Assembly (NCBI RefSeq): GCF_014145325.1
Contig: NZ_JACHTF010000003.1
Span: 1-64,000, forward strand
DNA: 64,000 nucleotides
Direction of reading: 5' to 3'
DNA from: Marilutibacter spongiae
GTDB taxonomy: Bacteria > Pseudomonadota > Gammaproteobacteria > Xanthomonadales > Xanthomonadaceae
Shown: piece by piece, positions 1 to 64,000 of the stretch
Layout: each line of letters begins with the position of its first letter
How positions within the stretch are numbered: the first letter of the stretch is position 1
Notes under the pieces: model-generated
Database searches by the model: none
Told to the model about the DNA's origin: nothing
The model's input: the letters and a program-made list of their open reading frames with translations, nothing else
Program-made: the position numbers and the translations under genes

Positions 1-269
1 GGCGCCGGCGCCGTGGCGTCCGGCGGGGGCGCTTGCGCCTCGAGCGGCGGCGGGGTGGGGGCCTCCGGTGCGGTGGCCGGCGGGGCCTGGGCGGGCGCGG
101 GCCCGGCCGGTGCGTCGGCCGGGGGGGTGTTCGCGATCGCGGTCTCGCCGGACGGCGCGGCGCAGGCGCCCAGGGAGAGGATCAGGGCAGCGAAGAGCGC
201 GACCCAGGGCCGGGCGTGCCAGGTCGGGTCGAGGCGGCGCGCGGTGCGCGCTGTGGATGCATCAAGCAT
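1..269 (-). CDS. Lipoprotein of unknown function, N-terminal part (cut by window start)
   Basis: The reverse strand reads from an ATG at 269 to the window edge with no stop, giving about 89 residues. A hydrophobic stretch (WVALFAALILSLGAC) ends in a lipobox LGAC at about residue 36, so this is probably a membrane-anchored lipoprotein. After the cysteine the chain is almost only Ala and Pro, a typical flexible linker. An AGGGAG ribosome site lies 7 nt before the start. It is on the same strand as glnS and downstream of it. The functional domain lies outside the window, so no function can be given. Confidence 0.6.
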   Translation of the reverse strand, partial: MLDASTARTARRLDPTWHARPWVALFAALILSLGACAAPSGETAIANTPPADAPAGPAPAQAPPATAPEAPTPPPLEAQAPPPDATAPA

Positions 270-363
270 GGCAAGCTCCCTGCGGTTCCGGTGCCCGGCG
301 TGCCGCCGGGCGAGCCCGTGCGTGCAGGGTACGACAGCCCCCCGCACGACGTCTTCCTTGTGT

Positions 364-2127
<1,764 letters not shown>

Positions 2128-2252
2128 GCGTGGGGCACAGGCGTGGGTGGATCGCCCAGTTTAGCCGGTTACGCCGCCATGGGCGGCGTTGACGCCCCGT
2201 GCTTGACGACCGGCGTATGCTCGATTCAGCCCCCCGCGCATAAGGTGTGACG

Positions 2253-2525
2253 ATGAAGGTCGTCTATGAAGCCGCCAACCTGATCGATGCCCACCTGGTC
2301 AAGCACGCCCTGGAAGACAGGGAGATCCCCGTGTTCCTGCGCGGGGAAAACCTCGTCGGCGGCATGGGCGAGTTGCCCCTGTTCGGGGTGATCGCGGTAT
2401 GCGTGCCCGACAGCGCCTGGCCAGAGGCCAGCGAGATCGTCGCCGCGCTGCCCATCGCCGAGGCCGCTGAGGCGCCCGCCGCGGATGCCTCGCCCCTGGA
2501 CGGGGCGGACTGGGTCCCGGCCTGA
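2253..2525 (+). CDS. DUF2007 family protein (putative signal-transducing protein)
   Basis: A small acidic cytoplasmic protein of 90 residues. It begins [20 protein letters not shown], with the pattern of DUF2007: a ferredoxin-like fold that often carries 'E..L.E.GI...L.GE'. The first part (about residues 1-70) is the domain; the tail is Ala/Asp-rich. I place the start at the ATG at 2253, which has AAGGTG just upstream, rather than at the GTG at 2247. It ends 2 nt before the apt start, so the two are probably co-transcribed. The role is not established for the family; some members are annotated as PII-related. Confidence 0.8.
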
Positions 2526-2527
2526 GC

Positions 2528-3064
2528 GTGGACGCGGTGCCCCCTTTCCAGGCCTTGCGCGACAGGGTCAGGGACGTCCCGGACTTCCCGTCGCCAGGGG
2601 TGCTGTTCCGCGACCTGACGCCGCTGCTTGCCGATCCTCGCGCGTTCGATGCATGCATCGAGGCGCTGGCCGCGCCCTGGAGCGCGGCCGGGATCGACGT
2701 GGTCTGCGGGATCGAAGCACGGGGTTTCATCTTCGGCGCCGCCCTCGCGCGACGGCTCGAGGCCGGTTTCGTGCCGCTGCGCAAGCCGGGCAAGCTGCCG
2801 CCGCCCGTGGTGGAGGTCGAATACGCGCTCGAGTACGGCGCCGACCGGCTGCAGGCCGCGGCGGGCGCGCTGCAGGGACACCGCCGCGTGTTGCTGGTCG
2901 ACGACGTGCTGGCGACCGGCGGTACCCTTGCCGCGGCGTGCCGGCTGGTCGAGCGCCTGGGCGCCGGCATCGCCGGTGCGGCGGTCGTCATCGAGATCGA
3001 ATCCCTCGCCGGGCGCACGCGGTGGCCGTGCGACACGCCGCTGCACGCTGTCCTGCGCTACTGA
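2528..3064 (+). CDS. apt: Adenine phosphoribosyltransferase
   Basis: Converts adenine and PRPP to AMP and pyrophosphate in purine salvage. The 178-residue protein carries the type I PRTase PRPP-binding signature [13 protein letters not shown] at residues 121-133, the usual length for Apt, and the N-terminal '[17 protein letters not shown]' pattern. The start is a GTG two nucleotides after the previous stop, with translational coupling likely. It is followed 56 nt later by msrA on the same strand. Confidence 0.95.
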
Positions 3065-3120
3065 ACGAACCCGCGGCGGTCGGCGACCGTCGCCCCGTCC
3101 ACAACGATGGAGAAGGATCC

Positions 3121-3771
<651 letters not shown>

Positions 3772-3854
3772 ATACGCAAGCGCCCGGCCTTTTCCCCGCC
3801 ATCACGCCGGGGGCCGGACGCTTTGCGTCCCGTTCCCGTTCCAGGAGGTCCCCC

Positions 3855-4628
3855 GTGAAGCACCTTGCCCCCCCGCTTCTGCTCGCACTGGCCGCCATGG
3901 CCTTGTCCGCCTGCCAACCCCAGACCGCCGCGGGCGACGACGAGCGCGCCACCGCGGATGCCGCGCCGACGGCAGCGGGCATGACCGACGCGGTGACGGG
4001 GGCGGAGGCGGGCACGGATGCCGACGACATGGGGGCGCCTGAAGGCACGAGCGATGCCGACCTGGCGCCGCCCTCGATCATGTCCCCCTCTGACGTCGAT
4101 CCCGCGAGCGGTCCCTCCTTCGACTGCAGCCGCGCCAGCAGTTCGAGCGAGACGATGGTGTGCTCGGATCCCGCGCTGGCCGCGCTGGATCGCGAACTCG
4201 AGGCCGTCTATGGCCGTCGGCTGGCGGCGACTTCCGGCGCGGAACACGATCGCCTCCAGGCCATGCAGCGCGGCTGGGTCAAGGGTCGCGACGAGTGCGG
4301 CAAGGCCGAGGACACGCAGCGCTGCGTGCGCGAGGCCTACCAGACCCGCCTGGTCGAACTGCAGATCGAGGGTGGCGAGGTGATGGTGCCCACGCCCGTC
4401 GAGTTCGTCTGCGACGACAATCGGCAGCCTTTCACGGCGACCTTCTACAACGACATCGAACCCCGTGCCGCGGTGCTGACGCTGGGCAACGACCAGGCCA
4501 TCGCCATCGCCCAGCCAGCCGCCAGTGGCAGCCGCTACGGGCGCGAGGGCGTGGAGTTCCGGGAGCACCAGGGCGAAGCGACCGTCGACTTCCATGGCAC
4601 CCGCCTGAGCTGCCGCGTGGCCCAGTGA
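3855..4628 (+). CDS. Lipoprotein with LprI-like and MliC-like lysozyme-inhibitor domains
   Basis: A 257-residue predicted lipoprotein. The signal peptide ends in a lipobox LSAC with the lipid-carrying cysteine at C20. An acidic Ala/Thr/Asp linker follows. Residues about 80-170 match the LprI N-terminal/DUF1311 pattern (DCS...ETMVCSDPALAALDREL..VY, then W...R..C). Residues about 175-257 match the MliC/PliC C-type lysozyme inhibitor fold: F.C.D, LTLGND, ASGSRYG, and a closing LSCRV. The GTG at 3855 follows an AGGAGG ribosome site at 3843-3848. I infer a surface or periplasmic defence against lysozyme. The domain fusion is the unusual part; the inhibitory activity is inferred from family only. 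Confidence 0.8.
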   Translation: MKHLAPPLLLALAAMALSACQPQTAAGDDERATADAAPTAAGMTDAVTGAEAGTDADDMGAPEGTSDADLAPPSIMSPSDVDPASGPSFDCSRASSSSETMVCSDPALAALDRELEAVYGRRLAATSGAEHDRLQAMQRGWVKGRDECGKAEDTQRCVREAYQTRLVELQIEGGEVMVPTPVEFVCDDNRQPFTATFYNDIEPRAAVLTLGNDQAIAIAQPAASGSRYGREGVEFREHQGEATVDFHGTRLSCRVAQ

Positions 4629-4761
4629 GGGTGCGCGCCGGGGCCGGGGCATCCGGCGCCGGTCGACCGCGCGCGGGGCGTTCGCCCGGCACGCGCATGC
4701 GTGGATAGAATCAGGCGTCATCGCGGCCGTCGTCGCGTCCCGGCCGAGGATCTTCCATCGC

Positions 4762-6918
4762 ATGACCCGCAGCACGTGGCTCTGGCTGGTCGTCGCCACG
4801 ACCTTTGCGGCCCTCGCGGCCACCTTCCTGTTCGATCCACCGGCACCCCTGCCCCGCTTCGAGGACGCAGGACCGCCCGCCACCCCCATCGGCGGCCCGT
4901 CGCGGGTGCGCCTGCTGGCGGGCGAGGGCGTGCGCGGCACGCTCGACGGCGAGGGGCGTCGTGCCCGCTTCGCCGATCCCTGGGGCCTGGCCCTGTCGCG
5001 GGACGGCCATCTGTTCGTGGCCGACGGCGGCGAGGGCAACCGCATCCGCCGCATCGCCCCGGACGGCACCGTGGCGACGCTGGCGGGCGGGCGCGAGGGC
5101 TTCCTTGACGGCCCCGGCGGCCTGGCGGCCTTCGATACGCCCTCCGGGCTGGCGCTGGACCTGGCCGGCAACCTGTACGTCGCCGATACCGGCAACCATG
5201 CGATCCGCAAGCTGGGACCCGACGGCACGGTCAGCACGCTCGCCGGCAACGGCCGTCGTGGGTATCGCGACGGACCGGGCGCCCAGGCGCAGTTCGATGC
5301 GCCGATGGGCGTGGCGGTCGACGCCAGCGGGCGCGTGTACGTGGCCGACACCTACAACGATCGGATCCGGATGATCCAGCCCGACGGTCGCGTCTCCACC
5401 CTGGCCGGCGATGGCCGCACCGGCGCCGTCGACGGCCCCGGCGCCGTGGCCCGCTTCGATACGCCGACCGATCTCGTGGCCGGAGCCCGCGGCGAACTGT
5501 GGATCGCCGACAGCGGCAACGGTGCCATCCGCCACATGGATGGCCGCGGTCGCGTTTCGACGCCGATGACCGACGTGCCCAGCGTGCCCATTGGCCTGGC
5601 CCGGAGCCACGACGGCGTGCTCCACGTGGCCGGCATCTGGCCCAGCCGGGTCCTGCAGGTGGGCCGCGACGGCCGCTGGCGCGTCCTGGAGAGCGACGAA
5701 CGCCCGGACGCACGCTTCTCGCGGCCCGCCGGCATCGCGGTGGACCGCCGCGGCGGCGTCTTCGTGAGCGACGCGGGCGCGTACCGGGTGCATCGCCTGG
5801 TCCAGGCCGCACGCGCCTCCGGTCGCGCACGGGCGCCTGCCGTTCACGATCCGGCACGCGATGAAGGCGCGGGCTTCCCGGAACTGGGGCCTTCGCCCGG
5901 CGATCCGCTGCCGGCCACCGGCGGTCGCTGGCCGCTGCGCCCGCAGCTGGGCTGGCACGAGGTCGTGGGCACGCTCGGCGAGGTCCGCGGCAATTACCAG
6001 GGCGAAAGCCGCGACCATCTCCACGGCGGCCTGGACATCCGCGGCGACGTCGGCCAGCCGGTCCTCGCCATCGCCGACGCCAAGGTCAACCTGCCGCTGG
6101 CGACCTGGGGCCTGGATCGCCTGGGCGAGGGCTTCGCGCTCGACACCGTGCAGTACATCCACATGCGGGTCGGCCGCACGCCGCGCGGCGACCTGCTCGA
6201 TCCGGAGCGTTTCCAGCTCGTGGCGGGCGACGACGGTACGCCTGCCCGCCTGCGCGTGCGCCGCGGCGAGCGATTCCGCGCCGGCGACATGCTCGGCACG
6301 ATCAACCGCATGGCCCACGTGCACCTGGTGGCCGGCAACAGCGGCTACGAACGCAACGCGATCGCGCTGGGCTTCGTCGACTTCGCCGACCAGGTGCCGC
6401 CGCACATCGACGCGGTTGAAATCGTCGACGCGTCGGGCCGGGCGCTGGCGCGCGTCGACGGCCGGGTGGAGGTCGCACCGGGCGCCGGCGACCTGCAGAT
6501 CGTGGTCGAGGCCTGGGACCAGGTCGACGACAACCTGCCGCGTCGCCGGCTGGGCCTGTACGCGGTGGGTTACCAGTGGTTGGATGCCGCCGGCCGGCCA
6601 CTGCCGGGCTTCGACGCACCGCGCTTCAACATCGAGTTCAACCGCATGCCACCGCAGGACGATGCGGTCCTCGTGGCCTATGCACCCGGGAGCGGCATCA
6701 CCGTGCACGGCAGCGCGGTGACGCGCTTCCGCTATGCATTGGCCAACACCGTCCGCGACGGACGCATCGCGAGAGGCGCCTGGCGCCCGGACGAGATGGC
6801 GCCGGGCGACTACCTGCTGCGCGTGCATGCGCGCGACTACAGCGGCAACGAGGCCCAGGCCGGACGCGACCTGCCGGTGCGGATACTGCCGCGCTTGCAT
6901 GGGGCGGCGATGCCCTGA
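4762..6918 (+). CDS. NHL-repeat beta-propeller fused to an M23 (LytM) peptidase domain
   Basis: A 718-residue exported protein. One N-terminal membrane segment (about 5-24) may be an anchor or a signal. Residues about 45-350 hold NHL repeats of the type 'LYVADTGNHAIRKLGPDGTVSTLAG', expected to form a beta-propeller. Residues about 400-540 hold an M23-like zinc peptidase core with H421-x3-D425 (HGGLD) and H519-V-H521 (HVH), the usual zinc ligands and catalytic His. The C-terminal about 180 residues look like beta-sandwich structure. M23 enzymes cut peptidoglycan cross-links or glycine-rich peptides. The catalytic motifs look complete. The two parts are in one frame, with no sign of a frameshift. 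Function inferred: envelope hydrolase with a protein- or glycan-binding propeller. Confidence 0.8.
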   Translation: MTRSTWLWLVVATTFAALAATFLFDPPAPLPRFEDAGPPATPIGGPSRVRLLAGEGVRGTLDGEGRRARFADPWGLALSRDGHLFVADGGEGNRIRRIAPDGTVATLAGGREGFLDGPGGLAAFDTPSGLALDLAGNLYVADTGNHAIRKLGPDGTVSTLAGNGRRGYRDGPGAQAQFDAPMGVAVDASGRVYVADTYNDRIRMIQPDGRVSTLAGDGRTGAVDGPGAVARFDTPTDLVAGARGELWIADSGNGAIRHMDGRGRVSTPMTDVPSVPIGLARSHDGVLHVAGIWPSRVLQVGRDGRWRVLESDERPDARFSRPAGIAVDRRGGVFVSDAGAYRVHRLVQAARASGRARAPAVHDPARDEGAGFPELGPSPGDPLPATGGRWPLRPQLGWHEVVGTLGEVRGNYQGESRDHLHGGLDIRGDVGQPVLAIADAKVNLPLATWGLDRLGEGFALDTVQYIHMRVGRTPRGDLLDPERFQLVAGDDGTPARLRVRRGERFRAGDMLGTINRMAHVHLVAGNSGYERNAIALGFVDFADQVPPHIDAVEIVDASGRALARVDGRVEVAPGAGDLQIVVEAWDQVDDNLPRRRLGLYAVGYQWLDAAGRPLPGFDAPRFNIEFNRMPPQDDAVLVAYAPGSGITVHGSAVTRFRYALANTVRDGRIARGAWRPDEMAPGDYLLRVHARDYSGNEAQAGRDLPVRILPRLHGAAMP

Positions 6919-6929
6919 GCGGGATGACC

Positions 6930-6989
6930 CTGGGCCGGGTGTCCGTGGGCCGGATGCCCCTGAGCCGGGTGTCCGTGGGCTGGCTGAGC
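6930..6989. repeat. Two tandem copies of a 30-bp repeat
   Basis: Just after the NHL/M23 gene, a 30-bp unit is repeated at 6930-6959 and 6960-6989; the CCGGGTGTCCGTGGGC core is identical in both. A partial third unit (CTGGACAGG) follows. I see no gene here. Confidence 0.6.
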
Positions 6990-7000
6990 CTGGACAGGAC

Positions 7001-7026
7001 GAAGGCCCTGCCGGGGCAGGGCCTTC
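7001..7026. terminator. Terminator-like hairpin after the NHL/M23 gene
   Basis: A perfect 10-bp stem, GAAGGCCCTG / CAGGGCCTTC, with a 6-nt loop. It sits between the convergent NHL/M23 gene and the BON gene. There is no T-tract, so it may act in both directions or only protect the 3' ends. Confidence 0.6.
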
Positions 7027-7089
7027 GGGTGCCGGCTTCCAGGCCGCCCACTGTGTCGATGACGCGCCGCCGCGTGGGCGGCGTACTGC

Positions 7090-7470
7090 TTACTTGGAGT
7101 CGGCGTTCGACACGGTGAGGTCGCTGGTGTCGACATCGGTCACGCCCTCGGTGCTGCGGGCGATCTCGATGGCCTTGTCGATCTCGGCCTGGCTGCCCAG
7201 CGCGCCCGACATGTGGACCACGCCGTTGAGCGTGTCGACGTCGATCTCGGTGCCCTTGGTGAGGTCGTCGGCCAGCAGCTGGCTCTTCACCTTCGTGGTG
7301 ATCCAGGTATCGCCCATCGGCTGGGTCGACTCGGCGTCGTTGACGGTCTCCTCCGGCTCGGTCTGCTGCGCGGCAGGGTTGGCGACCGCGTAGCCGGTGC
7401 CGACCAGCAGCATGGCGCCCATCAGGGCGCTGGCGCCGATATTCGAGATCCGCTTGGTATTGATGCGCAT
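7090..7470 (-). CDS. Periplasmic BON-domain protein
   Basis: A 126-residue protein with a signal peptide of about 30 residues (ending ...GTGYAVANPA) and one BON domain at about residues 55-120 (TWITTKVKSQLL...DTLNGVVHMSGAL...AIEIARSTEGVTDV). BON domains bind phospholipid membranes; OsmY-type relatives are periplasmic stress proteins. The start at 7470 has GAGGAG 7 nt upstream; the longer in-frame extension lacks such a site. It belongs to a group of exported genes (barrel, fasciclin) transcribed away from the ECF/ChrR pair, which suggests envelope stress control (inference). Confidence 0.88.
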   Translation of the reverse strand: MRINTKRISNIGASALMGAMLLVGTGYAVANPAAQQTEPEETVNDAESTQPMGDTWITTKVKSQLLADDLTKGTEIDVDTLNGVVHMSGALGSQAEIDKAIEIARSTEGVTDVDTSDLTVSNADSK

Positions 7471-7773
7471 GGTGAACTCCTCGTCGTCTGTGGGATGGCC
7501 TCCGCGCGGACGACGTCGGGGGATGCGCCGTGCGGAAACTCCAGTGCCGACGCTACGCAGGCGGCGGTGAACGACGGGATATCGTGGTGTTAACGATGCG
7601 TGCGCAAGGTGTTCGCCACGCGTTCGAAACACGCGAAATCCGCGTGTATCGCGACAACGCGTCACAGTTCTGGCCCAAGCGCGGCTGAACGATCACAAGC
7701 CCGGCCGACGGTGTTCAGGCCGCGGACGGGGAACGATCCGGCCTCGCGGGAGGCCGGATCTTCGGCGCGCAGG
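7471..7773. other. Intergenic region upstream of the BON gene
   Basis: 303 bp between the barrel gene stop and the BON gene start. It holds the barrel gene terminator (7735-7760) and must hold the BON promoter. I cannot pick a convincing -35/-10 pair. No further gene is visible. Confidence 0.5.
7735..7760 (-). terminator. Hairpin terminator after the outer-membrane barrel gene
   Basis: An 11-bp perfect stem, GATCCGGCCTC / GAGGCCGGATC, with a 4-nt loop, 13 nt past the barrel gene stop on the reverse strand. There is no long T-tract after it. Confidence 0.7.
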
Positions 7774-8562
7774 TCAGAAGTCCCAGCGCGCAGAAACGCT
7801 CACCGGCACCGAGACGCGACTGCCGGTGTCGTTGATCGACGCCAGGCCCAGTCCGCCGATGGCGCTGTCGTCGTCGGACAGGTCGCCCACGTAGCGCACC
7901 CCGGTTTCGGCGGTGATGCTGAAACGGTCGTTGACCGGGATCGTGACGCCGACGTCGAGACCGCCGCTGACCGCCCAGCCCTTGTCGTAGAACGCCGCAT
8001 CGGGAATGGTGATCGCGGCGGCGGGGATCTCGAAGGTGGCATCGATGGCGTCGGTCTGGGTGGCGCCCAGCCGCGCCGCGAGGTAGGGACGCGCGGCGCC
8101 CGCGGCCATGAAGTAGTGGCGGTAGCCGAACTCGATGCTCAGCGCGCGGTAGTCGGAGAACGTGCCATAGACCGGCAGTTCCGTGGCCAGTGCGGGCACG
8201 TAGGCGCCGCCGACCTGCACCCGGCCTTCGTCGGCGCGCGCCTGGCGGATCTGCCCGAACACCTCGGCGCGGTCGCTGAGGCCGTAGCTCATTTCGAGCC
8301 CCAACGAGGTCGCCATGTCGTAGATGCGGTCGTGGCCGCGGGCACCGATCCGCAACTCGGCGTCGACGCCGGAGAGCGCCGGGTTCAGGGGGCCGAGATC
8401 GGGCACCACGGCGGTGGCACCGTCATGCACGTCGCCACTGACCGGCGCCTCCACGCCGCCGGTCAACGAGAACGAAAAGCGGCCGGCCTCGGGGCCGGCT
8501 GCTGCGGGGAGGACGGGCGCGGCGGCAATCGCCAGCGCCGGGATGAGAAGCCGTGTCTTCAT
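7774..8562 (-). CDS. Outer-membrane beta-barrel protein
   Basis: A 262-residue protein with a signal peptide (MKTRLLIPALAIAAAPVLPAAA), then alternating hydrophobic/polar strands rich in Gly and aromatic residues (LGLEMSYGLSDRAEVFGQ, SIEFGYRHYF, FSITAETGVRYVG). It ends in ARWDF, the C-terminal aromatic signal recognised by BamA. The pattern fits a small 8- to 12-strand barrel of the OmpA/OmpW-like superfamily. The substrate, if any, is unknown. It sits between the BON and fasciclin genes on the same strand, each with its own hairpin, so each may have its own promoter. Confidence 0.8.
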   Translation of the reverse strand: MKTRLLIPALAIAAAPVLPAAAGPEAGRFSFSLTGGVEAPVSGDVHDGATAVVPDLGPLNPALSGVDAELRIGARGHDRIYDMATSLGLEMSYGLSDRAEVFGQIRQARADEGRVQVGGAYVPALATELPVYGTFSDYRALSIEFGYRHYFMAAGAARPYLAARLGATQTDAIDATFEIPAAAITIPDAAFYDKGWAVSGGLDVGVTIPVNDRFSITAETGVRYVGDLSDDDSAIGGLGLASINDTGSRVSVPVSVSARWDF

Positions 8563-8669
8563 CGGATCACCTTCTTCCTTGGGAACGGGAAAGGGGGAGA
8601 CGGGAAAAGGGGGGCGACTCCGCGGAGAGGAAGCACCACGACGAGGCGCGGAGCCGCCCGTTGAAGAAC

Positions 8670-8694
8670 CCGGAGGCGGGGAGTGCGCCTCCGG
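8670..8694 (-). terminator. Hairpin terminator after the fasciclin gene
   Basis: A 9-bp perfect stem, CCGGAGGCG / CGCCTCCGG, with a 7-nt loop, 24 nt past the fasciclin stop on the reverse strand, followed there by a short T-containing stretch. Confidence 0.6.
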
Positions 8695-8717
8695 GGATGC
8701 CCTGCCCAGGAGCGAGG

Positions 8718-9260
8718 TCAGGGCATCAGAACCGTGTCGATCACGTGGATGACGCCATTGGACTGCCGCAGGTCGGTGGCCGTGACCCGTGCGCTGTTGC
8801 CCTGGGCATCGGTGAGGGCAACGCCGTCGCCCTGCAGGCGCGCGGTCAGGGGTTCGCCCTGCACGGTGGTCAAGGTGGCGCTGCCGCCGCCGGCTTCGAT
8901 CTGCTCCACCAGGGTCGCGGCGTCGACGTTGCCCGCCACCACGTGGTAGGTCAGCACGGATGCCAGCTTGGCCTTGTTGGCCGGTTCAAGCAGCGTCTCG
9001 ACCGTGCCGTCGGGCAGCGCGTCGAACGCGGCGTTGGTGGGCGCGAACACGGTGAACGGGCCCTTGCCCTTGAGGGTGTCCACGAGGCCCGCGGCCTTGA
9101 CCGCAGCGACCAGGGTGCCGTGGTCGGGCGAGGCCATGGCGCCACCGACGATATCGGTGGCGGGCCGGGTGGACGCCGCGGACGCCATGGGGGTGCCGGC
9201 GAAGGCGGTCGGGGCCAGCAGGGCAAGCGAGACTGCAAGGATGAATCGCGTGTGTTTCAT
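8718..9260 (-). CDS. Secreted fasciclin (FAS1) domain protein
   Basis: A 180-residue protein with a signal peptide (MKHTRFILAVSLALLAPTAFA) and one FAS1 domain at about residues 45-180. It shows the two conserved FAS1 blocks: GPFTVFAPTNAAFDALP and NGVIHVIDTVLMP. FAS1 domains mediate adhesion to cell surfaces or matrix. GAGGAG precedes the ATG at 9260; longer in-frame extensions lack this. It is divergent from an ECF sigma factor. A near-identical bipartite element faces each gene, so I infer control by that sigma factor. Confidence 0.93.
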   Translation of the reverse strand: MKHTRFILAVSLALLAPTAFAGTPMASAASTRPATDIVGGAMASPDHGTLVAAVKAAGLVDTLKGKGPFTVFAPTNAAFDALPDGTVETLLEPANKAKLASVLTYHVVAGNVDAATLVEQIEAGGGSATLTTVQGEPLTARLQGDGVALTDAQGNSARVTATDLRQSNGVIHVIDTVLMP

Positions 9261-9312
9261 CGAAGTCGCTCCTCGGTGCGTTGGGGGATGGCTGCTCGGC
9301 GCAGCGGCAGCC

Positions 9313-9340
9313 TGTACGCGACGCGTGGCGGATCGGATGC
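9313..9340 (-). promoter_or_regulatory. Bipartite promoter-like element facing the fasciclin gene
   Basis: Read on the reverse strand, this 28-nt element starts GCATCCGATC and ends GCGTACA. It matches the plus-strand element at 9389-9416 in 22 of 28 positions, with both ends conserved and the middle variable, as expected for an alternative sigma promoter. It lies about 55 nt before the fasciclin start. That it is an ECF promoter is inference. Confidence 0.5.
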
Positions 9341-9388
9341 AGGGCGATCGTCGGAAGCGCCACGCCGTCCGGCAGTCGACGAGCGGAG

Positions 9389-9416
9389 GCATCCGATCGG
9401 CCAAGGCATGCGTACA
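9389..9416 (+). promoter_or_regulatory. Bipartite promoter-like element facing the ECF sigma gene
   Basis: The plus-strand copy of the divergent element: GCATCCGATC, a variable middle, then GCGTACA. It lies about 130 nt before the sigma factor start and would allow autoregulation. The GATC and CGTA blocks recall, from memory, promoters used by ChrR-controlled ECF sigma factors. I cannot confirm the spacing. Confidence 0.5.
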
Positions 9417-9547
9417 ACCCCCCAGGCCATATCGCGAGATGCCGCCATGCCCTTCCAGACCAGACGCCCGACGAGCCGCCTTCGCGCTTTGCTGCGTGCA
9501 TCCACGGGACTTGACCGCTGCACGCGCCAGCGTCGTCCGGCACCCCT

Positions 9548-10183
9548 ATGATGGCCGCTGACCTCGACACCGGAAGGGTGGCGGCCTTCGGGCCGGCCAG
9601 ACGCTTGAATCGATCGCGCCAGTCCAGACCCGACGACGCCGGCTATTGGGCCGGGCAGATCGCGCGCGTGGCGCAGCAGCAGGACCGCGAGTGCTTCCTG
9701 CGCATCCACGACCACTTCGCGCCGCGCCTGCAGCGCTACATGCTCGGCCTCGGGGTCGCCCCCGCGCAGGCGGAAGAGCTGGTCCAGGACGTCATGCTCA
9801 AGGTCTGGCGTCGCGCGCGCCTGTTCGATCCAGCGCGCGCCCATTTCTCGACCTGGTTGTTCCGCATCGCGCGCAACCTGCACATCGACCACCTGCGCCG
9901 GCAGCCGCACTGGCTGCCGGTGGACGACGGCCTGGAGTACCTGGAGCGCCAGGAAGGCGACCGGGACGACGAAGGGCCGGACGCCGTGGCCGACCATGCC
10001 GGGCTCGGCGACGCGATCGACCGGCTGCCGGCCGCGCAGGCACGGTTGCTGCGCATGTCCTACCTGGAATCCAAGAGCCACAGCGAGATCGCCAGTGAGC
10101 TGGGGATGCCCCTGGGTACCGTCAAATCCAACCTGCGTCGCTCGTTCGAGAAGCTCAAGGACGCACTGAGGCCGCCCCTATGA
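9548..10183 (+). CDS. ECF-type RNA polymerase sigma factor (ChrR-partnered)
   Basis: A 211-residue group IV sigma factor. Region 2 is at about residues 50-115 (FLRIHDHFAPRLQRY...AEELVQDVMLKVWRRA..F...FSTWLFRIARNLHIDHLRR). Region 4 is at about 155-205 (LPAAQARLLRMSYLESKSHSEIASELGMPLGTVKSNLRR). An approximately 35-residue basic extension precedes region 2. The stop overlaps the next ATG (ATGA), so sigma and anti-sigma are translationally coupled. No clear ribosome site precedes the ATG at 9548. In related systems the sigma factor responds to singlet oxygen or peroxide; here the signal is unknown. Confidence 0.94.
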   Translation: MMAADLDTGRVAAFGPARRLNRSRQSRPDDAGYWAGQIARVAQQQDRECFLRIHDHFAPRLQRYMLGLGVAPAQAEELVQDVMLKVWRRARLFDPARAHFSTWLFRIARNLHIDHLRRQPHWLPVDDGLEYLERQEGDRDDEGPDAVADHAGLGDAIDRLPAAQARLLRMSYLESKSHSEIASELGMPLGTVKSNLRRSFEKLKDALRPPL

Positions 10184-10845
10184 ATCCCCACCACCACCTC
10201 GACGCCGCCACCCTGCTCGGCTTCTCCGCCGGTGCGCTCCCGGACGCATTCTCCGTGGTCGTCGCCGCCCACCTGGAAGTGTGCGCGCATTGCCGGGCGC
10301 AACTGGGAAGCGCCGACCGGATCGGCGGGCAGTTGCTTCGCCAGCAGGAAGGCGCCCCGCTTGCGAGCGGGGCGCGGGAAGCGCTGATGGCGCGGCTGGA
10401 CGCCGACCCGGTGCAGCTCGATCGCCCCGCGTCGCCGGCGCCGGTTCGCGGACGCGCCGACGAGGACCTTTTGCCGGCCGCGCTCAGGCCCTACTTCGGC
10501 GAGCGCTACAGCACCCTGCGCTGGCGCATGATCGGGCCGGGCGTCCACCACATCCGCTCGCGCGACGTCGACGACAGCCACCTGATGCTGCTGCGCACGT
10601 CGGCCGGGCGCAGCATTCCCATGCACAGCCACGGCGGCAACGAATTGACGATGATCCTGCGCGGTGCCTACGACGATGCCCTGGGCCACTTCGGCGCCGG
10701 CGACGTCGCCGACCTGGACTGCGACGTCGAACACCAGCCGGTCACCGCGCCGGGCGTGCCCTGCATCTGCGTGGCCGCCACCGACGCGCCGTTGCGGTTC
10801 CGGGGCTGGATCGCGCGTACGCTGCAGCCGCTGTTCGGCCTCTGA
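10180..10845 (+). CDS. chrR: ChrR-family zinc-dependent anti-sigma factor with cupin domain
   Basis: A 221-residue cytoplasmic protein. The N-terminal anti-sigma domain has a zinc motif H-x3-C-x2-C (HLEVCAHC at about residues 30-37). The C-terminal cupin domain (about 110-210) has 'HSHGGNELTMILRGAYDD...GDVADLD..VEHQP'. ChrR-type proteins bind and silence their ECF sigma factor and release it after oxidative stress sensed through the cupin half. The start overlaps the sigma stop by 4 nt. The gene name reflects family similarity only. Confidence 0.9.
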   Translation: MNPHHHLDAATLLGFSAGALPDAFSVVVAAHLEVCAHCRAQLGSADRIGGQLLRQQEGAPLASGAREALMARLDADPVQLDRPASPAPVRGRADEDLLPAALRPYFGERYSTLRWRMIGPGVHHIRSRDVDDSHLMLLRTSAGRSIPMHSHGGNELTMILRGAYDDALGHFGAGDVADLDCDVEHQPVTAPGVPCICVAATDAPLRFRGWIARTLQPLFGL

Positions 10846-10935
10846 GCGTCGCGCCCCCGGCGCGTCGTGGCGTCTGCGACGCGCGCCCGCCGCCAAGGTC
10901 GTACCATCGGGATACATCATCTCGGGAGGCGGACC

Positions 10936-12387
10936 ATGCGGCATGCGTTCTTGAAGGGCTTGGGGGTGGTCGTGCTGGGCGTCGCGTCGGCGGGCGCCCG
11001 GGCCTCGGGCGACCCGGGGGAAGCAGAATTCCGCGCGCTGTACCGCGAACTGGTCGAAACCAACACCACCCTGTCGTCGGGCAGCTGCACGCGCGCCGCC
11101 GAGGCCATGGGCGCGCGGCTGCGGGAGGCCGGCCTGCCCGCGTCCGACGTCGAGGTGATCGCACCGCCCGATCGTCCCCGCGACGGCGCGCTGGTGGCCT
11201 TGTTGCGCGGCAGCGACGCGCGCCTGAAGCCGCTCATGCTGCTGGCCCACATCGACGTGGTCGAGGCCAGGCGCGAGGACTGGGCGCGTGATCCGTTCAC
11301 GCTGGTCGAGGAAGACGGTTTCTTCTACGCGCGCGGCGCCGCCGACGACAAGGCGATGGCCGCGGCCCTGACCGACAGCCTGGTCCGATATCGCCAGGAG
11401 GGCTACGTGCCGCGACGCGGCATCAAGCTCGCGCTCACCTGTGGCGAGGAAACCCCCGACACCTTCAACAGCGTGCGCTGGCTGCTGCAGACGCGCCCGG
11501 ACGTCCTCGACGCGGCCTTCGTGATCAACGAAGGGGCCGGCGGCGAGCTCGACGCGGACGGCAAGCCGGTGGCGTTGCAAGTGCAGGCGGGCGAGAAGGT
11601 GTACCAGGACTTCCGCCTCGGCCTGGCCAACAGCGGCGGCCACAGCTCGCGTCCCAAGAAGGAAAACGCCATCGTCCAGATGAGCGCGGCGCTGGTGCGA
11701 CTGGGCGCGTATCGTTTCCCCATCGCGGTCAACCCCGCGGTGCGGGCCTACTTCGAAGCCCAGGCGGGGCAGGCCTCGCCGGAGGTGGCCGCCGACATCC
11801 GCGCCGTGCTCGCCGATCCGGCCGACGAGGCCGCGGCCTTGCGGCTTTGGGACGTCAACCCCGGCTGGAACGGCATGCTGCGCACGACCTGCATCCCGAG
11901 CATGGTCGAAGGCGGCCACGCGCCGAACGCACAGCCGCAGAAGGTCACCGCCAACGTCAATTGCCGGATCCTGCCGGGCGTGCCGGTGGACACCGTGCAG
12001 GCGACGCTGGCCCGGGTGCTCGACGACCCGTCCATCGGCATCGAACCGGTCGGCGAGATCGGGCAGTCGACCGTGCCGCCGCCGCTGGACGCGGGGATGC
12101 TGGCGCCGGTGCGCGAGGTGGCCGAGGGGATCTGGCCGGGCGTCGCGATCGTGCCGACGATGACCACCGGCGGGACCGACGGCCGCTTCCTCAACGCCGC
12201 GGGCATTCCCACCTACGGTGTCTCGGGCATGTTCCACGACGCCGAAGGCAGCCATGCGCATGGCCTGGACGAGCGCATTCGCGTGCAGTCGCTGCTGGAT
12301 GGGCGCCGTTTCCTGTACGCGCTCGTGCGTCGCTATGCCGATTCGGGCTGGGCCCCGGGTGGTCAGGCGGCCACCCCCGCGCCATGA
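10936..12387 (+). CDS. Exported M20 family metallopeptidase
   Basis: A 483-residue zinc peptidase or deacylase with a signal peptide (LGVVVLGVASAGARA). M20 hallmarks are present: the first metal-ligand block LLAHIDVVE, the bridging region GAADDKAMAA, and the catalytic Glu block CGEETPD. A dimerisation-domain insert at about residues 220-370 contains SGGHSSRP. The closing TGGTDGRF..AGIPTYGVSG contributes further residues. The ATG at 10936 follows GGGAGGCGG. It stands alone downstream of chrR and converges with the M56 gene. It probably trims peptides in the periplasm or outside the cell; the specificity is unknown. Confidence 0.9.
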   Translation: MRHAFLKGLGVVVLGVASAGARASGDPGEAEFRALYRELVETNTTLSSGSCTRAAEAMGARLREAGLPASDVEVIAPPDRPRDGALVALLRGSDARLKPLMLLAHIDVVEARREDWARDPFTLVEEDGFFYARGAADDKAMAAALTDSLVRYRQEGYVPRRGIKLALTCGEETPDTFNSVRWLLQTRPDVLDAAFVINEGAGGELDADGKPVALQVQAGEKVYQDFRLGLANSGGHSSRPKKENAIVQMSAALVRLGAYRFPIAVNPAVRAYFEAQAGQASPEVAADIRAVLADPADEAAALRLWDVNPGWNGMLRTTCIPSMVEGGHAPNAQPQKVTANVNCRILPGVPVDTVQATLARVLDDPSIGIEPVGEIGQSTVPPPLDAGMLAPVREVAEGIWPGVAIVPTMTTGGTDGRFLNAAGIPTYGVSGMFHDAEGSHAHGLDERIRVQSLLDGRRFLYALVRRYADSGWAPGGQAATPAP

Positions 12388-12438
12388 GGAACCGCGGCGA
12401 GGCGCGCCAGGGCCGCCCCGCCGCGAACATGGCCTGCG

Positions 12439-14403
12439 TCAGCGACGAGCCGGCGCGGGCCTGGCCAGACCGGCGGCGAACGCCTCGTCGATCAGTCGCC
12501 TGACCTGCGCGTCGGCGCGGACCGCGGCGAGCTCGATCTGTTTGCCGACCGCTTCCATGTCCTTGCCGATCGCTTCCATCGGCTTGCCGGCGTCCTCCAT
12601 CTGGCGGCCCAGGGCTTCCATGGGCGCCATGCGTGCCTCCATGCGCGCGGAGTGCGCCTCCATCGCGCGCTGCTCGACCTCCATGCGACGCGCGAGCTCG
12701 GCCTGCTCCTTCGCCAGCACTTCCATCTCGCGACGCGCCTGCTCGCGCGCCTGGGCGTCGCCGGTGGAGATGCGATCCGCCATCGCGGCCTGGCGCGCGC
12801 CCATGGCGCCTTGCCGTTCACCGAGTGCCTGCATGCGGCGACCGGCGGCTTCCAGCGCCTGGTCGTGATGGTCGGCTTCCGAAAGCGCCTCCATCCGTGC
12901 GCCCAGGGCCTCCATCCGTTCGCCATGCGGTCGCATCCGCGCATCGAGCGCTTGCATGCGGGCGTCCAGGGTGTCCAGCGGCGCCCACGCAGCCCGCGCC
13001 TTGGCGAGCGTGGCCGGATCGGTGACGACGTAGCTCTTGCCCTCGCGGTCGAGCCAGATGAAGTCGCCCTGGATCGATTCGCGCGCCCGTTGCACGGCAT
13101 CGCGCGTCTGCATGTCGCCGACCAGGGTGATCGCGTCGTGGTCGCTCCGGACGAGCGCATACCCCTCGGCACCGCGGTCCCCGGTGACGTAGTGGGTGGT
13201 GGTCAGGCTCGAGGAAGTCGACCGTGCCGGCGCTTCCGGCGCGGCCTGGGGAGGCGTTGCGCGTGCCGGGGGCGCGGGTGGGGCGGCGCTCGATGGGCGG
13301 CCGGCTGGTGCGGCCGGCACCACGGGCGCCTGCGCCGGGGTCGCCGGGGCGGGCTGGGCCGGTGCGACCGGCGCGGGCGTCGGCGTCGAGGCGGCATGGG
13401 CGATGGCCAGGCCGGCGATGGCCATGGCGACCAGGGGCAGGGCGACCACGCCGCGCAGGGCGCTGCGCGGCGGACGGACGAGTTGCTGTATGCGGGACAT
13501 GAGCTGACCTCCATGCGCGGCGAGCGCGGGGTTGGGGACGGGAACGGCGTAGCGGTCGAGTTCCGACAGGGCGACGGCGAGGCGGCGCGGCTCGCCGATC
13601 AGCGTGGCGGCGAGGTCGTCGGCGACCTGCTCGCGCTCCAGCCGGATGCGGCGCGACAGCCACCAGGTGACCGGGTGGTAGAACAGCAGTATCTCGACCA
13701 CGCCCTGCAACAGGTTCACCAGGTAGTCGTGGCGACGCACGTGGGCCAGTTCATGCGCCACCAGCGCTTCCAGCAGGGGCGTGGGCATGCGCAGCACGAG
13801 CGCGGCGGGGACCATCACGACCGGCCGCCACCAGCCCACCGACAGTGGCGAGTCGCCGTCGGCGAGCACGCGCCAGGCCACGGGACGGCGGATGCCCAGC
13901 GCGCGGGCCATGGCGTCGAGGCGGCACTGCCATCCATCGTCGCCGGCGGCCAGGGAGCCGGCATGCAGGCGGTGGACCCAGCGCAGGCCCAGGCCCATGC
14001 GGATCGCGAGCAGTCCGGCCCCCGCGGCCCACAGGGCGACGATCCAGGGCAGGCTGTCGGGCGGGAGGTCGGGCCAGGCGTCCGGCCGGAAGGCGGGATC
14101 CAGCGCGCCCGGGCTGTCGGGCTGGAAGCTGAAGAAGCGCGCGCCCGCCGCGTCCGCCATGCCCGTTCCAGGGGGCGGCGTCCCGTCGACCGGTGCCGAC
14201 AGCGCGCGCAGCAGGTGCGAGGCGGGCAGCACGACACAGGCCAGCAGGGCCAGGCACGCCACGGCGTAGCGCGCCTGCGGTCGCGCATGGCGCAACAGGC
14301 CCAGTGCGAGCCAGGCCAGTACGCCGACGACCGCCCCCTGCCACAGGAAGGCGAACAGGGTGCCAGCGATGGCAGGCACCAGGGTGGTGGCGAGCTCAGT
14401 CAT
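12439..14403 (-). CDS. M56 family (BlaR1-like) membrane metallopeptidase sensor with Met/Ala-rich repeat tail
   Basis: A 654-residue membrane protein. Hydrophobic segments are at about 10-37, 45-68, 118-140 and around 330-348. The cytoplasmic zinc peptidase motif HELAH is at residues 217-221, as in BlaR1/MecR1, which cleave the BlaI repressor. The extracellular part is not a penicillin-binding sensor. It has a Pro/Ala linker (about 350-415) followed by about 230 residues rich in short repeats of the type 'ARMEAL', 'RMQAL' and 'KPMEAI', likely helical or coiled coil. The start overlaps the BlaI-type gene by 8 nt, so they form one operon. The signal sensed is unknown. Confidence 0.88.
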   Translation of the reverse strand: MTELATTLVPAIAGTLFAFLWQGAVVGVLAWLALGLLRHARPQARYAVACLALLACVVLPASHLLRALSAPVDGTPPPGTGMADAAGARFFSFQPDSPGALDPAFRPDAWPDLPPDSLPWIVALWAAGAGLLAIRMGLGLRWVHRLHAGSLAAGDDGWQCRLDAMARALGIRRPVAWRVLADGDSPLSVGWWRPVVMVPAALVLRMPTPLLEALVAHELAHVRRHDYLVNLLQGVVEILLFYHPVTWWLSRRIRLEREQVADDLAATLIGEPRRLAVALSELDRYAVPVPNPALAAHGGQLMSRIQQLVRPPRSALRGVVALPLVAMAIAGLAIAHAASTPTPAPVAPAQPAPATPAQAPVVPAAPAGRPSSAAPPAPPARATPPQAAPEAPARSTSSSLTTTHYVTGDRGAEGYALVRSDHDAITLVGDMQTRDAVQRARESIQGDFIWLDREGKSYVVTDPATLAKARAAWAPLDTLDARMQALDARMRPHGERMEALGARMEALSEADHHDQALEAAGRRMQALGERQGAMGARQAAMADRISTGDAQAREQARREMEVLAKEQAELARRMEVEQRAMEAHSARMEARMAPMEALGRQMEDAGKPMEAIGKDMEAVGKQIELAAVRADAQVRRLIDEAFAAGLARPAPARR

Positions 14404-14785
14404 CGCGGGTGTCCTCCAGGAAGCGCTGGATCTCCGCGCGTTCCTCGTCGCTGACGCGGCCGCCACGCAGCGCCGCCAGCACGAGGTCCTTGCCGGAGCC
14501 GGAAAAGGCCTTGTGGATCAGGTCGTCGAGCAGCCGCGTCTGCAGCGAGCCCTGCGCCTGTGCGGCGGCATAGACGTGCGAGCGCTGGCTTTCGTCGCGC
14601 GTGAGCAGCCCCTTGCCATGCATGACCTGCATGAGTCGAAGCACGGTGGCGTAGGTCAGCTCGGGGCGCTCGCGCTGCATCAGCTCGTGGACCTGCTTGA
14701 CGGTGCCCGGCCCCAGGCGCCAGAGCGTGCGCAGCAGGCCCAGTTCGGCGGGCGTGGGCTTGGGCGGTCGGGGCGGTCGGGACAT
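14396..14785 (-). CDS. blaI: BlaI/MecI/CopY family transcriptional repressor
   Basis: A 129-residue winged-helix repressor (PTPAELGLLRTLWRLGPGTVKQVHELM..ERPELTYATVLRLMQVMHGKGLL). The C-terminal dimerisation and cleavage region ends LAALRGGRVSDEERAEIQRFLED. I use the ATG at 14785, giving the usual start just before the helix-turn-helix; an in-frame extension to 14836 is possible. It is expected to repress its own operon with the M56 sensor, which would cleave it upon a signal. Two palindromes lie 44-74 bp upstream. Confidence 0.93.
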   Translation of the reverse strand: MSRPPRPPKPTPAELGLLRTLWRLGPGTVKQVHELMQRERPELTYATVLRLMQVMHGKGLLTRDESQRSHVYAAAQAQGSLQTRLLDDLIHKAFSGSGKDLVLAALRGGRVSDEERAEIQRFLEDTRDD

Positions 14786-14828
14786 TGCGGCAGCCTGGAT
14801 TCCGATGATGGATGTCACCCTACGCTTG

Positions 14829-14846
14829 CTAGACAATCTTGTCTAG
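14829..14846. promoter_or_regulatory. Perfect palindrome, probable BlaI-type operator 1
   Basis: CTAGACAA-TC-TTGTCTAG is a perfect 8-bp inverted repeat in the gap between the repressor operon and the divergent flavin oxidoreductase gene. BlaI/MecI proteins bind dyads of this size, so this is likely the autoregulatory operator. Confidence 0.75.
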
Positions 14847-14859
14847 ACCATGTGGTCTA
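14844..14859. promoter_or_regulatory. Second palindrome, probable BlaI-type operator 2
   Basis: TAGACCA-TG-TGGTCTA is a perfect 7-bp inverted repeat that shares TAG with the first dyad. Two adjoining dyads would fit two repressor dimers bound side by side. Confidence 0.65.
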
Positions 14860-15002
14860 TGACTGATGGCAGGGGTGTCGTCGCCGGCTTGCATCGAATG
14901 ACGTGCCCGTGCCGTCCGCACGTCGAGGCGACATGGTCCCCGGTACGATCCTCGACGCCGCCTGCGCATCGGCGCGGCGTTCCTTTTTCCCGAGACCCCC
15001 CC

Positions 15003-16106
15003 ATGCCCGCTCCCCAATTGTTCCAGCCGCTCGACGTCGGCGGCCTTCCGCTGTCCAACCGCATCGTCATCGCGCCGATGTGCCAGTACTCCGCCGTCGA
15101 CGGTTGCATGACCGACTGGCATCGCGTCCACCTGGGCCAACTCGCGCTCTCGGGCGCGGCGCTGCTCACCCTGGAAGCCAGCGCGGTCGTGCCGGAGGGA
15201 CGTATCACCCATGCCGATGTGGGCCTGTACGACGACGCGACCGAAGCGGCGATGGCCGCGACGCTCGCCGTCGTGCGCCAATGCTCTGACATGCCGATCT
15301 CGATCCAGCTGGCCCATGCCGGCCGCAAGGCCTCGACCCGGCGCCCCTGGGAGGGCGGCGGGCAACTGCCGCCCGGCGATCCGGACGGCTGGCAGACCGA
15401 GGCGCCCTCGGCCGTGCCGTTCCAGGCCGGCGAGCAGGCGCCGCGCGCGCTCGATCGCGCGGGCATGGTCGCCATCCGCGACGGCTTCGTCGACGCTGCG
15501 CGTCGCGCGGCGCGCCTGGGCATCGAGGCGGTGCAGATCCACGCCGCCCACGGCTACCTGCTGCACCAGTTCCTGTCGCCGCTGTCCAACCGGCGCGACG
15601 ACGAATGGGGCGGCAGCCTGGAGAATCGCATGCGTTTCCCGCTCGAGGTCTTCGATGCCGTGCGTGCCGCGTTTCCGGCGGAGCGCCCGGTCACCGTCCG
15701 CCTCTCGGGGACCGACTGGGTGGTGGGAGGCTGGGACCTGGCCCAGACCCTGGTCTTCTCGCGCGAGCTCGAAGCGCGCGGTTGCGCCGGCATCCACGTC
15801 TCCAGCGGTGGCCTGCATCCCGGGCAGGCGATCCCGGTCGGCCCCGGCTACCAGGTGCCGCTGGCGCGCGCGGTGAAAGCGGCCGTCGGCGTGCCGGTGG
15901 TCGCGGTCGGGCTGATCACCGACTACGACCATGCCGAGGCGATCGTCGCCACCGGCGACGCCGACCTGGTCGCGCTGGCCCGCGGCATCCTCTACGACCC
16001 GCGATGGCCGTGGCACGCGGCGGCGCACCTGGGGGCCGCGGTGAAGGCCCCGCCGCAGTACCTGCGCTGCCAGCCGCGCCGGCACCCGGACCTGTTCGCG
16101 GTCTGA
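15003..16106 (+). CDS. NADH:flavin oxidoreductase / Old Yellow Enzyme family (YqjM/XenA type)
   Basis: A 367-residue FMN enzyme of TIM-barrel type that reduces activated C=C bonds with NAD(P)H. Features: N-terminal LFQPLDVGGLPLSNRIVIAPM followed by CQYSA, with the Cys typical of YqjM/XenA-like thermophilic-type OYEs; the QLAHAGRKAS block; the catalytic HAAHGYLLHQFLSPLSN.R block; and a C-terminal VALARGILYDPRWPWHAA. The ATG at 15003 follows a C-rich leader; the longer frame to 14850 crosses the operators and is unlikely. Its promoter lies beside the BlaI-type dyads, so co-regulation is possible. Confidence 0.93.
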   Translation: MPAPQLFQPLDVGGLPLSNRIVIAPMCQYSAVDGCMTDWHRVHLGQLALSGAALLTLEASAVVPEGRITHADVGLYDDATEAAMAATLAVVRQCSDMPISIQLAHAGRKASTRRPWEGGGQLPPGDPDGWQTEAPSAVPFQAGEQAPRALDRAGMVAIRDGFVDAARRAARLGIEAVQIHAAHGYLLHQFLSPLSNRRDDEWGGSLENRMRFPLEVFDAVRAAFPAERPVTVRLSGTDWVVGGWDLAQTLVFSRELEARGCAGIHVSSGGLHPGQAIPVGPGYQVPLARAVKAAVGVPVVAVGLITDYDHAEAIVATGDADLVALARGILYDPRWPWHAAAHLGAAVKAPPQYLRCQPRRHPDLFAV

Positions 16107-16224
16107 GCGTTCCCGGAAGCGGGCCCACGGGGACGAACCTGAACGGTTCGTCCAAACCATCGACACGGGACGGCGCGGCCCCGGGCCGATAGCCTTGCCG
16201 CTCTTCATCCTGCTGGAATCGTGC

Positions 16225-18279
16225 ATGAAACTTTCCACCCTCAGCCTCGGCATGGCCGTGGCGCTCGGCCTGGCCGCGTCCTTTCCCGCCGCGGCGGACT
16301 CCGCCGGCAAGCCCCTGCTGGGCGACTTCGGCGTCGACCTGAGCGCGCGCGACCTGGGCGTGAAGCCCGGCGACGACTTCAACCGCCATGTCAGCGGCCA
16401 CTGGCTGGACACCTACGAGCTGAAGGACTACGAGGTCTCGTACGGCTCGTTCAACGAGCTGCGCGACCGCTCCGAGGCGCAGGTGCGCGCGATCATGGAC
16501 GAGCTGGCCAAGCGCGACGACCTCGCGGCGGGCAGCGACGCCCGCAAGCTGCACGACTACTACCTGAGCTTCATGGACCGCGCCGCGCGCGACGCCGCCG
16601 GCATCGCGCCGCTGGCGCCGGTGCTCGACCGCATCGCCGCGATCGACTCGAGCGCGGACCTCGTCGCGGCCTTCGGTCATGTCGACCTGGACGGCACCAC
16701 GGCGCCGGTCGGCCTGGGCCTGGGGCTGGACCGCAAGGACCCCGACCAGTACCTGGTGTCGCTCGGCGTCGGCGGCCTGGGCCTGCCCGACAAGGACTAC
16801 TACCTCAACCAGGACGCGCGCTTCGCCGGCATCCGCGACGCCTACGTCGACCACATCGAGCGCATGCTCGGCCTGGCCGGCGTCGCCGATGCGCGCGCGC
16901 GCGCCGAGGCGGTCATGGCCCTGGAAACCGCGCTGGCGAAACCGCAGTGGGAGCGCGCCGACAAGCGCGACCGCGACAAGACCTACAACGTGGTGGCCTT
17001 CGCCGACCTGTCGCGCCAGTACCCCGGCTTCGACTGGGCCGCGCTCGCGCGCGCGCAGGGCATGGCCTCGCTGGACCGCGTCAACGTCGTCACGCCCAGC
17101 GCGGTCAAGCCGGTGCTCGACGTCATCGCCGCCACGCCGTTGCCGGTCTGGCGCGACTACCTGACCTTCCACGCGGTGGACGGCAACGCGCCGTTCCTGA
17201 GCACGGAGATCGACGAGGCGTCCTTCGACTTCAATGGCAAGGTGCTCGGCGGGGCCAAGGCCCAGCGCGAGGACTGGAAGCGCGCGCTGGCCCTGGTCGG
17301 CGCGAAGGACGGGCTGGGCGACGCGCTCGGCAAGCTCTACGTCGCGCGCTACTTCACGCCCGAGGCGAAGGCCGCAATGGACGACCTGGTCGCCAACCTC
17401 CGCGCCGCGCTGCGCCAGAACATCGGCCAGATCGACTGGATGAGCGAGGCGACCAAGGCCGAGGCCTACCGCAAGCTGGAAACCTTCAACCCGAAGATCG
17501 GCTATCCCTCCAAGTGGACCGACTACGGCAGCGTGTCGATCGTGCCCGACGACCTGATGGCCAACGTCGTCGCGATGCGCGCGTTCAACCGCGAGGACAG
17601 CAACCGCCGCATCGGCACCCGGACCGACCGCGACGAATGGTTCATGACCCCGCAGACGGTCAACGCCTACTACAACTCCACCTTCAACGAGATCGTGTTC
17701 CCGGCGGCGATCCTGCAGGCGCCGTTCTTCGACCTCAACGCCGACCCCGCGGTCAATTACGGCGGAATCGGCGCGGTGATCGGCCACGAGATGGGCCACG
17801 GATTCGACGACCAGGGCAGCAAGTCCGACTACGCCGGCATCCAGCGCAACTGGTGGACCGACGCCGACCGCGAGCACTTCGAGGCGCGCACCTCGGCGCT
17901 GGGCAAGCAATACGACGCGTTCTGCCCGCTGGAAGGGCAGTGCGTCAACGGCGCGCTGACCATGGGCGAGAACCTGGGCGACCTGGGCGGCATCTCGATG
18001 GCCTACACCGCCTACCACATGAGCCTGGACGGCAAGCCGGCCCCGGTCATCGACGGCCTCACCGGGGACCAGCGCTTCTTCCTGTCGTTCGGCCAGATCT
18101 GGCGCGGCAAGTACCGCGAGGAGGCGCTGGTCAACCTGATCAAGACCAACCCGCATTCCCCGGTGATGTACCGCGCCAACGGGCCGGTGCGGAACTTCGA
18201 TCCCTGGTACGAGGCCTTCGACGTCAAGCCCGGCGACGCGATGTACCTGCCGCCCGAGCAGCGCGTGCGCATCTGGTAA
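16225..18279 (+). CDS. Exported M13 (neprilysin-like) zinc metallopeptidase
   Basis: A 684-residue peptidase. A signal peptide (MKLSTLSLGMAVALGLAASFPAAA) is followed by the large M13 N-terminal domain and the catalytic domain. Zinc ligands are H521 and H525 of HEMGH, with E522 catalytic and E582 in the ENLGDLGG block as third ligand. The substrate-binding NAYYN block is near 475 and the tail ends RVRIW. M13 oligopeptidases cut small peptides. The ATG at 16225 gives the signal peptide; the upstream extension is not needed. A strong intrinsic terminator follows, so the gene ends its own transcript. Confidence 0.95.
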   Translation: MKLSTLSLGMAVALGLAASFPAAADSAGKPLLGDFGVDLSARDLGVKPGDDFNRHVSGHWLDTYELKDYEVSYGSFNELRDRSEAQVRAIMDELAKRDDLAAGSDARKLHDYYLSFMDRAARDAAGIAPLAPVLDRIAAIDSSADLVAAFGHVDLDGTTAPVGLGLGLDRKDPDQYLVSLGVGGLGLPDKDYYLNQDARFAGIRDAYVDHIERMLGLAGVADARARAEAVMALETALAKPQWERADKRDRDKTYNVVAFADLSRQYPGFDWAALARAQGMASLDRVNVVTPSAVKPVLDVIAATPLPVWRDYLTFHAVDGNAPFLSTEIDEASFDFNGKVLGGAKAQREDWKRALALVGAKDGLGDALGKLYVARYFTPEAKAAMDDLVANLRAALRQNIGQIDWMSEATKAEAYRKLETFNPKIGYPSKWTDYGSVSIVPDDLMANVVAMRAFNREDSNRRIGTRTDRDEWFMTPQTVNAYYNSTFNEIVFPAAILQAPFFDLNADPAVNYGGIGAVIGHEMGHGFDDQGSKSDYAGIQRNWWTDADREHFEARTSALGKQYDAFCPLEGQCVNGALTMGENLGDLGGISMAYTAYHMSLDGKPAPVIDGLTGDQRFFLSFGQIWRGKYREEALVNLIKTNPHSPVMYRANGPVRNFDPWYEAFDVKPGDAMYLPPEQRVRIW

Positions 18280-18322
18280 ACCTTTCGCGCGACCCCTGGC
18301 CCCGGCCAGGCATTGGCCGACC

Positions 18323-18351
18323 GGCGCCCGCTCACGCGGGCGCCTTTTTTT
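18323..18351 (+). terminator. Strong rho-independent terminator after the M13 peptidase gene
   Basis: A 9-bp perfect GC stem, GGCGCCCGC / GCGGGCGCC, with a TCAC loop and a run of seven T, 44 nt past the stop codon. Confidence 0.95.
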
Positions 18352-18450
18352 CTGGTTCTTCTCCCCACCGACGGGAGAATGGCGCCCGGCTGCCCCGGGC
18401 GGCCTGTGGATGCCCAACGCGACACGCTGGGGCGGCCACCCGTCAGCACC

Positions 18451-18540
18451 GTAGGAGGGGTAGCGCGAAGCAAAACCCATCACTCGTCGTGCGTGCAATT
18501 TCGCGACGGTGGGTTTCGCCTTTGGCTCTACCCACCCTAC
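18451..18540. repeat. 90-bp REP/MITE-like palindromic repeat, copy 1
   Basis: Starts GTAGGAGGGGTAGCGCGAAG and ends GGCTCTACCCACCCTAC. The ends are imperfect inverted repeats (GTAGG.GGGTAG.GC / GGCTCTACCC.CCTAC, and AAACCCATC / GGTGGGTTT), so the unit folds as one long hairpin. It is related to the 'GGTGGGTTTCGC' palindromic repeats common between genes in gammaproteobacteria. Confidence 0.8.
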
Positions 18541-18562
18541 GAGGCCGGGGCAGGGCAGCACC

Positions 18563-18652
18563 GCAGGATGGGTAGCGCGAAGCAAAACCCATCGCGCGTC
18601 GTGCGTGCAATTACGCGACGGTGGGTTTCGCCTTCGGCTCTACCCACCCTAC
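18563..18652. repeat. 90-bp REP/MITE-like palindromic repeat, copy 2
   Basis: Same orientation and length as copy 1, differing at only a handful of positions, with 22 bp between copies. The identical blocks TAGCGCGAAGCAAAACCCAT and CGACGGTGGGTTTCGCCTT are visible in both. Confidence 0.8.
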
Positions 18653-18682
18653 GGCCGTGAACGACCTGTCGACGGATCACGC

Positions 18683-19351
18683 CTAGCCCGCGTCGGGTGC
18701 CCGGAAGGTCACGTTGCCCTCCGCATCGAGGACTTCGATGCGCGCGTCGCCCTCGCGATCGACGCTCAGGCGAATGCGCTCGCGACCTTCGGGGTCGGCC
18801 AGCAGGATCTCGGCATCCTCGTCCTGGTTCAGGATCGCGATCCGGCGTTGGACGACCTTGCTGGCCCCGATCACGTCGAGATCGGCAGGGGGGCGGGAGT
18901 TGATCTGGAGGCCCGCGGTCGCGCTGCTGCCGTCGGCGGCGACCCGCGTGACCAGGCCCACGGCGTCGTAGTTCGGATAGTCGAACGCGAGCGCGGATAT
19001 CTTGCCCATGCTTGCATCGGTAATGGCCAGGCCACCCAGTTCGCTGCCCTTGGCGTCGTAGAACACCATCCCGGCGGGCTGCACCGCCCGCGGGTACTCC
19101 TTTCCGCCGAGTCGCGGCAACGGGAAGCGTTCGGCATTGGAAATCACCAGGCGCGTGACACCCGACGGGTCGACGATGTTGATGCGCTCGACGTTCAGTT
19201 CTCCGTCCTCGTCCAGGGACAAGGGCGACCGTGCGCCGGTGGTGACGATGACTGCCAGCGCGACCGTCACCAGCGCGGCGTAGACCTTGAGACCTCGAAC
19301 ATCGCGGTCAAGGCGGGTCAATCGGGAGTCGCGCGAGTCGTGTTCGGTCAT
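18683..19351 (-). CDS. Membrane-anchored periplasmic protein of unknown function
   Basis: A 222-residue protein with a charged N-terminus, one membrane helix at about residues 22-40 (LKVYAALVTVALAVIVTTG) and a soluble domain. The domain looks repetitive and beta-rich: LVISNAERF, MVFYDAKGSELGGLAI, ALAFDYPNYDAVGLV, RIAILNQDEDAEILLADPEGRERIRLSVD. I do not recognise a named domain. The segments recall short strands built around 'D..G..R..L'. No signal peptidase site is clear, so it probably stays anchored with the domain outside. It converges with the M13 gene across the repeats. Confidence 0.75.
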   Translation of the reverse strand: MTEHDSRDSRLTRLDRDVRGLKVYAALVTVALAVIVTTGARSPLSLDEDGELNVERINIVDPSGVTRLVISNAERFPLPRLGGKEYPRAVQPAGMVFYDAKGSELGGLAITDASMGKISALAFDYPNYDAVGLVTRVAADGSSATAGLQINSRPPADLDVIGASKVVQRRIAILNQDEDAEILLADPEGRERIRLSVDREGDARIEVLDAEGNVTFRAPDAG

Positions 19352-19570
19352 GGGCTTGCCTCTCGAGATGGACCTTCATCCTAGTGGCCGCGAGCGAGGA
19401 TGGATCGTGCCGTTGGTGTTGGACGTGGCCCCCGTCTTCGCCGTTCGCTTCGTTCGCGGGTCGAGCGGATTGAACGGGTCGCCCGGGTTCACCGGCTGGA
19501 CGATCGCACGCGTCCAAGGACCTGCGCGCCGACCCGGGCGGGGCGGATCGAGCCGGGTCTCGCCGGGCGA

Positions 19571-20506
19571 TCAGAGGGGCGAGGGCGGTGCGTCGCCGCT
19601 GCCGGGGGCGTGCAGCAGTTCGGCCGGCAGTTGCGCGAATTCGTGCGCGAGCTTGCGCAGGAAGGCGTCCATCGCCGAGCTCTTGCGCCACACCATCGCG
19701 ATCCGGCGGTGCGGAGGCTGGCCGTCGAAGCTGAGCAGGTGGATGCCCGGCGAGGGCGGGATCGGCGGCTGCACCGCGAGCATCGGCAGCAGCGTGATGC
19801 CCACGCCCGACGCGACCATCTGCCGCAGCGTCTCCAGGCTGGTGGCGCGGAAGCCATCGCGTTCGTCGGCGCCGGACATGCGGCAGACGTCGAGCGCCTG
19901 GTCGCGCAGGCAGTGGCCTTCCTCGAGCAGCAACAGGTGCTGGTCGTCGAGGTCGTCCAGGCGCAGGTGGTCGCGCGCGGCCATCGGGTGCTGGCGCGGC
20001 ACGGCCAGCATGAAGGGCTCTTCGAAGAGGGGTTCGACGTGCAACTGCTCGTCGTGGATCGGCAGGGCGAGCAGGCCGGCGTCGAGGCGGCCGTCGCGCA
20101 GGCGCGCGAGGATCTGGTCGGTCTTCTCCTCGACCAGCAACAGTTCCAGGCGGGGAAACCGCTCGCGCAGCCCGGGCACCACGTGCGGCAGCAGGTACGG
20201 CCCCAGCGTGGGGAACATGCCCAGGCGCACCGTGCCGGCCTCGGGGTCCTGGCTGCGCCGGGCGATCTCGGCCATCTGGTCGACCTCGGCGATCACGCGG
20301 CGCGCGCGCTCGGCGATGTCATGGCCGACCGGCGTGAGCATCACCCGTCGCGGCGCCCGTTCGACCAGGGCCACGCCGAGTTCGTCCTCGAGCTTGCGGA
20401 TCTGCGTCGACAGCGTCGGCTGGCTGACGAAGCTGGCCTCGGCGGCGCGGCCGAAGTGCTTGTGCTCGGCGAGGGCCACCAGGTACTTGAGGTCGCGCAG
20501 GTTCAT
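19571..20506 (-). CDS. oxyR: LysR-family peroxide sensor OxyR
   Basis: A 311-residue regulator with an N-terminal winged helix (MNLRDLKYLVALAEHKHFGRAA..SFVSQPTLSTQIRKLEDELG) and a LysR effector domain. The redox cysteines fall at C199 (GHCLRD) and C208, the same numbers as in E. coli OxyR, which form a disulfide on peroxide exposure and switch on antioxidant genes. A longer frame to 20575 is less likely. It follows ahpC and ahpF on the same strand, the order known from Xanthomonas. Confidence 0.96.
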   Translation of the reverse strand: MNLRDLKYLVALAEHKHFGRAAEASFVSQPTLSTQIRKLEDELGVALVERAPRRVMLTPVGHDIAERARRVIAEVDQMAEIARRSQDPEAGTVRLGMFPTLGPYLLPHVVPGLRERFPRLELLLVEEKTDQILARLRDGRLDAGLLALPIHDEQLHVEPLFEEPFMLAVPRQHPMAARDHLRLDDLDDQHLLLLEEGHCLRDQALDVCRMSGADERDGFRATSLETLRQMVASGVGITLLPMLAVQPPIPPSPGIHLLSFDGQPPHRRIAMVWRKSSAMDAFLRKLAHEFAQLPAELLHAPGSGDAPPSPL

Positions 20507-20687
20507 GCCGGCGTCCCGCCGGCGCTCGCGTGCCGGTCGCGGGGCGCCCGGGGGGCGTGCGGGGAGGGCAAACAAGGAACCGGCGTGCCTGCGTGCATGT
20601 CTCTATATACCCCGTTGGACGGGATGGCGGGTGGCCGGCGCGGCCAGGCACGCGTCCCCGCCGTACCCGGCGGGGACGCGAACGGAC

Positions 20688-22286
20688 TCACGCGGCGACG
20701 GCTTCGTCTTCATCCTCGGCCTCGGCCGGTGCCGATGTCCGGATCAGGTGGTCGAAGGCGCCGAGCGCGGCGGTCGAGCCGGCGCCCATCGCGATTACGA
20801 TCTGCTTGTACGGCACCGTGGTGGCGTCGCCCGCGGCGAACACGCCGGGGACCGAGGTCTGGCCCCGCTCGTCGATGATGATCTCGCCGCGCGGGGACAG
20901 CGCGACCGTGCCCTTGAGCCATTCGGTGTTGGGCAGCAGGCCGATCTGCACGAAGACACCCTCCAGGTCGAGACGGTGCGACTCGCCGGAGACGCGGTCC
21001 TTGAAGTGCAGGCCATTGACCTTCCTGCCGTCGCCGAAGACCTCGGTCGTCTGCGCGTTGACCTTGATGTCGACGTTCGGGAGGCTTCGCAGCTTGCGCT
21101 GCAGGACTTCGTCCGCGCGCAACTGGCCGTCGAACTCGATCAGGGTGACGTGGGCGACGATGCCGGCCAGGTCGATCGCGGCCTCGACGCCGGAATTGCC
21201 GCCACCGACGACGGCCACGCGCTTGCCCTTGAACAGCGGACCATCGCAGTGCGGGCAGTAGGCCACGCCCTTGTTGCGGTACTCGTCCTCGCCGGGCACG
21301 CCCATCTGGCGCCAGCGGGCGCCGGTGGAAAGCACGACGGCGCGCGAGCGCAGCGATGCCCCGTTCTCGAGTTGCACTTCGACCAGGCCGCCCTCGCGCG
21401 CGGCCGGCACCAGCGCCTTCGCGCGCTGCAGGTTCATCACGTCGACGTCGTACTCCTTGACGTGCTGTTCGAGCGCTGTCGCCAGTTTCGGACCCTCCGT
21501 GTAGGGGACGGAGATGAAATTCTCGATCGCCATGGTGTCGAGCACCTGGCCGCCGAAGCGCTCGGCCACCACGCCGGTACGGATGCCCTTGCGGGCCGCG
21601 TATACCGCGGCGGCGGCGCCGGCCGGGCCGCCGCCGACGACCAGCACGTCGAACGCGTCGCGGGCCTGGATCTGCTCGGCGGCGCGGTCGGCCGCGCCGG
21701 TGTCCAGGCGGGCGAGGATCTGTTCAACGCTCATGCGGCCGGTGTCGAAGACCTCGCCGTCGAGCAGCACGGTCGGCACGGACATCACCTGGCGCGCCTC
21801 GACTTCCTCCTGGAACAGGGCGCCGTCGATCGACACGTGGCGGATGTTCGGGTTGAGCACGCTCATCAGGTTCAGTGCCTGCACGGTATCCGGGCAGTTC
21901 TGGCAGGACAGCGAGAAGTAGGTCTCGAAGCGGTATTCGCCTTCCAGGCCGCGGATCTGTTCGATGACGTCCGCGCCGAGCTTCGGCGGATGGCCGCCCA
22001 CCTGCAGCAGGGCCAGCACGAGGGAGGTGAACTCGTGTCCCATCGGCAGGCCGGCGAAGCGCACTTCGACGTCGGTGCCGGTGCGGCGGATCGCGAAAGA
22101 GGGCCGGCGCGCGTCGTCGCCGTCGCCCGAATACGCGACCTTGTCCGACAGTGCGGCGATGTCGAGCAGCAGGGCCTCGAGTTCCTTCGACTTGTCGCCG
22201 TCGTCCAGCGACGCGACCAGCTCGATCGGCTGCTGGACCTTTTCGAGATAGGCCTTCAACTGGGTCTTGAGGTCGGCGTCGAGCAT
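20688..22286 (-). CDS. ahpF: Alkyl hydroperoxide reductase subunit F
   Basis: A 532-residue flavoprotein disulfide reductase that passes electrons from NADH to AhpC. The N-terminal tandem thioredoxin-fold domain carries a CxxC at C128/C131 (SCQNC). The thioredoxin reductase-like part has the FAD site [18 protein letters not shown] and the redox pair CPHC near residue 344. The NAD site is [19 protein letters not shown], and there is a closing [15 protein letters not shown]. The ATG at 22286 gives [14 protein letters not shown], the standard AhpF start. It lies 246 bp after ahpC, with hairpins between them. Confidence 0.97.
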
Positions 22287-22396
22287 GGGCGGGACTCCTG
22301 GCAAAGGGGGAAGGGGAGGGAGGGGAAAGGGACCGCGGGCTGCCGGTGCAGGAGAGAGCGTCGCAGCGGCGTCCACGGCCCGGCAATCGGGGGGAG

Positions 22397-22418
22397 GACC
22401 CGGCGCTGGGGCCGGGTC
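22397..22418 (-). terminator. Hairpin between ahpC and ahpF
   Basis: An 8-bp perfect stem, GACCCGGC / GCCGGGTC, with a 6-nt loop, in the 246-bp gap. It may partly stop transcription after ahpC, which would give more AhpC than AhpF. Confidence 0.5.
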
Positions 22419-22480
22419 GCTCCGCGCGGCACTTCGGGTTGCCGCGTCGCCTGGCCTCGCGGCGCGAGGGGCGATGGGGT

Positions 22481-22499
22481 GGGCGGCGCGCGGCCGCCC
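22481..22499 (-). terminator. Short GC hairpin just after ahpC
   Basis: A 7-bp stem, GGGCGGC / GCCGCCC, with a 5-nt loop, 33 nt past the ahpC stop. It may stabilise the ahpC mRNA 3' end or attenuate. No T-tract. Confidence 0.4.
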
Positions 22500-22532
22500 G
22501 GTACTACGGGTACTGCGGGTGGTGCGTGGGAA

Positions 22533-23096
22533 TCAGATCTTGCCGACCAGGTCCAGCGACGGCGCGATGGTCTTCTCGCCTTCCTTCCACTTGGCCGGGC
22601 AGACCTCGTTGGGATGCTCGGCGACGAACTTGGCGGCCTTCAGCTTGCGCAGGGTCTCGGAGACGTCGCGGGCGATGGCGTTGTCGTGCACTTCCATCGT
22701 CTTGATGACGCCTTCGGGATTGATCACGAAGGTGCCGCGCAGGGCCAGGCCGTCTTCCTCGATGTGGACGCCGAAGGCGCGGGTCAGCTGGTGGGTCGGG
22801 TCGCCGACCAGCGGGAACTGGGCCTTGCCGACGGCGGGAGAGGTCTCGTGCCACACCTTGTGCGAGAAGTGGGTGTCGGTGGTGACGATGTAGACCTCGG
22901 CACCGGCCTTCTGGAATTCGGCGTAATGGTCGGCGGCGTCCTCGACCTCGGTCGGGCAGTTGAAGGTGAACGCGGCCGGCATGAAGATCAGCACCGACCA
23001 CTTGCCCTTCAGGCTGGCCTCGGTGACTTCGATGAACTCGCCGGTCTGGAAGGCGGTGGCCTTGAACGGCTGGACTTGGGTGTTGATGAGCGACAT
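22533..23096 (-). CDS. ahpC: Alkyl hydroperoxide reductase subunit C (typical 2-Cys peroxiredoxin)
   Basis: A 187-residue cytoplasmic peroxidase. The peroxidatic cysteine is C47 in FNCPTE and the resolving cysteine is C166 in the NEVCPAKW motif. The length is that of E. coli AhpC. It reduces H2O2 and organic peroxides and is recycled by AhpF. The upstream 70 bp is unusually AT-rich for this genome and carries an OxyR-like dyad, so it is probably induced by peroxide. Confidence 0.98.
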   Translation of the reverse strand: MSLINTQVQPFKATAFQTGEFIEVTEASLKGKWSVLIFMPAAFTFNCPTEVEDAADHYAEFQKAGAEVYIVTTDTHFSHKVWHETSPAVGKAQFPLVGDPTHQLTRAFGVHIEEDGLALRGTFVINPEGVIKTMEVHDNAIARDVSETLRKLKAAKFVAEHPNEVCPAKWKEGEKTIAPSLDLVGKI

Positions 23097-23219
23097 TCAG
23101 TCTGTCCTTCTGGTCTGGGGGTGGAGAGAAACATGGCGGCTGCCATGGAATCGAACGCTGGGGCGGGCCACGGGGTGCTGCGCCGCGATAGCGAAAGGAT
23201 AGGGATGGCGGCCATATTA

Positions 23220-23268
23220 ATCAATTTGATTGATCATATCACTTCAATAGATTTTATCTATCAAAGTG
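23220..23268 (-). promoter_or_regulatory. Probable OxyR binding region upstream of ahpC
   Basis: In a strongly AT-rich patch, ATAGATTTTATCTAT at 23247-23261 fits the E. coli OxyR half-operator ATAG-N-T-N3-A-N-CTAT at all fixed positions. Outer arms CACTT (23240-23244) and AAGTG (23264-23268) extend the dyad. A second dyad, ATCAAT-TTG-ATTGAT, is at 23220-23234. The spacing between dyad centres (27 bp) differs from the classic 22 bp. Confidence 0.6.
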
Positions 23269-23444
23269 AAAGCCAATTCCTGTCGGGGACGCCATTGCCC
23301 CTCTCCGCCCGTTAAGCTTCTCGGCATGGCAGGGTGGCGGCAGGACGAGGTCCTCCCCCGGGAGAGCCCCATCACCCTTCGCACGTACGGACGATGCCGC
23401 GGCGCCGGGATGCCGCGCGGCCGTCCGCGAGGACCCCTTCAACG

Positions 23445-24281
23445 ATGCCCCGACTCGACGCCCTGCTGCGCGAAGCGCGCGCCGACACCGGACCCGGCGA
23501 CGCCGAGGCGCTTGCCGCCCATGTACTCGACCGGCCGGTGTCCTGGCTGTACGCGCACGGCGACGAGGAACTGGAACCCGCCATCCGGGCGCGCTTCGAG
23601 CGCCTGCTGGCGCGACGCCGGGCCGGCGAACCCGTCGCGTACCTCACCGGGCAACGCGGATTCTGGCGCTTCGACGTGCGGGTCACGCCCGACACGCTGA
23701 TCCCGCGGCCGGAGACCGAGCTGCTGGTGGAGCTGGCACTCAACCAACTGCCCTACGATGCCCGGACCGACATGCTCGACCTGGGCACCGGCAGCGGCGT
23801 CATCGCCCTGGCCGTCGCGATCGAGCGACCGCGCGCGCGCGTCGATGCCGTGGACGCCAGTGCAGCCGCCCTGGCCGTGGCGCAGTCCAACGCGCAGGCC
23901 CTGGACGTGGGCCGGATCGCCTTCCACGAGGGCGACTGGTTCGCCCCGGTGGCGGGACGCCTGTTCGACGTGGTCGCCAGCAACCCGCCCTACATCGCCG
24001 ACCGCGACCCGCACCTGGCCCAGGGCGACCTGCGCCACGAACCGGTCTCGGCGCTGGCCTCGGGCCCGGATGGGCTGGCGGCGATCCGCGTCATCGCCGC
24101 CGACGCCCCCGGGCACCTCAAGCCCGGCGGCTGGCTGCTCGTCGAGCATGGTTGGGACCAGGGGGCGGCCGTGCGCGGGCTGTTCGAAGCGGCCGGCCTG
24201 GTCGAGGTGTTCACCGAGCGCGACCTCGAGCATCGCGACCGCGTCACCCTGGGGCGGAATCCCGGTCCCGACCCCGACTGA
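23445..24281 (+). CDS. prmC: Release factor glutamine methyltransferase
   Basis: Methylates the glutamine of the GGQ motif in release factors RF1 and RF2 using SAM. The 278-residue protein has the N-terminal helical domain with IPRPETELLVE, the SAM-binding LDLGTGSGVIALA (GTGSG at 114-118) and the catalytic NPPY at 180-183. The ATG at 23445 is the start that gives the usual N-terminus; the frame continues upstream to 23334. It is divergent from ahpC. Confidence 0.94.
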   Translation: MPRLDALLREARADTGPGDAEALAAHVLDRPVSWLYAHGDEELEPAIRARFERLLARRRAGEPVAYLTGQRGFWRFDVRVTPDTLIPRPETELLVELALNQLPYDARTDMLDLGTGSGVIALAVAIERPRARVDAVDASAAALAVAQSNAQALDVGRIAFHEGDWFAPVAGRLFDVVASNPPYIADRDPHLAQGDLRHEPVSALASGPDGLAAIRVIAADAPGHLKPGGWLLVEHGWDQGAAVRGLFEAAGLVEVFTERDLEHRDRVTLGRNPGPDPD

Positions 24282-24363
24282 CCGCCCCTGCGTACATGTG
24301 CCCGCCCGGTCCAAGCCGGTACACTGCGCCCCTGTTCCACGAAGCCGCCTGGCGAGACCCTGC

Positions 24364-25305
24364 ATGCGCAAGCTCTACCCCGAGATCGAACCGTTCAACA
24401 CCGGCAAGATCGAAGTCGACGATCGCCATACCCTGTACTTCGAGGAGTGCGGCAACCCCGACGGCAAGCCGGTGGTGATCCTCCACGGGGGCCCGGGCGG
24501 CGGTTGCAGCGCCAAGATGCGCCGCTTCCACGATCCGGCGAAGTACCGCATCGTGCTGTTCGACCAGCGGGGCTCGGGGCGCTCCACCCCGCATGCCGAC
24601 CTGGTCGACAACACCACCTGGCACCTGGTCGAGGACATCGAGAAGCTGCGTACGCGGCTCGACATCGACCGCTGGCAGGTCTTCGGCGGCTCCTGGGGCT
24701 CGACCCTCGCGCTCGCCTACGCCGAAAGCCACCCCAAGCGCGTCACCGAGCTGGTGCTGCGCGGCATCTTCATGCTGCGCCGCTGGGAGCTGGAATGGTT
24801 CTACCAGGAGGGCGCCTCGCGCCTGTTCCCCGAGGCCTGGTCCAAGTACGTCGCCGCGATCCCGGAAGTCGAGCGCCACGACCTGATCAGCGCGTTCCAC
24901 CGCCGCCTGACCTCCGAGGACGAGTCCACGCGCCTGGCCGCGGCACGTGCCTGGAGCGTGTGGGAAGGCGCGACGAGCTTCCTGCACGTGGACGAGGACT
25001 TCGCCAAGAGCCACGAGGACGCGCAGTTCGCGCTCGCCTTCGCGCGGATCGAGAACCACTACTTCATCCACAGCGGCTTCTTCGAGGTCGACGACCAGCT
25101 GCTTCGCGACGCAGGCCGGCTCGCCGACATCCCCGGCGTGATCGTGCACGGCCGCTACGACGTGGTCTGCCCGCCGCAGAACGCCTGGGACCTGCACAAG
25201 GCCTGGCCCAAGGCGAAGCTCGCGATCACGCCGACCTCGGGCCACTCGGCCTTCGAGGAGGAGAACATCGACGCGCTCATCGAAGCCACCGACGGCTTCG
25301 CCTGA
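24364..25305 (+). CDS. pip: Proline iminopeptidase (prolyl aminopeptidase, S33)
   Basis: Removes N-terminal proline from peptides in the cytoplasm. It is 313 residues, the standard S33 length. The oxyanion block HGGPGGG is at 41-47, the nucleophile S110 is in GGSWGS, the acid D266 in GRYDVVCP, and H294 in SGHSAFE. A possible -10 box TACACT lies at 24320-24325 upstream of the ATG. It converges with the Nudix gene. Confidence 0.96.
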   Translation: MRKLYPEIEPFNTGKIEVDDRHTLYFEECGNPDGKPVVILHGGPGGGCSAKMRRFHDPAKYRIVLFDQRGSGRSTPHADLVDNTTWHLVEDIEKLRTRLDIDRWQVFGGSWGSTLALAYAESHPKRVTELVLRGIFMLRRWELEWFYQEGASRLFPEAWSKYVAAIPEVERHDLISAFHRRLTSEDESTRLAAARAWSVWEGATSFLHVDEDFAKSHEDAQFALAFARIENHYFIHSGFFEVDDQLLRDAGRLADIPGVIVHGRYDVVCPPQNAWDLHKAWPKAKLAITPTSGHSAFEEENIDALIEATDGFA

Positions 25306-25365
25306 GCCGGGCGGCGCCCTGCGCGGGCGCATCCGCCCCGGTCGCGCGTAGCGCGGTCCCGGGGA

Positions 25366-25941
25366 TCAGGCGGGGCTGCCGTCCGGATTGCGGTCGATCA
25401 TCCACAGGCCGGCCCACAGCTTGAGGTCCAGCTCGTAGCCTTCGGCCTGGCGGGCCATCAGCCAGGCGGGCGCCTCGGCGCGTGGGATTTCATGGACGGT
25501 GATGTCCTCGTCGTCGACGCCCCCGCCCGCGCCGACCCGGGTGAGGTCCAGGGCGCGGACGAAGGCGATGCGTTCGTTGCTCATGCCCGACGAGGTCGGG
25601 CCCACCAGCAGGACGTCGACCCGCGCCGCCTCCCAGCCGGTTTCCTCGATGAGTTCGCGCCGCGCGGCCGAGGCCAGGGTGTCGTCGGCGTGGTCGTCGC
25701 CGACCAGGCCGGCCGGCATCTCGATCGTGCGGCTGCCCAGCGGCGCGCGGAACTGGTCGACGAACACGACCCGGTCGTCCGGGGTCACCGCGATGATGAT
25801 CACCGCCATGCCCTTGCCGTGGGTGCGTTCGGCGAATTCCCATTTGCCCCGCCGGTTCAGGCGCAGCCACTGGCCTTCGTACAGCGTTTCGGTCCCGGCC
25901 GATGCGTCGCCGCGGGTGTCGTGCATGTCGCTGGTGTCCAT
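25366..25941 (-). CDS. Nudix hydrolase (ADP-sugar/NDP-sugar pyrophosphatase type)
   Basis: A 191-residue protein with a Nudix box at about residues 98-120: AGLVGDDHAD, then RRELIEETGW. The catalytic REL.EE.G core is intact, while the first Glu of the box is Asp. The surrounding 'VDQFRAPLGSRTIEMPAGL' is typical of ADP-ribose or ADP-sugar pyrophosphatases (NudF/NudE-like). Substrate not certain. It stands between pip (convergent) and the exonuclease gene (same strand). Confidence 0.88.
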   Translation of the reverse strand: MDTSDMHDTRGDASAGTETLYEGQWLRLNRRGKWEFAERTHGKGMAVIIIAVTPDDRVVFVDQFRAPLGSRTIEMPAGLVGDDHADDTLASAARRELIEETGWEAARVDVLLVGPTSSGMSNERIAFVRALDLTRVGAGGGVDDEDITVHEIPRAEAPAWLMARQAEGYELDLKLWAGLWMIDRNPDGSPA

Positions 25942-26012
25942 GGAGCCTCCCCTGCAATGCGACCGATCCTAGCGCGGCCGCGTGGCAGGCGTGCGGATGC
26001 CGCCGGCGACCG

Positions 26013-26921
26013 TCACGCCGATCCGTACGCGAGCCCGGCGGCCTCGTGCAGGCGGCGTCGCGTCAACGGTCCGAAGCGAAGCGCGTCGCACAGGGCCTGC
26101 AGGGCCGCGGCATCGCCCCCGGTACGGGCGAAGTGCGGGCGCACGCCCTCCAGCGGTGCGTCCAGGGCGATGGTCGTGAGCTGCCGGCACAGCAGGGCCT
26201 GTTCGCGATGCTCGCGCAGCTTGCGCGCCGTGCTGGCCGCGCCGCGAAGGCGCAGGTACGGCACTTCGTCGACCCGTTCGAGCAGGGCGTCCAGGGTGTC
26301 GAAATGCGCCAGCAGCGCCGCCGCGGTCTTGGCGCCGATGCCGGGCACGCCGGGGATGTTGTCCACGCTGTCGCCGGTGAGCGCCAGGTAGTCGGCGATC
26401 TGGCGGGCCTCGACGCCGTGCCGTGCCGGCACGCCAGCCGCGCCCCAGCGCTGGTTGCGCGCATAGTCCCACTGCTCGTCGCCCTCGCCCAGGAGCTGCG
26501 AGAGGTCCTTGTCGGCGGATACGATCACCGCGCGGTAGCCGCGCGCGCGCGCGGCGTGGGCGGCGCTGCCGATCAGGTCGTCGGCCTCGTAGTGGCCATG
26601 CGAGAGCACGTCCAGGCCCAGCGCCACGCACAGCGCGCGGCAATGCGCGAACTGGCGCTTGAGCGCTTCGGGGGCGGGCTCGCGATTGGCCTTGTAGGCG
26701 GGGTAGAGGCGATTGCGGAAGCAGTCGTCGAGGGCTTCGTCGAACGCCACCGCGACATGGGTGGCGCGGGTGCGCTCCAGCAGCTCGGCCAGGAAACGCG
26801 CGAAACCCTGCACGGCGTTGGTGGGCCAGCCCTCGGCATCGCTGAACTCGTCCGGCATCGAGTGCCAGGCGCGGAACACGTACAGGCTGGCGTCGACCAG
26901 GTAGAGGGTGGGGGCGCTCAT
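26013..26921 (-). CDS. 5'-3' exonuclease / flap endonuclease-like protein (Xni/ExoIX type)
   Basis: A 302-residue stand-alone relative of the DNA polymerase I 5' nuclease domain. The N-terminal PIN-like part has LYLVDASLYVFRAWHSMP, VAVAFDE, YKANR and EADDLIG. The I3 region has VSADKDLSQLL. The helix-hairpin-helix part has LTGDSVDNIPGVPGIGAKTAAALL. Metal-binding acidic residues of all these blocks are present. At 302 residues it is close to Xni and lacks a polymerase domain. The start overlaps the nitroreductase stop (ATGA). Confidence 0.92.
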   Translation of the reverse strand: MSAPTLYLVDASLYVFRAWHSMPDEFSDAEGWPTNAVQGFARFLAELLERTRATHVAVAFDEALDDCFRNRLYPAYKANREPAPEALKRQFAHCRALCVALGLDVLSHGHYEADDLIGSAAHAARARGYRAVIVSADKDLSQLLGEGDEQWDYARNQRWGAAGVPARHGVEARQIADYLALTGDSVDNIPGVPGIGAKTAAALLAHFDTLDALLERVDEVPYLRLRGAASTARKLREHREQALLCRQLTTIALDAPLEGVRPHFARTGGDAAALQALCDALRFGPLTRRRLHEAAGLAYGSA

Positions 26922-27535
26922 GCCGGCTGCCAGTCGGTCAGCAGGGCCTCCGGGTCGGGACGGTCGCGTTCGGGCGCTTCGATCCTGGGCGTGCCCAGGT
27001 GGATGAAGCCGGCCACCGTCTCGTTGGCGTCCAGTCCGAGCCACTGGTGCACCGTGGGATCGTAGGCCGGCCAGCCGGTCAGCCAGGTGCCGCCGAAACC
27101 CGCGGCCTGGGCCGCCTGCAGCAGCGCGAAGCACACGCAGCCGGCGGTCAGGAGGCGCTCCTGGGCGGGAATCTTGTCGTCGGGCCCCAGGCGGGCGACC
27201 ACCGTGACCACCAGCGGTGCGTGCGAGAAGCGCTGCCGGTCCTTCTCGATGGCGGCCTCGCCGGCGCTCGGGTCGCGCGAGGCGGTCAGCCCGGCCAGGC
27301 GCTCGCCGAAGGCGTGGCGGGCATCGCCGCGCAGGGTGACGAAGCGCCAGGGCACCCGCTTGCCGTGGTCCGGGACCCGGCAGGCCGAACGCAGCAGGCG
27401 GGCGAGGGTGGCCGGGTCCGGACCCGGTTCGTCCAACTGGCGGGCCGGAACGGAGCGTCGGCGATCGAGCAGGGCCAGCTGGCCTTCCGTGAACAGGTGG
27501 GGAGTTTCAGGGGTATCAGGGCTGTTGAGCGACAT
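26918..27535 (-). CDS. YdjA-like nitroreductase family protein
   Basis: A 205-residue FMN-dependent NAD(P)H oxidoreductase of the minimal nitroreductase fold. Features: LLDRRRSVPARQLDEPGPD at the N-terminus, then LLRSACRVPDHGKRVPWRF (FMN site), a central GCVCFALLQAAQAAGFGGTWLTG and a closing GFIHLGTP. The physiological substrate of YdjA-like proteins is unsettled. It overlaps the exonuclease gene by 4 nt and is divergent from the DUF1631 gene. Confidence 0.9.
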   Translation of the reverse strand: MSLNSPDTPETPHLFTEGQLALLDRRRSVPARQLDEPGPDPATLARLLRSACRVPDHGKRVPWRFVTLRGDARHAFGERLAGLTASRDPSAGEAAIEKDRQRFSHAPLVVTVVARLGPDDKIPAQERLLTAGCVCFALLQAAQAAGFGGTWLTGWPAYDPTVHQWLGLDANETVAGFIHLGTPRIEAPERDRPDPEALLTDWQPA

Positions 27536-27575
27536 GGGTCACAGATTGTGATGGCCGTAAATATAAGTGACCCAT
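27534..27575. promoter_or_regulatory. 9-bp inverted repeat in divergent promoter region
   Basis: ATGGGTCAC (27534-27542) and GTGACCCAT (27567-27575) are perfect inverted repeats 24 bp apart, in an AT-richer gap between the nitroreductase and DUF1631 genes. The left arm covers the nitroreductase start codon. It is a candidate operator or hairpin of unknown function. Confidence 0.4.
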
Positions 27576-27643
27576 CTTGCCACTATGCTGCCCCGTACGC
27601 TCTAAACGACGTTGTGCGTCACTTCCGGGTCAGGGGGTCAGGT

Positions 27644-29926
27644 GTGTTGAATCCATCGCAGGTGACGCGCAGCGAACCGTTGCGTGTGTTGGAGGAAATC
27701 AAGCGCCAGGCCCTCGAACAGCTGGGCAGCCTGCCCGATGCGCTGTATCCCGGGGTCGAGCAGGCGCTGGCCATGGCCCTGCAATCGGGCGACGTCGGCC
27801 CCGGCCATTTCGAGGACCAGACCTGCCTGCGCATGCTCAGGCAGCAGAACGCCTCGCTGGTGATGCGCTATCGCCAGCAACTCGCCAAGGGCTTCGACGA
27901 CTTCCGTGGCCTGCGCGTGCGCGCACGCGGCGACCTGCCGCTGGGCCTGATCGACGACCAGCACCTGGCCTACCACCTGGATGGCCAGCGCATGGCCGAA
28001 AGCCTGCAGGGACGCTTCGACGAGCCGCTGCAGGCCATGCACGGCCGGCTGCAGGAGATGACCGCGTCGCTGGGCATGCCCGAGGCCCCCAACCCGGTCG
28101 GGCCCGAGCGCCTGGCGGGCGCCTTCGTGGAGACCTTCCGCGAACACGAGACCACCGAGACCGTGCGCAGCCTGCTGTTCCGGCTGTACGAGGCGGAGCT
28201 CGGGCGTCGCCTGGGCGATTTCTACGGGCGTGCCAACGCCCTGCTGGCCGCCACCGGTTACGGTGCCGCGGCGCGCGGTCCGCGGCCCGTGCAGGGCCGG
28301 CCGGGGCCTGCCCCCGCGCGGCAGGACTACATTCACGACACGGTGGACGCCGTGCCCTATCGAGGACCGACAGGCGTGGAAAATGGGATGGATACCCGCG
28401 GCTACCCGGGCGGCGGCGCGGCAATGGCCGGCGCCGACGCAGGCAGCATGCCCGATGCCGACCTGAACGACCTGCGATCCATGCTGCGCATGTGGCGGCA
28501 GGGCTCGCTCGCCGGCATGGAGAGCCCGGTCCCGGCGGGCGCCGGCCGGGGCTCCGCGACGCGTGCCGAAGCGCCGCGCGACCGCGGCATGGGCAATCCG
28601 CGGCGCGAACTGCGCATCGACGAAATGCTCAGCGTGGTCAGCCTGCTCCAGCCCGAACCGTCCGACACCTTCGCGCGCGCGCTGGCCGGTCCCGGCCGCC
28701 TGGGCGAGGCGATCCGCGACCATCTCTGCGACGGCGCGCGCCGGATCGGCGTCGACCCGGAGCAGACCCGTTTCAGCGCCGACGAGGAAGACGCCATCGA
28801 CCTGGTGGCGCTGCTGTTCGACTCGCTGTTCCGCACCAACTCGCTGCAGGACCGTGCCCGCCGCCTCTACGGGCGCCTGGTGCTCCCGTACGTCAAGGTC
28901 GCGCTGACCGACGAGGGCCTGTTCGTCGAACGCGAACACCCGGCCCGCAAGCTGCTCGATGCGATCACCGAGGCCTGCGAAGGCAACCAGGGCACGACGC
29001 CGCAGGAGAAGGAACTGCTCGAGCGCGCCGCCTCCGTCTCGCAGCGGGTCGTGGCCGAGTACAACGAGGACGTGGCGGTGTTCGAGCTGGCCCATGCCGA
29101 GCTCGATGCCCTGCTGGGCCAGCACCGCAAGCGCAGCAGTCTGCAGGAAGACCGACTGGTGAAGGCCACGCTCGGCCGCGAGCGCCTGGACAAGGCGCGC
29201 GAAACGGCCGACGAGGCGCTTACCGATCGCCTGCGCAGCACCCGGCTGACCCAAGCCGTCGCCGATTTCCTGGCGATGCCCTGGCGCCACCACATCGTCC
29301 AGACCCAATTGCGCGACGAGGACGGCAGCAAGCGCGAGGAAGCCATGATGCTCGGCGACGCGCTGCTCAAGGCCGATCGCCTGGCGGCCGAGAACCGCGG
29401 TCGCGAGCTGGCCGACCACCTGCTGGCGATCGAGCCGCTGGTCCTGCGCTGCCTGGGCAGTTCCGGCCTGGACGAGAGCGCGGCCCAGCACGGCCTGGCC
29501 GGCCTGGTCCGGGCCCTTGCGACCCCGGATGGCCCGCGCCGCGCGCAGACCGCGCAACCGCTCGCCGGTGGCGACACGGTCGAGAGCGTCGAGGAGCGCA
29601 AGCTGTGGCTGGCCGGCGGAACGGCCTCGCTCGGCCACGATCCCGAGGCCGCCGGTCGCATGCGTGGCCTGCAGTCGGGCGACTGGGTCCGGCTGACCGA
29701 CGTGCATGGCGACATCGTGTCGGCCAAGGTGGCCTGGAAGAGCCCCATGACGTCGCGCTTCCTGCTGGTCAACCGGCGCGGCCTGCGCGTGCTCGTGGCC
29801 TCGGCCGAGGAATTGGCGGTGATGGAGCAGGACGGACGCCTGGTCGTAGGCTCGGAGCGTTCGGCGTTCGACGAAGCCATGCGGCGCGTCCGCGAGCGCA
29901 TCGACAGCGCCTCGGTCGCCGACTGA
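27644..29926 (+). CDS. DUF1631 family protein
   Basis: A 760-residue cytoplasmic protein matching the DUF1631 family of Gammaproteobacteria, sometimes mis-named thymidine phosphorylase. It is largely helical: acidic/basic charged repeats, LLEQHRKRSS-type linkers, and a Gly/Ala/Pro-rich low-complexity part at about residues 215-310. A C-terminal globular part (about 660-730) reads SGDWVRLTDVHGDIVSAKVAWKS with SRFLLVNRRG, resembling a PilZ-like barrel, although I do not see the RxxxR and [D/N]xSxxG c-di-GMP motifs clearly. The start is uncertain; GTG at 27644 follows GGGGG and lies in the promoter-proximal half of the open frame. Confidence 0.8.
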   Translation: MLNPSQVTRSEPLRVLEEIKRQALEQLGSLPDALYPGVEQALAMALQSGDVGPGHFEDQTCLRMLRQQNASLVMRYRQQLAKGFDDFRGLRVRARGDLPLGLIDDQHLAYHLDGQRMAESLQGRFDEPLQAMHGRLQEMTASLGMPEAPNPVGPERLAGAFVETFREHETTETVRSLLFRLYEAELGRRLGDFYGRANALLAATGYGAAARGPRPVQGRPGPAPARQDYIHDTVDAVPYRGPTGVENGMDTRGYPGGGAAMAGADAGSMPDADLNDLRSMLRMWRQGSLAGMESPVPAGAGRGSATRAEAPRDRGMGNPRRELRIDEMLSVVSLLQPEPSDTFARALAGPGRLGEAIRDHLCDGARRIGVDPEQTRFSADEEDAIDLVALLFDSLFRTNSLQDRARRLYGRLVLPYVKVALTDEGLFVEREHPARKLLDAITEACEGNQGTTPQEKELLERAASVSQRVVAEYNEDVAVFELAHAELDALLGQHRKRSSLQEDRLVKATLGRERLDKARETADEALTDRLRSTRLTQAVADFLAMPWRHHIVQTQLRDEDGSKREEAMMLGDALLKADRLAAENRGRELADHLLAIEPLVLRCLGSSGLDESAAQHGLAGLVRALATPDGPRRAQTAQPLAGGDTVESVEERKLWLAGGTASLGHDPEAAGRMRGLQSGDWVRLTDVHGDIVSAKVAWKSPMTSRFLLVNRRGLRVLVASAEELAVMEQDGRLVVGSERSAFDEAMRRVRERIDSASVAD

Positions 29927-30094
29927 TCCTTCGCGTCGCCGCGTTCGCGGCGATGCCCCTGTCGGCTGCCAGCGCAGCCTTGCCCCGTCCACCCCGGCCC
30001 CTGGCGGAGACCGCCGGCCCCGGCCGTCGCGTGCATGCGGGGCATTGGTTACGATGCCGGGAGTCCGGGGCCCGGCCCCACGCGGAGTGACGGT

Positions 30095-31210
30095 ATGGCG
30101 GAAGACACGGAGAGTGCGACGATCGGGGTGCTGCGCGAGCGGGCCGAAGGCGAGCGACGCGTGGCGATGACCCCGGAAACCTGCCGGAAGTTCGTCGCCG
30201 CGGGTGCGCGGGTCCTGCTCGAACGTGGCGCGGGCCTGGGGGCCGCGTTCCCCGACGAGGCCTATGCCGAAGCCGGCGCGCGACTCGAGGACGATCCCGC
30301 GTCCGTGCTGGCGGTCGCCGATGTCCTGCTATGCGTGCAACCGCCGCCGGCCGAGGCCTTGCGCGGCATGCGTCCCGGCGCCTCGCTGGTGGGCCTGCTG
30401 GCGCCGCAGGCCGACGCTGCCCGCGGCGAGGCGATCCGCGCGCGTGGGCTGCTGGCCTTCCCGCTGGAACGCCTGCCGCGCACGACGCGTGCGCAGGCGA
30501 TGGACGTGCTGAGCTCGCAGGCGGGCATGGCCGGCTACAAGGCCGTGCTGATCGCCGCCCAGCTGGCCCCACGCTTCTTTCCCATGCTCACCACGGCCGC
30601 GGGCACCATCCGCCCCTCGAAGGTCCTGGTGGTCGGCGCCGGCGTGGCCGGCCTGCAGGCGATCGCGACGGCCAAGCGCCTGGGCGCGCAGGTCGAAGGC
30701 TTCGACGTGCGGCCGGAAACGCGCGAGCAGATCGAGTCGCTCGGCGGACGCTTCCTCGACCTGGGCGTCAGCGCCGCGGGCGAGGGTGGTTACGCGCGGG
30801 CGCTCAGCGACGAGGAGCGCGCCGAACAACAGCGCCGCCTGGGCGAGCACCTGCGTGGCGTGGACGTGGTCGTGTGCACGGCCGCGGTGCCCGGGCGCCC
30901 CGCGCCGAAGATCATCAGCACGGCGATGGTGTCGGGGATGAAGCCTGGCAGCGTGATCGTCGACCTGGCCGCGGAGACCGGGGGCAACTGCGAATCGACG
31001 CGACCGGGCGAGACGGTCGAAGTCGGCGGCGTCGCCATCGATGGCCCGCTGAACCTGGCCAGCCGCGGCGCGGTCCATGCCAGTGAGATGTACGCGCGCA
31101 ACCTCTACAACTTCACCCGGCTGTTCCTGGAAGCGGGCGCCATCGCCCACGACTGGAACGACGAACTGCTGGCCCGGACCGTCTGGCCGGAGCGCGAAGC
31201 CGCCGAGTAG
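30095..31210 (+). CDS. pntAa: NAD(P) transhydrogenase subunit alpha, part 1 (NAD-binding domain I)
   Basis: A 371-residue NAD(H)-binding subunit of the three-gene (PntAa/PntAb/PntB) proton-translocating transhydrogenase. Features: IGVLRERAEGERRVAMTPETC at the N-terminus (alanine dehydrogenase/PNT N domain), and VLVVGAGVAGLQAIATAKRLGAQVEGFDVRPETREQ with the nucleotide-binding Gly motif. The loop with ALSDEERAEQQRRLGEHL is typical of PNT, and YARNLYNFTRL lies near the end. The start is the ATG at 30095 with GGAGTGACGG upstream. The partner genes lie 1.7 kb downstream, past three opposite-strand genes. Confidence 0.95.
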   Translation: MAEDTESATIGVLRERAEGERRVAMTPETCRKFVAAGARVLLERGAGLGAAFPDEAYAEAGARLEDDPASVLAVADVLLCVQPPPAEALRGMRPGASLVGLLAPQADAARGEAIRARGLLAFPLERLPRTTRAQAMDVLSSQAGMAGYKAVLIAAQLAPRFFPMLTTAAGTIRPSKVLVVGAGVAGLQAIATAKRLGAQVEGFDVRPETREQIESLGGRFLDLGVSAAGEGGYARALSDEERAEQQRRLGEHLRGVDVVVCTAAVPGRPAPKIISTAMVSGMKPGSVIVDLAAETGGNCESTRPGETVEVGGVAIDGPLNLASRGAVHASEMYARNLYNFTRLFLEAGAIAHDWNDELLARTVWPEREAAE

Positions 31211-31281
31211 GCCTGAGCCGGGCGGCGGGCGCGGGTGGGATCGGGCCCGCGTCCGCGTCCCAGACAGACTGCGTGGCGCCG

Positions 31282-31755
31282 TCAGTCCGTGTCCTTGCCG
31301 CGTTGCTCGCGGATCCACGCGTCGCGCTGCCCGGGGCTCATCGCCCGCCACTTCGCCTTCAACGCGCCGCGTTCCTCGGGCGTCATCGAACGCATGGTCT
31401 CGAACAGGGCGCGCGTCTGCCGGCGCTGCTCGGGACTCATGTCTTCCCAGCGATGGCGGCCGTGGCGCGCGCGGTTGCGCTGTTCGGGGCTGAGCTCCTG
31501 CCAGCGGCGGGCGCGCTCGAGCATGCGCTCGCGCTCGGCCGGCTCGTTGTTCCAGCGTTCCCGGATGGGTGCGATCAGCATCTCGCGCTGCGCGTCGGTC
31601 AAGGCCTCCCAGGTGGGCGGCGGCGGGCCCTGGGGCGGTGCAGGCGGAGGCGGCGCGCCGAGCGCCGCCGTGGACAGGCCCAGCGCCAGCAGCAGCGCGA
31701 ACAGGCGGGGGAGGGCACGATGACGCGATGGCGTGGTTTGGGGAATGGCGTGCAT
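31282..31755 (-). CDS. Exported DUF3106 domain protein
   Basis: A 157-residue protein with a signal peptide (ALPRLFALLLALGLSTAALG), a Pro-rich stretch and a helical C-terminal part of repeated motifs: RERWNNEPAERERMLERARRWQELSPEQRNRARHG and 'MSPEQRRQTRALFE', 'MTPEERGALKAKW', 'MSPGQRDAW'. The repeats resemble those of CpxP/Spy-like or DUF3106 proteins, which probably act as periplasmic chaperones or sensors. It starts 1 nt after the anti-sigma stop and is the last gene of the sigma cassette. Confidence 0.85.
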   Translation of the reverse strand: MHAIPQTTPSRHRALPRLFALLLALGLSTAALGAPPPPAPPQGPPPPTWEALTDAQREMLIAPIRERWNNEPAERERMLERARRWQELSPEQRNRARHGRHRWEDMSPEQRRQTRALFETMRSMTPEERGALKAKWRAMSPGQRDAWIREQRGKDTD

Positions 31756-31756
31756 G

Positions 31757-32194
31757 TCAGCGTTCCAGGATGGCGGGCAGGGCTTCGTCGTTGGCGGCGA
31801 GCCAGAGGTACAGGTCGGGATCTTCGTCGAGCGGATTGAGCACCACCTCGTCCTCGGCGGCCTCCAGCGCGGACACCAGGCCGGCATCGCCGGTCGGTGC
31901 GACGCCGTCTGTCGACGCCGAGAGGGCGGGGGCAGGCGTCGTCGAAGACGGTGGCGACTGCAGCCAGGCGATGCCGAGCGCGCAGGCGAACACCGCCGCC
32001 AGCGCACCGCCCATCATCCAGCCCGGCCTCGCATGGGGCCGGGGCAGGAAGACCTCGTGGCGGTCGCGGCGCAGTCGCGACAGCGTGCGCGGTTTCAGGC
32101 GGGCCAGGCCCTCGGCGTGGAGCGCACGCATGGCCTGGTCGAAATCGGCGCCCGACCGTGCGTCGGCCGGCGGGGTGTCGTGGGGGGCGTTCAT
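31757..32194 (-). CDS. Membrane-anchored probable anti-sigma factor (DUF3619-like arrangement)
   Basis: A 145-residue protein. A hydrophilic, basic N-terminal part (about 1-55), a membrane helix at about 58-78 (GWMMGGALAAVFACALGIAWL) and an acidic periplasmic tail ending in LYLWLAANDEALPAILE. This layout, plus its ATGA overlap with the ECF sigma gene, points to an anti-sigma factor. No zinc motif is visible. The name is from context rather than from a recognised catalytic motif. Confidence 0.7.
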   Translation of the reverse strand: MNAPHDTPPADARSGADFDQAMRALHAEGLARLKPRTLSRLRRDRHEVFLPRPHARPGWMMGGALAAVFACALGIAWLQSPPSSTTPAPALSASTDGVAPTGDAGLVSALEAAEDEVVLNPLDEDPDLYLWLAANDEALPAILER

Positions 32195-32772
32195 CGCCAG
32201 TCCTCCAGTTTTCGTTGCAGTGCCTCGCGGGCACGCGATAGATGTGTCTTGACCGAGCCTTCGCTGCAGCCCATGGCCCGCGCCGTGGTGGCGACGTCGA
32301 GTTCCTCGAGCACGCGCAGCGAGAAGGCCTCGCGCTGGCGGGCGGGCAGTTCGCCCAGCGCCTCGGCCAGGCGGGCATAGCCTTCGCGCCCGTCGTGGGC
32401 GCGGGAGGGGTCCGGGCCATCGTCGGACCACTCCACCGGCGTCTCGTCCTCGTTGCGCGGCGCGGGCGACAACCAGGTCAGCCGGAACCGGCGCCGACGC
32501 TGCACGTCGATGATCCGGCGGCGCAGGATGCTCCAGAACAGGGGCGTCCATTCCGACGCCGGCCGGTCCTCGTAGGCCAGCATCTTCATCATCGCGTCCT
32601 GCACCGCGTCCAGCGCGTCCTCGCGCTGGCGCAGGCCGGTCTCGGCGAAGCGGAACGCGCGCGCGCCGATCCCCGCCAGGAAAGCCTCCAGCGTGGCCGG
32701 CAGGTCGGGCCGGACGGTCTCGTCCGGCGCCTCGTCGCCTGGGAGCGTGCGTGCGTTCACCGTGTCGAGCAT
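32191..32772 (-). CDS. ECF-type RNA polymerase sigma factor
   Basis: A 193-residue group IV sigma factor. Region 2 reads LEAFLAGIGARAFRFAETGL...DALDAVQDAMMKMLAYEDRP and WTPLFWSILRRRIIDVQRRR. Region 4 reads LPARQREAFSLRVLEELDVATTARAMGCSEGSVKTHLSRAREAL. I use the ATG at 32772. It heads a three-gene cassette with a membrane anti-sigma-like protein and a DUF3106 protein. The cassette sits on the opposite strand between pntAa and pntAb. Confidence 0.93.
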   Translation of the reverse strand: MLDTVNARTLPGDEAPDETVRPDLPATLEAFLAGIGARAFRFAETGLRQREDALDAVQDAMMKMLAYEDRPASEWTPLFWSILRRRIIDVQRRRRFRLTWLSPAPRNEDETPVEWSDDGPDPSRAHDGREGYARLAEALGELPARQREAFSLRVLEELDVATTARAMGCSEGSVKTHLSRAREALQRKLEDWR

Positions 32773-32939
32773 ACGGTTTGGCGGGTGCGCTGGGCGTGGA
32801 TGTTCACCGGGGTCCTCGGGCCCGCCGTTGCGCGGCCTTCGAGACATGGCAACGCCCGCGCGGGGCCGGGGTTGACACTGGACGCCGGGGGTTAAGGGCC
32901 GGTTATGATGCGGACGACTTCGCGCAGGGACTGGGGACG

Positions 32940-33247
32940 ATGGCTGACGGATTCATGGCGTTGTACATCTTCATGCTGGCGGCGATCGCGGGGCACGTGA
33001 TCATCTCCCGGGTCCCGGTCATCCTGCACACGCCGCTGATGTCGGGTTCGAACTTCATCCACGGCATCGTGCTGATCGGTGCGATGGTGGTGCTCGGCCA
33101 CGCCGACACGACGCTGGAGAAGGCCATCGGTTTCGCCGCGGTCCTGCTGGGCGCGGGCAACGCCGCCGGTGGCTACGTGGTCACCGAACGCATGCTCGAG
33201 ATGTTCAAGAGCTCCCGCAAGCCCGCCGACGGCAGCGGGGGCGGCGC

Positions 33248-33251
<4 letters not shown>
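32940..33251 (+). CDS. pntAb: NAD(P) transhydrogenase subunit alpha, part 2 (membrane domain IIa)
   Basis: A 103-residue integral membrane subunit with three predicted helices (MALYIFMLAAIAGHVII, FIHGIVLIGAMVVLGHA, AIGFAAVLLGAGNAAGGYVV). Together with PntB it forms the proton channel. The stop overlaps the pntB start (ATGA). A TTGACA at 32872-32877 and a TATGAT at 32904-32909 lie upstream but are not spaced as one promoter (26 bp). Some promoter must nevertheless lie in the 167-bp divergent gap. Confidence 0.94.
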
Positions 33252-34675
<1,424 letters not shown>

Positions 34676-34702
34676 AGCGGCCGCCGTCGTATCCGGCCGG
34701 CT

Positions 34703-35200
34703 TCAGGGCTGGCCCAGTGCCAGGCAGAGCTGGCCGCTGAGTTCGGTGGTGACCACGCCTTCCGGCGACTTGGTGCCGCTGACGAAGAAGTAGCCCGTCG
34801 CACCCTCGAAGCGTCCCTCGCCGTGGTCGACCTGCTGGTAGGCGGTGACCACCGCGGGACTGGTGACGCCGGTCTCGCGCATGTGCAGCGTGCCCCGCGC
34901 GGTGCGGTACTCGAAGGCGCCGCCATAGGAAATGAAGCCCGGCGAGGTGGCCGGTCCGGCGGCCGCGCTGTCGGCATTGAAATGCGTGGTGCCGACCAGG
35001 CCGTGGTTGCCCTCGACCTCGCCGAGGAAGCATGACGCCAGGCCGGGATTGCAGCCCTCGGTCGAGGCGAGTTCGACCAGGTCGGCATGGATCTGCTTGC
35101 AGCGCGGCGGGCCCTCGGTCCCGGGCGTCGTCGCGCCGGCAAGCAGGGGGATCGTGGCCAGCACGAGGCAGCCAAGGCGGAGGCGGGTCTGGACGCTCAT
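34703..35200 (-). CDS. Small secreted protein of unknown function
   Basis: A 165-residue protein with a signal peptide (MSVQTRLRLGCLVLATIPLLAGA) and a beta-rich mature part with four cysteines (RCKQIHADL, EGCNPG, ASCFLGEV, QLCLAL). It contains FEYRTARGTLHMRETGV and FEGATGYFFVSGT, a pattern reminiscent of allene-oxide-cyclase/dirigent-like barrels ('G.G.F.GATG.F...G'). I cannot name a family with confidence. It is divergent from the MocR gene. Confidence 0.7.
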   Translation of the reverse strand: MSVQTRLRLGCLVLATIPLLAGATTPGTEGPPRCKQIHADLVELASTEGCNPGLASCFLGEVEGNHGLVGTTHFNADSAAAGPATSPGFISYGGAFEYRTARGTLHMRETGVTSPAVVTAYQQVDHGEGRFEGATGYFFVSGTKSPEGVVTTELSGQLCLALGQP

Positions 35201-35287
35201 TCGCGGTTCTCCTTGCGGTGGGTGGGGGAGGCGCGGCGGCGGGAGGCGACTCCGCTGCCGGATGGCCCTGATCCTCGGCTGCCTGAG

Positions 35288-35329
35288 TGGTACTGAAAAG
35301 ATCCGGAATACGTGCTATTGATAGGTCCA
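35288..35329 (+). promoter_or_regulatory. Candidate MocR autoregulatory site
   Basis: TGGTACT (35288-35294) and AGGTCCA (35323-35329) are imperfect inverted repeats (5 of 7) in an AT-richer patch of the divergent gap, with a possible -10 TATTGA at 35317. This layout resembles MocR/PdxR operators and argues against a translation start at 35312. Confidence 0.35.
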
Positions 35330-35365
35330 ATCTCCGCCGCGGGGCGTCCGGCCCCTGGGGTGCCC

Positions 35366-36847
35366 GTGCTGCTCCACCTGCCGCTCGATGGACAAGGACC
35401 GCTGCACGCGCAGCTGACGCGCGCGTTACGCACGGCGATGATCGAGGGGCGACTGGCCGAGGGCGAACGCCTGCCTGCCACGCGCCTGTTGGCAAGGGAG
35501 CTGGGCCTGTCGCGGAATACGGTCCTGGAAGCCTACGAACAACTGCAGGCCGAGGGCTGCGTCCAGGCGCGCGTCGGGGCCGGCAGTTTCGTCGCTCCCG
35601 GCGTGGTCCATGCGAACGCGGCCGCGCCCGCGGTTGCGCCGGGAACGCACGGGGCGGCGGAAGCCTCGCCCGCGCCCAGCGCCTTCGCCGAGCGCGCCCG
35701 CCGCTTCCACGATCACGGCGCGATCCCCGGACGCACCGTGCCGGGCACGCGGTACGCCTTCCAGTACGGCGTGCCGATGGCCAATCCGACCCTGACCAGC
35801 GACTGGGCGCGGGCGCTGTCGCGCGCGGCCCGCCGTGCGCCGCCCGCCTATCCGCACGTGCTGGGCCTGCCTGCCCTGCGCGAGGCGATCTGCGGTTACC
35901 TCTCGCGCCGGCGCGGCGTGCAGGTGGCGCCGGAGGACGTGCTGGTGGTCAACGGCACGCAGCAGGCGATCGCCCTGGCGGCGCGTGTGCTGGTCGATCC
36001 GGGCGCGGCCGCCCTGGTCGAGGAGCCGCAGTATTTCGCCATTCGCGAAGTGCTCCAGATCCATGGCGCGGCGCTGCGTTCGGCGCCCGTCGACGCCGCC
36101 GGACTGGTCGTGGACGCGCTACCGGTTCCCGCGCCGCGGCTGTTGTGCGTGACCCCCTCGCACCAGTTCCCGACCGGTGCGCTGATGTCGCTCGAGCGCC
36201 GCCGACAACTGCTGGACTTCGCCCGCCGCCACGGCAGCTGGATCTTCGAGGACGACTACGACGGCGAGTTCCGCTACGACGCGCGCCCGCTGGCGGCGCT
36301 GCGTTCGCTCGATCGCGACGACCGCGTGATCTACGTGGGCAGTTTCTCCAAGCTGATGTTCCCGGCCCTGCGCCTGGGCTACCTGGTCATGCCGCGCGCG
36401 CTGGCGCGCGATTTCGCCAATGCCAAGTGGGCGGACGATTTCGGGTCCCCGGCGATCGAGCAGTGGGCGCTGGCGGATTTCATCGCCGACGGCGGCTTCG
36501 AGCGCCACCTGCGACGCACCGCGAAGGCCCTGCGCCAGCGCCGCGACGCGTTGCTGGCGGCCTTGCACCGGCGCCTCGGCGGTCGACTGGAAATCGCCGA
36601 CTCCAATGCCGGGATGCACCTGGTCGCCTGGTTGCGCGATGCCGATCATGCCGGTTGCCAGGCGCTCATCGACCATGCGGCACGGCGTGGCCTGGGCCTG
36701 CATCCGATCGCACCGTTCTACCTGGCGCCGCCCCCGCGACCGGGCCTGCTGATGGGCTTCGCCGGCATGCCACTCAAGGACATCGCGCCCGCGGTTGCGT
36801 TGCTGGGCCAGTGCATGGACGAGATGCTGCCCGCACCGCCTGGCTGA
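35366..36847 (+). CDS. MocR/PdxR family transcriptional regulator with aminotransferase-like domain
   Basis: A protein of about 493 residues: an N-terminal GntR-type winged helix (LHAQLTRALRTAMIEGRLAEGERLPATRLLARELGLSRNTVLEAYEQLQAEG) fused to a fold-type I aminotransferase-like domain that binds PLP. The PLP-lysine block is SFSKLMFPALRLGYLV, and the DYDGEFRYD and THQ..TG blocks are present in family form. The open frame reaches 35312; I prefer the GTG at 35366 because it gives the usual MLLHLPLD start and leaves the operator patch free (35360 is an alternative). Such regulators control vitamin B6, GABA or other amine genes; the target here is unclear. Confidence 0.9.
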   Translation: MLLHLPLDGQGPLHAQLTRALRTAMIEGRLAEGERLPATRLLARELGLSRNTVLEAYEQLQAEGCVQARVGAGSFVAPGVVHANAAAPAVAPGTHGAAEASPAPSAFAERARRFHDHGAIPGRTVPGTRYAFQYGVPMANPTLTSDWARALSRAARRAPPAYPHVLGLPALREAICGYLSRRRGVQVAPEDVLVVNGTQQAIALAARVLVDPGAAALVEEPQYFAIREVLQIHGAALRSAPVDAAGLVVDALPVPAPRLLCVTPSHQFPTGALMSLERRRQLLDFARRHGSWIFEDDYDGEFRYDARPLAALRSLDRDDRVIYVGSFSKLMFPALRLGYLVMPRALARDFANAKWADDFGSPAIEQWALADFIADGGFERHLRRTAKALRQRRDALLAALHRRLGGRLEIADSNAGMHLVAWLRDADHAGCQALIDHAARRGLGLHPIAPFYLAPPPRPGLLMGFAGMPLKDIAPAVALLGQCMDEMLPAPPG

Positions 36848-36850
36848 GTT

Positions 36851-37285
36851 TCAGCGCGAGGCGAGGAAAGCCAGCAGCAGGCCAAGGGCCATCAGCGACC
36901 AGTCCAGCGGATCGTTGGCCAGCGTGGCCATGAACCAGGCATGGTGGACGCCCAGCTTCAGCGACGAGGCAAAGGGCGTGAGGCCCATCTGGCTGCCGAT
37001 ATGCCCGGCGATGATGCCCCACTGCGCGAGGACGGCGACCGCGGCGGTCGCCGTCGCGGCCAGTGCGCCGCGCGCGATGCCGCCACGCCAGCCGCCGAAA
37101 CGCAGCACCCAGGCCACGTCCAGGGCCGCGACCAGCGCCATCCAGGCATGCTGTCGTTCCGTGTAAAGCGAGAGCAGCACCCACATCACCACCAGTACCG
37201 TCAGGCTGAGGGCCAGCAACAGCCAGGCCGCCGGGCGGACTCGGCGGACGGGCGTGGCGGGGGCGGGCGGAGCGGGGGACGGCAT
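36851..37285 (-). CDS. Four-helix membrane protein of unknown function
   Basis: A 144-residue inner-membrane protein with four hydrophobic segments (AAWLLLALSLTVLVVMWVLL; AWMALVAALDVAWVLRF; AALAATATAAVAVLAQWGIIAG; WSLMALGLLLAFLA) and a short Pro-rich N-terminus. I do not recognise a family. It converges with the MocR gene, 3 nt apart, and diverges from sufT. Confidence 0.75.
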   Translation of the reverse strand: MPSPAPPAPATPVRRVRPAAWLLLALSLTVLVVMWVLLSLYTERQHAWMALVAALDVAWVLRFGGWRGGIARGALAATATAAVAVLAQWGIIAGHIGSQMGLTPFASSLKLGVHHAWFMATLANDPLDWSLMALGLLLAFLASR

Positions 37286-37397
37286 GGGCGGTGGCGGGAC
37301 GCGAATAGCCCGACAGCATACCGGAGCGGGCACGCCCGGGGCCCCGCCGGTAGAATCGGGGGCTTGCCTCCCGGCACGCCACCCCAATCTCACCGGT

Positions 37398-37958
37398 ATG
37401 TATTCCAGATCCAGCGAACCCGTCCGCCTCGAACGCGATTGCGCGGCCGTCCTCGTCCCCCAGGGCGAGCACGTCAACCTGCCCGCCGGCAGCATCGGCT
37501 ACATCACCCAGGCGCTGGGTGGCAGCTATACGGTGTTCATCGAGGGCAACCTGTTCCGAATCGCGGGCAAGGACGCCGATGCGCTCGGCAAGGAGCCGCC
37601 CGAGCCGCTGGAGCTGCCCGACGACGCCGACGACGAGGCCGTCGAACAGATGGTCTGGCGGCAGTTGCGGACCTGCTTCGATCCGGAGATCCCGATCAAC
37701 GTGGTCGACCTGGGGCTGATCTACGAGGCCAACGTGAAGCCCGCCGGCGATACCGGCGCCGGCGGTCGCCTCGTCGAAGTCCGCATGACCCTGACCGCGC
37801 CGGCATGCGGCATGGGCGACATCCTCGTCGACGACGTGCGCAGCAAGCTCGAGATGATCCCGACCGTGGTCGAGGCCGACGTCGAACTGGTCTTCGACCC
37901 GCCCTGGGGCCGCCACATGATGTCCGAGGCGGCGCGGCTCGAGACCGGCATGCTCTGA
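37398..37958 (+). CDS. sufT: Probable Fe-S cluster assembly protein SufT (MIP18/DUF59 family)
   Basis: A 186-residue protein. The N-terminal extension (about 1-80: RDCAAVLVPQGEHVNLPAGS, YITQALGGSYTVFIEGNLFRI) is typical of long SufT. The C-terminal MIP18 domain has LRTCFDPEIPINVVDLGLIY, MTLTAPACGMGDIL with the conserved Cys, and VFDPPWGRHMMS. SufT acts in Fe-S protein maturation. Start at ATG 37398. A -10-like TAGAAT is at 37351-37356. No suf cluster lies next to it here. Confidence 0.92.
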   Translation: MYSRSSEPVRLERDCAAVLVPQGEHVNLPAGSIGYITQALGGSYTVFIEGNLFRIAGKDADALGKEPPEPLELPDDADDEAVEQMVWRQLRTCFDPEIPINVVDLGLIYEANVKPAGDTGAGGRLVEVRMTLTAPACGMGDILVDDVRSKLEMIPTVVEADVELVFDPPWGRHMMSEAARLETGML

Positions 37959-37974
37959 GCCGCGATCGCGGCTC
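37957..37974. terminator. Perfect 18-bp palindrome between convergent genes
   Basis: GAGCCGCGATCGCGGCTC begins within the sufT stop codon and ends 6 bp before the end of the convergent regulator gene. It could form a bidirectional hairpin, though the loop is minimal and there is no T-tract. Confidence 0.4.
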
Positions 37975-37980
37975 GCGCCC

Positions 37981-40950
37981 TCAGCGCGAGCTTGTCTGCA
38001 GCGACATGCCCGGCTCCATGTCGGTCGCGGTGAGCGACTGGGTCAGCCAAGCGAGGCTGGCGCCGCGCAGGCCGGTGCGCGCCAGCAGCGCGCTGCGCGT
38101 CTGCGGACTGCAGCCCTTCAGGTTGGCGTCGCGCGACATGAGGCTGTGCGCTTCGAGTTGCGCGACGGCGTCGCCGGTGCGGTGGGCCTTCTCGTCCATC
38201 CGCGTGAGCAGCTCGGCCGCCTCGCCGCGATCGCCGGCCGCCAGCATCAGCACCACGTCCAGCAGGTCCAGGCGCTGCTCCACCACCCAGGTGTCCTTGG
38301 GGGCCGCCAGTCGTGCCTGTTCGGCCAGGTTGCGGCTGGCGTCCCATTCGCCGCGCGCCGCGGCGATCTCGGCCAGGCCCAGCTCGACCTCGGCCTTGAG
38401 CCAGTCGTAACCGCCGCCTTCGAGCTGCGGCAGCAGGTGTTCGAACAGGTCGTGTGCGGCGTCGAGCTCGCCGGCGCGCACCATCAGCGCCGCCACCTGG
38501 ACCTGGAAGTCCAGCCGGTCGGGCCCGGGAGGCAGGTCCTCCATCGCCCGCGCCTGCGCGACGTCGAGCTTCTCCAGCGCCGCTTCGCGGTCGCCGGCGA
38601 GCAGGTCCGACAAGGCCATGCCATGCAAGGCGTAGAGCTGGGTGATGGCGAAGTTGGGCTGGCTGCAGCGGGCCCAGGAGTTGCGGGCCGAGATCAGGTC
38701 GCCCTGGGCCATCTGCATGCGCCCGCGCATGCAGGCCGCGCGTGCCGCGGAGACGGCCGGAAGGCCCTCGCCTTCCGTGCCATCGCCTTCCTTGCCTTCG
38801 CCCGCGGCATGCGCGTCGCGATCGAGGATGCCCAGCGCCTTGTCGTACTGCCCGTCGGCGTAGGACAGGAAGGCTTCGGTCTGGTTGATCCAGTGCGCCA
38901 TGTCGCCTTCCAGGCGGGTGTTGCGCAGCTGTTCGATCAGCTCGCGCGCACGATCGAGCTCTCCGGTCATCAGGGTCTCGTAGAGCATGTCGGTCTCGAT
39001 CGCCTGGGTGGCCACGACGTCGCCGGCCTCATGGGCCGTGGCAAGTGCCTGCTCCAGCCATTTCCGGTATCCGGCATGGTCGCCCTGGTTGCGTTGCTGC
39101 AGGGCCGCCAGGCGCAGGATCTCGATCTCGATGCTCAGGTAACCGTCGTTGCGCGCCGTCGCGAGCAGGGCGTCGAGGCGCTCGCTGGCCTCGCCGCCGG
39201 GGCGCAGGGATTCGGCGAGGAACCGGGTGTAAAGCGCGTCGGCGGGCGCATCGGCGGCATCGAACTGGTTGGCGATCTCGTCGAAACGGCCCAGGTCCAT
39301 GCGACCGGGGAACTGGGTGTACTCGATCTCGGCCAGGTGCAGCTTCGCGGTGGCCTGCTCGTACTGCCAGGCGGCGCCGGCCTCCTCGGCGAGGCGGAGT
39401 GCGATCCGCGCATGCCGGGTCGCCGCGTCGTAGTTGCTCAGGATGCCGTGGGCCTGGGCCAGCAACTGCTCGCGCAGGATGGTGGGTCCGACCGGGATGT
39501 CGTCCCATCCGGGCCGGTTGAGGATCTCCAGCGCTTCGGCGGCGCGCCCCGTCGCGATCAGCGACCAGGCCTCCTCGAAGGCGAAGTCGCGCTTGCCCGG
39601 ATAGCGTGCGGCCAGGGCCACGAAGGCGCGGGTGGCATCCTCGATGCGCGCGGGATCCACGCCCAGGCGACGTGCCTCCAGGACCTGCGCGGCGTCCGCG
39701 GGCAGCGGCTGCAGGTCCGCAACGGCGCGCTCCATGTGGTGGATCGCCGCGCTGGCGTGGCCCAGCCCGGACAAGGCCAGCGAGAGCTGGTACTGCGCAA
39801 GTCCGAAGTCCGGGGCATCGGCGACGATTTCCCTGAGGTCGCGCCGACTGCGCGCGAAGTCGCGGCGATGGTGCGCCTTGTAGGCGTCGGCGTACCGTCG
39901 GGCGATGTCGGCATCGATGCCGATGTCCGGCCAGGCCTGTCCCTTGCGCCCGGGCAGCAGCACGTCCATCACCTGCCGTGACAGCGTATCCACCAGTGCC
40001 GGGATCTCATCGGCCGTGCCGCGCACTTCGAGTTGGCGCCCACCGGCATCGCCATCCAGCCTCGCGCGGACATAGAGCAGGTCGGGCCGGCCGGGTACCC
40101 GGCCGCCGGCGAGCATCACGATCAGCGGCGATTCCTCGGAGGTGTGCGTGGCCAGGTGGGCTTCGTTGAGGACGGTCACGTCGGGGAGCATCGCCAGCTT
40201 CCAGCCCAGCCAGGCGCGCAGCAGGGTGATGGGCCAGCGGGTCTCGGCCGGCGCATCCTCGTCGTCGATCTCGACCAGGGCCACGCTGATGGTCTGGTCG
40301 TTGCCGGGCAGCCAGTGCTGGCGCAGGCGGGTGATGCCGGTCAGCACGAGCATCGCGAGCGCGACGGCCAGTCCGACGACGATGAAGCGGCCGGGCCAAT
40401 GGGAACGTCCCGTCGAGCGCGCCATGCCGGCCGTGTCCGGCACCGGGCCGGCGATCGGGTCCGCGGCGGGTGCGCCTGCAGGAGGCGCCACCGCATGCGT
40501 TTCGCTCTCTTCGCCGGGCTCATCGCCACGGGCGCGCGACGCGACGTCCGGCCCGGTCCCGGCGGGGGCGGACGATTCGGCCGGCGGCGACTCCGCGCCG
40601 GGAACGACCTCCACGGCCCCCGGGGGCTCGAAGATGTAGCCGCTCTTGGCCACGGTGCGGATCCATTGCCGGCGCTCGGGCCCCAGTGCCTTGCGCAGCA
40701 TCCAGATGCTCTGCGACAGGTTGGCGTCCTCGACCACCACGTCCGGCCACAAGCGCTTGAACAGGTCGGCGCGCGAATGCAGCACGTTGGGCTCGGCGAG
40801 GAACAGGACCAGCAACTCGAACACGCGCTGGGTGAGCTCGACCTCTTCGTCCGGGCGGACCAGCCGCCGGCAGTGCAGGTCGACGTCGAGGTCGCCGACC
40901 CTGAGGCGCCGCGTTCCCTGCGGCCATGTCGAGAACAATGAAGCTGTCAC
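37981..40950 (-). CDS. CadC-like transmembrane transcriptional regulator with TPR-like periplasmic domain
   Basis: A 989-residue protein. The N-terminal OmpR/ToxR-type winged helix (about 14-105) reads LRVGDLDVDLHCRRLVRPDEEVELTQ, LLVLFLAEPNVLHSRADLFKRLWP, SQSIWMLRKALG and TVAKSGYIFE. An acidic/Ala-rich linker follows, then one membrane helix near residues 190-210 (FIVVGLAVALAMLVLTGI). The rest, about 780 residues outside the membrane, is helical with TPR-like repeats (RYADAYKAHHRRDFARSRRDLREIV; FGLAQYQLSLALSGLGHASAAIHHM). One-component CadC/ToxR regulators sense a periplasmic signal and act directly on DNA. The start is the GTG at 40950. It is divergent from the secreted peptidase genes, which may be its targets. 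Confidence 0.88.
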   Translation of the reverse strand: MTASLFSTWPQGTRRLRVGDLDVDLHCRRLVRPDEEVELTQRVFELLVLFLAEPNVLHSRADLFKRLWPDVVVEDANLSQSIWMLRKALGPERRQWIRTVAKSGYIFEPPGAVEVVPGAESPPAESSAPAGTGPDVASRARGDEPGEESETHAVAPPAGAPAADPIAGPVPDTAGMARSTGRSHWPGRFIVVGLAVALAMLVLTGITRLRQHWLPGNDQTISVALVEIDDEDAPAETRWPITLLRAWLGWKLAMLPDVTVLNEAHLATHTSEESPLIVMLAGGRVPGRPDLLYVRARLDGDAGGRQLEVRGTADEIPALVDTLSRQVMDVLLPGRKGQAWPDIGIDADIARRYADAYKAHHRRDFARSRRDLREIVADAPDFGLAQYQLSLALSGLGHASAAIHHMERAVADLQPLPADAAQVLEARRLGVDPARIEDATRAFVALAARYPGKRDFAFEEAWSLIATGRAAEALEILNRPGWDDIPVGPTILREQLLAQAHGILSNYDAATRHARIALRLAEEAGAAWQYEQATAKLHLAEIEYTQFPGRMDLGRFDEIANQFDAADAPADALYTRFLAESLRPGGEASERLDALLATARNDGYLSIEIEILRLAALQQRNQGDHAGYRKWLEQALATAHEAGDVVATQAIETDMLYETLMTGELDRARELIEQLRNTRLEGDMAHWINQTEAFLSYADGQYDKALGILDRDAHAAGEGKEGDGTEGEGLPAVSAARAACMRGRMQMAQGDLISARNSWARCSQPNFAITQLYALHGMALSDLLAGDREAALEKLDVAQARAMEDLPPGPDRLDFQVQVAALMVRAGELDAAHDLFEHLLPQLEGGGYDWLKAEVELGLAEIAAARGEWDASRNLAEQARLAAPKDTWVVEQRLDLLDVVLMLAAGDRGEAAELLTRMDEKAHRTGDAVAQLEAHSLMSRDANLKGCSPQTRSALLARTGLRGASLAWLTQSLTATDMEPGMSLQTSSR

Positions 40951-41063
40951 CAGGCGTGCTCCGATCCAAACCCGTCAAGACCGCCCCGCGCGAAGCGAGG
41001 CCCCGTTCGTGCTCTCGCACGAGGCAAGTCGTCGAACCCCCTGTCCGATCGGCATGACCCTGA

Positions 41064-44028
<2,965 letters not shown>

Positions 44029-44050
44029 TTCGCCAGCAGGCATGCAGGAC

Positions 44051-44074
44051 GCAGGCGGCCCGCGGGCCGCCTGC
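44051..44074 (+). terminator. Perfect hairpin after the M4 peptidase gene
   Basis: GCAGGCGGCCC-GC-GGGCCGCCTGC, a 24-bp perfect palindrome 27 nt past the stop. There is no T-tract; the M28 gene follows 145 bp later, so some read-through is possible. Confidence 0.6.
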
Positions 44075-44219
44075 ACCGGAGGGCCTGGCCGGTCCAGGCC
44101 CTTCCCTCCCTGGCATGGCGCGGCTTCGCGCCGGGCACAGACGCCCACCACATCCCATCTCCAGGTGGCTCCCGGCACGTGCCGGGGGAGGGGACGCCCT
44201 CATGGAAGGAACCCACGAC

Positions 44220-46430
44220 ATGGTCTTCAAACCCGCTCCCCTGCTGGCCCTCGCGGTCGGCGTCCTGCTCGCGGCATCGCCGCCCGCGCCCGCGCATGGC
44301 CCACGGCACGATGCCGAAACCGCCGCGGCCACGGGCCTGGCCCTCGAGTCCGATCCACAGGCCCCGGTCTACATCGTCAGCTCGCGCGACACCTTCGTCG
44401 GCAGCCTCAGGCTCGAGGCGCGCAACGCCGACGTCATGCGCGACAGCCTCGGCAATGCCCTGGTGGTGTCGGAGGTCCGCGCCCACCAGCTGCCCGGCAT
44501 CAGCGAGCGCATCCACGCCGGCGAGAAACGATGCGGCGGCTACTTCGCGTTCGCCACCCGCCAGCAGGCGCAGGACTTCGTTGCCTCCGGACAGGCGCTG
44601 CAGGCCACGCAGCAGGCCTTCCTGGTGGACTACGGCATCGACAACCAGGCCACGGTGGATCCGTGGCTGGCGCAGGTGCAGGAAGCCCGCATCCGCGGCA
44701 CCATCGACCATCTCTCCACCGCCTACGCCAACCGCTACTACTCGACCGGCAGCGGTCGCAGCGCGGCGGTCTGGATCCGCGACACCTGGCTGGCGCTGGG
44801 CAACGGCCGCAGCGACGTCAGCGCCGAGTTGTTCGAGGACTGCGGCAACTGTTCCACCCAGCCCTCGGTCATCCTGACCATCCAGGGCAGCGAGCTGCCC
44901 GATGAGATCGTGGTCGTGGGCGGCCACCTGGACTCGATTTCCAACAGCGGCAGCGGGAGCGCCATGAACGCGCCGGGTGCCGACGACGACGCCTCCGGCA
45001 TCGCCAGCGTCACCGAAGTGGTGCGGGTCGCCCTCGCCAGCGGCTGGAAGCCCCGGCGCACCGTCAAGTTCATGGGCTACGCGGCCGAAGAAGTCGGCCT
45101 GCGCGGTTCCAACGCGATCGCGCAGTCGTTCAAGGCGCAGGGCAAGAACGTGGTCGGCGTGCTGCAGATGGACATGACCAACTATGCAGCGGGCTCGAAC
45201 GTGGCGATGAACCTGGTGACGGATTACTCCAACGCCAGCCTCAAGCAGTTCCTCAACGACCTTTTCGATGCGTACCTGGCGCCGCTGGGCCTGGCGCGGG
45301 GCACCTATACCTGTGGCTACGGCTGCTCCGACCACGCCTCGTGGACCAGCGCGGGCTATCCCGCGGCGATGATGTTCGAACCGACCTTCAACAACCGCCT
45401 CCACACCAGCGGCGACACCCTGGCGAACATGGGCGGCACCGCCAGTGCCAGCGTCAACTTCGCAAAGCTCGGCCTGGCCTTCATCGGCGAGCTGGCCAAG
45501 ACCTCCGGCGGCACCGGGAACGCGCCTCCGGTCGCCGACTTCAGCGTGACGACCGATGGATTGACCGCCCGCTTCACCGACGCCTCGCGCGACAGCGACG
45601 GCGACATCGCCTCGCGACGCTGGGACTTCGGCGACGGCAGCAGCGCCAGTACCGCCAACCCGAGCCATGCTTACGCCGCGGCCGGGCGCTACGACGTGAC
45701 CTTGACGGTGACCGACGACCGCGGCGCGAGCGACAGCGAGACCCGCTCGGTGAGCGTCAGCGATGGCGGCGATCCGCCCGGCGGCGACGCGCTCGAGAAG
45801 GGCGTGCCGAAGACGGGGCTGTCGGCGACGACCGGCAACTCGCTGAACTACACCCTGGTGGTGCCGGCGGGCGCGAGCAACCTGGCCTTCACCCTGTCGG
45901 GCGGCAGCGGCGACGCGGACATGTACGTCAAGTTCGGCAGCGCGCCGACCGACGGCAGCTACGACTGCCGTCCGTACAAGAGCGGCAACAGCGAGAGCTG
46001 CACCTTCGCCTCGCCGCAGGCCGGTACCTACCACGTGCGGATCAAGGCCTACAGCAGCTTCTCGGGCGTGAGCCTGGTGGGCGATTACCAGTCCGGTTCG
46101 CCGAACCCGAACCCGGGCGAGCCGTGCAGCGGCTGCGACAAGTACAGCGGTTCGCTCAGCGGCACCGGCAACTCGGCGGTGCAGCCCAACGGCACCTACT
46201 ACCAGTCCGGCGCCGGTGCGCAGAAGGGCTGGCTGCGGGGCCCGTCGGGCGCGGACTTCGACCTGGAGCTGTACCGCTGGAGCGGTTCGGGCTGGAGCAA
46301 GGTCGCGTCCTCGACCTCGCCCACCAGCGAGGAGTCGGTGAACTACAACGGGGCCGCCGGCTATTACTACTGGAAGGTGCTGTCCTACTCCGGCAGCGGC
46401 AACTACGACCTCTGGATCGACGCGCCGTAA
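44220..46430 (+). CDS. Secreted M28 family aminopeptidase with PKD and PPC-type domains
   Basis: A 736-residue exported zinc aminopeptidase. Signal peptide to about residue 26; an N-terminal propeptide-like part; M28 catalytic domain (about 165-425). Metal-ligand blocks: GGHLDSIS (H236), PGADDDASG (around D255), AAEEVGLRGS (E290/E291), MDMTNY (D318), CSDHASW (H372). A PKD domain follows (about 435-510: WDFGDGSSAS, HAYAAAGRYDVTLTVTD), then the PPC and final beta domain shared with the M4 enzyme. ATG 44220 gives the best signal peptide; ATG 44202 (after GGAGGGG) is an alternative. The two secreted enzymes would act in series on proteins outside the cell. Confidence 0.95.
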   Translation: MVFKPAPLLALAVGVLLAASPPAPAHGPRHDAETAAATGLALESDPQAPVYIVSSRDTFVGSLRLEARNADVMRDSLGNALVVSEVRAHQLPGISERIHAGEKRCGGYFAFATRQQAQDFVASGQALQATQQAFLVDYGIDNQATVDPWLAQVQEARIRGTIDHLSTAYANRYYSTGSGRSAAVWIRDTWLALGNGRSDVSAELFEDCGNCSTQPSVILTIQGSELPDEIVVVGGHLDSISNSGSGSAMNAPGADDDASGIASVTEVVRVALASGWKPRRTVKFMGYAAEEVGLRGSNAIAQSFKAQGKNVVGVLQMDMTNYAAGSNVAMNLVTDYSNASLKQFLNDLFDAYLAPLGLARGTYTCGYGCSDHASWTSAGYPAAMMFEPTFNNRLHTSGDTLANMGGTASASVNFAKLGLAFIGELAKTSGGTGNAPPVADFSVTTDGLTARFTDASRDSDGDIASRRWDFGDGSSASTANPSHAYAAAGRYDVTLTVTDDRGASDSETRSVSVSDGGDPPGGDALEKGVPKTGLSATTGNSLNYTLVVPAGASNLAFTLSGGSGDADMYVKFGSAPTDGSYDCRPYKSGNSESCTFASPQAGTYHVRIKAYSSFSGVSLVGDYQSGSPNPNPGEPCSGCDKYSGSLSGTGNSAVQPNGTYYQSGAGAQKGWLRGPSGADFDLELYRWSGSGWSKVASSTSPTSEESVNYNGAAGYYYWKVLSYSGSGNYDLWIDAP

Positions 46431-46434
46431 GCGC
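45791..46434 (+). repeat. 644-bp duplication, copy in the M28 aminopeptidase gene
   Basis: Partner of 43385-44028 at 642/644 identity and in the same reading frame. Identity drops at once on both sides. Confidence 0.95.
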
Positions 46435-46483
46435 GTCGGGCCGCGTGCGCATTGCATGCGGCCATGGATTCGCAGGGAAGGCT

Positions 46484-46508
46484 CCGCGCCTCCGGGAAGG
46501 AGGCGCGG
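46484..46508 (+). terminator. Hairpin after the M28 aminopeptidase gene
   Basis: A 10-bp perfect stem, CCGCGCCTCC / GGAGGCGCGG, with a GGGAA loop, 53 nt past the stop. Confidence 0.65.
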
Positions 46509-46586
46509 CGGTCATGGAAGACTTCCGGCAGGCGCCCGTCCGGCGGCCTGTGGGGCGGCGCGACGGGACACCGTCGGCTCCGTATG

Positions 46587-46617
46587 GCCCGGGTGCTCCA
46601 GGATGGAGCGCCCGGGC
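46587..46617. terminator. Long hairpin between convergent M28 and asparaginase-domain genes
   Basis: A 14-bp stem, GCCCGGGTGCTCCA / TGGAGCGCCCGGGC (one G-U type mismatch), with a 3-nt loop, followed by TCCCTTG. Suitable as a terminator for either direction. Confidence 0.6.
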
Positions 46618-46685
46618 TCCCTTGACGCATCGCGGGGCGCCCGCGGACGGGTTCCCCGGTGGATGGCCGCGATGCGCGGCGTCGC

Positions 46686-47171
46686 TCAGATCGCTTCGAA
46701 GCGGTTCGCGTCGACGTTCTTGCGCACCCGGGACGGATCCCACACCCGTCCGTTCATGGCGATATAGACGCCCGGCGGCAGTGCCTGCACCGCGCCGACC
46801 GCGCACCCGACGTTGAACTCGGCATCGGAACCGCGGAAGCGGGCCGGGCTCAGCGCGCCGGTCAGGACGATGGTCTTGTCGGTCAGGCTGGCCAGGACCT
46901 TGGCCGTCTCGACCATGGTGTCGGTGCCGTGGGTCAGCAGCACGTGCCGGGCCGGTTGCGCGGCGATGGTGGCGCGGATCAGCTCGCGGTCGTCGGCACT
47001 GATGTGCAGCGAGTCCTTGCGCAGGATCGGGATCACGTTGAAGCGGAAGGCCACGCCCAGCTCATGCAGGATGCCGCCGATCTGCGGCTCGCCGATCTGG
47101 TAGTCGGACTTGTCGTCGAAGTAGATCTTGTCGATCGTGCCACCGGTGGTGACGATGCAAAGCTGGTCCAT
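46686..47171 (-). CDS. Short L-asparaginase-domain protein (N-terminal domain only)
   Basis: A 161-residue protein that aligns with the first half of L-asparaginases: TTGGTIDK (catalytic Thr block 1), then LTHGTDTMVETAK (Thr/Asp block 2) and KTIVLTGALSPARFRGSDAEFN. Usual asparaginases have about 330 residues with a second C-terminal domain; that is absent here, and the reading frame ends cleanly. Short forms are annotated in Xanthomonadaceae. Whether it hydrolyses asparagine is unknown. It has no signal peptide. Confidence 0.85.
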   Translation of the reverse strand: MDQLCIVTTGGTIDKIYFDDKSDYQIGEPQIGGILHELGVAFRFNVIPILRKDSLHISADDRELIRATIAAQPARHVLLTHGTDTMVETAKVLASLTDKTIVLTGALSPARFRGSDAEFNVGCAVGAVQALPPGVYIAMNGRVWDPSRVRKNVDANRFEAI

Positions 47172-47250
47172 GGCTGGGGCGCTGCATGTAAGCGGGAGAG
47201 CGCGGATTATACGGGCTGGCGCGGGCCAACCCCAGCGGCCGAGCCCCGGT

Positions 47251-47586
47251 TCAGCGGGGCGTGCGGCCGAACTTGTTGCGCAGCCCAGGCCAGCTTCCCG
47301 CCAGGATGATCGCGATCGCCAGCACCAGCACCATCCAGGCATGCAGTCGCGCCCCGGGGTGGCTCCAGGCGATCATCACGCCGTGGCAGAACCAGCCCAG
47401 GCCGAACACCCCCGACCAGAACACGGCCTGGCGCGATGCGAACCACGCGCCCACTGCCAACAGCACGGGCGGGGCGGCGAAGAACAGCATCGCCGCGGTC
47501 CGGTGCGCGTCGTCGCGGAACCAGTGCGCATAGACCGCGGCCAGCACCAGCAGCAGGATCGCGAGCAGGCGATGCGAGGCCATCAT
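47251..47586 (-). CDS. DUF2069 membrane protein
   Basis: A 111-residue inner-membrane protein with four hydrophobic segments (LLAILLLVLAAVYAHWF; AAMLFFAAPPVLLAVGAWFA; VFWSGVFGLGWFCHGVMIAWS; AWMVLVLAIAIILAGSWPGL). The pattern FFCHG..ESW/AW fits DUF2069, usually found after wrbA-like genes in Gammaproteobacteria. The start overlaps the wrbA stop (ATGA). Confidence 0.85.
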   Translation of the reverse strand: MMASHRLLAILLLVLAAVYAHWFRDDAHRTAAMLFFAAPPVLLAVGAWFASRQAVFWSGVFGLGWFCHGVMIAWSHPGARLHAWMVLVLAIAIILAGSWPGLRNKFGRTPR

Positions 47587-48176
47587 GCCGAGAGCTTCCC
47601 GGCGATACGCGCCAGCCGGCGTCCCAGCGCCCGCGCCAGGACGGCTTCGTCCTCGCTGGGCTGGGGATCGTCGTTGCTGCCTGCGACGTGGCTGGCGCCG
47701 TACGGCGTGCCGCCGCTGCGCGTGCTGCTGAGCGCGGGCTCGGTGTAGGGGATGCCCACGATCACGCAGCCGTGGTGCAGCAGGGGCACCTGCATGCCGA
47801 GCAGCGTTGCTTCCTGTCCGCCGTGCATCGTGGCGGTGGAGGTGAACACGGCCGCGGGCTTGTCGACGAGCGTGCCGCTGGCCCATTGCGCGCCCAGCGA
47901 GTCGAACCAGTGCTTCATCGGCGCGGCCATGTTGCCGAAGCGGGTGGGACTGCCGATGGCCAGGCCGGCGCACGCCTCCAGGTCCGCGACGCTGACGTAG
48001 GGTGCGCCGTCGTCCGGTTCGGGCGGCGCGGCGGTCTGCGTCACCGTCGCCACCGGCGGCACGCTGCGCAGGCGCGCCTGCATGCCGTCGACCTCGCCGA
48101 TCCCGCGGGCCACCTGGCGCGCGAGGCGCGCGACCGAGCCGCCGCGGCTGTAGTAGAGGACGAGGATGTCGGGCAT
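47583..48176 (-). CDS. wrbA: NAD(P)H:quinone oxidoreductase, WrbA type
   Basis: A 197-residue flavodoxin-like FMN protein that reduces quinones by two electrons. N-terminal phosphate loop ILVLYYSRGGSVARLA; GSPTRFGNMAAPMKHWFDSLG; FTSTATMHGGQEATLL; and YGASHVAGSNDD near the C-terminus. All are WrbA signature blocks. It forms a small operon with the DUF2069 gene and is divergent from yihY, 127 bp away. Confidence 0.94.
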   Translation of the reverse strand: MPDILVLYYSRGGSVARLARQVARGIGEVDGMQARLRSVPPVATVTQTAAPPEPDDGAPYVSVADLEACAGLAIGSPTRFGNMAAPMKHWFDSLGAQWASGTLVDKPAAVFTSTATMHGGQEATLLGMQVPLLHHGCVIVGIPYTEPALSSTRSGGTPYGASHVAGSNDDPQPSEDEAVLARALGRRLARIAGKLSA

Positions 48177-48303
48177 GGGCAAGGGGACCGGGAAGGCGGT
48201 GGCACAGGATACCGTGCCGGCGTCGGGGCGGCCGTCGCCGGCATGTGGACGGCGCGTGAGCATCGACGCCGCAGACCACCGGGCTTCGGGTACCCTTCGT
48301 GCC

Positions 48304-49572
48304 ATGGATCCCCTGGTCTCGATGAGCCGCCTGGTCGAACGCGTGCAGGATCGCGCGCGCAACCTTGCGTTCAGCCGCTTCGTCGGCCAACGCGTGCTGG
48401 CCGACAACCTGTTCCAGGCCGCCGGGGCGCTGGCCTACACGACGGTGTTCGCGCTGGTGCCGCTGTCGATGGTCGTGTTCGGCGTGCTCTCGGCGTTCCC
48501 GGTGTTCAATACCTGGACGGACCGCCTGACCGACTACGTGTTCACCAACTTCGTGCCGAGCGCGGCCGCTTCGGTCGCCACCTACCTGCGCGAGTTCTCG
48601 AGCAATGCCGGCCAGCTCACCGCCGCCGGCGTGATCGCACTGGTGATCTCGGTGCTGATCACCCTCAACGGCGTCGAAGCGACCTTCAACCGCATCTGGC
48701 GGGTCAGCTCTGCGCGTCCGCAGATCACCCGCTTCATGGTGTACTGGACCGTGCTGACGCTGGGCGCGATGGTCGCCGCCGCGAGCCTGGCGGTATCGGC
48801 CAAGCTGTTCGCGCTGGCGATCTTCAACACCGAGACCGGGCATTTCCTGCAGGGCCTGGCCTTGCGCCTGTCGCCGATGGTCATCGAGCTGCTGGCCTTC
48901 ACCATGATCTACCGCGTGGTGCCGCATCGCGAGGTGCACTGGCGGCACGCGTTGGCGGGGGCGCTGCTGGCGGTGCTGTTGTTCGAGGCGATCAAGGCGG
49001 TCTTCGGCGCCTACCTGGGCAGTTTCGATGCCTATTCGCGCATCTACGGCGCCCTGGCCTTCCTGCCGATCTTCCTGCTGTGGATCTACCTGGGCTGGTT
49101 CGCCGTGCTGCTGGGCGCCTCGGTGGCGTCGGCGGCCTCCGCGTTCCGCTACCAGCCGGTCGACCTGCGCCTGCCCGAAGGCTACGAGATCTACGGGCTG
49201 CTGCGCATGCTCGGCCGGTTCCGCGAGGCGCGGCACAAGGGACGCGGCCTGCATACCGACGACATCCTGGAGCTGGAGCCCATCCTCACCGACGACCTCG
49301 TCCAGCAGATGCTCTGCGACCTGGAGGAGATCGACGTGGTCAGGCGCGCCGAGGACGGCGAATGGCTGCTGGCGCGCGACCTCGACACCCTGAGCCTGGG
49401 CGAGCTGTACCAGGCCTGCCGCCTGCGCATACCCGTGGCCGACGCGGCGCTGCCGTTGGCCGGCGACGCGAACGGGCGCCCGGTCGTGGCCGCGATCGAC
49501 GCCCTGCGCATTCCCCTGCGCGAACTGCTTGAACGCCGCGTGGGCAGCCTCCACGCCGATGACGAGGATTGA
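48304..49572 (+). CDS. YihY/BrkB family inner-membrane protein
   Basis: A 422-residue protein with six predicted membrane helices. Family blocks: QAAGALAYTTVFALVPLSMVVFGVLSAFP, LITLNGVEATFNRIWRV, EVHWRHALAGALLAVLLFEAIKAVFGAYL, and YSRIYGALAFLPIFLLWIYLGWFAVLLGASVASA. A soluble C-terminal part (about 300-422) resembles a winged helix, seen in proteobacterial YihY proteins once wrongly named RNase BN. Function is not settled. The tlpA-like gene begins 4 nt after its stop. Confidence 0.92.
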   Translation: MDPLVSMSRLVERVQDRARNLAFSRFVGQRVLADNLFQAAGALAYTTVFALVPLSMVVFGVLSAFPVFNTWTDRLTDYVFTNFVPSAAASVATYLREFSSNAGQLTAAGVIALVISVLITLNGVEATFNRIWRVSSARPQITRFMVYWTVLTLGAMVAAASLAVSAKLFALAIFNTETGHFLQGLALRLSPMVIELLAFTMIYRVVPHREVHWRHALAGALLAVLLFEAIKAVFGAYLGSFDAYSRIYGALAFLPIFLLWIYLGWFAVLLGASVASAASAFRYQPVDLRLPEGYEIYGLLRMLGRFREARHKGRGLHTDDILELEPILTDDLVQQMLCDLEEIDVVRRAEDGEWLLARDLDTLSLGELYQACRLRIPVADAALPLAGDANGRPVVAAIDALRIPLRELLERRVGSLHADDED

Positions 49573-49576
49573 CCTG

Positions 49577-50182
49577 ATGGATCGACGTTTCCGTGCCCGC
49601 CCGACGCCGCTGCTGGTCGCCGGCCTTCTGTTCCTGTCGCTGCTGGCCGCCTGCGAGCGCGAGGCGCCGACGCCCGCCCCGGGCGGTGAGGGTGCCTCCA
49701 ACAGCCCCGACGCCGCCGCGCCGGTCGACGCGGCACCGGACACGCCCGGATCGCCGTCGCAACCGCGCCTGGTGGTGACCACCGTCGATGGCGCGGCCTA
49801 CGACCTGGCCGAACACCGCGGCAAGTGGGTGGTGGTGAACTTCTGGGCCACCTGGTGCAAGCCTTGCCTGAAGGAGATGCCCGAACTGTCCGCGCTCGAT
49901 GCGATGCGCGAGCACATCGAGGTGATCGGCCTGGCCTACGAGGAGATCGAGACCGCCGAGATGCAGGCCTTCCTGGAGAAGCATCCGGTGGTCTACCCGA
50001 TCGCGATCCTGGATACATACGCGCCGCCGGCGGATTTCGAGACGCCGCGCGGCTTGCCGATGACCTACCTGATCGACCCCTCCGGCAAGGTCGCCGACCG
50101 CTTCGTCGGTCCGGTGACCGCGCACGAGATCGAGGCGGCGATCGACCAGGCCGGCCAGGACGGGGACGGGGACGGCACGTGA
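49577..50182 (+). CDS. TlpA-like thioredoxin-fold lipoprotein
   Basis: A 201-residue periplasmic disulfide reductase. Signal peptide with lipobox LAAC (near residue 25), a Pro/Ala linker, then a thioredoxin fold with the redox pair C94/C97 in WATWCKPC, followed by KEMPELSALD and the cis-Pro block GLPMTYLIDPSGKVADRFVGP. It is close to ResA/TlpA proteins that keep periplasmic thiols reduced, for example for cytochrome c maturation. The stop overlaps the acylphosphatase start. Confidence 0.92.
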   Translation: MDRRFRARPTPLLVAGLLFLSLLAACEREAPTPAPGGEGASNSPDAAAPVDAAPDTPGSPSQPRLVVTTVDGAAYDLAEHRGKWVVVNFWATWCKPCLKEMPELSALDAMREHIEVIGLAYEEIETAEMQAFLEKHPVVYPIAILDTYAPPADFETPRGLPMTYLIDPSGKVADRFVGPVTAHEIEAAIDQAGQDGDGDGT

Positions 50183-50448
50183 TCGCCGCGCGTTTCCTGG
50201 TCGCGGGCAAGGTCCAGGGGGTCTGGTTCCGGGCTTCGACCTGCGAGCTCGCACGGGGCCTGGGCCTGCGCGGCCATGCGCGCAACCTGCCCGACGGGCG
50301 CGTCGAGGTATTGGCCGTCGGCGAGGCCGCGGCGATCGATGCGCTCGATGCCTGGCTGCAGCAGGGCCCGCCGCTGGCGCGCGTGCAGTCGGTCAGGCGC
50401 GACACGGCCAGTCCCGATGATGCGGGCAGCGGGTTCGCGATCGGCTGA
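50179..50448 (+). CDS. acyP: Acylphosphatase
   Basis: An 89-residue enzyme hydrolysing acyl phosphates. The signature KVQGVWFRASTCELARGLGL carries the catalytic Arg (near residue 18), and GHARNLPDGRVEV carries the catalytic Asn (near 36). The usual 90-residue ferredoxin-like fold is complete. The GTG start at 50179 overlaps the previous stop (GTGA). It is the last gene of yihY-tlpA-acyP. Confidence 0.92.
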   Translation: MIAARFLVAGKVQGVWFRASTCELARGLGLRGHARNLPDGRVEVLAVGEAAAIDALDAWLQQGPPLARVQSVRRDTASPDDAGSGFAIG

Positions 50449-50476
50449 GGCCCGCCGCGGGCGCGGGGCGGCTTGC

Positions 50477-51142
50477 TCAGCGCGCCTGCCGCGCGTAGCC
50501 GATCCAGCCCAGCAGTCGCCGCCCGGCCAGCAGGCTGGCCAGCGACAGCACGCCCACCGCCCCGGCATGCCAGAGCAGCACCATCGCCATGCTCTCGCCG
50601 GCGTCGTGGATCAGGCTGACGCCGGCCGACGACAGTGCCGCCGTGCCCAGCGTGGCCAGCAGGGCCGTGCGTGCCGGCCGCACCGCGCCGGCATGGCGCA
50701 CCACCAGCAGCATCACCAGCGCCAGCGGAACGCTGACCATGGTGATCGCCCAGGCGCACTCGACCGTGCCCATGTTCATCTCGAAGGCGCCGGCGCCCAG
50801 TCGCGCGTGTTCCTGCAGGCACCCCCAGCCCAGGCTGGACAGCCAGGCCAGCAGGGCGGGCGCGGGCAACCACGCCCATGCGGGCGAGCGCCCGGGCACG
50901 CTGACCTGGAAGGTCGCGTAGGCCGCCAGCACCGCGGTCAGCAGGCTCGCGGCCCACTGCAGCTTCGCCGCGCCGGAATGCAGGGTGCCCGGCTCGATCC
51001 CGCCGCGGACGGCCAGCAGGACCGCCATGACCAGGGTCGCCAGGGCCAGCCAGGCGAGGGTCCGCCGCAGCGGCGAGGCCAGCGGCCGGACCGGCGCGGC
51101 GCGCGCGGCCAACTGGTCGATCAGGCGGGAAGTGTCAGTCAT
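50477..51142 (-). CDS. NrsF/DUF1109 family anti-sigma membrane protein
   Basis: A 221-residue protein with six predicted membrane helices and a short cytoplasmic N-terminus (MTDTSRLIDQLAARAAPVRPL). NrsF proteins of this shape hold their ECF sigma factor at the membrane and release it on metal or oxidative stress (known for Caulobacter SigF/NrsF). Conserved cysteines are visible in WGCLQEHARLG and GTVECAW. The start overlaps the sigma stop by 8 nt, supporting the pairing. Confidence 0.9.
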   Translation of the reverse strand: MTDTSRLIDQLAARAAPVRPLASPLRRTLAWLALATLVMAVLLAVRGGIEPGTLHSGAAKLQWAASLLTAVLAAYATFQVSVPGRSPAWAWLPAPALLAWLSSLGWGCLQEHARLGAGAFEMNMGTVECAWAITMVSVPLALVMLLVVRHAGAVRPARTALLATLGTAALSSAGVSLIHDAGESMAMVLLWHAGAVGVLSLASLLAGRRLLGWIGYARQAR

Positions 51143-51791
51143 GGGGCGATTCCTCCGGGCCCAGGACCCGGCGCAGTGATTTCAGGGCGCGGTGGTAGGC
51201 CACCTTCAGGGCGCCGGTACTCTGCTGGCTGCGCGCGGCCGCTTCGCTGAGCGAGAGCTCCTTGATCCGCAGCAGTTGCACCGCTTCCCGTTGCCGGGGC
51301 GGCAGGGCGTCGATGGCCTCGTGCAGTGCGCGGGCGGCTTCGTCGCGCGAGGCCTGGTCGGCCGGGCCGGCGTCGTGGTCCACGGCCTCGGGCAACGCGT
51401 CCGCGTCGTCGAACTCGTGCTTCACGCGATGCGTGCGCCGGCGCAGCAGGTCGATGCAGCGACGGCTGGCGATGGTGCCCAGCCAGGGCTTGAAGGGGCG
51501 CCCGCGCTCGTAGGTGTGGCGGATGCCGTGGACGATCACCAGGATGTCCTGCACGGCGTCGTCGACCTCGTCGGGATGGCCCAGGTAGCGTCGCGCGACG
51601 GCGCGCACGTACGGCGTGATGCCGCTCAGCAGGGCGTGGTAGGCATGGCGGTCGCCGTCCTGCGCCAGGGCCATGAGCTGCTCCCAGGGCACGGCGTCGC
51701 GGGCGTCGTCGCCGTTGGCCGTCGGCGTGGCGTTCGAAGGGGACATCGGCGGGGTGGGGGATGTCCGTTGGAAGGGGACGATGGTGCCCAT
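51135..51791 (-). CDS. ECF-type RNA polymerase sigma factor (NrsF-partnered)
   Basis: A sigma factor of about 218 residues. Region 2: YHALLSGITPYVRAVARRYLGHPDEVDDAVQDILVIVHGIRHTYERGRPFKPWLGTIASRRCIDLLRRR. Region 4: LPPRQREAVQLLRIKELSLSEAAARSQQSTGALKVAYHRALKSLRR. The start is uncertain: ATG 51791 is used here, ATG 51746 is equally possible; neither has a good ribosome site. It is followed by its NrsF-type anti-sigma. The ppk2 gene lies upstream on the same strand. Confidence 0.92.
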   Translation of the reverse strand: MGTIVPFQRTSPTPPMSPSNATPTANGDDARDAVPWEQLMALAQDGDRHAYHALLSGITPYVRAVARRYLGHPDEVDDAVQDILVIVHGIRHTYERGRPFKPWLGTIASRRCIDLLRRRTHRVKHEFDDADALPEAVDHDAGPADQASRDEAARALHEAIDALPPRQREAVQLLRIKELSLSEAAARSQQSTGALKVAYHRALKSLRRVLGPEESPHD

Positions 51792-51942
51792 GATGGCGGC
51801 GTCGCCACGACACTGCAAAAGGCCGGCGCCGGGCCGGTCTGGCGATGTCGGGGTGGCGTGCGATTCCTCCGTGGCGGGGCGGGGACGGGCAGTCCCGGGC
51901 CGATATCCCCCTGTTCGCGCGGGGGGCGCACGAGGTTACGCC

Positions 51943-52701
51943 TCAGTCGTCCAGCGGCTGCAGGACCCCGTACCGCTCGCGCAGCGGCGGGTGGTCCAGG
52001 GGCGGGAACTCGATCGCGGGCGGCGGCACGTCGCGGTCCGGCAGGCGCGACAGGAGGTCGCGCAGCAGGGTCAGGCGGCCGCGCTTCTGGTCGTTGAAGT
52101 CGACCAGGGTCCAGGGCGCGTGGGGGGTATGGGTGGCTTCGAGCATGGCCTCGCGCGCGTCGGTGTAGTCCGCGTACAGGCGCCGGGCCTCCAGGTCGAT
52201 GGGCGACAGTTTCCAGCGCTTGAGCGGGTCTTCCAGGCGTTCGGCGAAGCGTTCCTCCTGTTTGTCCTGGTCGCAGCACAGCCAGTACTTGAACAGCAGG
52301 ATGCCGTCGTCGACGAGGAGCTTCTCGAAGACCGGCACCTGCACCAGGAAGGCCTCGACCTGGGCCGGCGTGGCGAAGCCCATGACCTTCTCGACGCCGG
52401 CCCGGTTGTACCAGCTGCGGTCGAACAGCGCGATCTCGCCCGCGGCCGGCAGGTGGGGCACGTAGCGCTGGAAGTACCATTGCCCGGTTTCGCGGTCGCT
52501 GGGCCTGGGCAGGGCGACGACCCGGCACTGGCGCGGGTTCAGATGGTCCTGCAGGGCGCCGATGGCGCCGCCCTTGCCGGCGGTGTCGCGACCTTCCAGG
52601 ATCACCAGCAGCCGCTTGCCGCAGTGCTTGAGCCAGCGGGCCACGCCCGCCAGTTCCACCTGCAGGGGTTCGAGCTCGGCCTCGTAGTCCTTCTTCTTCA
52701 T
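51943..52701 (-). CDS. ppk2: Polyphosphate kinase 2
   Basis: A 252-residue PPK2 that transfers phosphate between polyphosphate and nucleoside phosphates. Walker A is EGRDTAGKGG at residues 36-45. Walker B/lid is FDRSWYNRAG around D94. Other family blocks: ALPRPSDRETGQWYFQRYV, VPVFEKLLVDDGILLFKYWL and WTLVDFNDQKRGRL. One PPK2 domain means the class I or III type; the preferred nucleotide cannot be read from sequence alone. Confidence 0.94.
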   Translation of the reverse strand: MKKKDYEAELEPLQVELAGVARWLKHCGKRLLVILEGRDTAGKGGAIGALQDHLNPRQCRVVALPRPSDRETGQWYFQRYVPHLPAAGEIALFDRSWYNRAGVEKVMGFATPAQVEAFLVQVPVFEKLLVDDGILLFKYWLCCDQDKQEERFAERLEDPLKRWKLSPIDLEARRLYADYTDAREAMLEATHTPHAPWTLVDFNDQKRGRLTLLRDLLSRLPDRDVPPPAIEFPPLDHPPLRERYGVLQPLDD

Positions 52702-52735
52702 GCGCGTGCGGGTTCCCTCGGGGCGGGCGGGCGCG

Positions 52736-53254
52736 TCATTCGCGCAGTCGCGGCTTCAGGTGGGCCAGGTTGCAGGGACGGGTGCGCGCGTCCAGCTGCG
52801 CCCGGATGATCTTCTCCCAGCCGGTGCGACAGGCCGAGGTCGAACCCGGCAGGGCGAACAGGAAGGTGCCATTGGCCAGGCCGGCGAACGCGCGCGACTG
52901 CAGGGTCGAGGTGCCGATCTCGTCGAAACTGATCGCGCGGAACAGTTCGCCGAAGCCGTCCATCTCCTTGTCCAGCAGCGGGCGCAGCGCTTCGGGCGTG
53001 GAGTCGCGGCCGGTGAAGCCGGTCCCGCCGGTCACCAGGATGCCGTCGACGGCCTCGTCGGCGATCCACTGCGAGACCTGGGCGCGCAGGCGGTACGTGT
53101 CGTCGGGCAGCAGGGCGCGCCCGGCGAGTCGGTGGCCGGCCTCGGCCAGGGCGCCGGCGAGGTAGTCGCCGGAGGTGTCGTCGTCGGCCGTGCGGCTGTC
53201 CGACACGGTCAGCACGCACAGGCGCAGGGGCATGAAGTCGGCGGAAGCGGTCAT
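52736..53254 (-). CDS. moaB: MoaB/Mog-type molybdopterin adenylyltransferase-like protein
   Basis: A 172-residue MoCF-fold protein with VLTVSDSRTADDDTSGDYLAGAL, ILVTGGTGFTGRDSTPEALRPLLDKEMDGFGELFR, and GTFLFALPGSTSACRTGWEKII. These are the signature blocks of MoaB in molybdenum cofactor synthesis. The window also carries a molybdoenzyme operon near 58-64 kb that needs such a cofactor, but they are not adjacent. Confidence 0.93.
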   Translation of the reverse strand: MTASADFMPLRLCVLTVSDSRTADDDTSGDYLAGALAEAGHRLAGRALLPDDTYRLRAQVSQWIADEAVDGILVTGGTGFTGRDSTPEALRPLLDKEMDGFGELFRAISFDEIGTSTLQSRAFAGLANGTFLFALPGSTSACRTGWEKIIRAQLDARTRPCNLAHLKPRLRE

Positions 53255-53305
53255 GGCGCCGAGCCTAACCGATCGGGCCCGGCGCGGTCTCGCGCGCTCG
53301 GCGCC

Positions 53306-54433
53306 TCAGTCACCGCTCCCGGCGTCGACCGCCAGGGGCCGCACCGTTTCCAGCAGGCTGACCAGGGTCTTGCCCGGCTCCTCCCAGGGAATCATGTGCG
53401 CGGAGCGTTCGAACCAGATCCCGCGCTTGTACGGCGCGTCCACGACATCCAGCCAGGCGGCCGTTGGTGCCGAGGGGGTGGTGTAGTCATGGCGCCCCAT
53501 GAACATCACCACCGGGACCGGAAAACGCTCCACGTGGCTGTAGTCGACCTCCAGGAAGGCGTCGAGCACCTTGCCCAGGGTGAACAGGCTGCCCTTGTCG
53601 ATCGCGCAGACATCCGCCGCCTCGTACTCCGGCGACAGCCGGCCGGCGCGATAGAAGTACAGGTTGGACTCGTCGCGGAACGCGCTCATGCCGCCGTAGT
53701 GCTGCGCCCAGATGCGCGCGGTGACGATGCGCTCGCGCGTCAGCGGGGTGTCGCCCGGGTAGGGCGCGATGGCTTCCAGCGCGGCCACCGCCTCATGGTT
53801 GTCGTGCGCGCGGGCCTGGGACAGCGCGTAGTCGAAGCTGATCCGCTCGTTCTCCTGCACGTCGATCACCTGGCCGATGCCGACGTAGGCGTGGAACAGG
53901 TCGGGTCGCTTCAGCGCCGCGCCCATGCCGACGATCGTGCCCCAGCTGTGGCCCATCAGGATCAGCTTGCGCTTGCCGTATCGCGCGCGCACGTGCTCGG
54001 CGACCTCGATCGCGTCGTCGATGTAGCGCGGGATCCGGATGCTGTCGGCGATCGCGTCGGGATCGACCTGGTTGTAGGTGCGTCCGGCGCCGCGCTGGTC
54101 CCAGGTGACCATCGTGAAGTACTCCTCCAGCGGGCGCTGGAACTCCCACAGGCTGGGCGTCAGCGGCGAAGCCGGGCCGCCGTGGACGAACAGGATGATC
54201 GGGTTGTCGCGGTCCTGGCCGCGCACGGTGATGTACTGGGGAATGCCGCCGATCGTGGTGGTGTAGGACGCCTGCACGCCATTGGGCGCGACGATCCGGC
54301 CCAGGTCGGCGATGATCTCGCGGGCGGGCGCGTACGGCGCGGTGTCGGGGCAATCCTGGGCGCGCGCTTCCGACGCGAGGCATGCGAGCAGGCACAGGGC
54401 GGTGGCGACGAGGCGGAGCAGTGCATGGGCCAT
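53306..54433 (-). CDS. Exported alpha/beta hydrolase (prolyl aminopeptidase-like)
   Basis: A 375-residue protein with a signal peptide ending ...ASEARAQ. The hydrolase fold shows the oxyanion block FVHGGPASP, the nucleophile S163 in MGHSWGT, the acid in MGRHDYTTP and the His in SAHMIPWEEP. It resembles S33 peptidases but is exported, unlike the cytoplasmic pip product at 24.4 kb. Substrate unknown. It is divergent from the metallophosphatase gene. Confidence 0.88.
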   Translation of the reverse strand: MAHALLRLVATALCLLACLASEARAQDCPDTAPYAPAREIIADLGRIVAPNGVQASYTTTIGGIPQYITVRGQDRDNPIILFVHGGPASPLTPSLWEFQRPLEEYFTMVTWDQRGAGRTYNQVDPDAIADSIRIPRYIDDAIEVAEHVRARYGKRKLILMGHSWGTIVGMGAALKRPDLFHAYVGIGQVIDVQENERISFDYALSQARAHDNHEAVAALEAIAPYPGDTPLTRERIVTARIWAQHYGGMSAFRDESNLYFYRAGRLSPEYEAADVCAIDKGSLFTLGKVLDAFLEVDYSHVERFPVPVVMFMGRHDYTTPSAPTAAWLDVVDAPYKRGIWFERSAHMIPWEEPGKTLVSLLETVRPLAVDAGSGD

Positions 54434-54528
54434 GTCGCCATCGTAGCGGCCACGATGCGTTCGAAACCCTGCGGGAAGTCACGCGCCGGCGGCGCTACCA
54501 TCACCTGTCCACCGATCCGGTACGCACC

Positions 54529-55674
54529 ATGGTGAAGTCGTTCCTTTTGCCCGGCCTGTCCCTGCTCCTGGCCCAGGCCTTCGCGGGCGTGACCTTGGCG
54601 GCGCCGCCTGAGGCCTCGCCGGCGCCCGCCGCGCCACGGGCCGGGTTCGACGACGGGCCGTACATCGATTACGTCGACGGTGGGCTGGTGGCGCGCTGGG
54701 TCTGCGACGGGCGCAGCGAGGTCGCGCGTTTCCACGCCCGGCGCTGGCCGGTGCGGGTGCCGCCGCGTTGCGGGCAGGCGGCGGCGATCGAGGTGCGCGC
54801 CCCGGTCGCCGGGCGCGAACGCGTCGACCTGCGTGGCGTCGAGCGCCTGGCCGCGCTGTCGGACGTGCACGGCCAGTACGCACTGATGGTGCGCCTGCTG
54901 CAGGCGAACCGGATCCTGGACGACCGCGGCGACTGGGCCTGGGGCGACGGCCACCTCGTGCTGGTTGGCGACGTCTTCGATCGCGGGCCGCGGGTCAACG
55001 AGATCTTCTGGAAGCTCTATGCGCTCGAGCAGCAGGCGCGCGAGGCCGGCGGCGGCCTCCACGTGCTGCTGGGCAACCACGAGGCGATGGTGCTCTACCG
55101 CGACCTGCGCTACGTCAATGACCGCTACTTCGCCACCGCCAACGCATTGGGCATCGCCTACACCGACCTGTACGGCCCCGGCAGCGTCATCGGCGACTGG
55201 CTGCGCAGCCGGCCGGTGATCGCCCGCATCGACGACATGCTGTTCGTGCACGGCGGCATGTCGCCGGCCTTCCTGGCGCTCGGCATCGACAACGAGACCG
55301 CGAACGACCGCTACCGTGCCTCGCTTGGCATGCCGCGTACGCTCACCCGCGACGACCCGCGTTACGCGCCGCTGTACGACGGTCGCGACAGTCCGATCTG
55401 GTACCGCGGCTACTTCGATCCCGATGCGCTGGACCCGGCGGGCATGGACGCCGTGCTCGACCGGCTGGGGGTGGCGCATGTGGTGGTCGGCCATACCTCG
55501 ATGGCGCACGTGGAAAGCCACCGCGGCGGTCGGGTCATCGCCGTCGACAGCAGCATCAAGGACGGCGAGTCGGGCGAACTGCTGTTCGTGGAGGCCGGCC
55601 GCATGAGCCGCGGCACCCTCGCCGGCGAGCGCCTGCCACTGCGCGACGCGACCGCCACCGATCCCGTGGAATGA
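54529..55674 (+). CDS. Exported calcineurin-like metallophosphoesterase
   Basis: A 381-residue protein with a signal peptide (PGLSLLLAQAFAGVTLAA). All metallophosphatase metal-ligand blocks are present: SDVHGQY, GDVFDRGPRVNE, LLGNHEA, FVHGGMSP and VVGHTSM. It is close to bacterial Shewanella-like (SLP) PPP phosphatases in domain order. Periplasmic; substrate unknown. It starts 95 bp from the divergent hydrolase and is followed 60 bp later by the sialidase-fold genes on the same strand. Confidence 0.9.
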   Translation: MVKSFLLPGLSLLLAQAFAGVTLAAPPEASPAPAAPRAGFDDGPYIDYVDGGLVARWVCDGRSEVARFHARRWPVRVPPRCGQAAAIEVRAPVAGRERVDLRGVERLAALSDVHGQYALMVRLLQANRILDDRGDWAWGDGHLVLVGDVFDRGPRVNEIFWKLYALEQQAREAGGGLHVLLGNHEAMVLYRDLRYVNDRYFATANALGIAYTDLYGPGSVIGDWLRSRPVIARIDDMLFVHGGMSPAFLALGIDNETANDRYRASLGMPRTLTRDDPRYAPLYDGRDSPIWYRGYFDPDALDPAGMDAVLDRLGVAHVVVGHTSMAHVESHRGGRVIAVDSSIKDGESGELLFVEAGRMSRGTLAGERLPLRDATATDPVE

Positions 55675-55734
55675 GGCGGCCGGGCGGCATGCAGGTGGCT
55701 TGACACCGGTGGTCATGTTCCGTGTACTCGGGGC

Positions 55735-56874
55735 ATGATGCCTGCCAGGCCCTGGTCCGTCCGCAAGCGCCGCCATGAATGGCAGCGCTGGCTTCCTGCC
55801 TTCGCGCTGCTGTTCCTGGCGCCTGCGATCACGCCGTCGGCCACCGCTACCGGAGGCGACGTCCGGCCCGCCGCCATCGTCTCTGAGGGCTTCATCTACA
55901 CCGAGGCGCCGTTCCCGCAGGCGCATGCCTCGACCCTGGTGGAAACCACCGGGGGTGAGATCGTCGCGGCCTGGTTCGGCGGTACCCATGAGCGCCACCC
56001 CGATGTCGAGATCCATGTCGCGCGCCTCGGCCCCGGGGGCTGGAGCACGCCGGTCGCGGTCGCCGATGGGGTGCAGGAGGACGGCAGCCGCCTGCCGACC
56101 TGGAACCCGGTGCTGTTCCAGGCGCCCGGGGGGCCGCTGTGGCTGTTCTACAAGGTCGGGCCCGACCCCCGCCGATGGTGGGGCATGGCCATGCGCTCCC
56201 TGGATGGAGGCCAGAGCTGGAGCGCCGCCGAGCGCCTGCCCGCCGGCGTGCTCGGCCCGATCAAGAACAAGCCGGTGGTGCTCGCCAATGGCGACTGGCT
56301 GTCGCCGTCGAGTACCGAGACGGGGACGGCGCGCGACGCGGACTGGCGCCTGCACTTCGAGCGCAGCGCGGACGGCGGACGGACCTGGGCGCGCACGGCC
56401 GCCGTCGAGCCCCTCAACGGACTCGATGCGATCCAGCCCAGCCTGCTGTTCCACGCCGACGGCCGGCTGCAGGCAGTGGCGCGCACCGCGCAGGGCGTGG
56501 TCGCTTCCACGTGGTCCAGCGATGGCGGCCACCACTGGACGCCCGTCGACGCGATCGACCTCGCCAATCCGAACTCGGGCACCGACGCGCTCACCCTGGC
56601 GGACGGTCGCCAGCTGATCGTCTACAACCCCGGCGCGCACCATCCCGAGACCCCGGGCAAGGGGCCGCGCTGGCCGCTCGCGGTCGCCCTGTCCGACGAC
56701 GGCGTGCGCTGGCGCCGGGTGCTGACCCTGGAATCCGGGCCTATCGAACATGGCTACGCCTATCCGGCGGTGATCCAGGCCCGCGACGGCCTCGTGCATG
56801 TCAGTTACACCTGGGGCCGGGTGCGGATCAAGCACGTCGTCCTGGATCCCGCGCGGCTGGAGCCGGAGGCGTGA
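55735..56874 (+). CDS. Exported sialidase-fold (BNR/Asp-box) protein 1
   Basis: A 379-residue protein with a signal peptide. The mature part is a six-bladed propeller of the exo-alpha-sialidase superfamily: VAAWFGGTHERHPDVEIHVARL, NPVLFQAPGGPLWLFYKVG, and Asp boxes SLDGGQSW, SADGGRTW and SSDGGHHW. A block reading PIKNKPVVLANGDWLSPSSTET matches a bacterial 'sialidase family' group whose glycan targets are often not sialic acid. The stop overlaps the GTG of the next gene, so they are co-translated. Confidence 0.85.
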   Translation: MMPARPWSVRKRRHEWQRWLPAFALLFLAPAITPSATATGGDVRPAAIVSEGFIYTEAPFPQAHASTLVETTGGEIVAAWFGGTHERHPDVEIHVARLGPGGWSTPVAVADGVQEDGSRLPTWNPVLFQAPGGPLWLFYKVGPDPRRWWGMAMRSLDGGQSWSAAERLPAGVLGPIKNKPVVLANGDWLSPSSTETGTARDADWRLHFERSADGGRTWARTAAVEPLNGLDAIQPSLLFHADGRLQAVARTAQGVVASTWSSDGGHHWTPVDAIDLANPNSGTDALTLADGRQLIVYNPGAHHPETPGKGPRWPLAVALSDDGVRWRRVLTLESGPIEHGYAYPAVIQARDGLVHVSYTWGRVRIKHVVLDPARLEPEA

Positions 56875-58079
56875 CGGCATGCTGCCGAACCGGGGCCATC
56901 GCCGCCCTGCTCATGCTGCTGTCGCCGCCGGCCAGCGACGCTGCCGAAGAAGCCCTTGAGCCGGCATCCGCGCCGTATTCCGTGGCGCCGGCCCTGTTCG
57001 ATGCGGATAGGCCGGATGACCTGGGCCTGGCCGTGGCGCCGGGCACGGAGACTTCCACCGTGTTCGCGCCGCGCGCGAAGGGGGATCGTTTCAGCAACGG
57101 CGTCGTGCTGGTGCCGTTCAAGGGACGGCTCTACGCACAATGGCAGCAGTCCGCGCGCGACGAGGACGCCCCCGACACCCATGTCGCCTACAGCCGCAGC
57201 GCCGATGGCGCGCATTGGGAGGCGCCCGCGTCGCTGGCGCCGGCGGGCCGCGAGGGGCGCATGCATTCCAGCGGCGGCTGGTGGACCGACGGACGCACCC
57301 TGGTGGCCTACGTGAACGTCTGGCCGACCGGCTTCCAGAGCGGCGACGGCGGCTTCACCGAGTACCGCCTCAGCACCGACGGCGAACACTGGAGCCCGCC
57401 GCGACGGATCACCGACGACGAAGGGCGTCCGCTGGAGGGCATCATCGAGCAGGACCCGCACGGTATCGGCGACGGACGCACGGTGACGGCGTTCCACCTG
57501 CGACCGGGCATGTTCGTCGCGCCGCACTACACCGACGATCCGCTGGCGATCTCGGGCTGGGTGCGCGGGCGCATGCAGCGCCTGCCGGCCGAGGGCCGCG
57601 CCAGCCGCGAACTCGAACCGAGCCTGTTCCTACGCGACGGGCGCGACGGCGCTCGCTGCGTGGTGATGGTGTTCCGCGACCAGGCCTCGAGTTTCCGTCA
57701 GCTGGCCGCCGAAAGCTGCGACCGCGGCCGAAGCTGGACGACGCCGGCGATCACCGGCATGCCCGACTCGCGTGCCAAGCAGAGCGCGGGCAACCTCCCC
57801 GACGGCAGCGCCTTCCTGGTCAACGCGCCCAACGCCGGCAAGCGTCGCGTGCCGCTGGCGATCACGCTGTCGGACGATGGCCATCGCTTCGACCGCGCCT
57901 TCCTGCTGCGCGGCGGCGACGACCTGCAGCCGCTGCGCTTCGAGGGGCGTTACAAGCGACCGGGCTACCACTATCCCAAGAGCGTCGTCTGGCGCGGCCA
58001 CCTGTACGTGGGCTACGCGACCAACAAGGAGGATGTGCAGGTCACGCGCGTGCCGCTGGCGGCGCTCGCGCGTCCCTGA
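56871..58079 (+). CDS. Exported sialidase-fold (BNR/Asp-box) protein 2
   Basis: A 402-residue protein beginning with GTG in a 4-nt overlap with the previous stop. It has a signal peptide (AIAALLMLLSPPASDA) and a propeller with Asp-box-like motifs SADGAHW, STDGEHW and CDRGRSW. Blocks such as HVAYSRSADG, YVNVWPTGFQSGDGGF, LRDGRDGARCVVMVFRD and GYHYPKSVVWRGHLYVGYATNKEDVQVTRVPL mark a family distinct from gene 1. Two different propellers encoded as a coupled pair suggest joint breakdown of one glycan. Confidence 0.8.
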   Translation: MTACCRTGAIAALLMLLSPPASDAAEEALEPASAPYSVAPALFDADRPDDLGLAVAPGTETSTVFAPRAKGDRFSNGVVLVPFKGRLYAQWQQSARDEDAPDTHVAYSRSADGAHWEAPASLAPAGREGRMHSSGGWWTDGRTLVAYVNVWPTGFQSGDGGFTEYRLSTDGEHWSPPRRITDDEGRPLEGIIEQDPHGIGDGRTVTAFHLRPGMFVAPHYTDDPLAISGWVRGRMQRLPAEGRASRELEPSLFLRDGRDGARCVVMVFRDQASSFRQLAAESCDRGRSWTTPAITGMPDSRAKQSAGNLPDGSAFLVNAPNAGKRRVPLAITLSDDGHRFDRAFLLRGGDDLQPLRFEGRYKRPGYHYPKSVVWRGHLYVGYATNKEDVQVTRVPLAALARP

Positions 58080-58102
58080 CGGGCTGCGCGGGGGCGCGGC
58101 GG

Positions 58103-58705
58103 TCAGCGGTCCAGCCACCCGCGTGACACCGCTTCGCGCACGTCGTCCGCGGTGTCGAGGTCGAGTAGCAGTTCCGGTGCATCGAGCACCGCACGCGCAT
58201 CGGTCGGCAGTTCGCGCAGGGCGCGGGCGAAACCGGCATCGCCGGAGGGGCGGCCCGGGCCCGAGAACCAGTCGCCGGGGACGACGGCGGGAATGCCGAT
58301 GGCGTCGCCATGTCGGGTTGCCGCGCAGCGCGAACTCGCGCGCGCGGCGCCGTCGAGCAGGGCTTGAAGGTGGCCCAGGGCGAGCGCGGGCTGGTCGCAG
58401 GCGAGGACCAGCACCGGCACGCCCGCGCGGGCGAAAGCATCCCCGGCGCGGCGCAGGCTGCCGCCCATGCCCTCGCGCCAGTCCGGGTTCAGGACGACAC
58501 GGCACGGCAGGTCGCGCACGGCATCGGTCACGGCGTCCGCCTGGGCCCCGACCACGACGCACGCACGCGAGGGCCTGCTTTCCAGCGCCAGGCGGGCGGC
58601 CCGGTGGACGAGCGTTTCGCCATCCCGGGTCAGCAGCGCCTTGGCGCGGCCAAGGCGTTGGCTGCCCCCTGCGGCGAGCACGATCGCCAGGTGCGCGCTG
58701 CTCAT
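58103..58705 (-). CDS. mocA: MocA-type molybdenum cofactor cytidylyltransferase
   Basis: A 200-residue nucleotidyltransferase that attaches CMP to molybdopterin, giving the MCD form used by xanthine-oxidase-family enzymes of the PaoABC type. N-terminal LAIVLAAGGSQRLGRAKALL carries the substrate-binding AAG.S.R.G.K motif; LACDQPAL is the metal site, and GIPAVVPG, SGDAGFARAL and DLDTADDV follow. It overlaps the XdhC gene by 4 nt (ATGA), the last gene of the pao-type operon. Confidence 0.9.
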   Translation of the reverse strand: MSSAHLAIVLAAGGSQRLGRAKALLTRDGETLVHRAARLALESRPSRACVVVGAQADAVTDAVRDLPCRVVLNPDWREGMGGSLRRAGDAFARAGVPVLVLACDQPALALGHLQALLDGAARASSRCAATRHGDAIGIPAVVPGDWFSGPGRPSGDAGFARALRELPTDARAVLDAPELLLDLDTADDVREAVSRGWLDR

Positions 58706-59733
58706 GTCCGGCCTGCCTGGCCCCGCCATTGCTGCAGTTGCGCCGCGATGCTCAGGGCGATCGCCTCCGGCCCCTTGCCCCCCAGGTCGATGCCCACGGG
58801 CGCGCGCAGGTGGGGCAGCAGGGCCTCGCGGACGTCGGCATGCAGGAGTTTCAACAGGTCGTCGCGGCGCCGCGGCGGCCCCAGCAGGCCGATGAAGGCG
58901 GCGCCGCCGCGCGCCGCGGCTTCCAGCGCCTCGCGATCGCGTTCGAAGTCGTGGTGCATCACAAGGACCGCGTCATGCGCGTCCCGCGCCAGCCGCAGCC
59001 CCGCCGATGCATCGGAATGGCGGGCATCGGCGTCGTCGCCGACGCCCTGCCAGCGCGGTCGCGGCTCGCACAGCGTGCGGCGCCAGCCCAGGTCGCCGAG
59101 GAGGTGGACGAGGGTGCCGGTTTCCGGGCCCGCGCCCAGCAGCAGGGCCGTCGGCGGACGGGGCAGGTGCAGGGCCCATTCGCGATTGCCCCCGCGCCAG
59201 GCCACGGGGGCCGCCGGCAGTTGCCAGTCGCACTGGCGTCCGGCGATCGCCAGGCCCACGCGGCCCTCGGCGTCGACGCGGCGTTCCAGCGGCGCGCCGC
59301 CGTCCCACCACGCGTCGAGCAGTTCGCCGGCCCCCGGCATCAGGCGCAGCGGCAGCAGGGCGATGCGCAGCCGCCCCCGGCATCCGATGGCACTGCCGGA
59401 AAACAGGGCATCGTCGTCGCGGGTGTCGATCTCGACCCATTCGACGCGGCCGTCGGCGTCGGCGCCCGCGGCCCGGCGCGCCAGTTCCGTTTCCAGGCAA
59501 CCGCCACTCAGCCAGCCCGCCTGCTGCTCGCCGGCGAAGCAGGCCATGGCGCCCGGGTCGACATAGGTCGAGCCTTCGGTCTCGAGCACCATGGCCAACA
59601 CCCCACGCGATGCGCGCGCCGCCGCCGCGAGCACCGGGCGCGGATGGCCGGTGGGCAGGAAGGCGGGCACGCGCGGGGCATGGTCGCCGGCATCGACGTC
59701 GTTGGCGGCGATGCGGCGGGCTACGGTCTCCAT
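58702..59733 (-). CDS. XdhC/CoxI family molybdoenzyme maturation protein (PaoD-like)
   Basis: A 343-residue protein with the N-terminal XdhC_CoxI domain (GVLAMVLETEGSTYVDPGAMACF, GWLSGGCLETEL) and the C-terminal Rossmann XdhC_C domain (ALLLGAGPETGTLVHLLGDLGW, DAVLVMHHDFERDREAL, FIGLLGPPRRRDDLL). Such proteins bind the sulfurated molybdenum cofactor and insert it into the large subunit. The ATG at 59733 has GGAGG 8 nt upstream, so I prefer it to 59778. It lies 49 bp after the large-subunit gene. Confidence 0.92.
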   Translation of the reverse strand: METVARRIAANDVDAGDHAPRVPAFLPTGHPRPVLAAAARASRGVLAMVLETEGSTYVDPGAMACFAGEQQAGWLSGGCLETELARRAAGADADGRVEWVEIDTRDDDALFSGSAIGCRGRLRIALLPLRLMPGAGELLDAWWDGGAPLERRVDAEGRVGLAIAGRQCDWQLPAAPVAWRGGNREWALHLPRPPTALLLGAGPETGTLVHLLGDLGWRRTLCEPRPRWQGVGDDADARHSDASAGLRLARDAHDAVLVMHHDFERDREALEAAARGGAAFIGLLGPPRRRDDLLKLLHADVREALLPHLRAPVGIDLGGKGPEAIALSIAAQLQQWRGQAGRT

Positions 59734-59782
59734 CGCAAGCCTCCAGGGGCCGGGCGGCGATCCCGGCAGGTCCGGCAACGCG

Positions 59783-61978
59783 TCATGCGATCGGCGGCAT
59801 CTTGTCGATCAGCTTGTCGAGCGTGATCGGGTAGTCGCGCACGCGGATGCCGGTCGCGTTGTGGATGGCATTGGCCACTGCCGCGCCGACCCCGCAGATG
59901 CCGAGCTCGCCCACGCCCTTGGCCTTCATCGGCGAGGAAATCGGATCGGTCTCCTCGAGGAACACGACCTCCTGGTGCGGGATGTCGGCGTGCACCGGGA
60001 CCTCGTAGCCGGCCAGGTCGTGGTTGACGAAGAAGCCGCGGCGCGTGTCGACCGCCAGCGCCTCCATCAGGGCCGCGCCGGCGCCCATCGTCATCGCGCC
60101 GATGACCTGGCTGCGCGCCGACTTCGGGTTGAGGATGCGTCCGGCCGCGCAGACCGCGAGCATGCGCCGGATGCGCACTTCCGCGGTCGCCGCATCGACG
60201 CCGACCTCAACGAAGTGCGCGCCGAAGGTGGACTGCTGGTATTCCTTGTCGAGGTCGCCGAACTCGATCGCGTCCTCGGCCACGATCTCGCCGTCCTTCG
60301 TGGCGTCGGCCAGCGCCACGCTGCGTTCGCCGTCGACGACCTGGCCATCGGCGAAACTGACGCCCGCCGGGTCCAGGCCCAGCCGGGCGGCGATGTCGCC
60401 GCGCAGCTTCATGCAGGCGGCATAGACGCCGGAAGTGGAGCTGTTGGCGCCCCACTGGCCGCCGGAGCCGGCCGAGACGGGGAAGTTTGAATCGCCCAGC
60501 CGCACCTCCACCCGGTCGAGCGGCAGGCCGAGCATCTCCGCCGCGGTCTGCGCGATCACGGTGTAGCTGCCGGTGCCGATGTCGGTCATGTCGGTCTCGA
60601 CCACGAGACGCGGCCCGGGCGACAGGCGCACGCGCGCGGCGGACTTCATCACCAGGTTGTTGCGGAAGGCCGAGGCCACGCCCATGCCCACCCACCAGCG
60701 CCCTTCGCGCCGGGTGCCGGGCCGGCTGGCGCGGCGGTCCCAGCCGAAGCGCCTTGCGCCGTCCTCCAGGCACTGCACCAGCTGCCGTTGCGAAAACCGT
60801 CGCCCGGGCTTGGCGGGATCGACCTGGGTGTCGTTGAGGATGCGGAACCTGACCGGGTCCAGGCCGAGCTTGTCGGCCATCTCGTCCATCGCGATTTCCA
60901 GGGCCATCATTCCCGGCGCCTCGCCCGGCGCGCGCATGGCGTTGCCCTCCGGCAGGTCGAGCACGGCCAGGCGCAGGGCGGTCAGGCGGTTCGCGCCGGC
61001 ATACAGCAGCTCGGTCTGCCCGGTCGCGGTTTCCGGGCCGCCGCCGGGCAGGTCGCCCGACCAGCTTTCATGGCCGATCGCGTCGATCCGTCCGTCGCGG
61101 TCGCAGCCGATGCGGATGCGCTGGATGGTCGCGGGGCGGTGGGTGGTGTTGTTGAAGATCTGCGGTCGCGCGAGCGCCACCTTCACCGGCCGCCCGGCCG
61201 CCTTCGCGCCCAGCGCAGCGAGCAGCGCGTCGGCGCGCACGAACAGCTTGCTGCCGAAGCCACCGCCGATGTAGGGCGATACCAGGCGCACCTTCTCGCG
61301 CGGAATGCCCAATGTGCGGGCGACGTCGCCGGCGCCCCAGGCGATCATCTGGTTGGAGGTCCACAGGGTCAGCGCGTCTCCCTCCCAGGCCGCGATGGAC
61401 GCGTGCGGCTCCATCATCGCGTGCGACTGGTCGGGGGTGCGGTAGGTGGCGTCCAGCTGCACCGGCGCGGCGGCGAACGCCCCTTCGAAATCGCCCACGC
61501 GCACGTCGGGGTTGTCCTTGGGCTCGACCGCCGATCCCCGCGCCTGGTCGAGGTCGTGCACGCCCGCGGCGCGGGTGTACTCGATCCGCACCCGTGCGGC
61601 GGCGGCGCGCGCCTGCTCGAAGGTCTCGGCGACCACCAGGGCGACGGCCTGGTGGTAGTGCTCGATCTCCGGACCGGCCAGGAGGTGGGCGGTGTTGAAG
61701 CGCCCCTTGTCCAGCTTGCCCGCGTTGCGTGCGGTCACCACCGCCAGCACGCCCGGGGAGGCAAGGGCGACGCTGGTGTCGATCGAGGCGATGCGGCCCT
61801 TCGCGATCGCCGCGCCGACGACATGCCCGTAGGCGGCATCCGGTGCGACGTCGTGCCGTTCGTAGGCATATGGCGCGGTACCGGTGGTCTTGAGCGGGCC
61901 GTCGATGCGATCGGTCGGCTTGCCGACCACCGCGAGCCGGTCGATGGGATTGGTGGTGGCGGGGGTGTCGAATTTCAT
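59783..61978 (-). CDS. paoC: Aldehyde oxidoreductase molybdenum-binding large subunit (PaoC type)
   Basis: A 731-residue xanthine-oxidase-family subunit binding the molybdenum cofactor. Blocks: [23 protein letters not shown] at the N-terminus, [70 protein letters not shown], and [19 protein letters not shown] carrying the catalytic Glu. The size is close to E. coli PaoC (YagR). It overlaps the FAD-subunit gene by 4 nt. It has no signal of its own, so it is expected to be co-exported with the Tat-tagged small subunit. Confidence 0.95.
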
Positions 61979-62931
61979 GGCGTGGCTCCCGCATCCACCA
62001 GCACGGCGGCGATGGTGCGCTCGACCAGCGGCACCTTGAAGGCGTTGTCCGCGGTGGTGCGCGCACCGGCGAGCAGCTTGGCCGCCGCGGCGCCCGCGCC
62101 GTCGGGCAGGGCCGCGTCGGCGGCCTCCACGCGCCAGGGCTTGTGCGCGACGCCGCCCAGGGCGACCCGGCCGCTGCCGTCGCGCTGGACGATCGCGGCG
62201 ACCGACACCAGCGCGAACGCATACGAGGCACGGTCGCGCACCTTGCGATAGGCGTGTATCCCGCCCACGGGCGGCGGTAGGGTGACCGCGGTGATCAGCT
62301 CGCCGGCCTCCAGCGCGGTCTCCACCTGCGGCGTGTCGCCGGGCAGGACGTGGAAGTCGGCGATCGGGATCGAGCGCGTGCCGCCGTCCGCGCGGGTGGT
62401 TTCCACCGTGGCGTCGAGCGCCCGCATGGCGACGGCCATGTCGCTGGGATGGGTGGCGATGCAGGCCTCGCTCGTGCCCAAGATCGCGTGCCCGCGGCTG
62501 TAGCCCCCGATGGCCGAACAACCACTGCCGGGCACGCGTTTGTTGCAGGGTTGGTCGATGTCGTAGAAGTAGGGGCACCGCGTGCGCTGCAACAGGTTCC
62601 CCGCGGTGGTGGCCTTGTTGCGCAACTGCCCCGAGGCGCCGGCAAGCAGGGCGCGCGAGAGCACGCCGTAATCGCGGCGCACGCGGGCGTCGGCGGCGAG
62701 GTCGGTGTTGCGCACGAGCGCGCCGATGCGCAGGCCGCCGTCTGCGCTGGCCTCGATTCGATCCAGGCCCAGGCCGTTCACGTCGACCAGGTGGGACGGC
62801 GTCTCGACCTCGAGCTTCATCAGGTCCAGCAGGTTCGTGCCGCCGGCGATGAAGCGCGCGCCCGGCGTGGCCTTGATCGCGGCGACCGCGGCCGCGGGCG
62901 AATCCACGCGCTCGTAGCTGAAGGCCCTCAT
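61975..62931 (-). CDS. paoB: Aldehyde oxidoreductase FAD-binding subunit (PaoB type)
   Basis: A 318-residue FAD-binding subunit of the CO-dehydrogenase medium-subunit family: [49 protein letters not shown], and C-terminal [22 protein letters not shown] Cys-rich insert ([24 protein letters not shown]) matches the extra [4Fe-4S] site of E. coli PaoB, supporting the PaoABC assignment over plain xanthine dehydrogenase. Confidence 0.94.
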
Positions 62932-63578
62932 GAGCGGCTCCCGGCGACGTCGTTGATCGCCTCGACGATGTTGGAGTAGGCGCCGCAGCGGCAGATGTTG
63001 CCGCTCATGCGTTCGCGGATCTCCTCGTCGCTGGAGGTGGGCGCCGCGGTCAGGTCCTCGCTGACATGGCTCGGCACGCCGGCCTCGATCTCGTCCAGCA
63101 TCGCCACCGCCGAGCAGACCTGGCCCGGCGTGCAGTAACCGCACTGGTAGCCGTCGCGGGCGACGAAGGCCTGCTGCATGGGATGGAGTCGTCCCGGGCT
63201 GCCGAGGCCTTCGATGGTGGTGATCGCATCGCCCTCGTGCATGACCGCCAGGCTCAGGCAGGCATTGATGCGCCGGCCACCGGCGATCACCGTGCAGGCA
63301 CCGCACTGGCCGTGGTCGCAGCCCTTCTTGGTGCCCGTGAGCTTGAGGTGCTCGCGAAGGGCGTCGAGCAGGGTGGTGCGCGTGTCCAGTTCCAGCCGCC
63401 GGGGGGTGCCGTTGACCGTGAACGCCACCTCGCGGGTCACCGCGTCGCGGGCCGGCATCGGCGCGGCGGCCTGCGCCGCCCCGATGAAGGCGCGCGACGC
63501 GCCGCTGGCGGCCACGGTGGTGGCGCCGGCGATGATGAATTCGCGCCGCGTGAGTCGGAAACCGTCGTCGTCCTGCAT
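62928..63578 (-). CDS. paoA: Aldehyde oxidoreductase [2Fe-2S] subunit with Tat signal (PaoA type)
   Basis: A 216-residue iron-sulfur subunit. A twin-arginine signal ([19 protein letters not shown]) sends the folded complex to the periplasm. Plant-type 2Fe-2S cluster: [11 protein letters not shown] with INACL. Second cluster in the helical domain: [13 protein letters not shown] and [12 protein letters not shown]. It starts the operon paoA-paoB-paoC-xdhC-mocA, which makes a periplasmic aldehyde oxidoreductase for detoxifying aldehydes. ATG 63578 is the start just before the Tat signal. Confidence 0.95.
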
Positions 63579-63887
63579 GCCTGCCTTCCCGGATCGCGTG
63601 GGTGGGTGGGGGTGCCGTGTCGCTGGACCGGGCATCGGGGACCGGGCCATCGGCGTGAGCCGGACGGCAGGGCGCGACCATCGCAGGTCAGGGTGTCGCG
63701 ACTGCGGCGCGCGCCGAGCGCCATCACCCGATCAATACCAATCCCACCGCGACCACGACGTGAAATCGAAACGATGGGCCCGCACCCGGGCGCGCTGCGC
63801 CAAGGGGCAGGCTGCACCGGCGCGCGCTGCGTGCAACACTGCGGACGTGACCAGCACTGGCCGGTCGTGGCGTTCGGGGAGATGCTC
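63579..63887. other. Divergent intergenic region upstream of paoA
   Basis: 309 bp without a recognisable gene. It must contain the promoter of the pao-type operon on the reverse strand and perhaps one for the gene at the right end. I see no clear dyad or -35/-10 pair. Confidence 0.4.
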
Positions 63888-64000
63888 ATGCAGGGCGATG
63901 GCCATTCCTTGATGCGGGGCGGGCCGGTCTTCCGCCTGTTCCAGGCGCTGGGCCTGCTGCGCCGCCGGCGCTTCCTCGCGCCATGGGTGGCCCTGGCCTG
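63888..64000 (+). CDS. Start of an unidentified gene (cut by window end)
   Basis: An open frame of 37 codons from the ATG at 63888, which has GGGGAG 6 nt upstream. It begins MQGDGHSLMRGGPVFRLFQA and continues with a basic LLRRRRF and a hydrophobic APWVALA, so it may enter a membrane segment. The family cannot be told from this length. Confidence 0.4.
   Translation, partial: MQGDGHSLMRGGPVFRLFQALGLLRRRRFLAPWVALA

Follow-up and report, generated by a model that had tools for sequence, protein, structure and literature searches.

In the 64,000-nt stretch of Marilutibacter spongiae DNA analyzed here (the window), the gene of a fasciclin-domain protein and those of an ECF sigma factor and its ChrR-family anti-sigma factor point away from a common intergenic region, in which two nearly identical elements are predicted to act as promoters. 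The features of this locus are the following:

7774..8562, minus strand: outer-membrane-barrel-like protein, downstream of fasciclin (DUF3575 match below its cut-off)
8718..9260, minus strand: fasciclin (FAS1) domain protein, 180 aa (PF02469, 122.8 bits)
9315..9340, minus strand: predicted divergent fasciclin promoter, exact match (-35 GCATCC at 9340-9335, spacer of 16, -10 CGTA at 9318-9315)
9389..9414, plus strand: predicted sigma-chrR promoter, exact match (-35 GCATCC at 9389-9394, spacer of 16, -10 CGTA at 9411-9414)
9548..10183, plus strand: ECF sigma factor of the ECF11 (RpoE) type, 211 aa, opened at the ATG at 9548 (PF04542/PF08281)
10130..10141, plus strand: codons for N195 through R198, recognition-helix (-35) residues of the sigma that covary with the two bases preceding ATCC
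10180..10845, plus strand: ChrR-family anti-sigma factor with a cupin-like domain, 221 aa (TIGR02451)

The sigma factor was assigned to the ECF11 type from its Pfam domains, its structure match and the adjoining chrR gene, rather than from an ECF11 group profile; it contains ECF regions 2 and 4, is nearest to Rhodobacter sphaeroides RpoE (best solved structure, sigmaE 2q1z, 123 bits), and is followed directly by chrR. The anti-sigma factor scored 186.2 bits against the TIGR02451 cut-off of 124.5, and its closest solved structure is R. sphaeroides ChrR (2z2s, 159 bits), with which all eight ChrR metal ligands could be aligned as judged by eye; the source text gives these as H6, H31, C35 and C38 for zinc and as the cupin ligands H141, H143, E147 and H177 (PMC6852236). 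The N-terminus of the fasciclin protein resembles a signal peptide by eye, and its solved relatives include 1w7d and MPT70 (1nyo). The window holds two more matches to sigma-70 region 2, at 32488-32658 and 51432-51614, both on the minus strand.

Fasciclin and the barrel-like gene may form an operon; no barrel-like homologue was found after fasciclin in two of the compared loci (L050 and L051), and two terminator-like matches, at one place, lie within the barrel-like gene (7774-8562). Further along, a gene for a BON-domain OsmY-like protein (7090-7476, minus strand) lies downstream of fasciclin, as it also does in L. aestuarii and in a metagenome bin.

The two elements, GCATCCGATCCGCCACGCGTCGCGTACA at 9340-9313 on the minus strand and GCATCCGATCGGCCAAGGCATGCGTACA at 9389-9416 on the plus strand, are identical at 22 of 28 positions. 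That a near-identical element occurs once on each strand had been noticed in the sequence-only reading, and exact matching confirmed it: the pattern GCATCCGATC-N{9,14}-GCGTACA has exactly two matches in the window, at 9313-9340 (minus) and 9389-9416 (plus), and none of 100 dinucleotide shuffles of the window contained a match. These two are also its only matches in the whole 3.63 Mb genome, with 0 in the reversed control. The gap of 11 or 12 proposed at first has to be corrected, since both copies have the same one, 11 in those terms, which equals 16 nt from GCATCC to CGTA.

This spacing is that of the ECF11 promoter TGATCC-N16-CGTA, which the cited texts describe in Pseudomonas syringae (PSPTO_1043; PMC5507510) and, with mapped starts, in Shewanella (RpoE2; PMC4336711). 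Both window elements have the ECF11 -10 CGTA and the 16-nt spacer; their -35, GCATCC, shares four of six bases with the published TGATCC and differs at the other two. The prediction that both are ECF promoters of the form GCATCC-N16-CGTA is thus supported. A scan of 7600-10300 for sigma-70 promoters (TTGACA/TATAAT hexamers) found 0, a result of little weight because shuffles expect only 0.1. We consider it highly probable that the pair represents two back-to-back promoters read by the adjacent ECF11-type sigma factor.

Genome-wide, GCATCC-N16-CGTA occurs at 7 sites against 19 in the reversed control, and the form with GNATCC at 14 against 19. Genome-wide enrichment of the motif was therefore rejected as a means of finding the regulon, and because raw counts are not enriched, the consensus alone does not list its members. 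Two of the 7 sites are the window pair, three (L130, L131 and L134) were viewed through open reading frame lists only, and two (L142:4732 and L142:6425) fall on contig 44, in the following region:

L142:4732-13217 (contig 44, from 107731 onward): SigK-like sigma factor, RskA-type anti-sigma factor, and an operon of desaturase, FAD, DUF1365, CFA, DUF1295, CFA and lipocalin genes

The first of these sites lies about 300 nt upstream of the chosen start of the SigK-like sigma gene, and the second starts 56 nt upstream of the likely ATG of the desaturase, which opens an operon with an FAD oxidoreductase, DUF1365 and DUF1295 proteins, a lipocalin and two genes of the cyclopropane-fatty-acid-synthase type. 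The best structure for the contig-44 sigma is Mycobacterium tuberculosis SigK (4nqw, 103 bits), and the next gene encodes an RskA_C anti-sigma factor (PF10099, 72.5 bits against a cut-off of 29.4), as in SigK/RskA systems. Of the genome's 18 matches to sigma region 2, the window sigma and the SigK-like one are mutual best matches, at 91-95 bits, the rest scoring at most 65. The operon presumably resembles the mycobacterial sigK locus and, judging by gene order and annotation rather than by sequence comparison, would correspond to smlt2374-2367. The motif is therefore not exclusive to the window sigma; with GCATCC-N16-CGTA also upstream of a SigK/RskA pair and of a fatty-acid-modifying operon, the ChrR-sigma and SigK-like systems probably overlap on the same targets.

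Desaturase genes of other genomes were examined as well. The motif lies no more than 102 nt from the desaturase start in 29 of the best 30 desaturase loci, with the present genome among them, and for those in genomes without ChrR it was found in 10 of 11. A row tally of 41 upstream regions gave the motif in 10/10 ChrR-positive regions, in 22/23 ChrR-negative regions with a SigK-like gene, and in 0/8 ChrR-negative regions without one nearby, which perhaps belong to other desaturases, one genome of this last group (G123) having rskA elsewhere.

We then examined fasciclin genes as targets across the family. A fasciclin match was present in 172 of 297 genomes and an RskA match in at least 98 of 297, RskA presence, on which the RskA classes are based, being defined as E <= 1e-10 among the candidates scored per genome. 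We inspected 400 nt upstream of 88 fasciclin genes, one per genome (29 of the best 30 matches plus 59 chosen by class, G289 being from the latter). Where ChrR was the sole system, the exact motif preceded fasciclin in 22/24 genomes; the counts were 28/34 for RskA alone, 5/9 where the two systems coexist and 1/21 in the absence of either, this last class containing fasciclins that are on average more distant. With any system the count is 55/67 versus 1/21 with neither (Fisher p = 1.3e-10), a value that is only descriptive given the relatedness of the genomes and the selection of 59 regions by class. By genus, hand-tallied from genus labels, the counts are 8/9 and 11/12 versus 1/13. Within four genera (g3, g11, g26 and g29), the motif was at fasciclin in all sampled genomes with a system (2, 2, 1 and 7, respectively) and in none without (1 genome each), the exception being genus g28, with 1/5 for both systems, 0/2 for ChrR only and 0/3 for neither. 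The g28 genomes with both systems and no motif at fasciclin are G243, G267, G299 and G319.

Because the upstream motif tracks the presence of ChrR or RskA across the family, fasciclin is likely a target of a sigma factor reading this motif. The link to fasciclin drawn earlier from the window is in this way backed by conservation, including motifs upstream of fasciclin genes at unrelated loci, in genomes with either ChrR or RskA. As a separate arrangement, fasciclin and a desaturase gene diverge in L. penaei (G001, L223) and in G016 (L224), each gene having its own motif: GAATCC-N16-CGTA facing fasciclin, and GCATCC or GGATCC facing the desaturase.

Since the motif persists at fasciclin and desaturase genes in genomes without ChrR, it cannot be assigned to the window sigma alone, and it could be argued that the element toward fasciclin serves chiefly as a SigK/RskA promoter, driven by the contig-44 SigK-like sigma, the ChrR sigma only autoregulating. 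The genome does possess the required SigK-like sigma (4nqw, 103 bits) with its RskA_C anti-sigma on contig 44, GCATCC-N16-CGTA precedes both that sigma and the operon, 28 of the 34 RskA-only genomes have the motif at fasciclin, and a Gram-negative mpt83-sigK-rskA cassette with a SigK site is described in the literature text cited here (PMC7509140). However, 22 of the 24 ChrR-only genomes keep the motif at fasciclin, among them G003, a close relative without an RskA match, and so its retention there does not need SigK. In addition, the window sites score slightly ECF11-like, though with an unreliable classifier. We regard this alternative as unlikely, and favor the window sigma as the reader of both promoters.

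The classifier, a log-odds promoter model, learned from 81 ECF11 autoregulatory sites and 38 SigK-locus sites. It was correct for 78/81 and 37/38 of them, respectively, in leave-one-out, but only 25/49 held-out divergent promoters of ChrR loci were called ECF11-like, and we take the leave-one-out separation as mostly ancestry. It called ECF11-like 12/22 fasciclin promoters of ChrR-only genomes versus 3/28 of RskA-only genomes and, for what this unreliable model is worth, the window sites slightly ECF11-like and the contig-44 sites SigK-like. As the model failed on held-out sites, promoter dialects were rejected as a way of assigning a sigma factor; all four sites may serve both sigmas, or each sigma may have sites of its own.

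Conservation at ChrR loci bears on what kind of element this is. A search of 395 genomes of the family Xanthomonadaceae for ChrR gave 84 with a match at E <= 1e-20. We compiled 88 sigma loci, namely the window, 80 fetched from this search and 7 from other searches, after dropping three duplicates (L017, L018 and L020); ChrR-positive genomes G131, G351, G369 and G381 lie outside the set, in which L084 and L094 share one genome and L090 is a cut-off contig. ATCC-N16-CGTA was found upstream of the sigma gene in 86/88 loci, the two without it being L021 and the cut-off L090, and a reverse copy was found in 53/88. Fourteen other spacers, from 10 to 24, gave at most 8 forward and 6 reverse occurrences (both maxima at 11), and the N16 motif was found 0 times forward and once in reverse in a control of 450 bp within the sigma gene. 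A logo of distinct sites (84 forward and 52 reverse, from relatives and this genome) reads tGcATCCa-N15-CGTA, and GCATCC is the common -35 form among ChrR loci of the family. Of the two conserved blocks proposed for the window elements, GcATCC and CGTA were kept, whereas the additional GATC and the terminal CA fall outside the consensus, because the conserved part is only (t)GcATCC-N16-CGTA. Outside the family, TGATCC-N16-CGTA was found upstream of the sigma gene in 8/12 ChrR loci from 11 genomes of the class.

The pair is also a 28-nt inverted repeat (79%, repeat search) whose arms lie 48 nt apart, a geometry that would suit an operator, the dimer site of a DNA-binding regulator, in place of two promoters. 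This is very improbable, as the forward copy stands alone in 34 of the 88 loci and both copies are present in 52, the distance between them varies, and their N16 spacing matches a published promoter. Least credible of all is a functionless resemblance due to chance or shared ancestry, which the shortness of the word and raw genome counts below the reversed control might suggest, since the spacing is kept in 86/88 loci while the spacer letters vary and the same layout recurs outside the family with a different -35.

The genes faced by the 53 divergent copies encode a protein of about 255 residues in 34 loci, a fatty acid desaturase in 10, a barrel-like protein in 4, fasciclin in 3 and an FAD oxidoreductase in 1, the remaining one being unassignable (cut-off contig L090). 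The ~255-residue protein ('revhw') would be of the Smlt2375 type, going by gene order and annotation and not by sequence comparison. Fasciclin is the divergent neighbor only in this genome, L. aestuarii and one metagenome bin; at 3/53 it is an uncommon occupant of a common promoter position. In another genus, four loci (L060, L061, L063 and L073) have a homologue of the barrel-like gene as the direct neighbor after the motif; as this gene follows fasciclin here, it may belong to the regulon.

The -35 bases were compared with the recognition helix of the adjacent sigma, numbered as in the window sigma. The 12 ECF11 sigmas from outside the family have R195 in 11 and L198 in 11, and the corresponding residues of R. 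sphaeroides sigmaE are R and L, as expected for TGATCC. A set of 87 ECF11 sigmas, from the family plus a few near relatives, consists mostly of GCATCC users; 84 have R198, and residue 195 is mainly H, T, S or N. Within the family, R198 goes with G among the two bases ahead of ATCC. GC precedes ATCC in 53/54 cases with H195 and in 4/4 with N195, T195 and S195 go with GC mixed with GG and GA, and in L010 R195 and A198 go with CA. All 31 of the family's SigK-like sigmas examined combine W195 with R198; R198 is not general to SigK, because the residues aligned with these two in M. tuberculosis SigK are R and D. Since the -35 bases vary with the recognition helix of the adjacent sigma, there is good evidence that this sigma would read the motif directly, ancestry still possibly contributing. 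The earlier proposal of an alternative-sigma promoter with autoregulation thus gained backing from conservation, from the published ECF11 spacing and from this covariation.

In Rhodobacter, ChrR releases its sigma factor under singlet oxygen. By the preferred reading of two promoters served by the window sigma, ChrR would likewise release this sigma upon a signal; a rightward start from the 9389 element would yield more sigma and ChrR, and a leftward start from the 9340 element would yield the fasciclin protein, the window sigma presumably doing most of the work there rather than the SigK-like sigma. A broader interpretation, which we hold to be somewhat favored by the evidence, is that two sigma/anti-sigma systems, one with a zinc-cupin ChrR and one of the RskA type, read GCATCC-N16-CGTA and regulate a common set of targets, namely fasciclin and the fatty-acid-modifying operon, the ECF11 sigma having left TGATCC with a change of residue 198 from L to R, as in the family's SigK-like sigmas, and the sensor being exchangeable. 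As genomes keep either system or both, the regulon would then be a two-input module with an exchangeable sensor.

With the ECF11 RpoE/ChrR systems, as far as the texts cited above describe them, the window shares the sigma-chrR operon, the N16 spacing, the ATCC and CGTA cores and a predicted autoregulation; it differs in having GCATCC and not TGATCC, R198 and not L198, and fasciclin in the same intergenic region. By sequence, then, the window element amounts to two paired ECF11 promoters whose -35 is specific to the lineage. The published account of Stenotrophomonas maltophilia gives a putative sigma box on both sides between rpoEc-chrR-chrA and the divergent smlt2375-2367, and reports that in a chrR mutant rpoEc and the divergent cluster rise in a sigma-dependent manner, the cluster strongly, by RNA-seq performed once (PMC11832516). 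The divergent layout around the sigma gene, the boxes on both sides and the sigma-dependent autoregulation, here predicted, are alike, whereas the divergent neighbor there is a lipid cluster and in the window it is fasciclin, a similar operon lying beside SigK/RskA on another contig. The GCATCC form may already be shown in the S. maltophilia logo.

The sources cited here already report fasciclin as controlled by RpoE-ChrR and by SigK. The R. sphaeroides fasciclin gene RSP_1409 is tabulated with RpoE-related genes (PMC7074977), and a fasciclin of Azospirillum brasilense is placed under RpoE-ChrR (Dubey 2021, cited in PMC10949492). Crosstalk of ECF sigmas through similar promoters is also known (PMC3817407), and in the open-access literature searched we found no statement that ChrR and RskA systems share this promoter and these targets in one family and one genome. 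For Lysobacter-like bacteria the locus supplies a readable stress-regulon promoter, ties fasciclin proteins to the GCATCC-N16-CGTA regulon across many genomes, and may be a natural example of one promoter serving two ECF systems; the pattern at residues 195 and 198 opens the -35 specificity of these sigmas to single-substitution tests.

SigK/RskA is described as controlling MPT70/MPT83 in M. tuberculosis, with mpt83-sigK-rskA cassettes in mycobacteria and Yersinia (PMC7509140), a combination of ECF sigma and fasciclin-family protein like that of the window, where control is predicted; unlike the RskA type of the SigK system, the window anti-sigma is a ChrR with zinc and cupin ligands. The match of the window fasciclin to 1nyo agrees with MPT70 being a FAS1 protein. 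In four genomes (G008, G029, G126 and G151), fasciclin lies about 2 kb or less from an rskA homologue, in an arrangement like the mpt83-sigK-rskA cassette.
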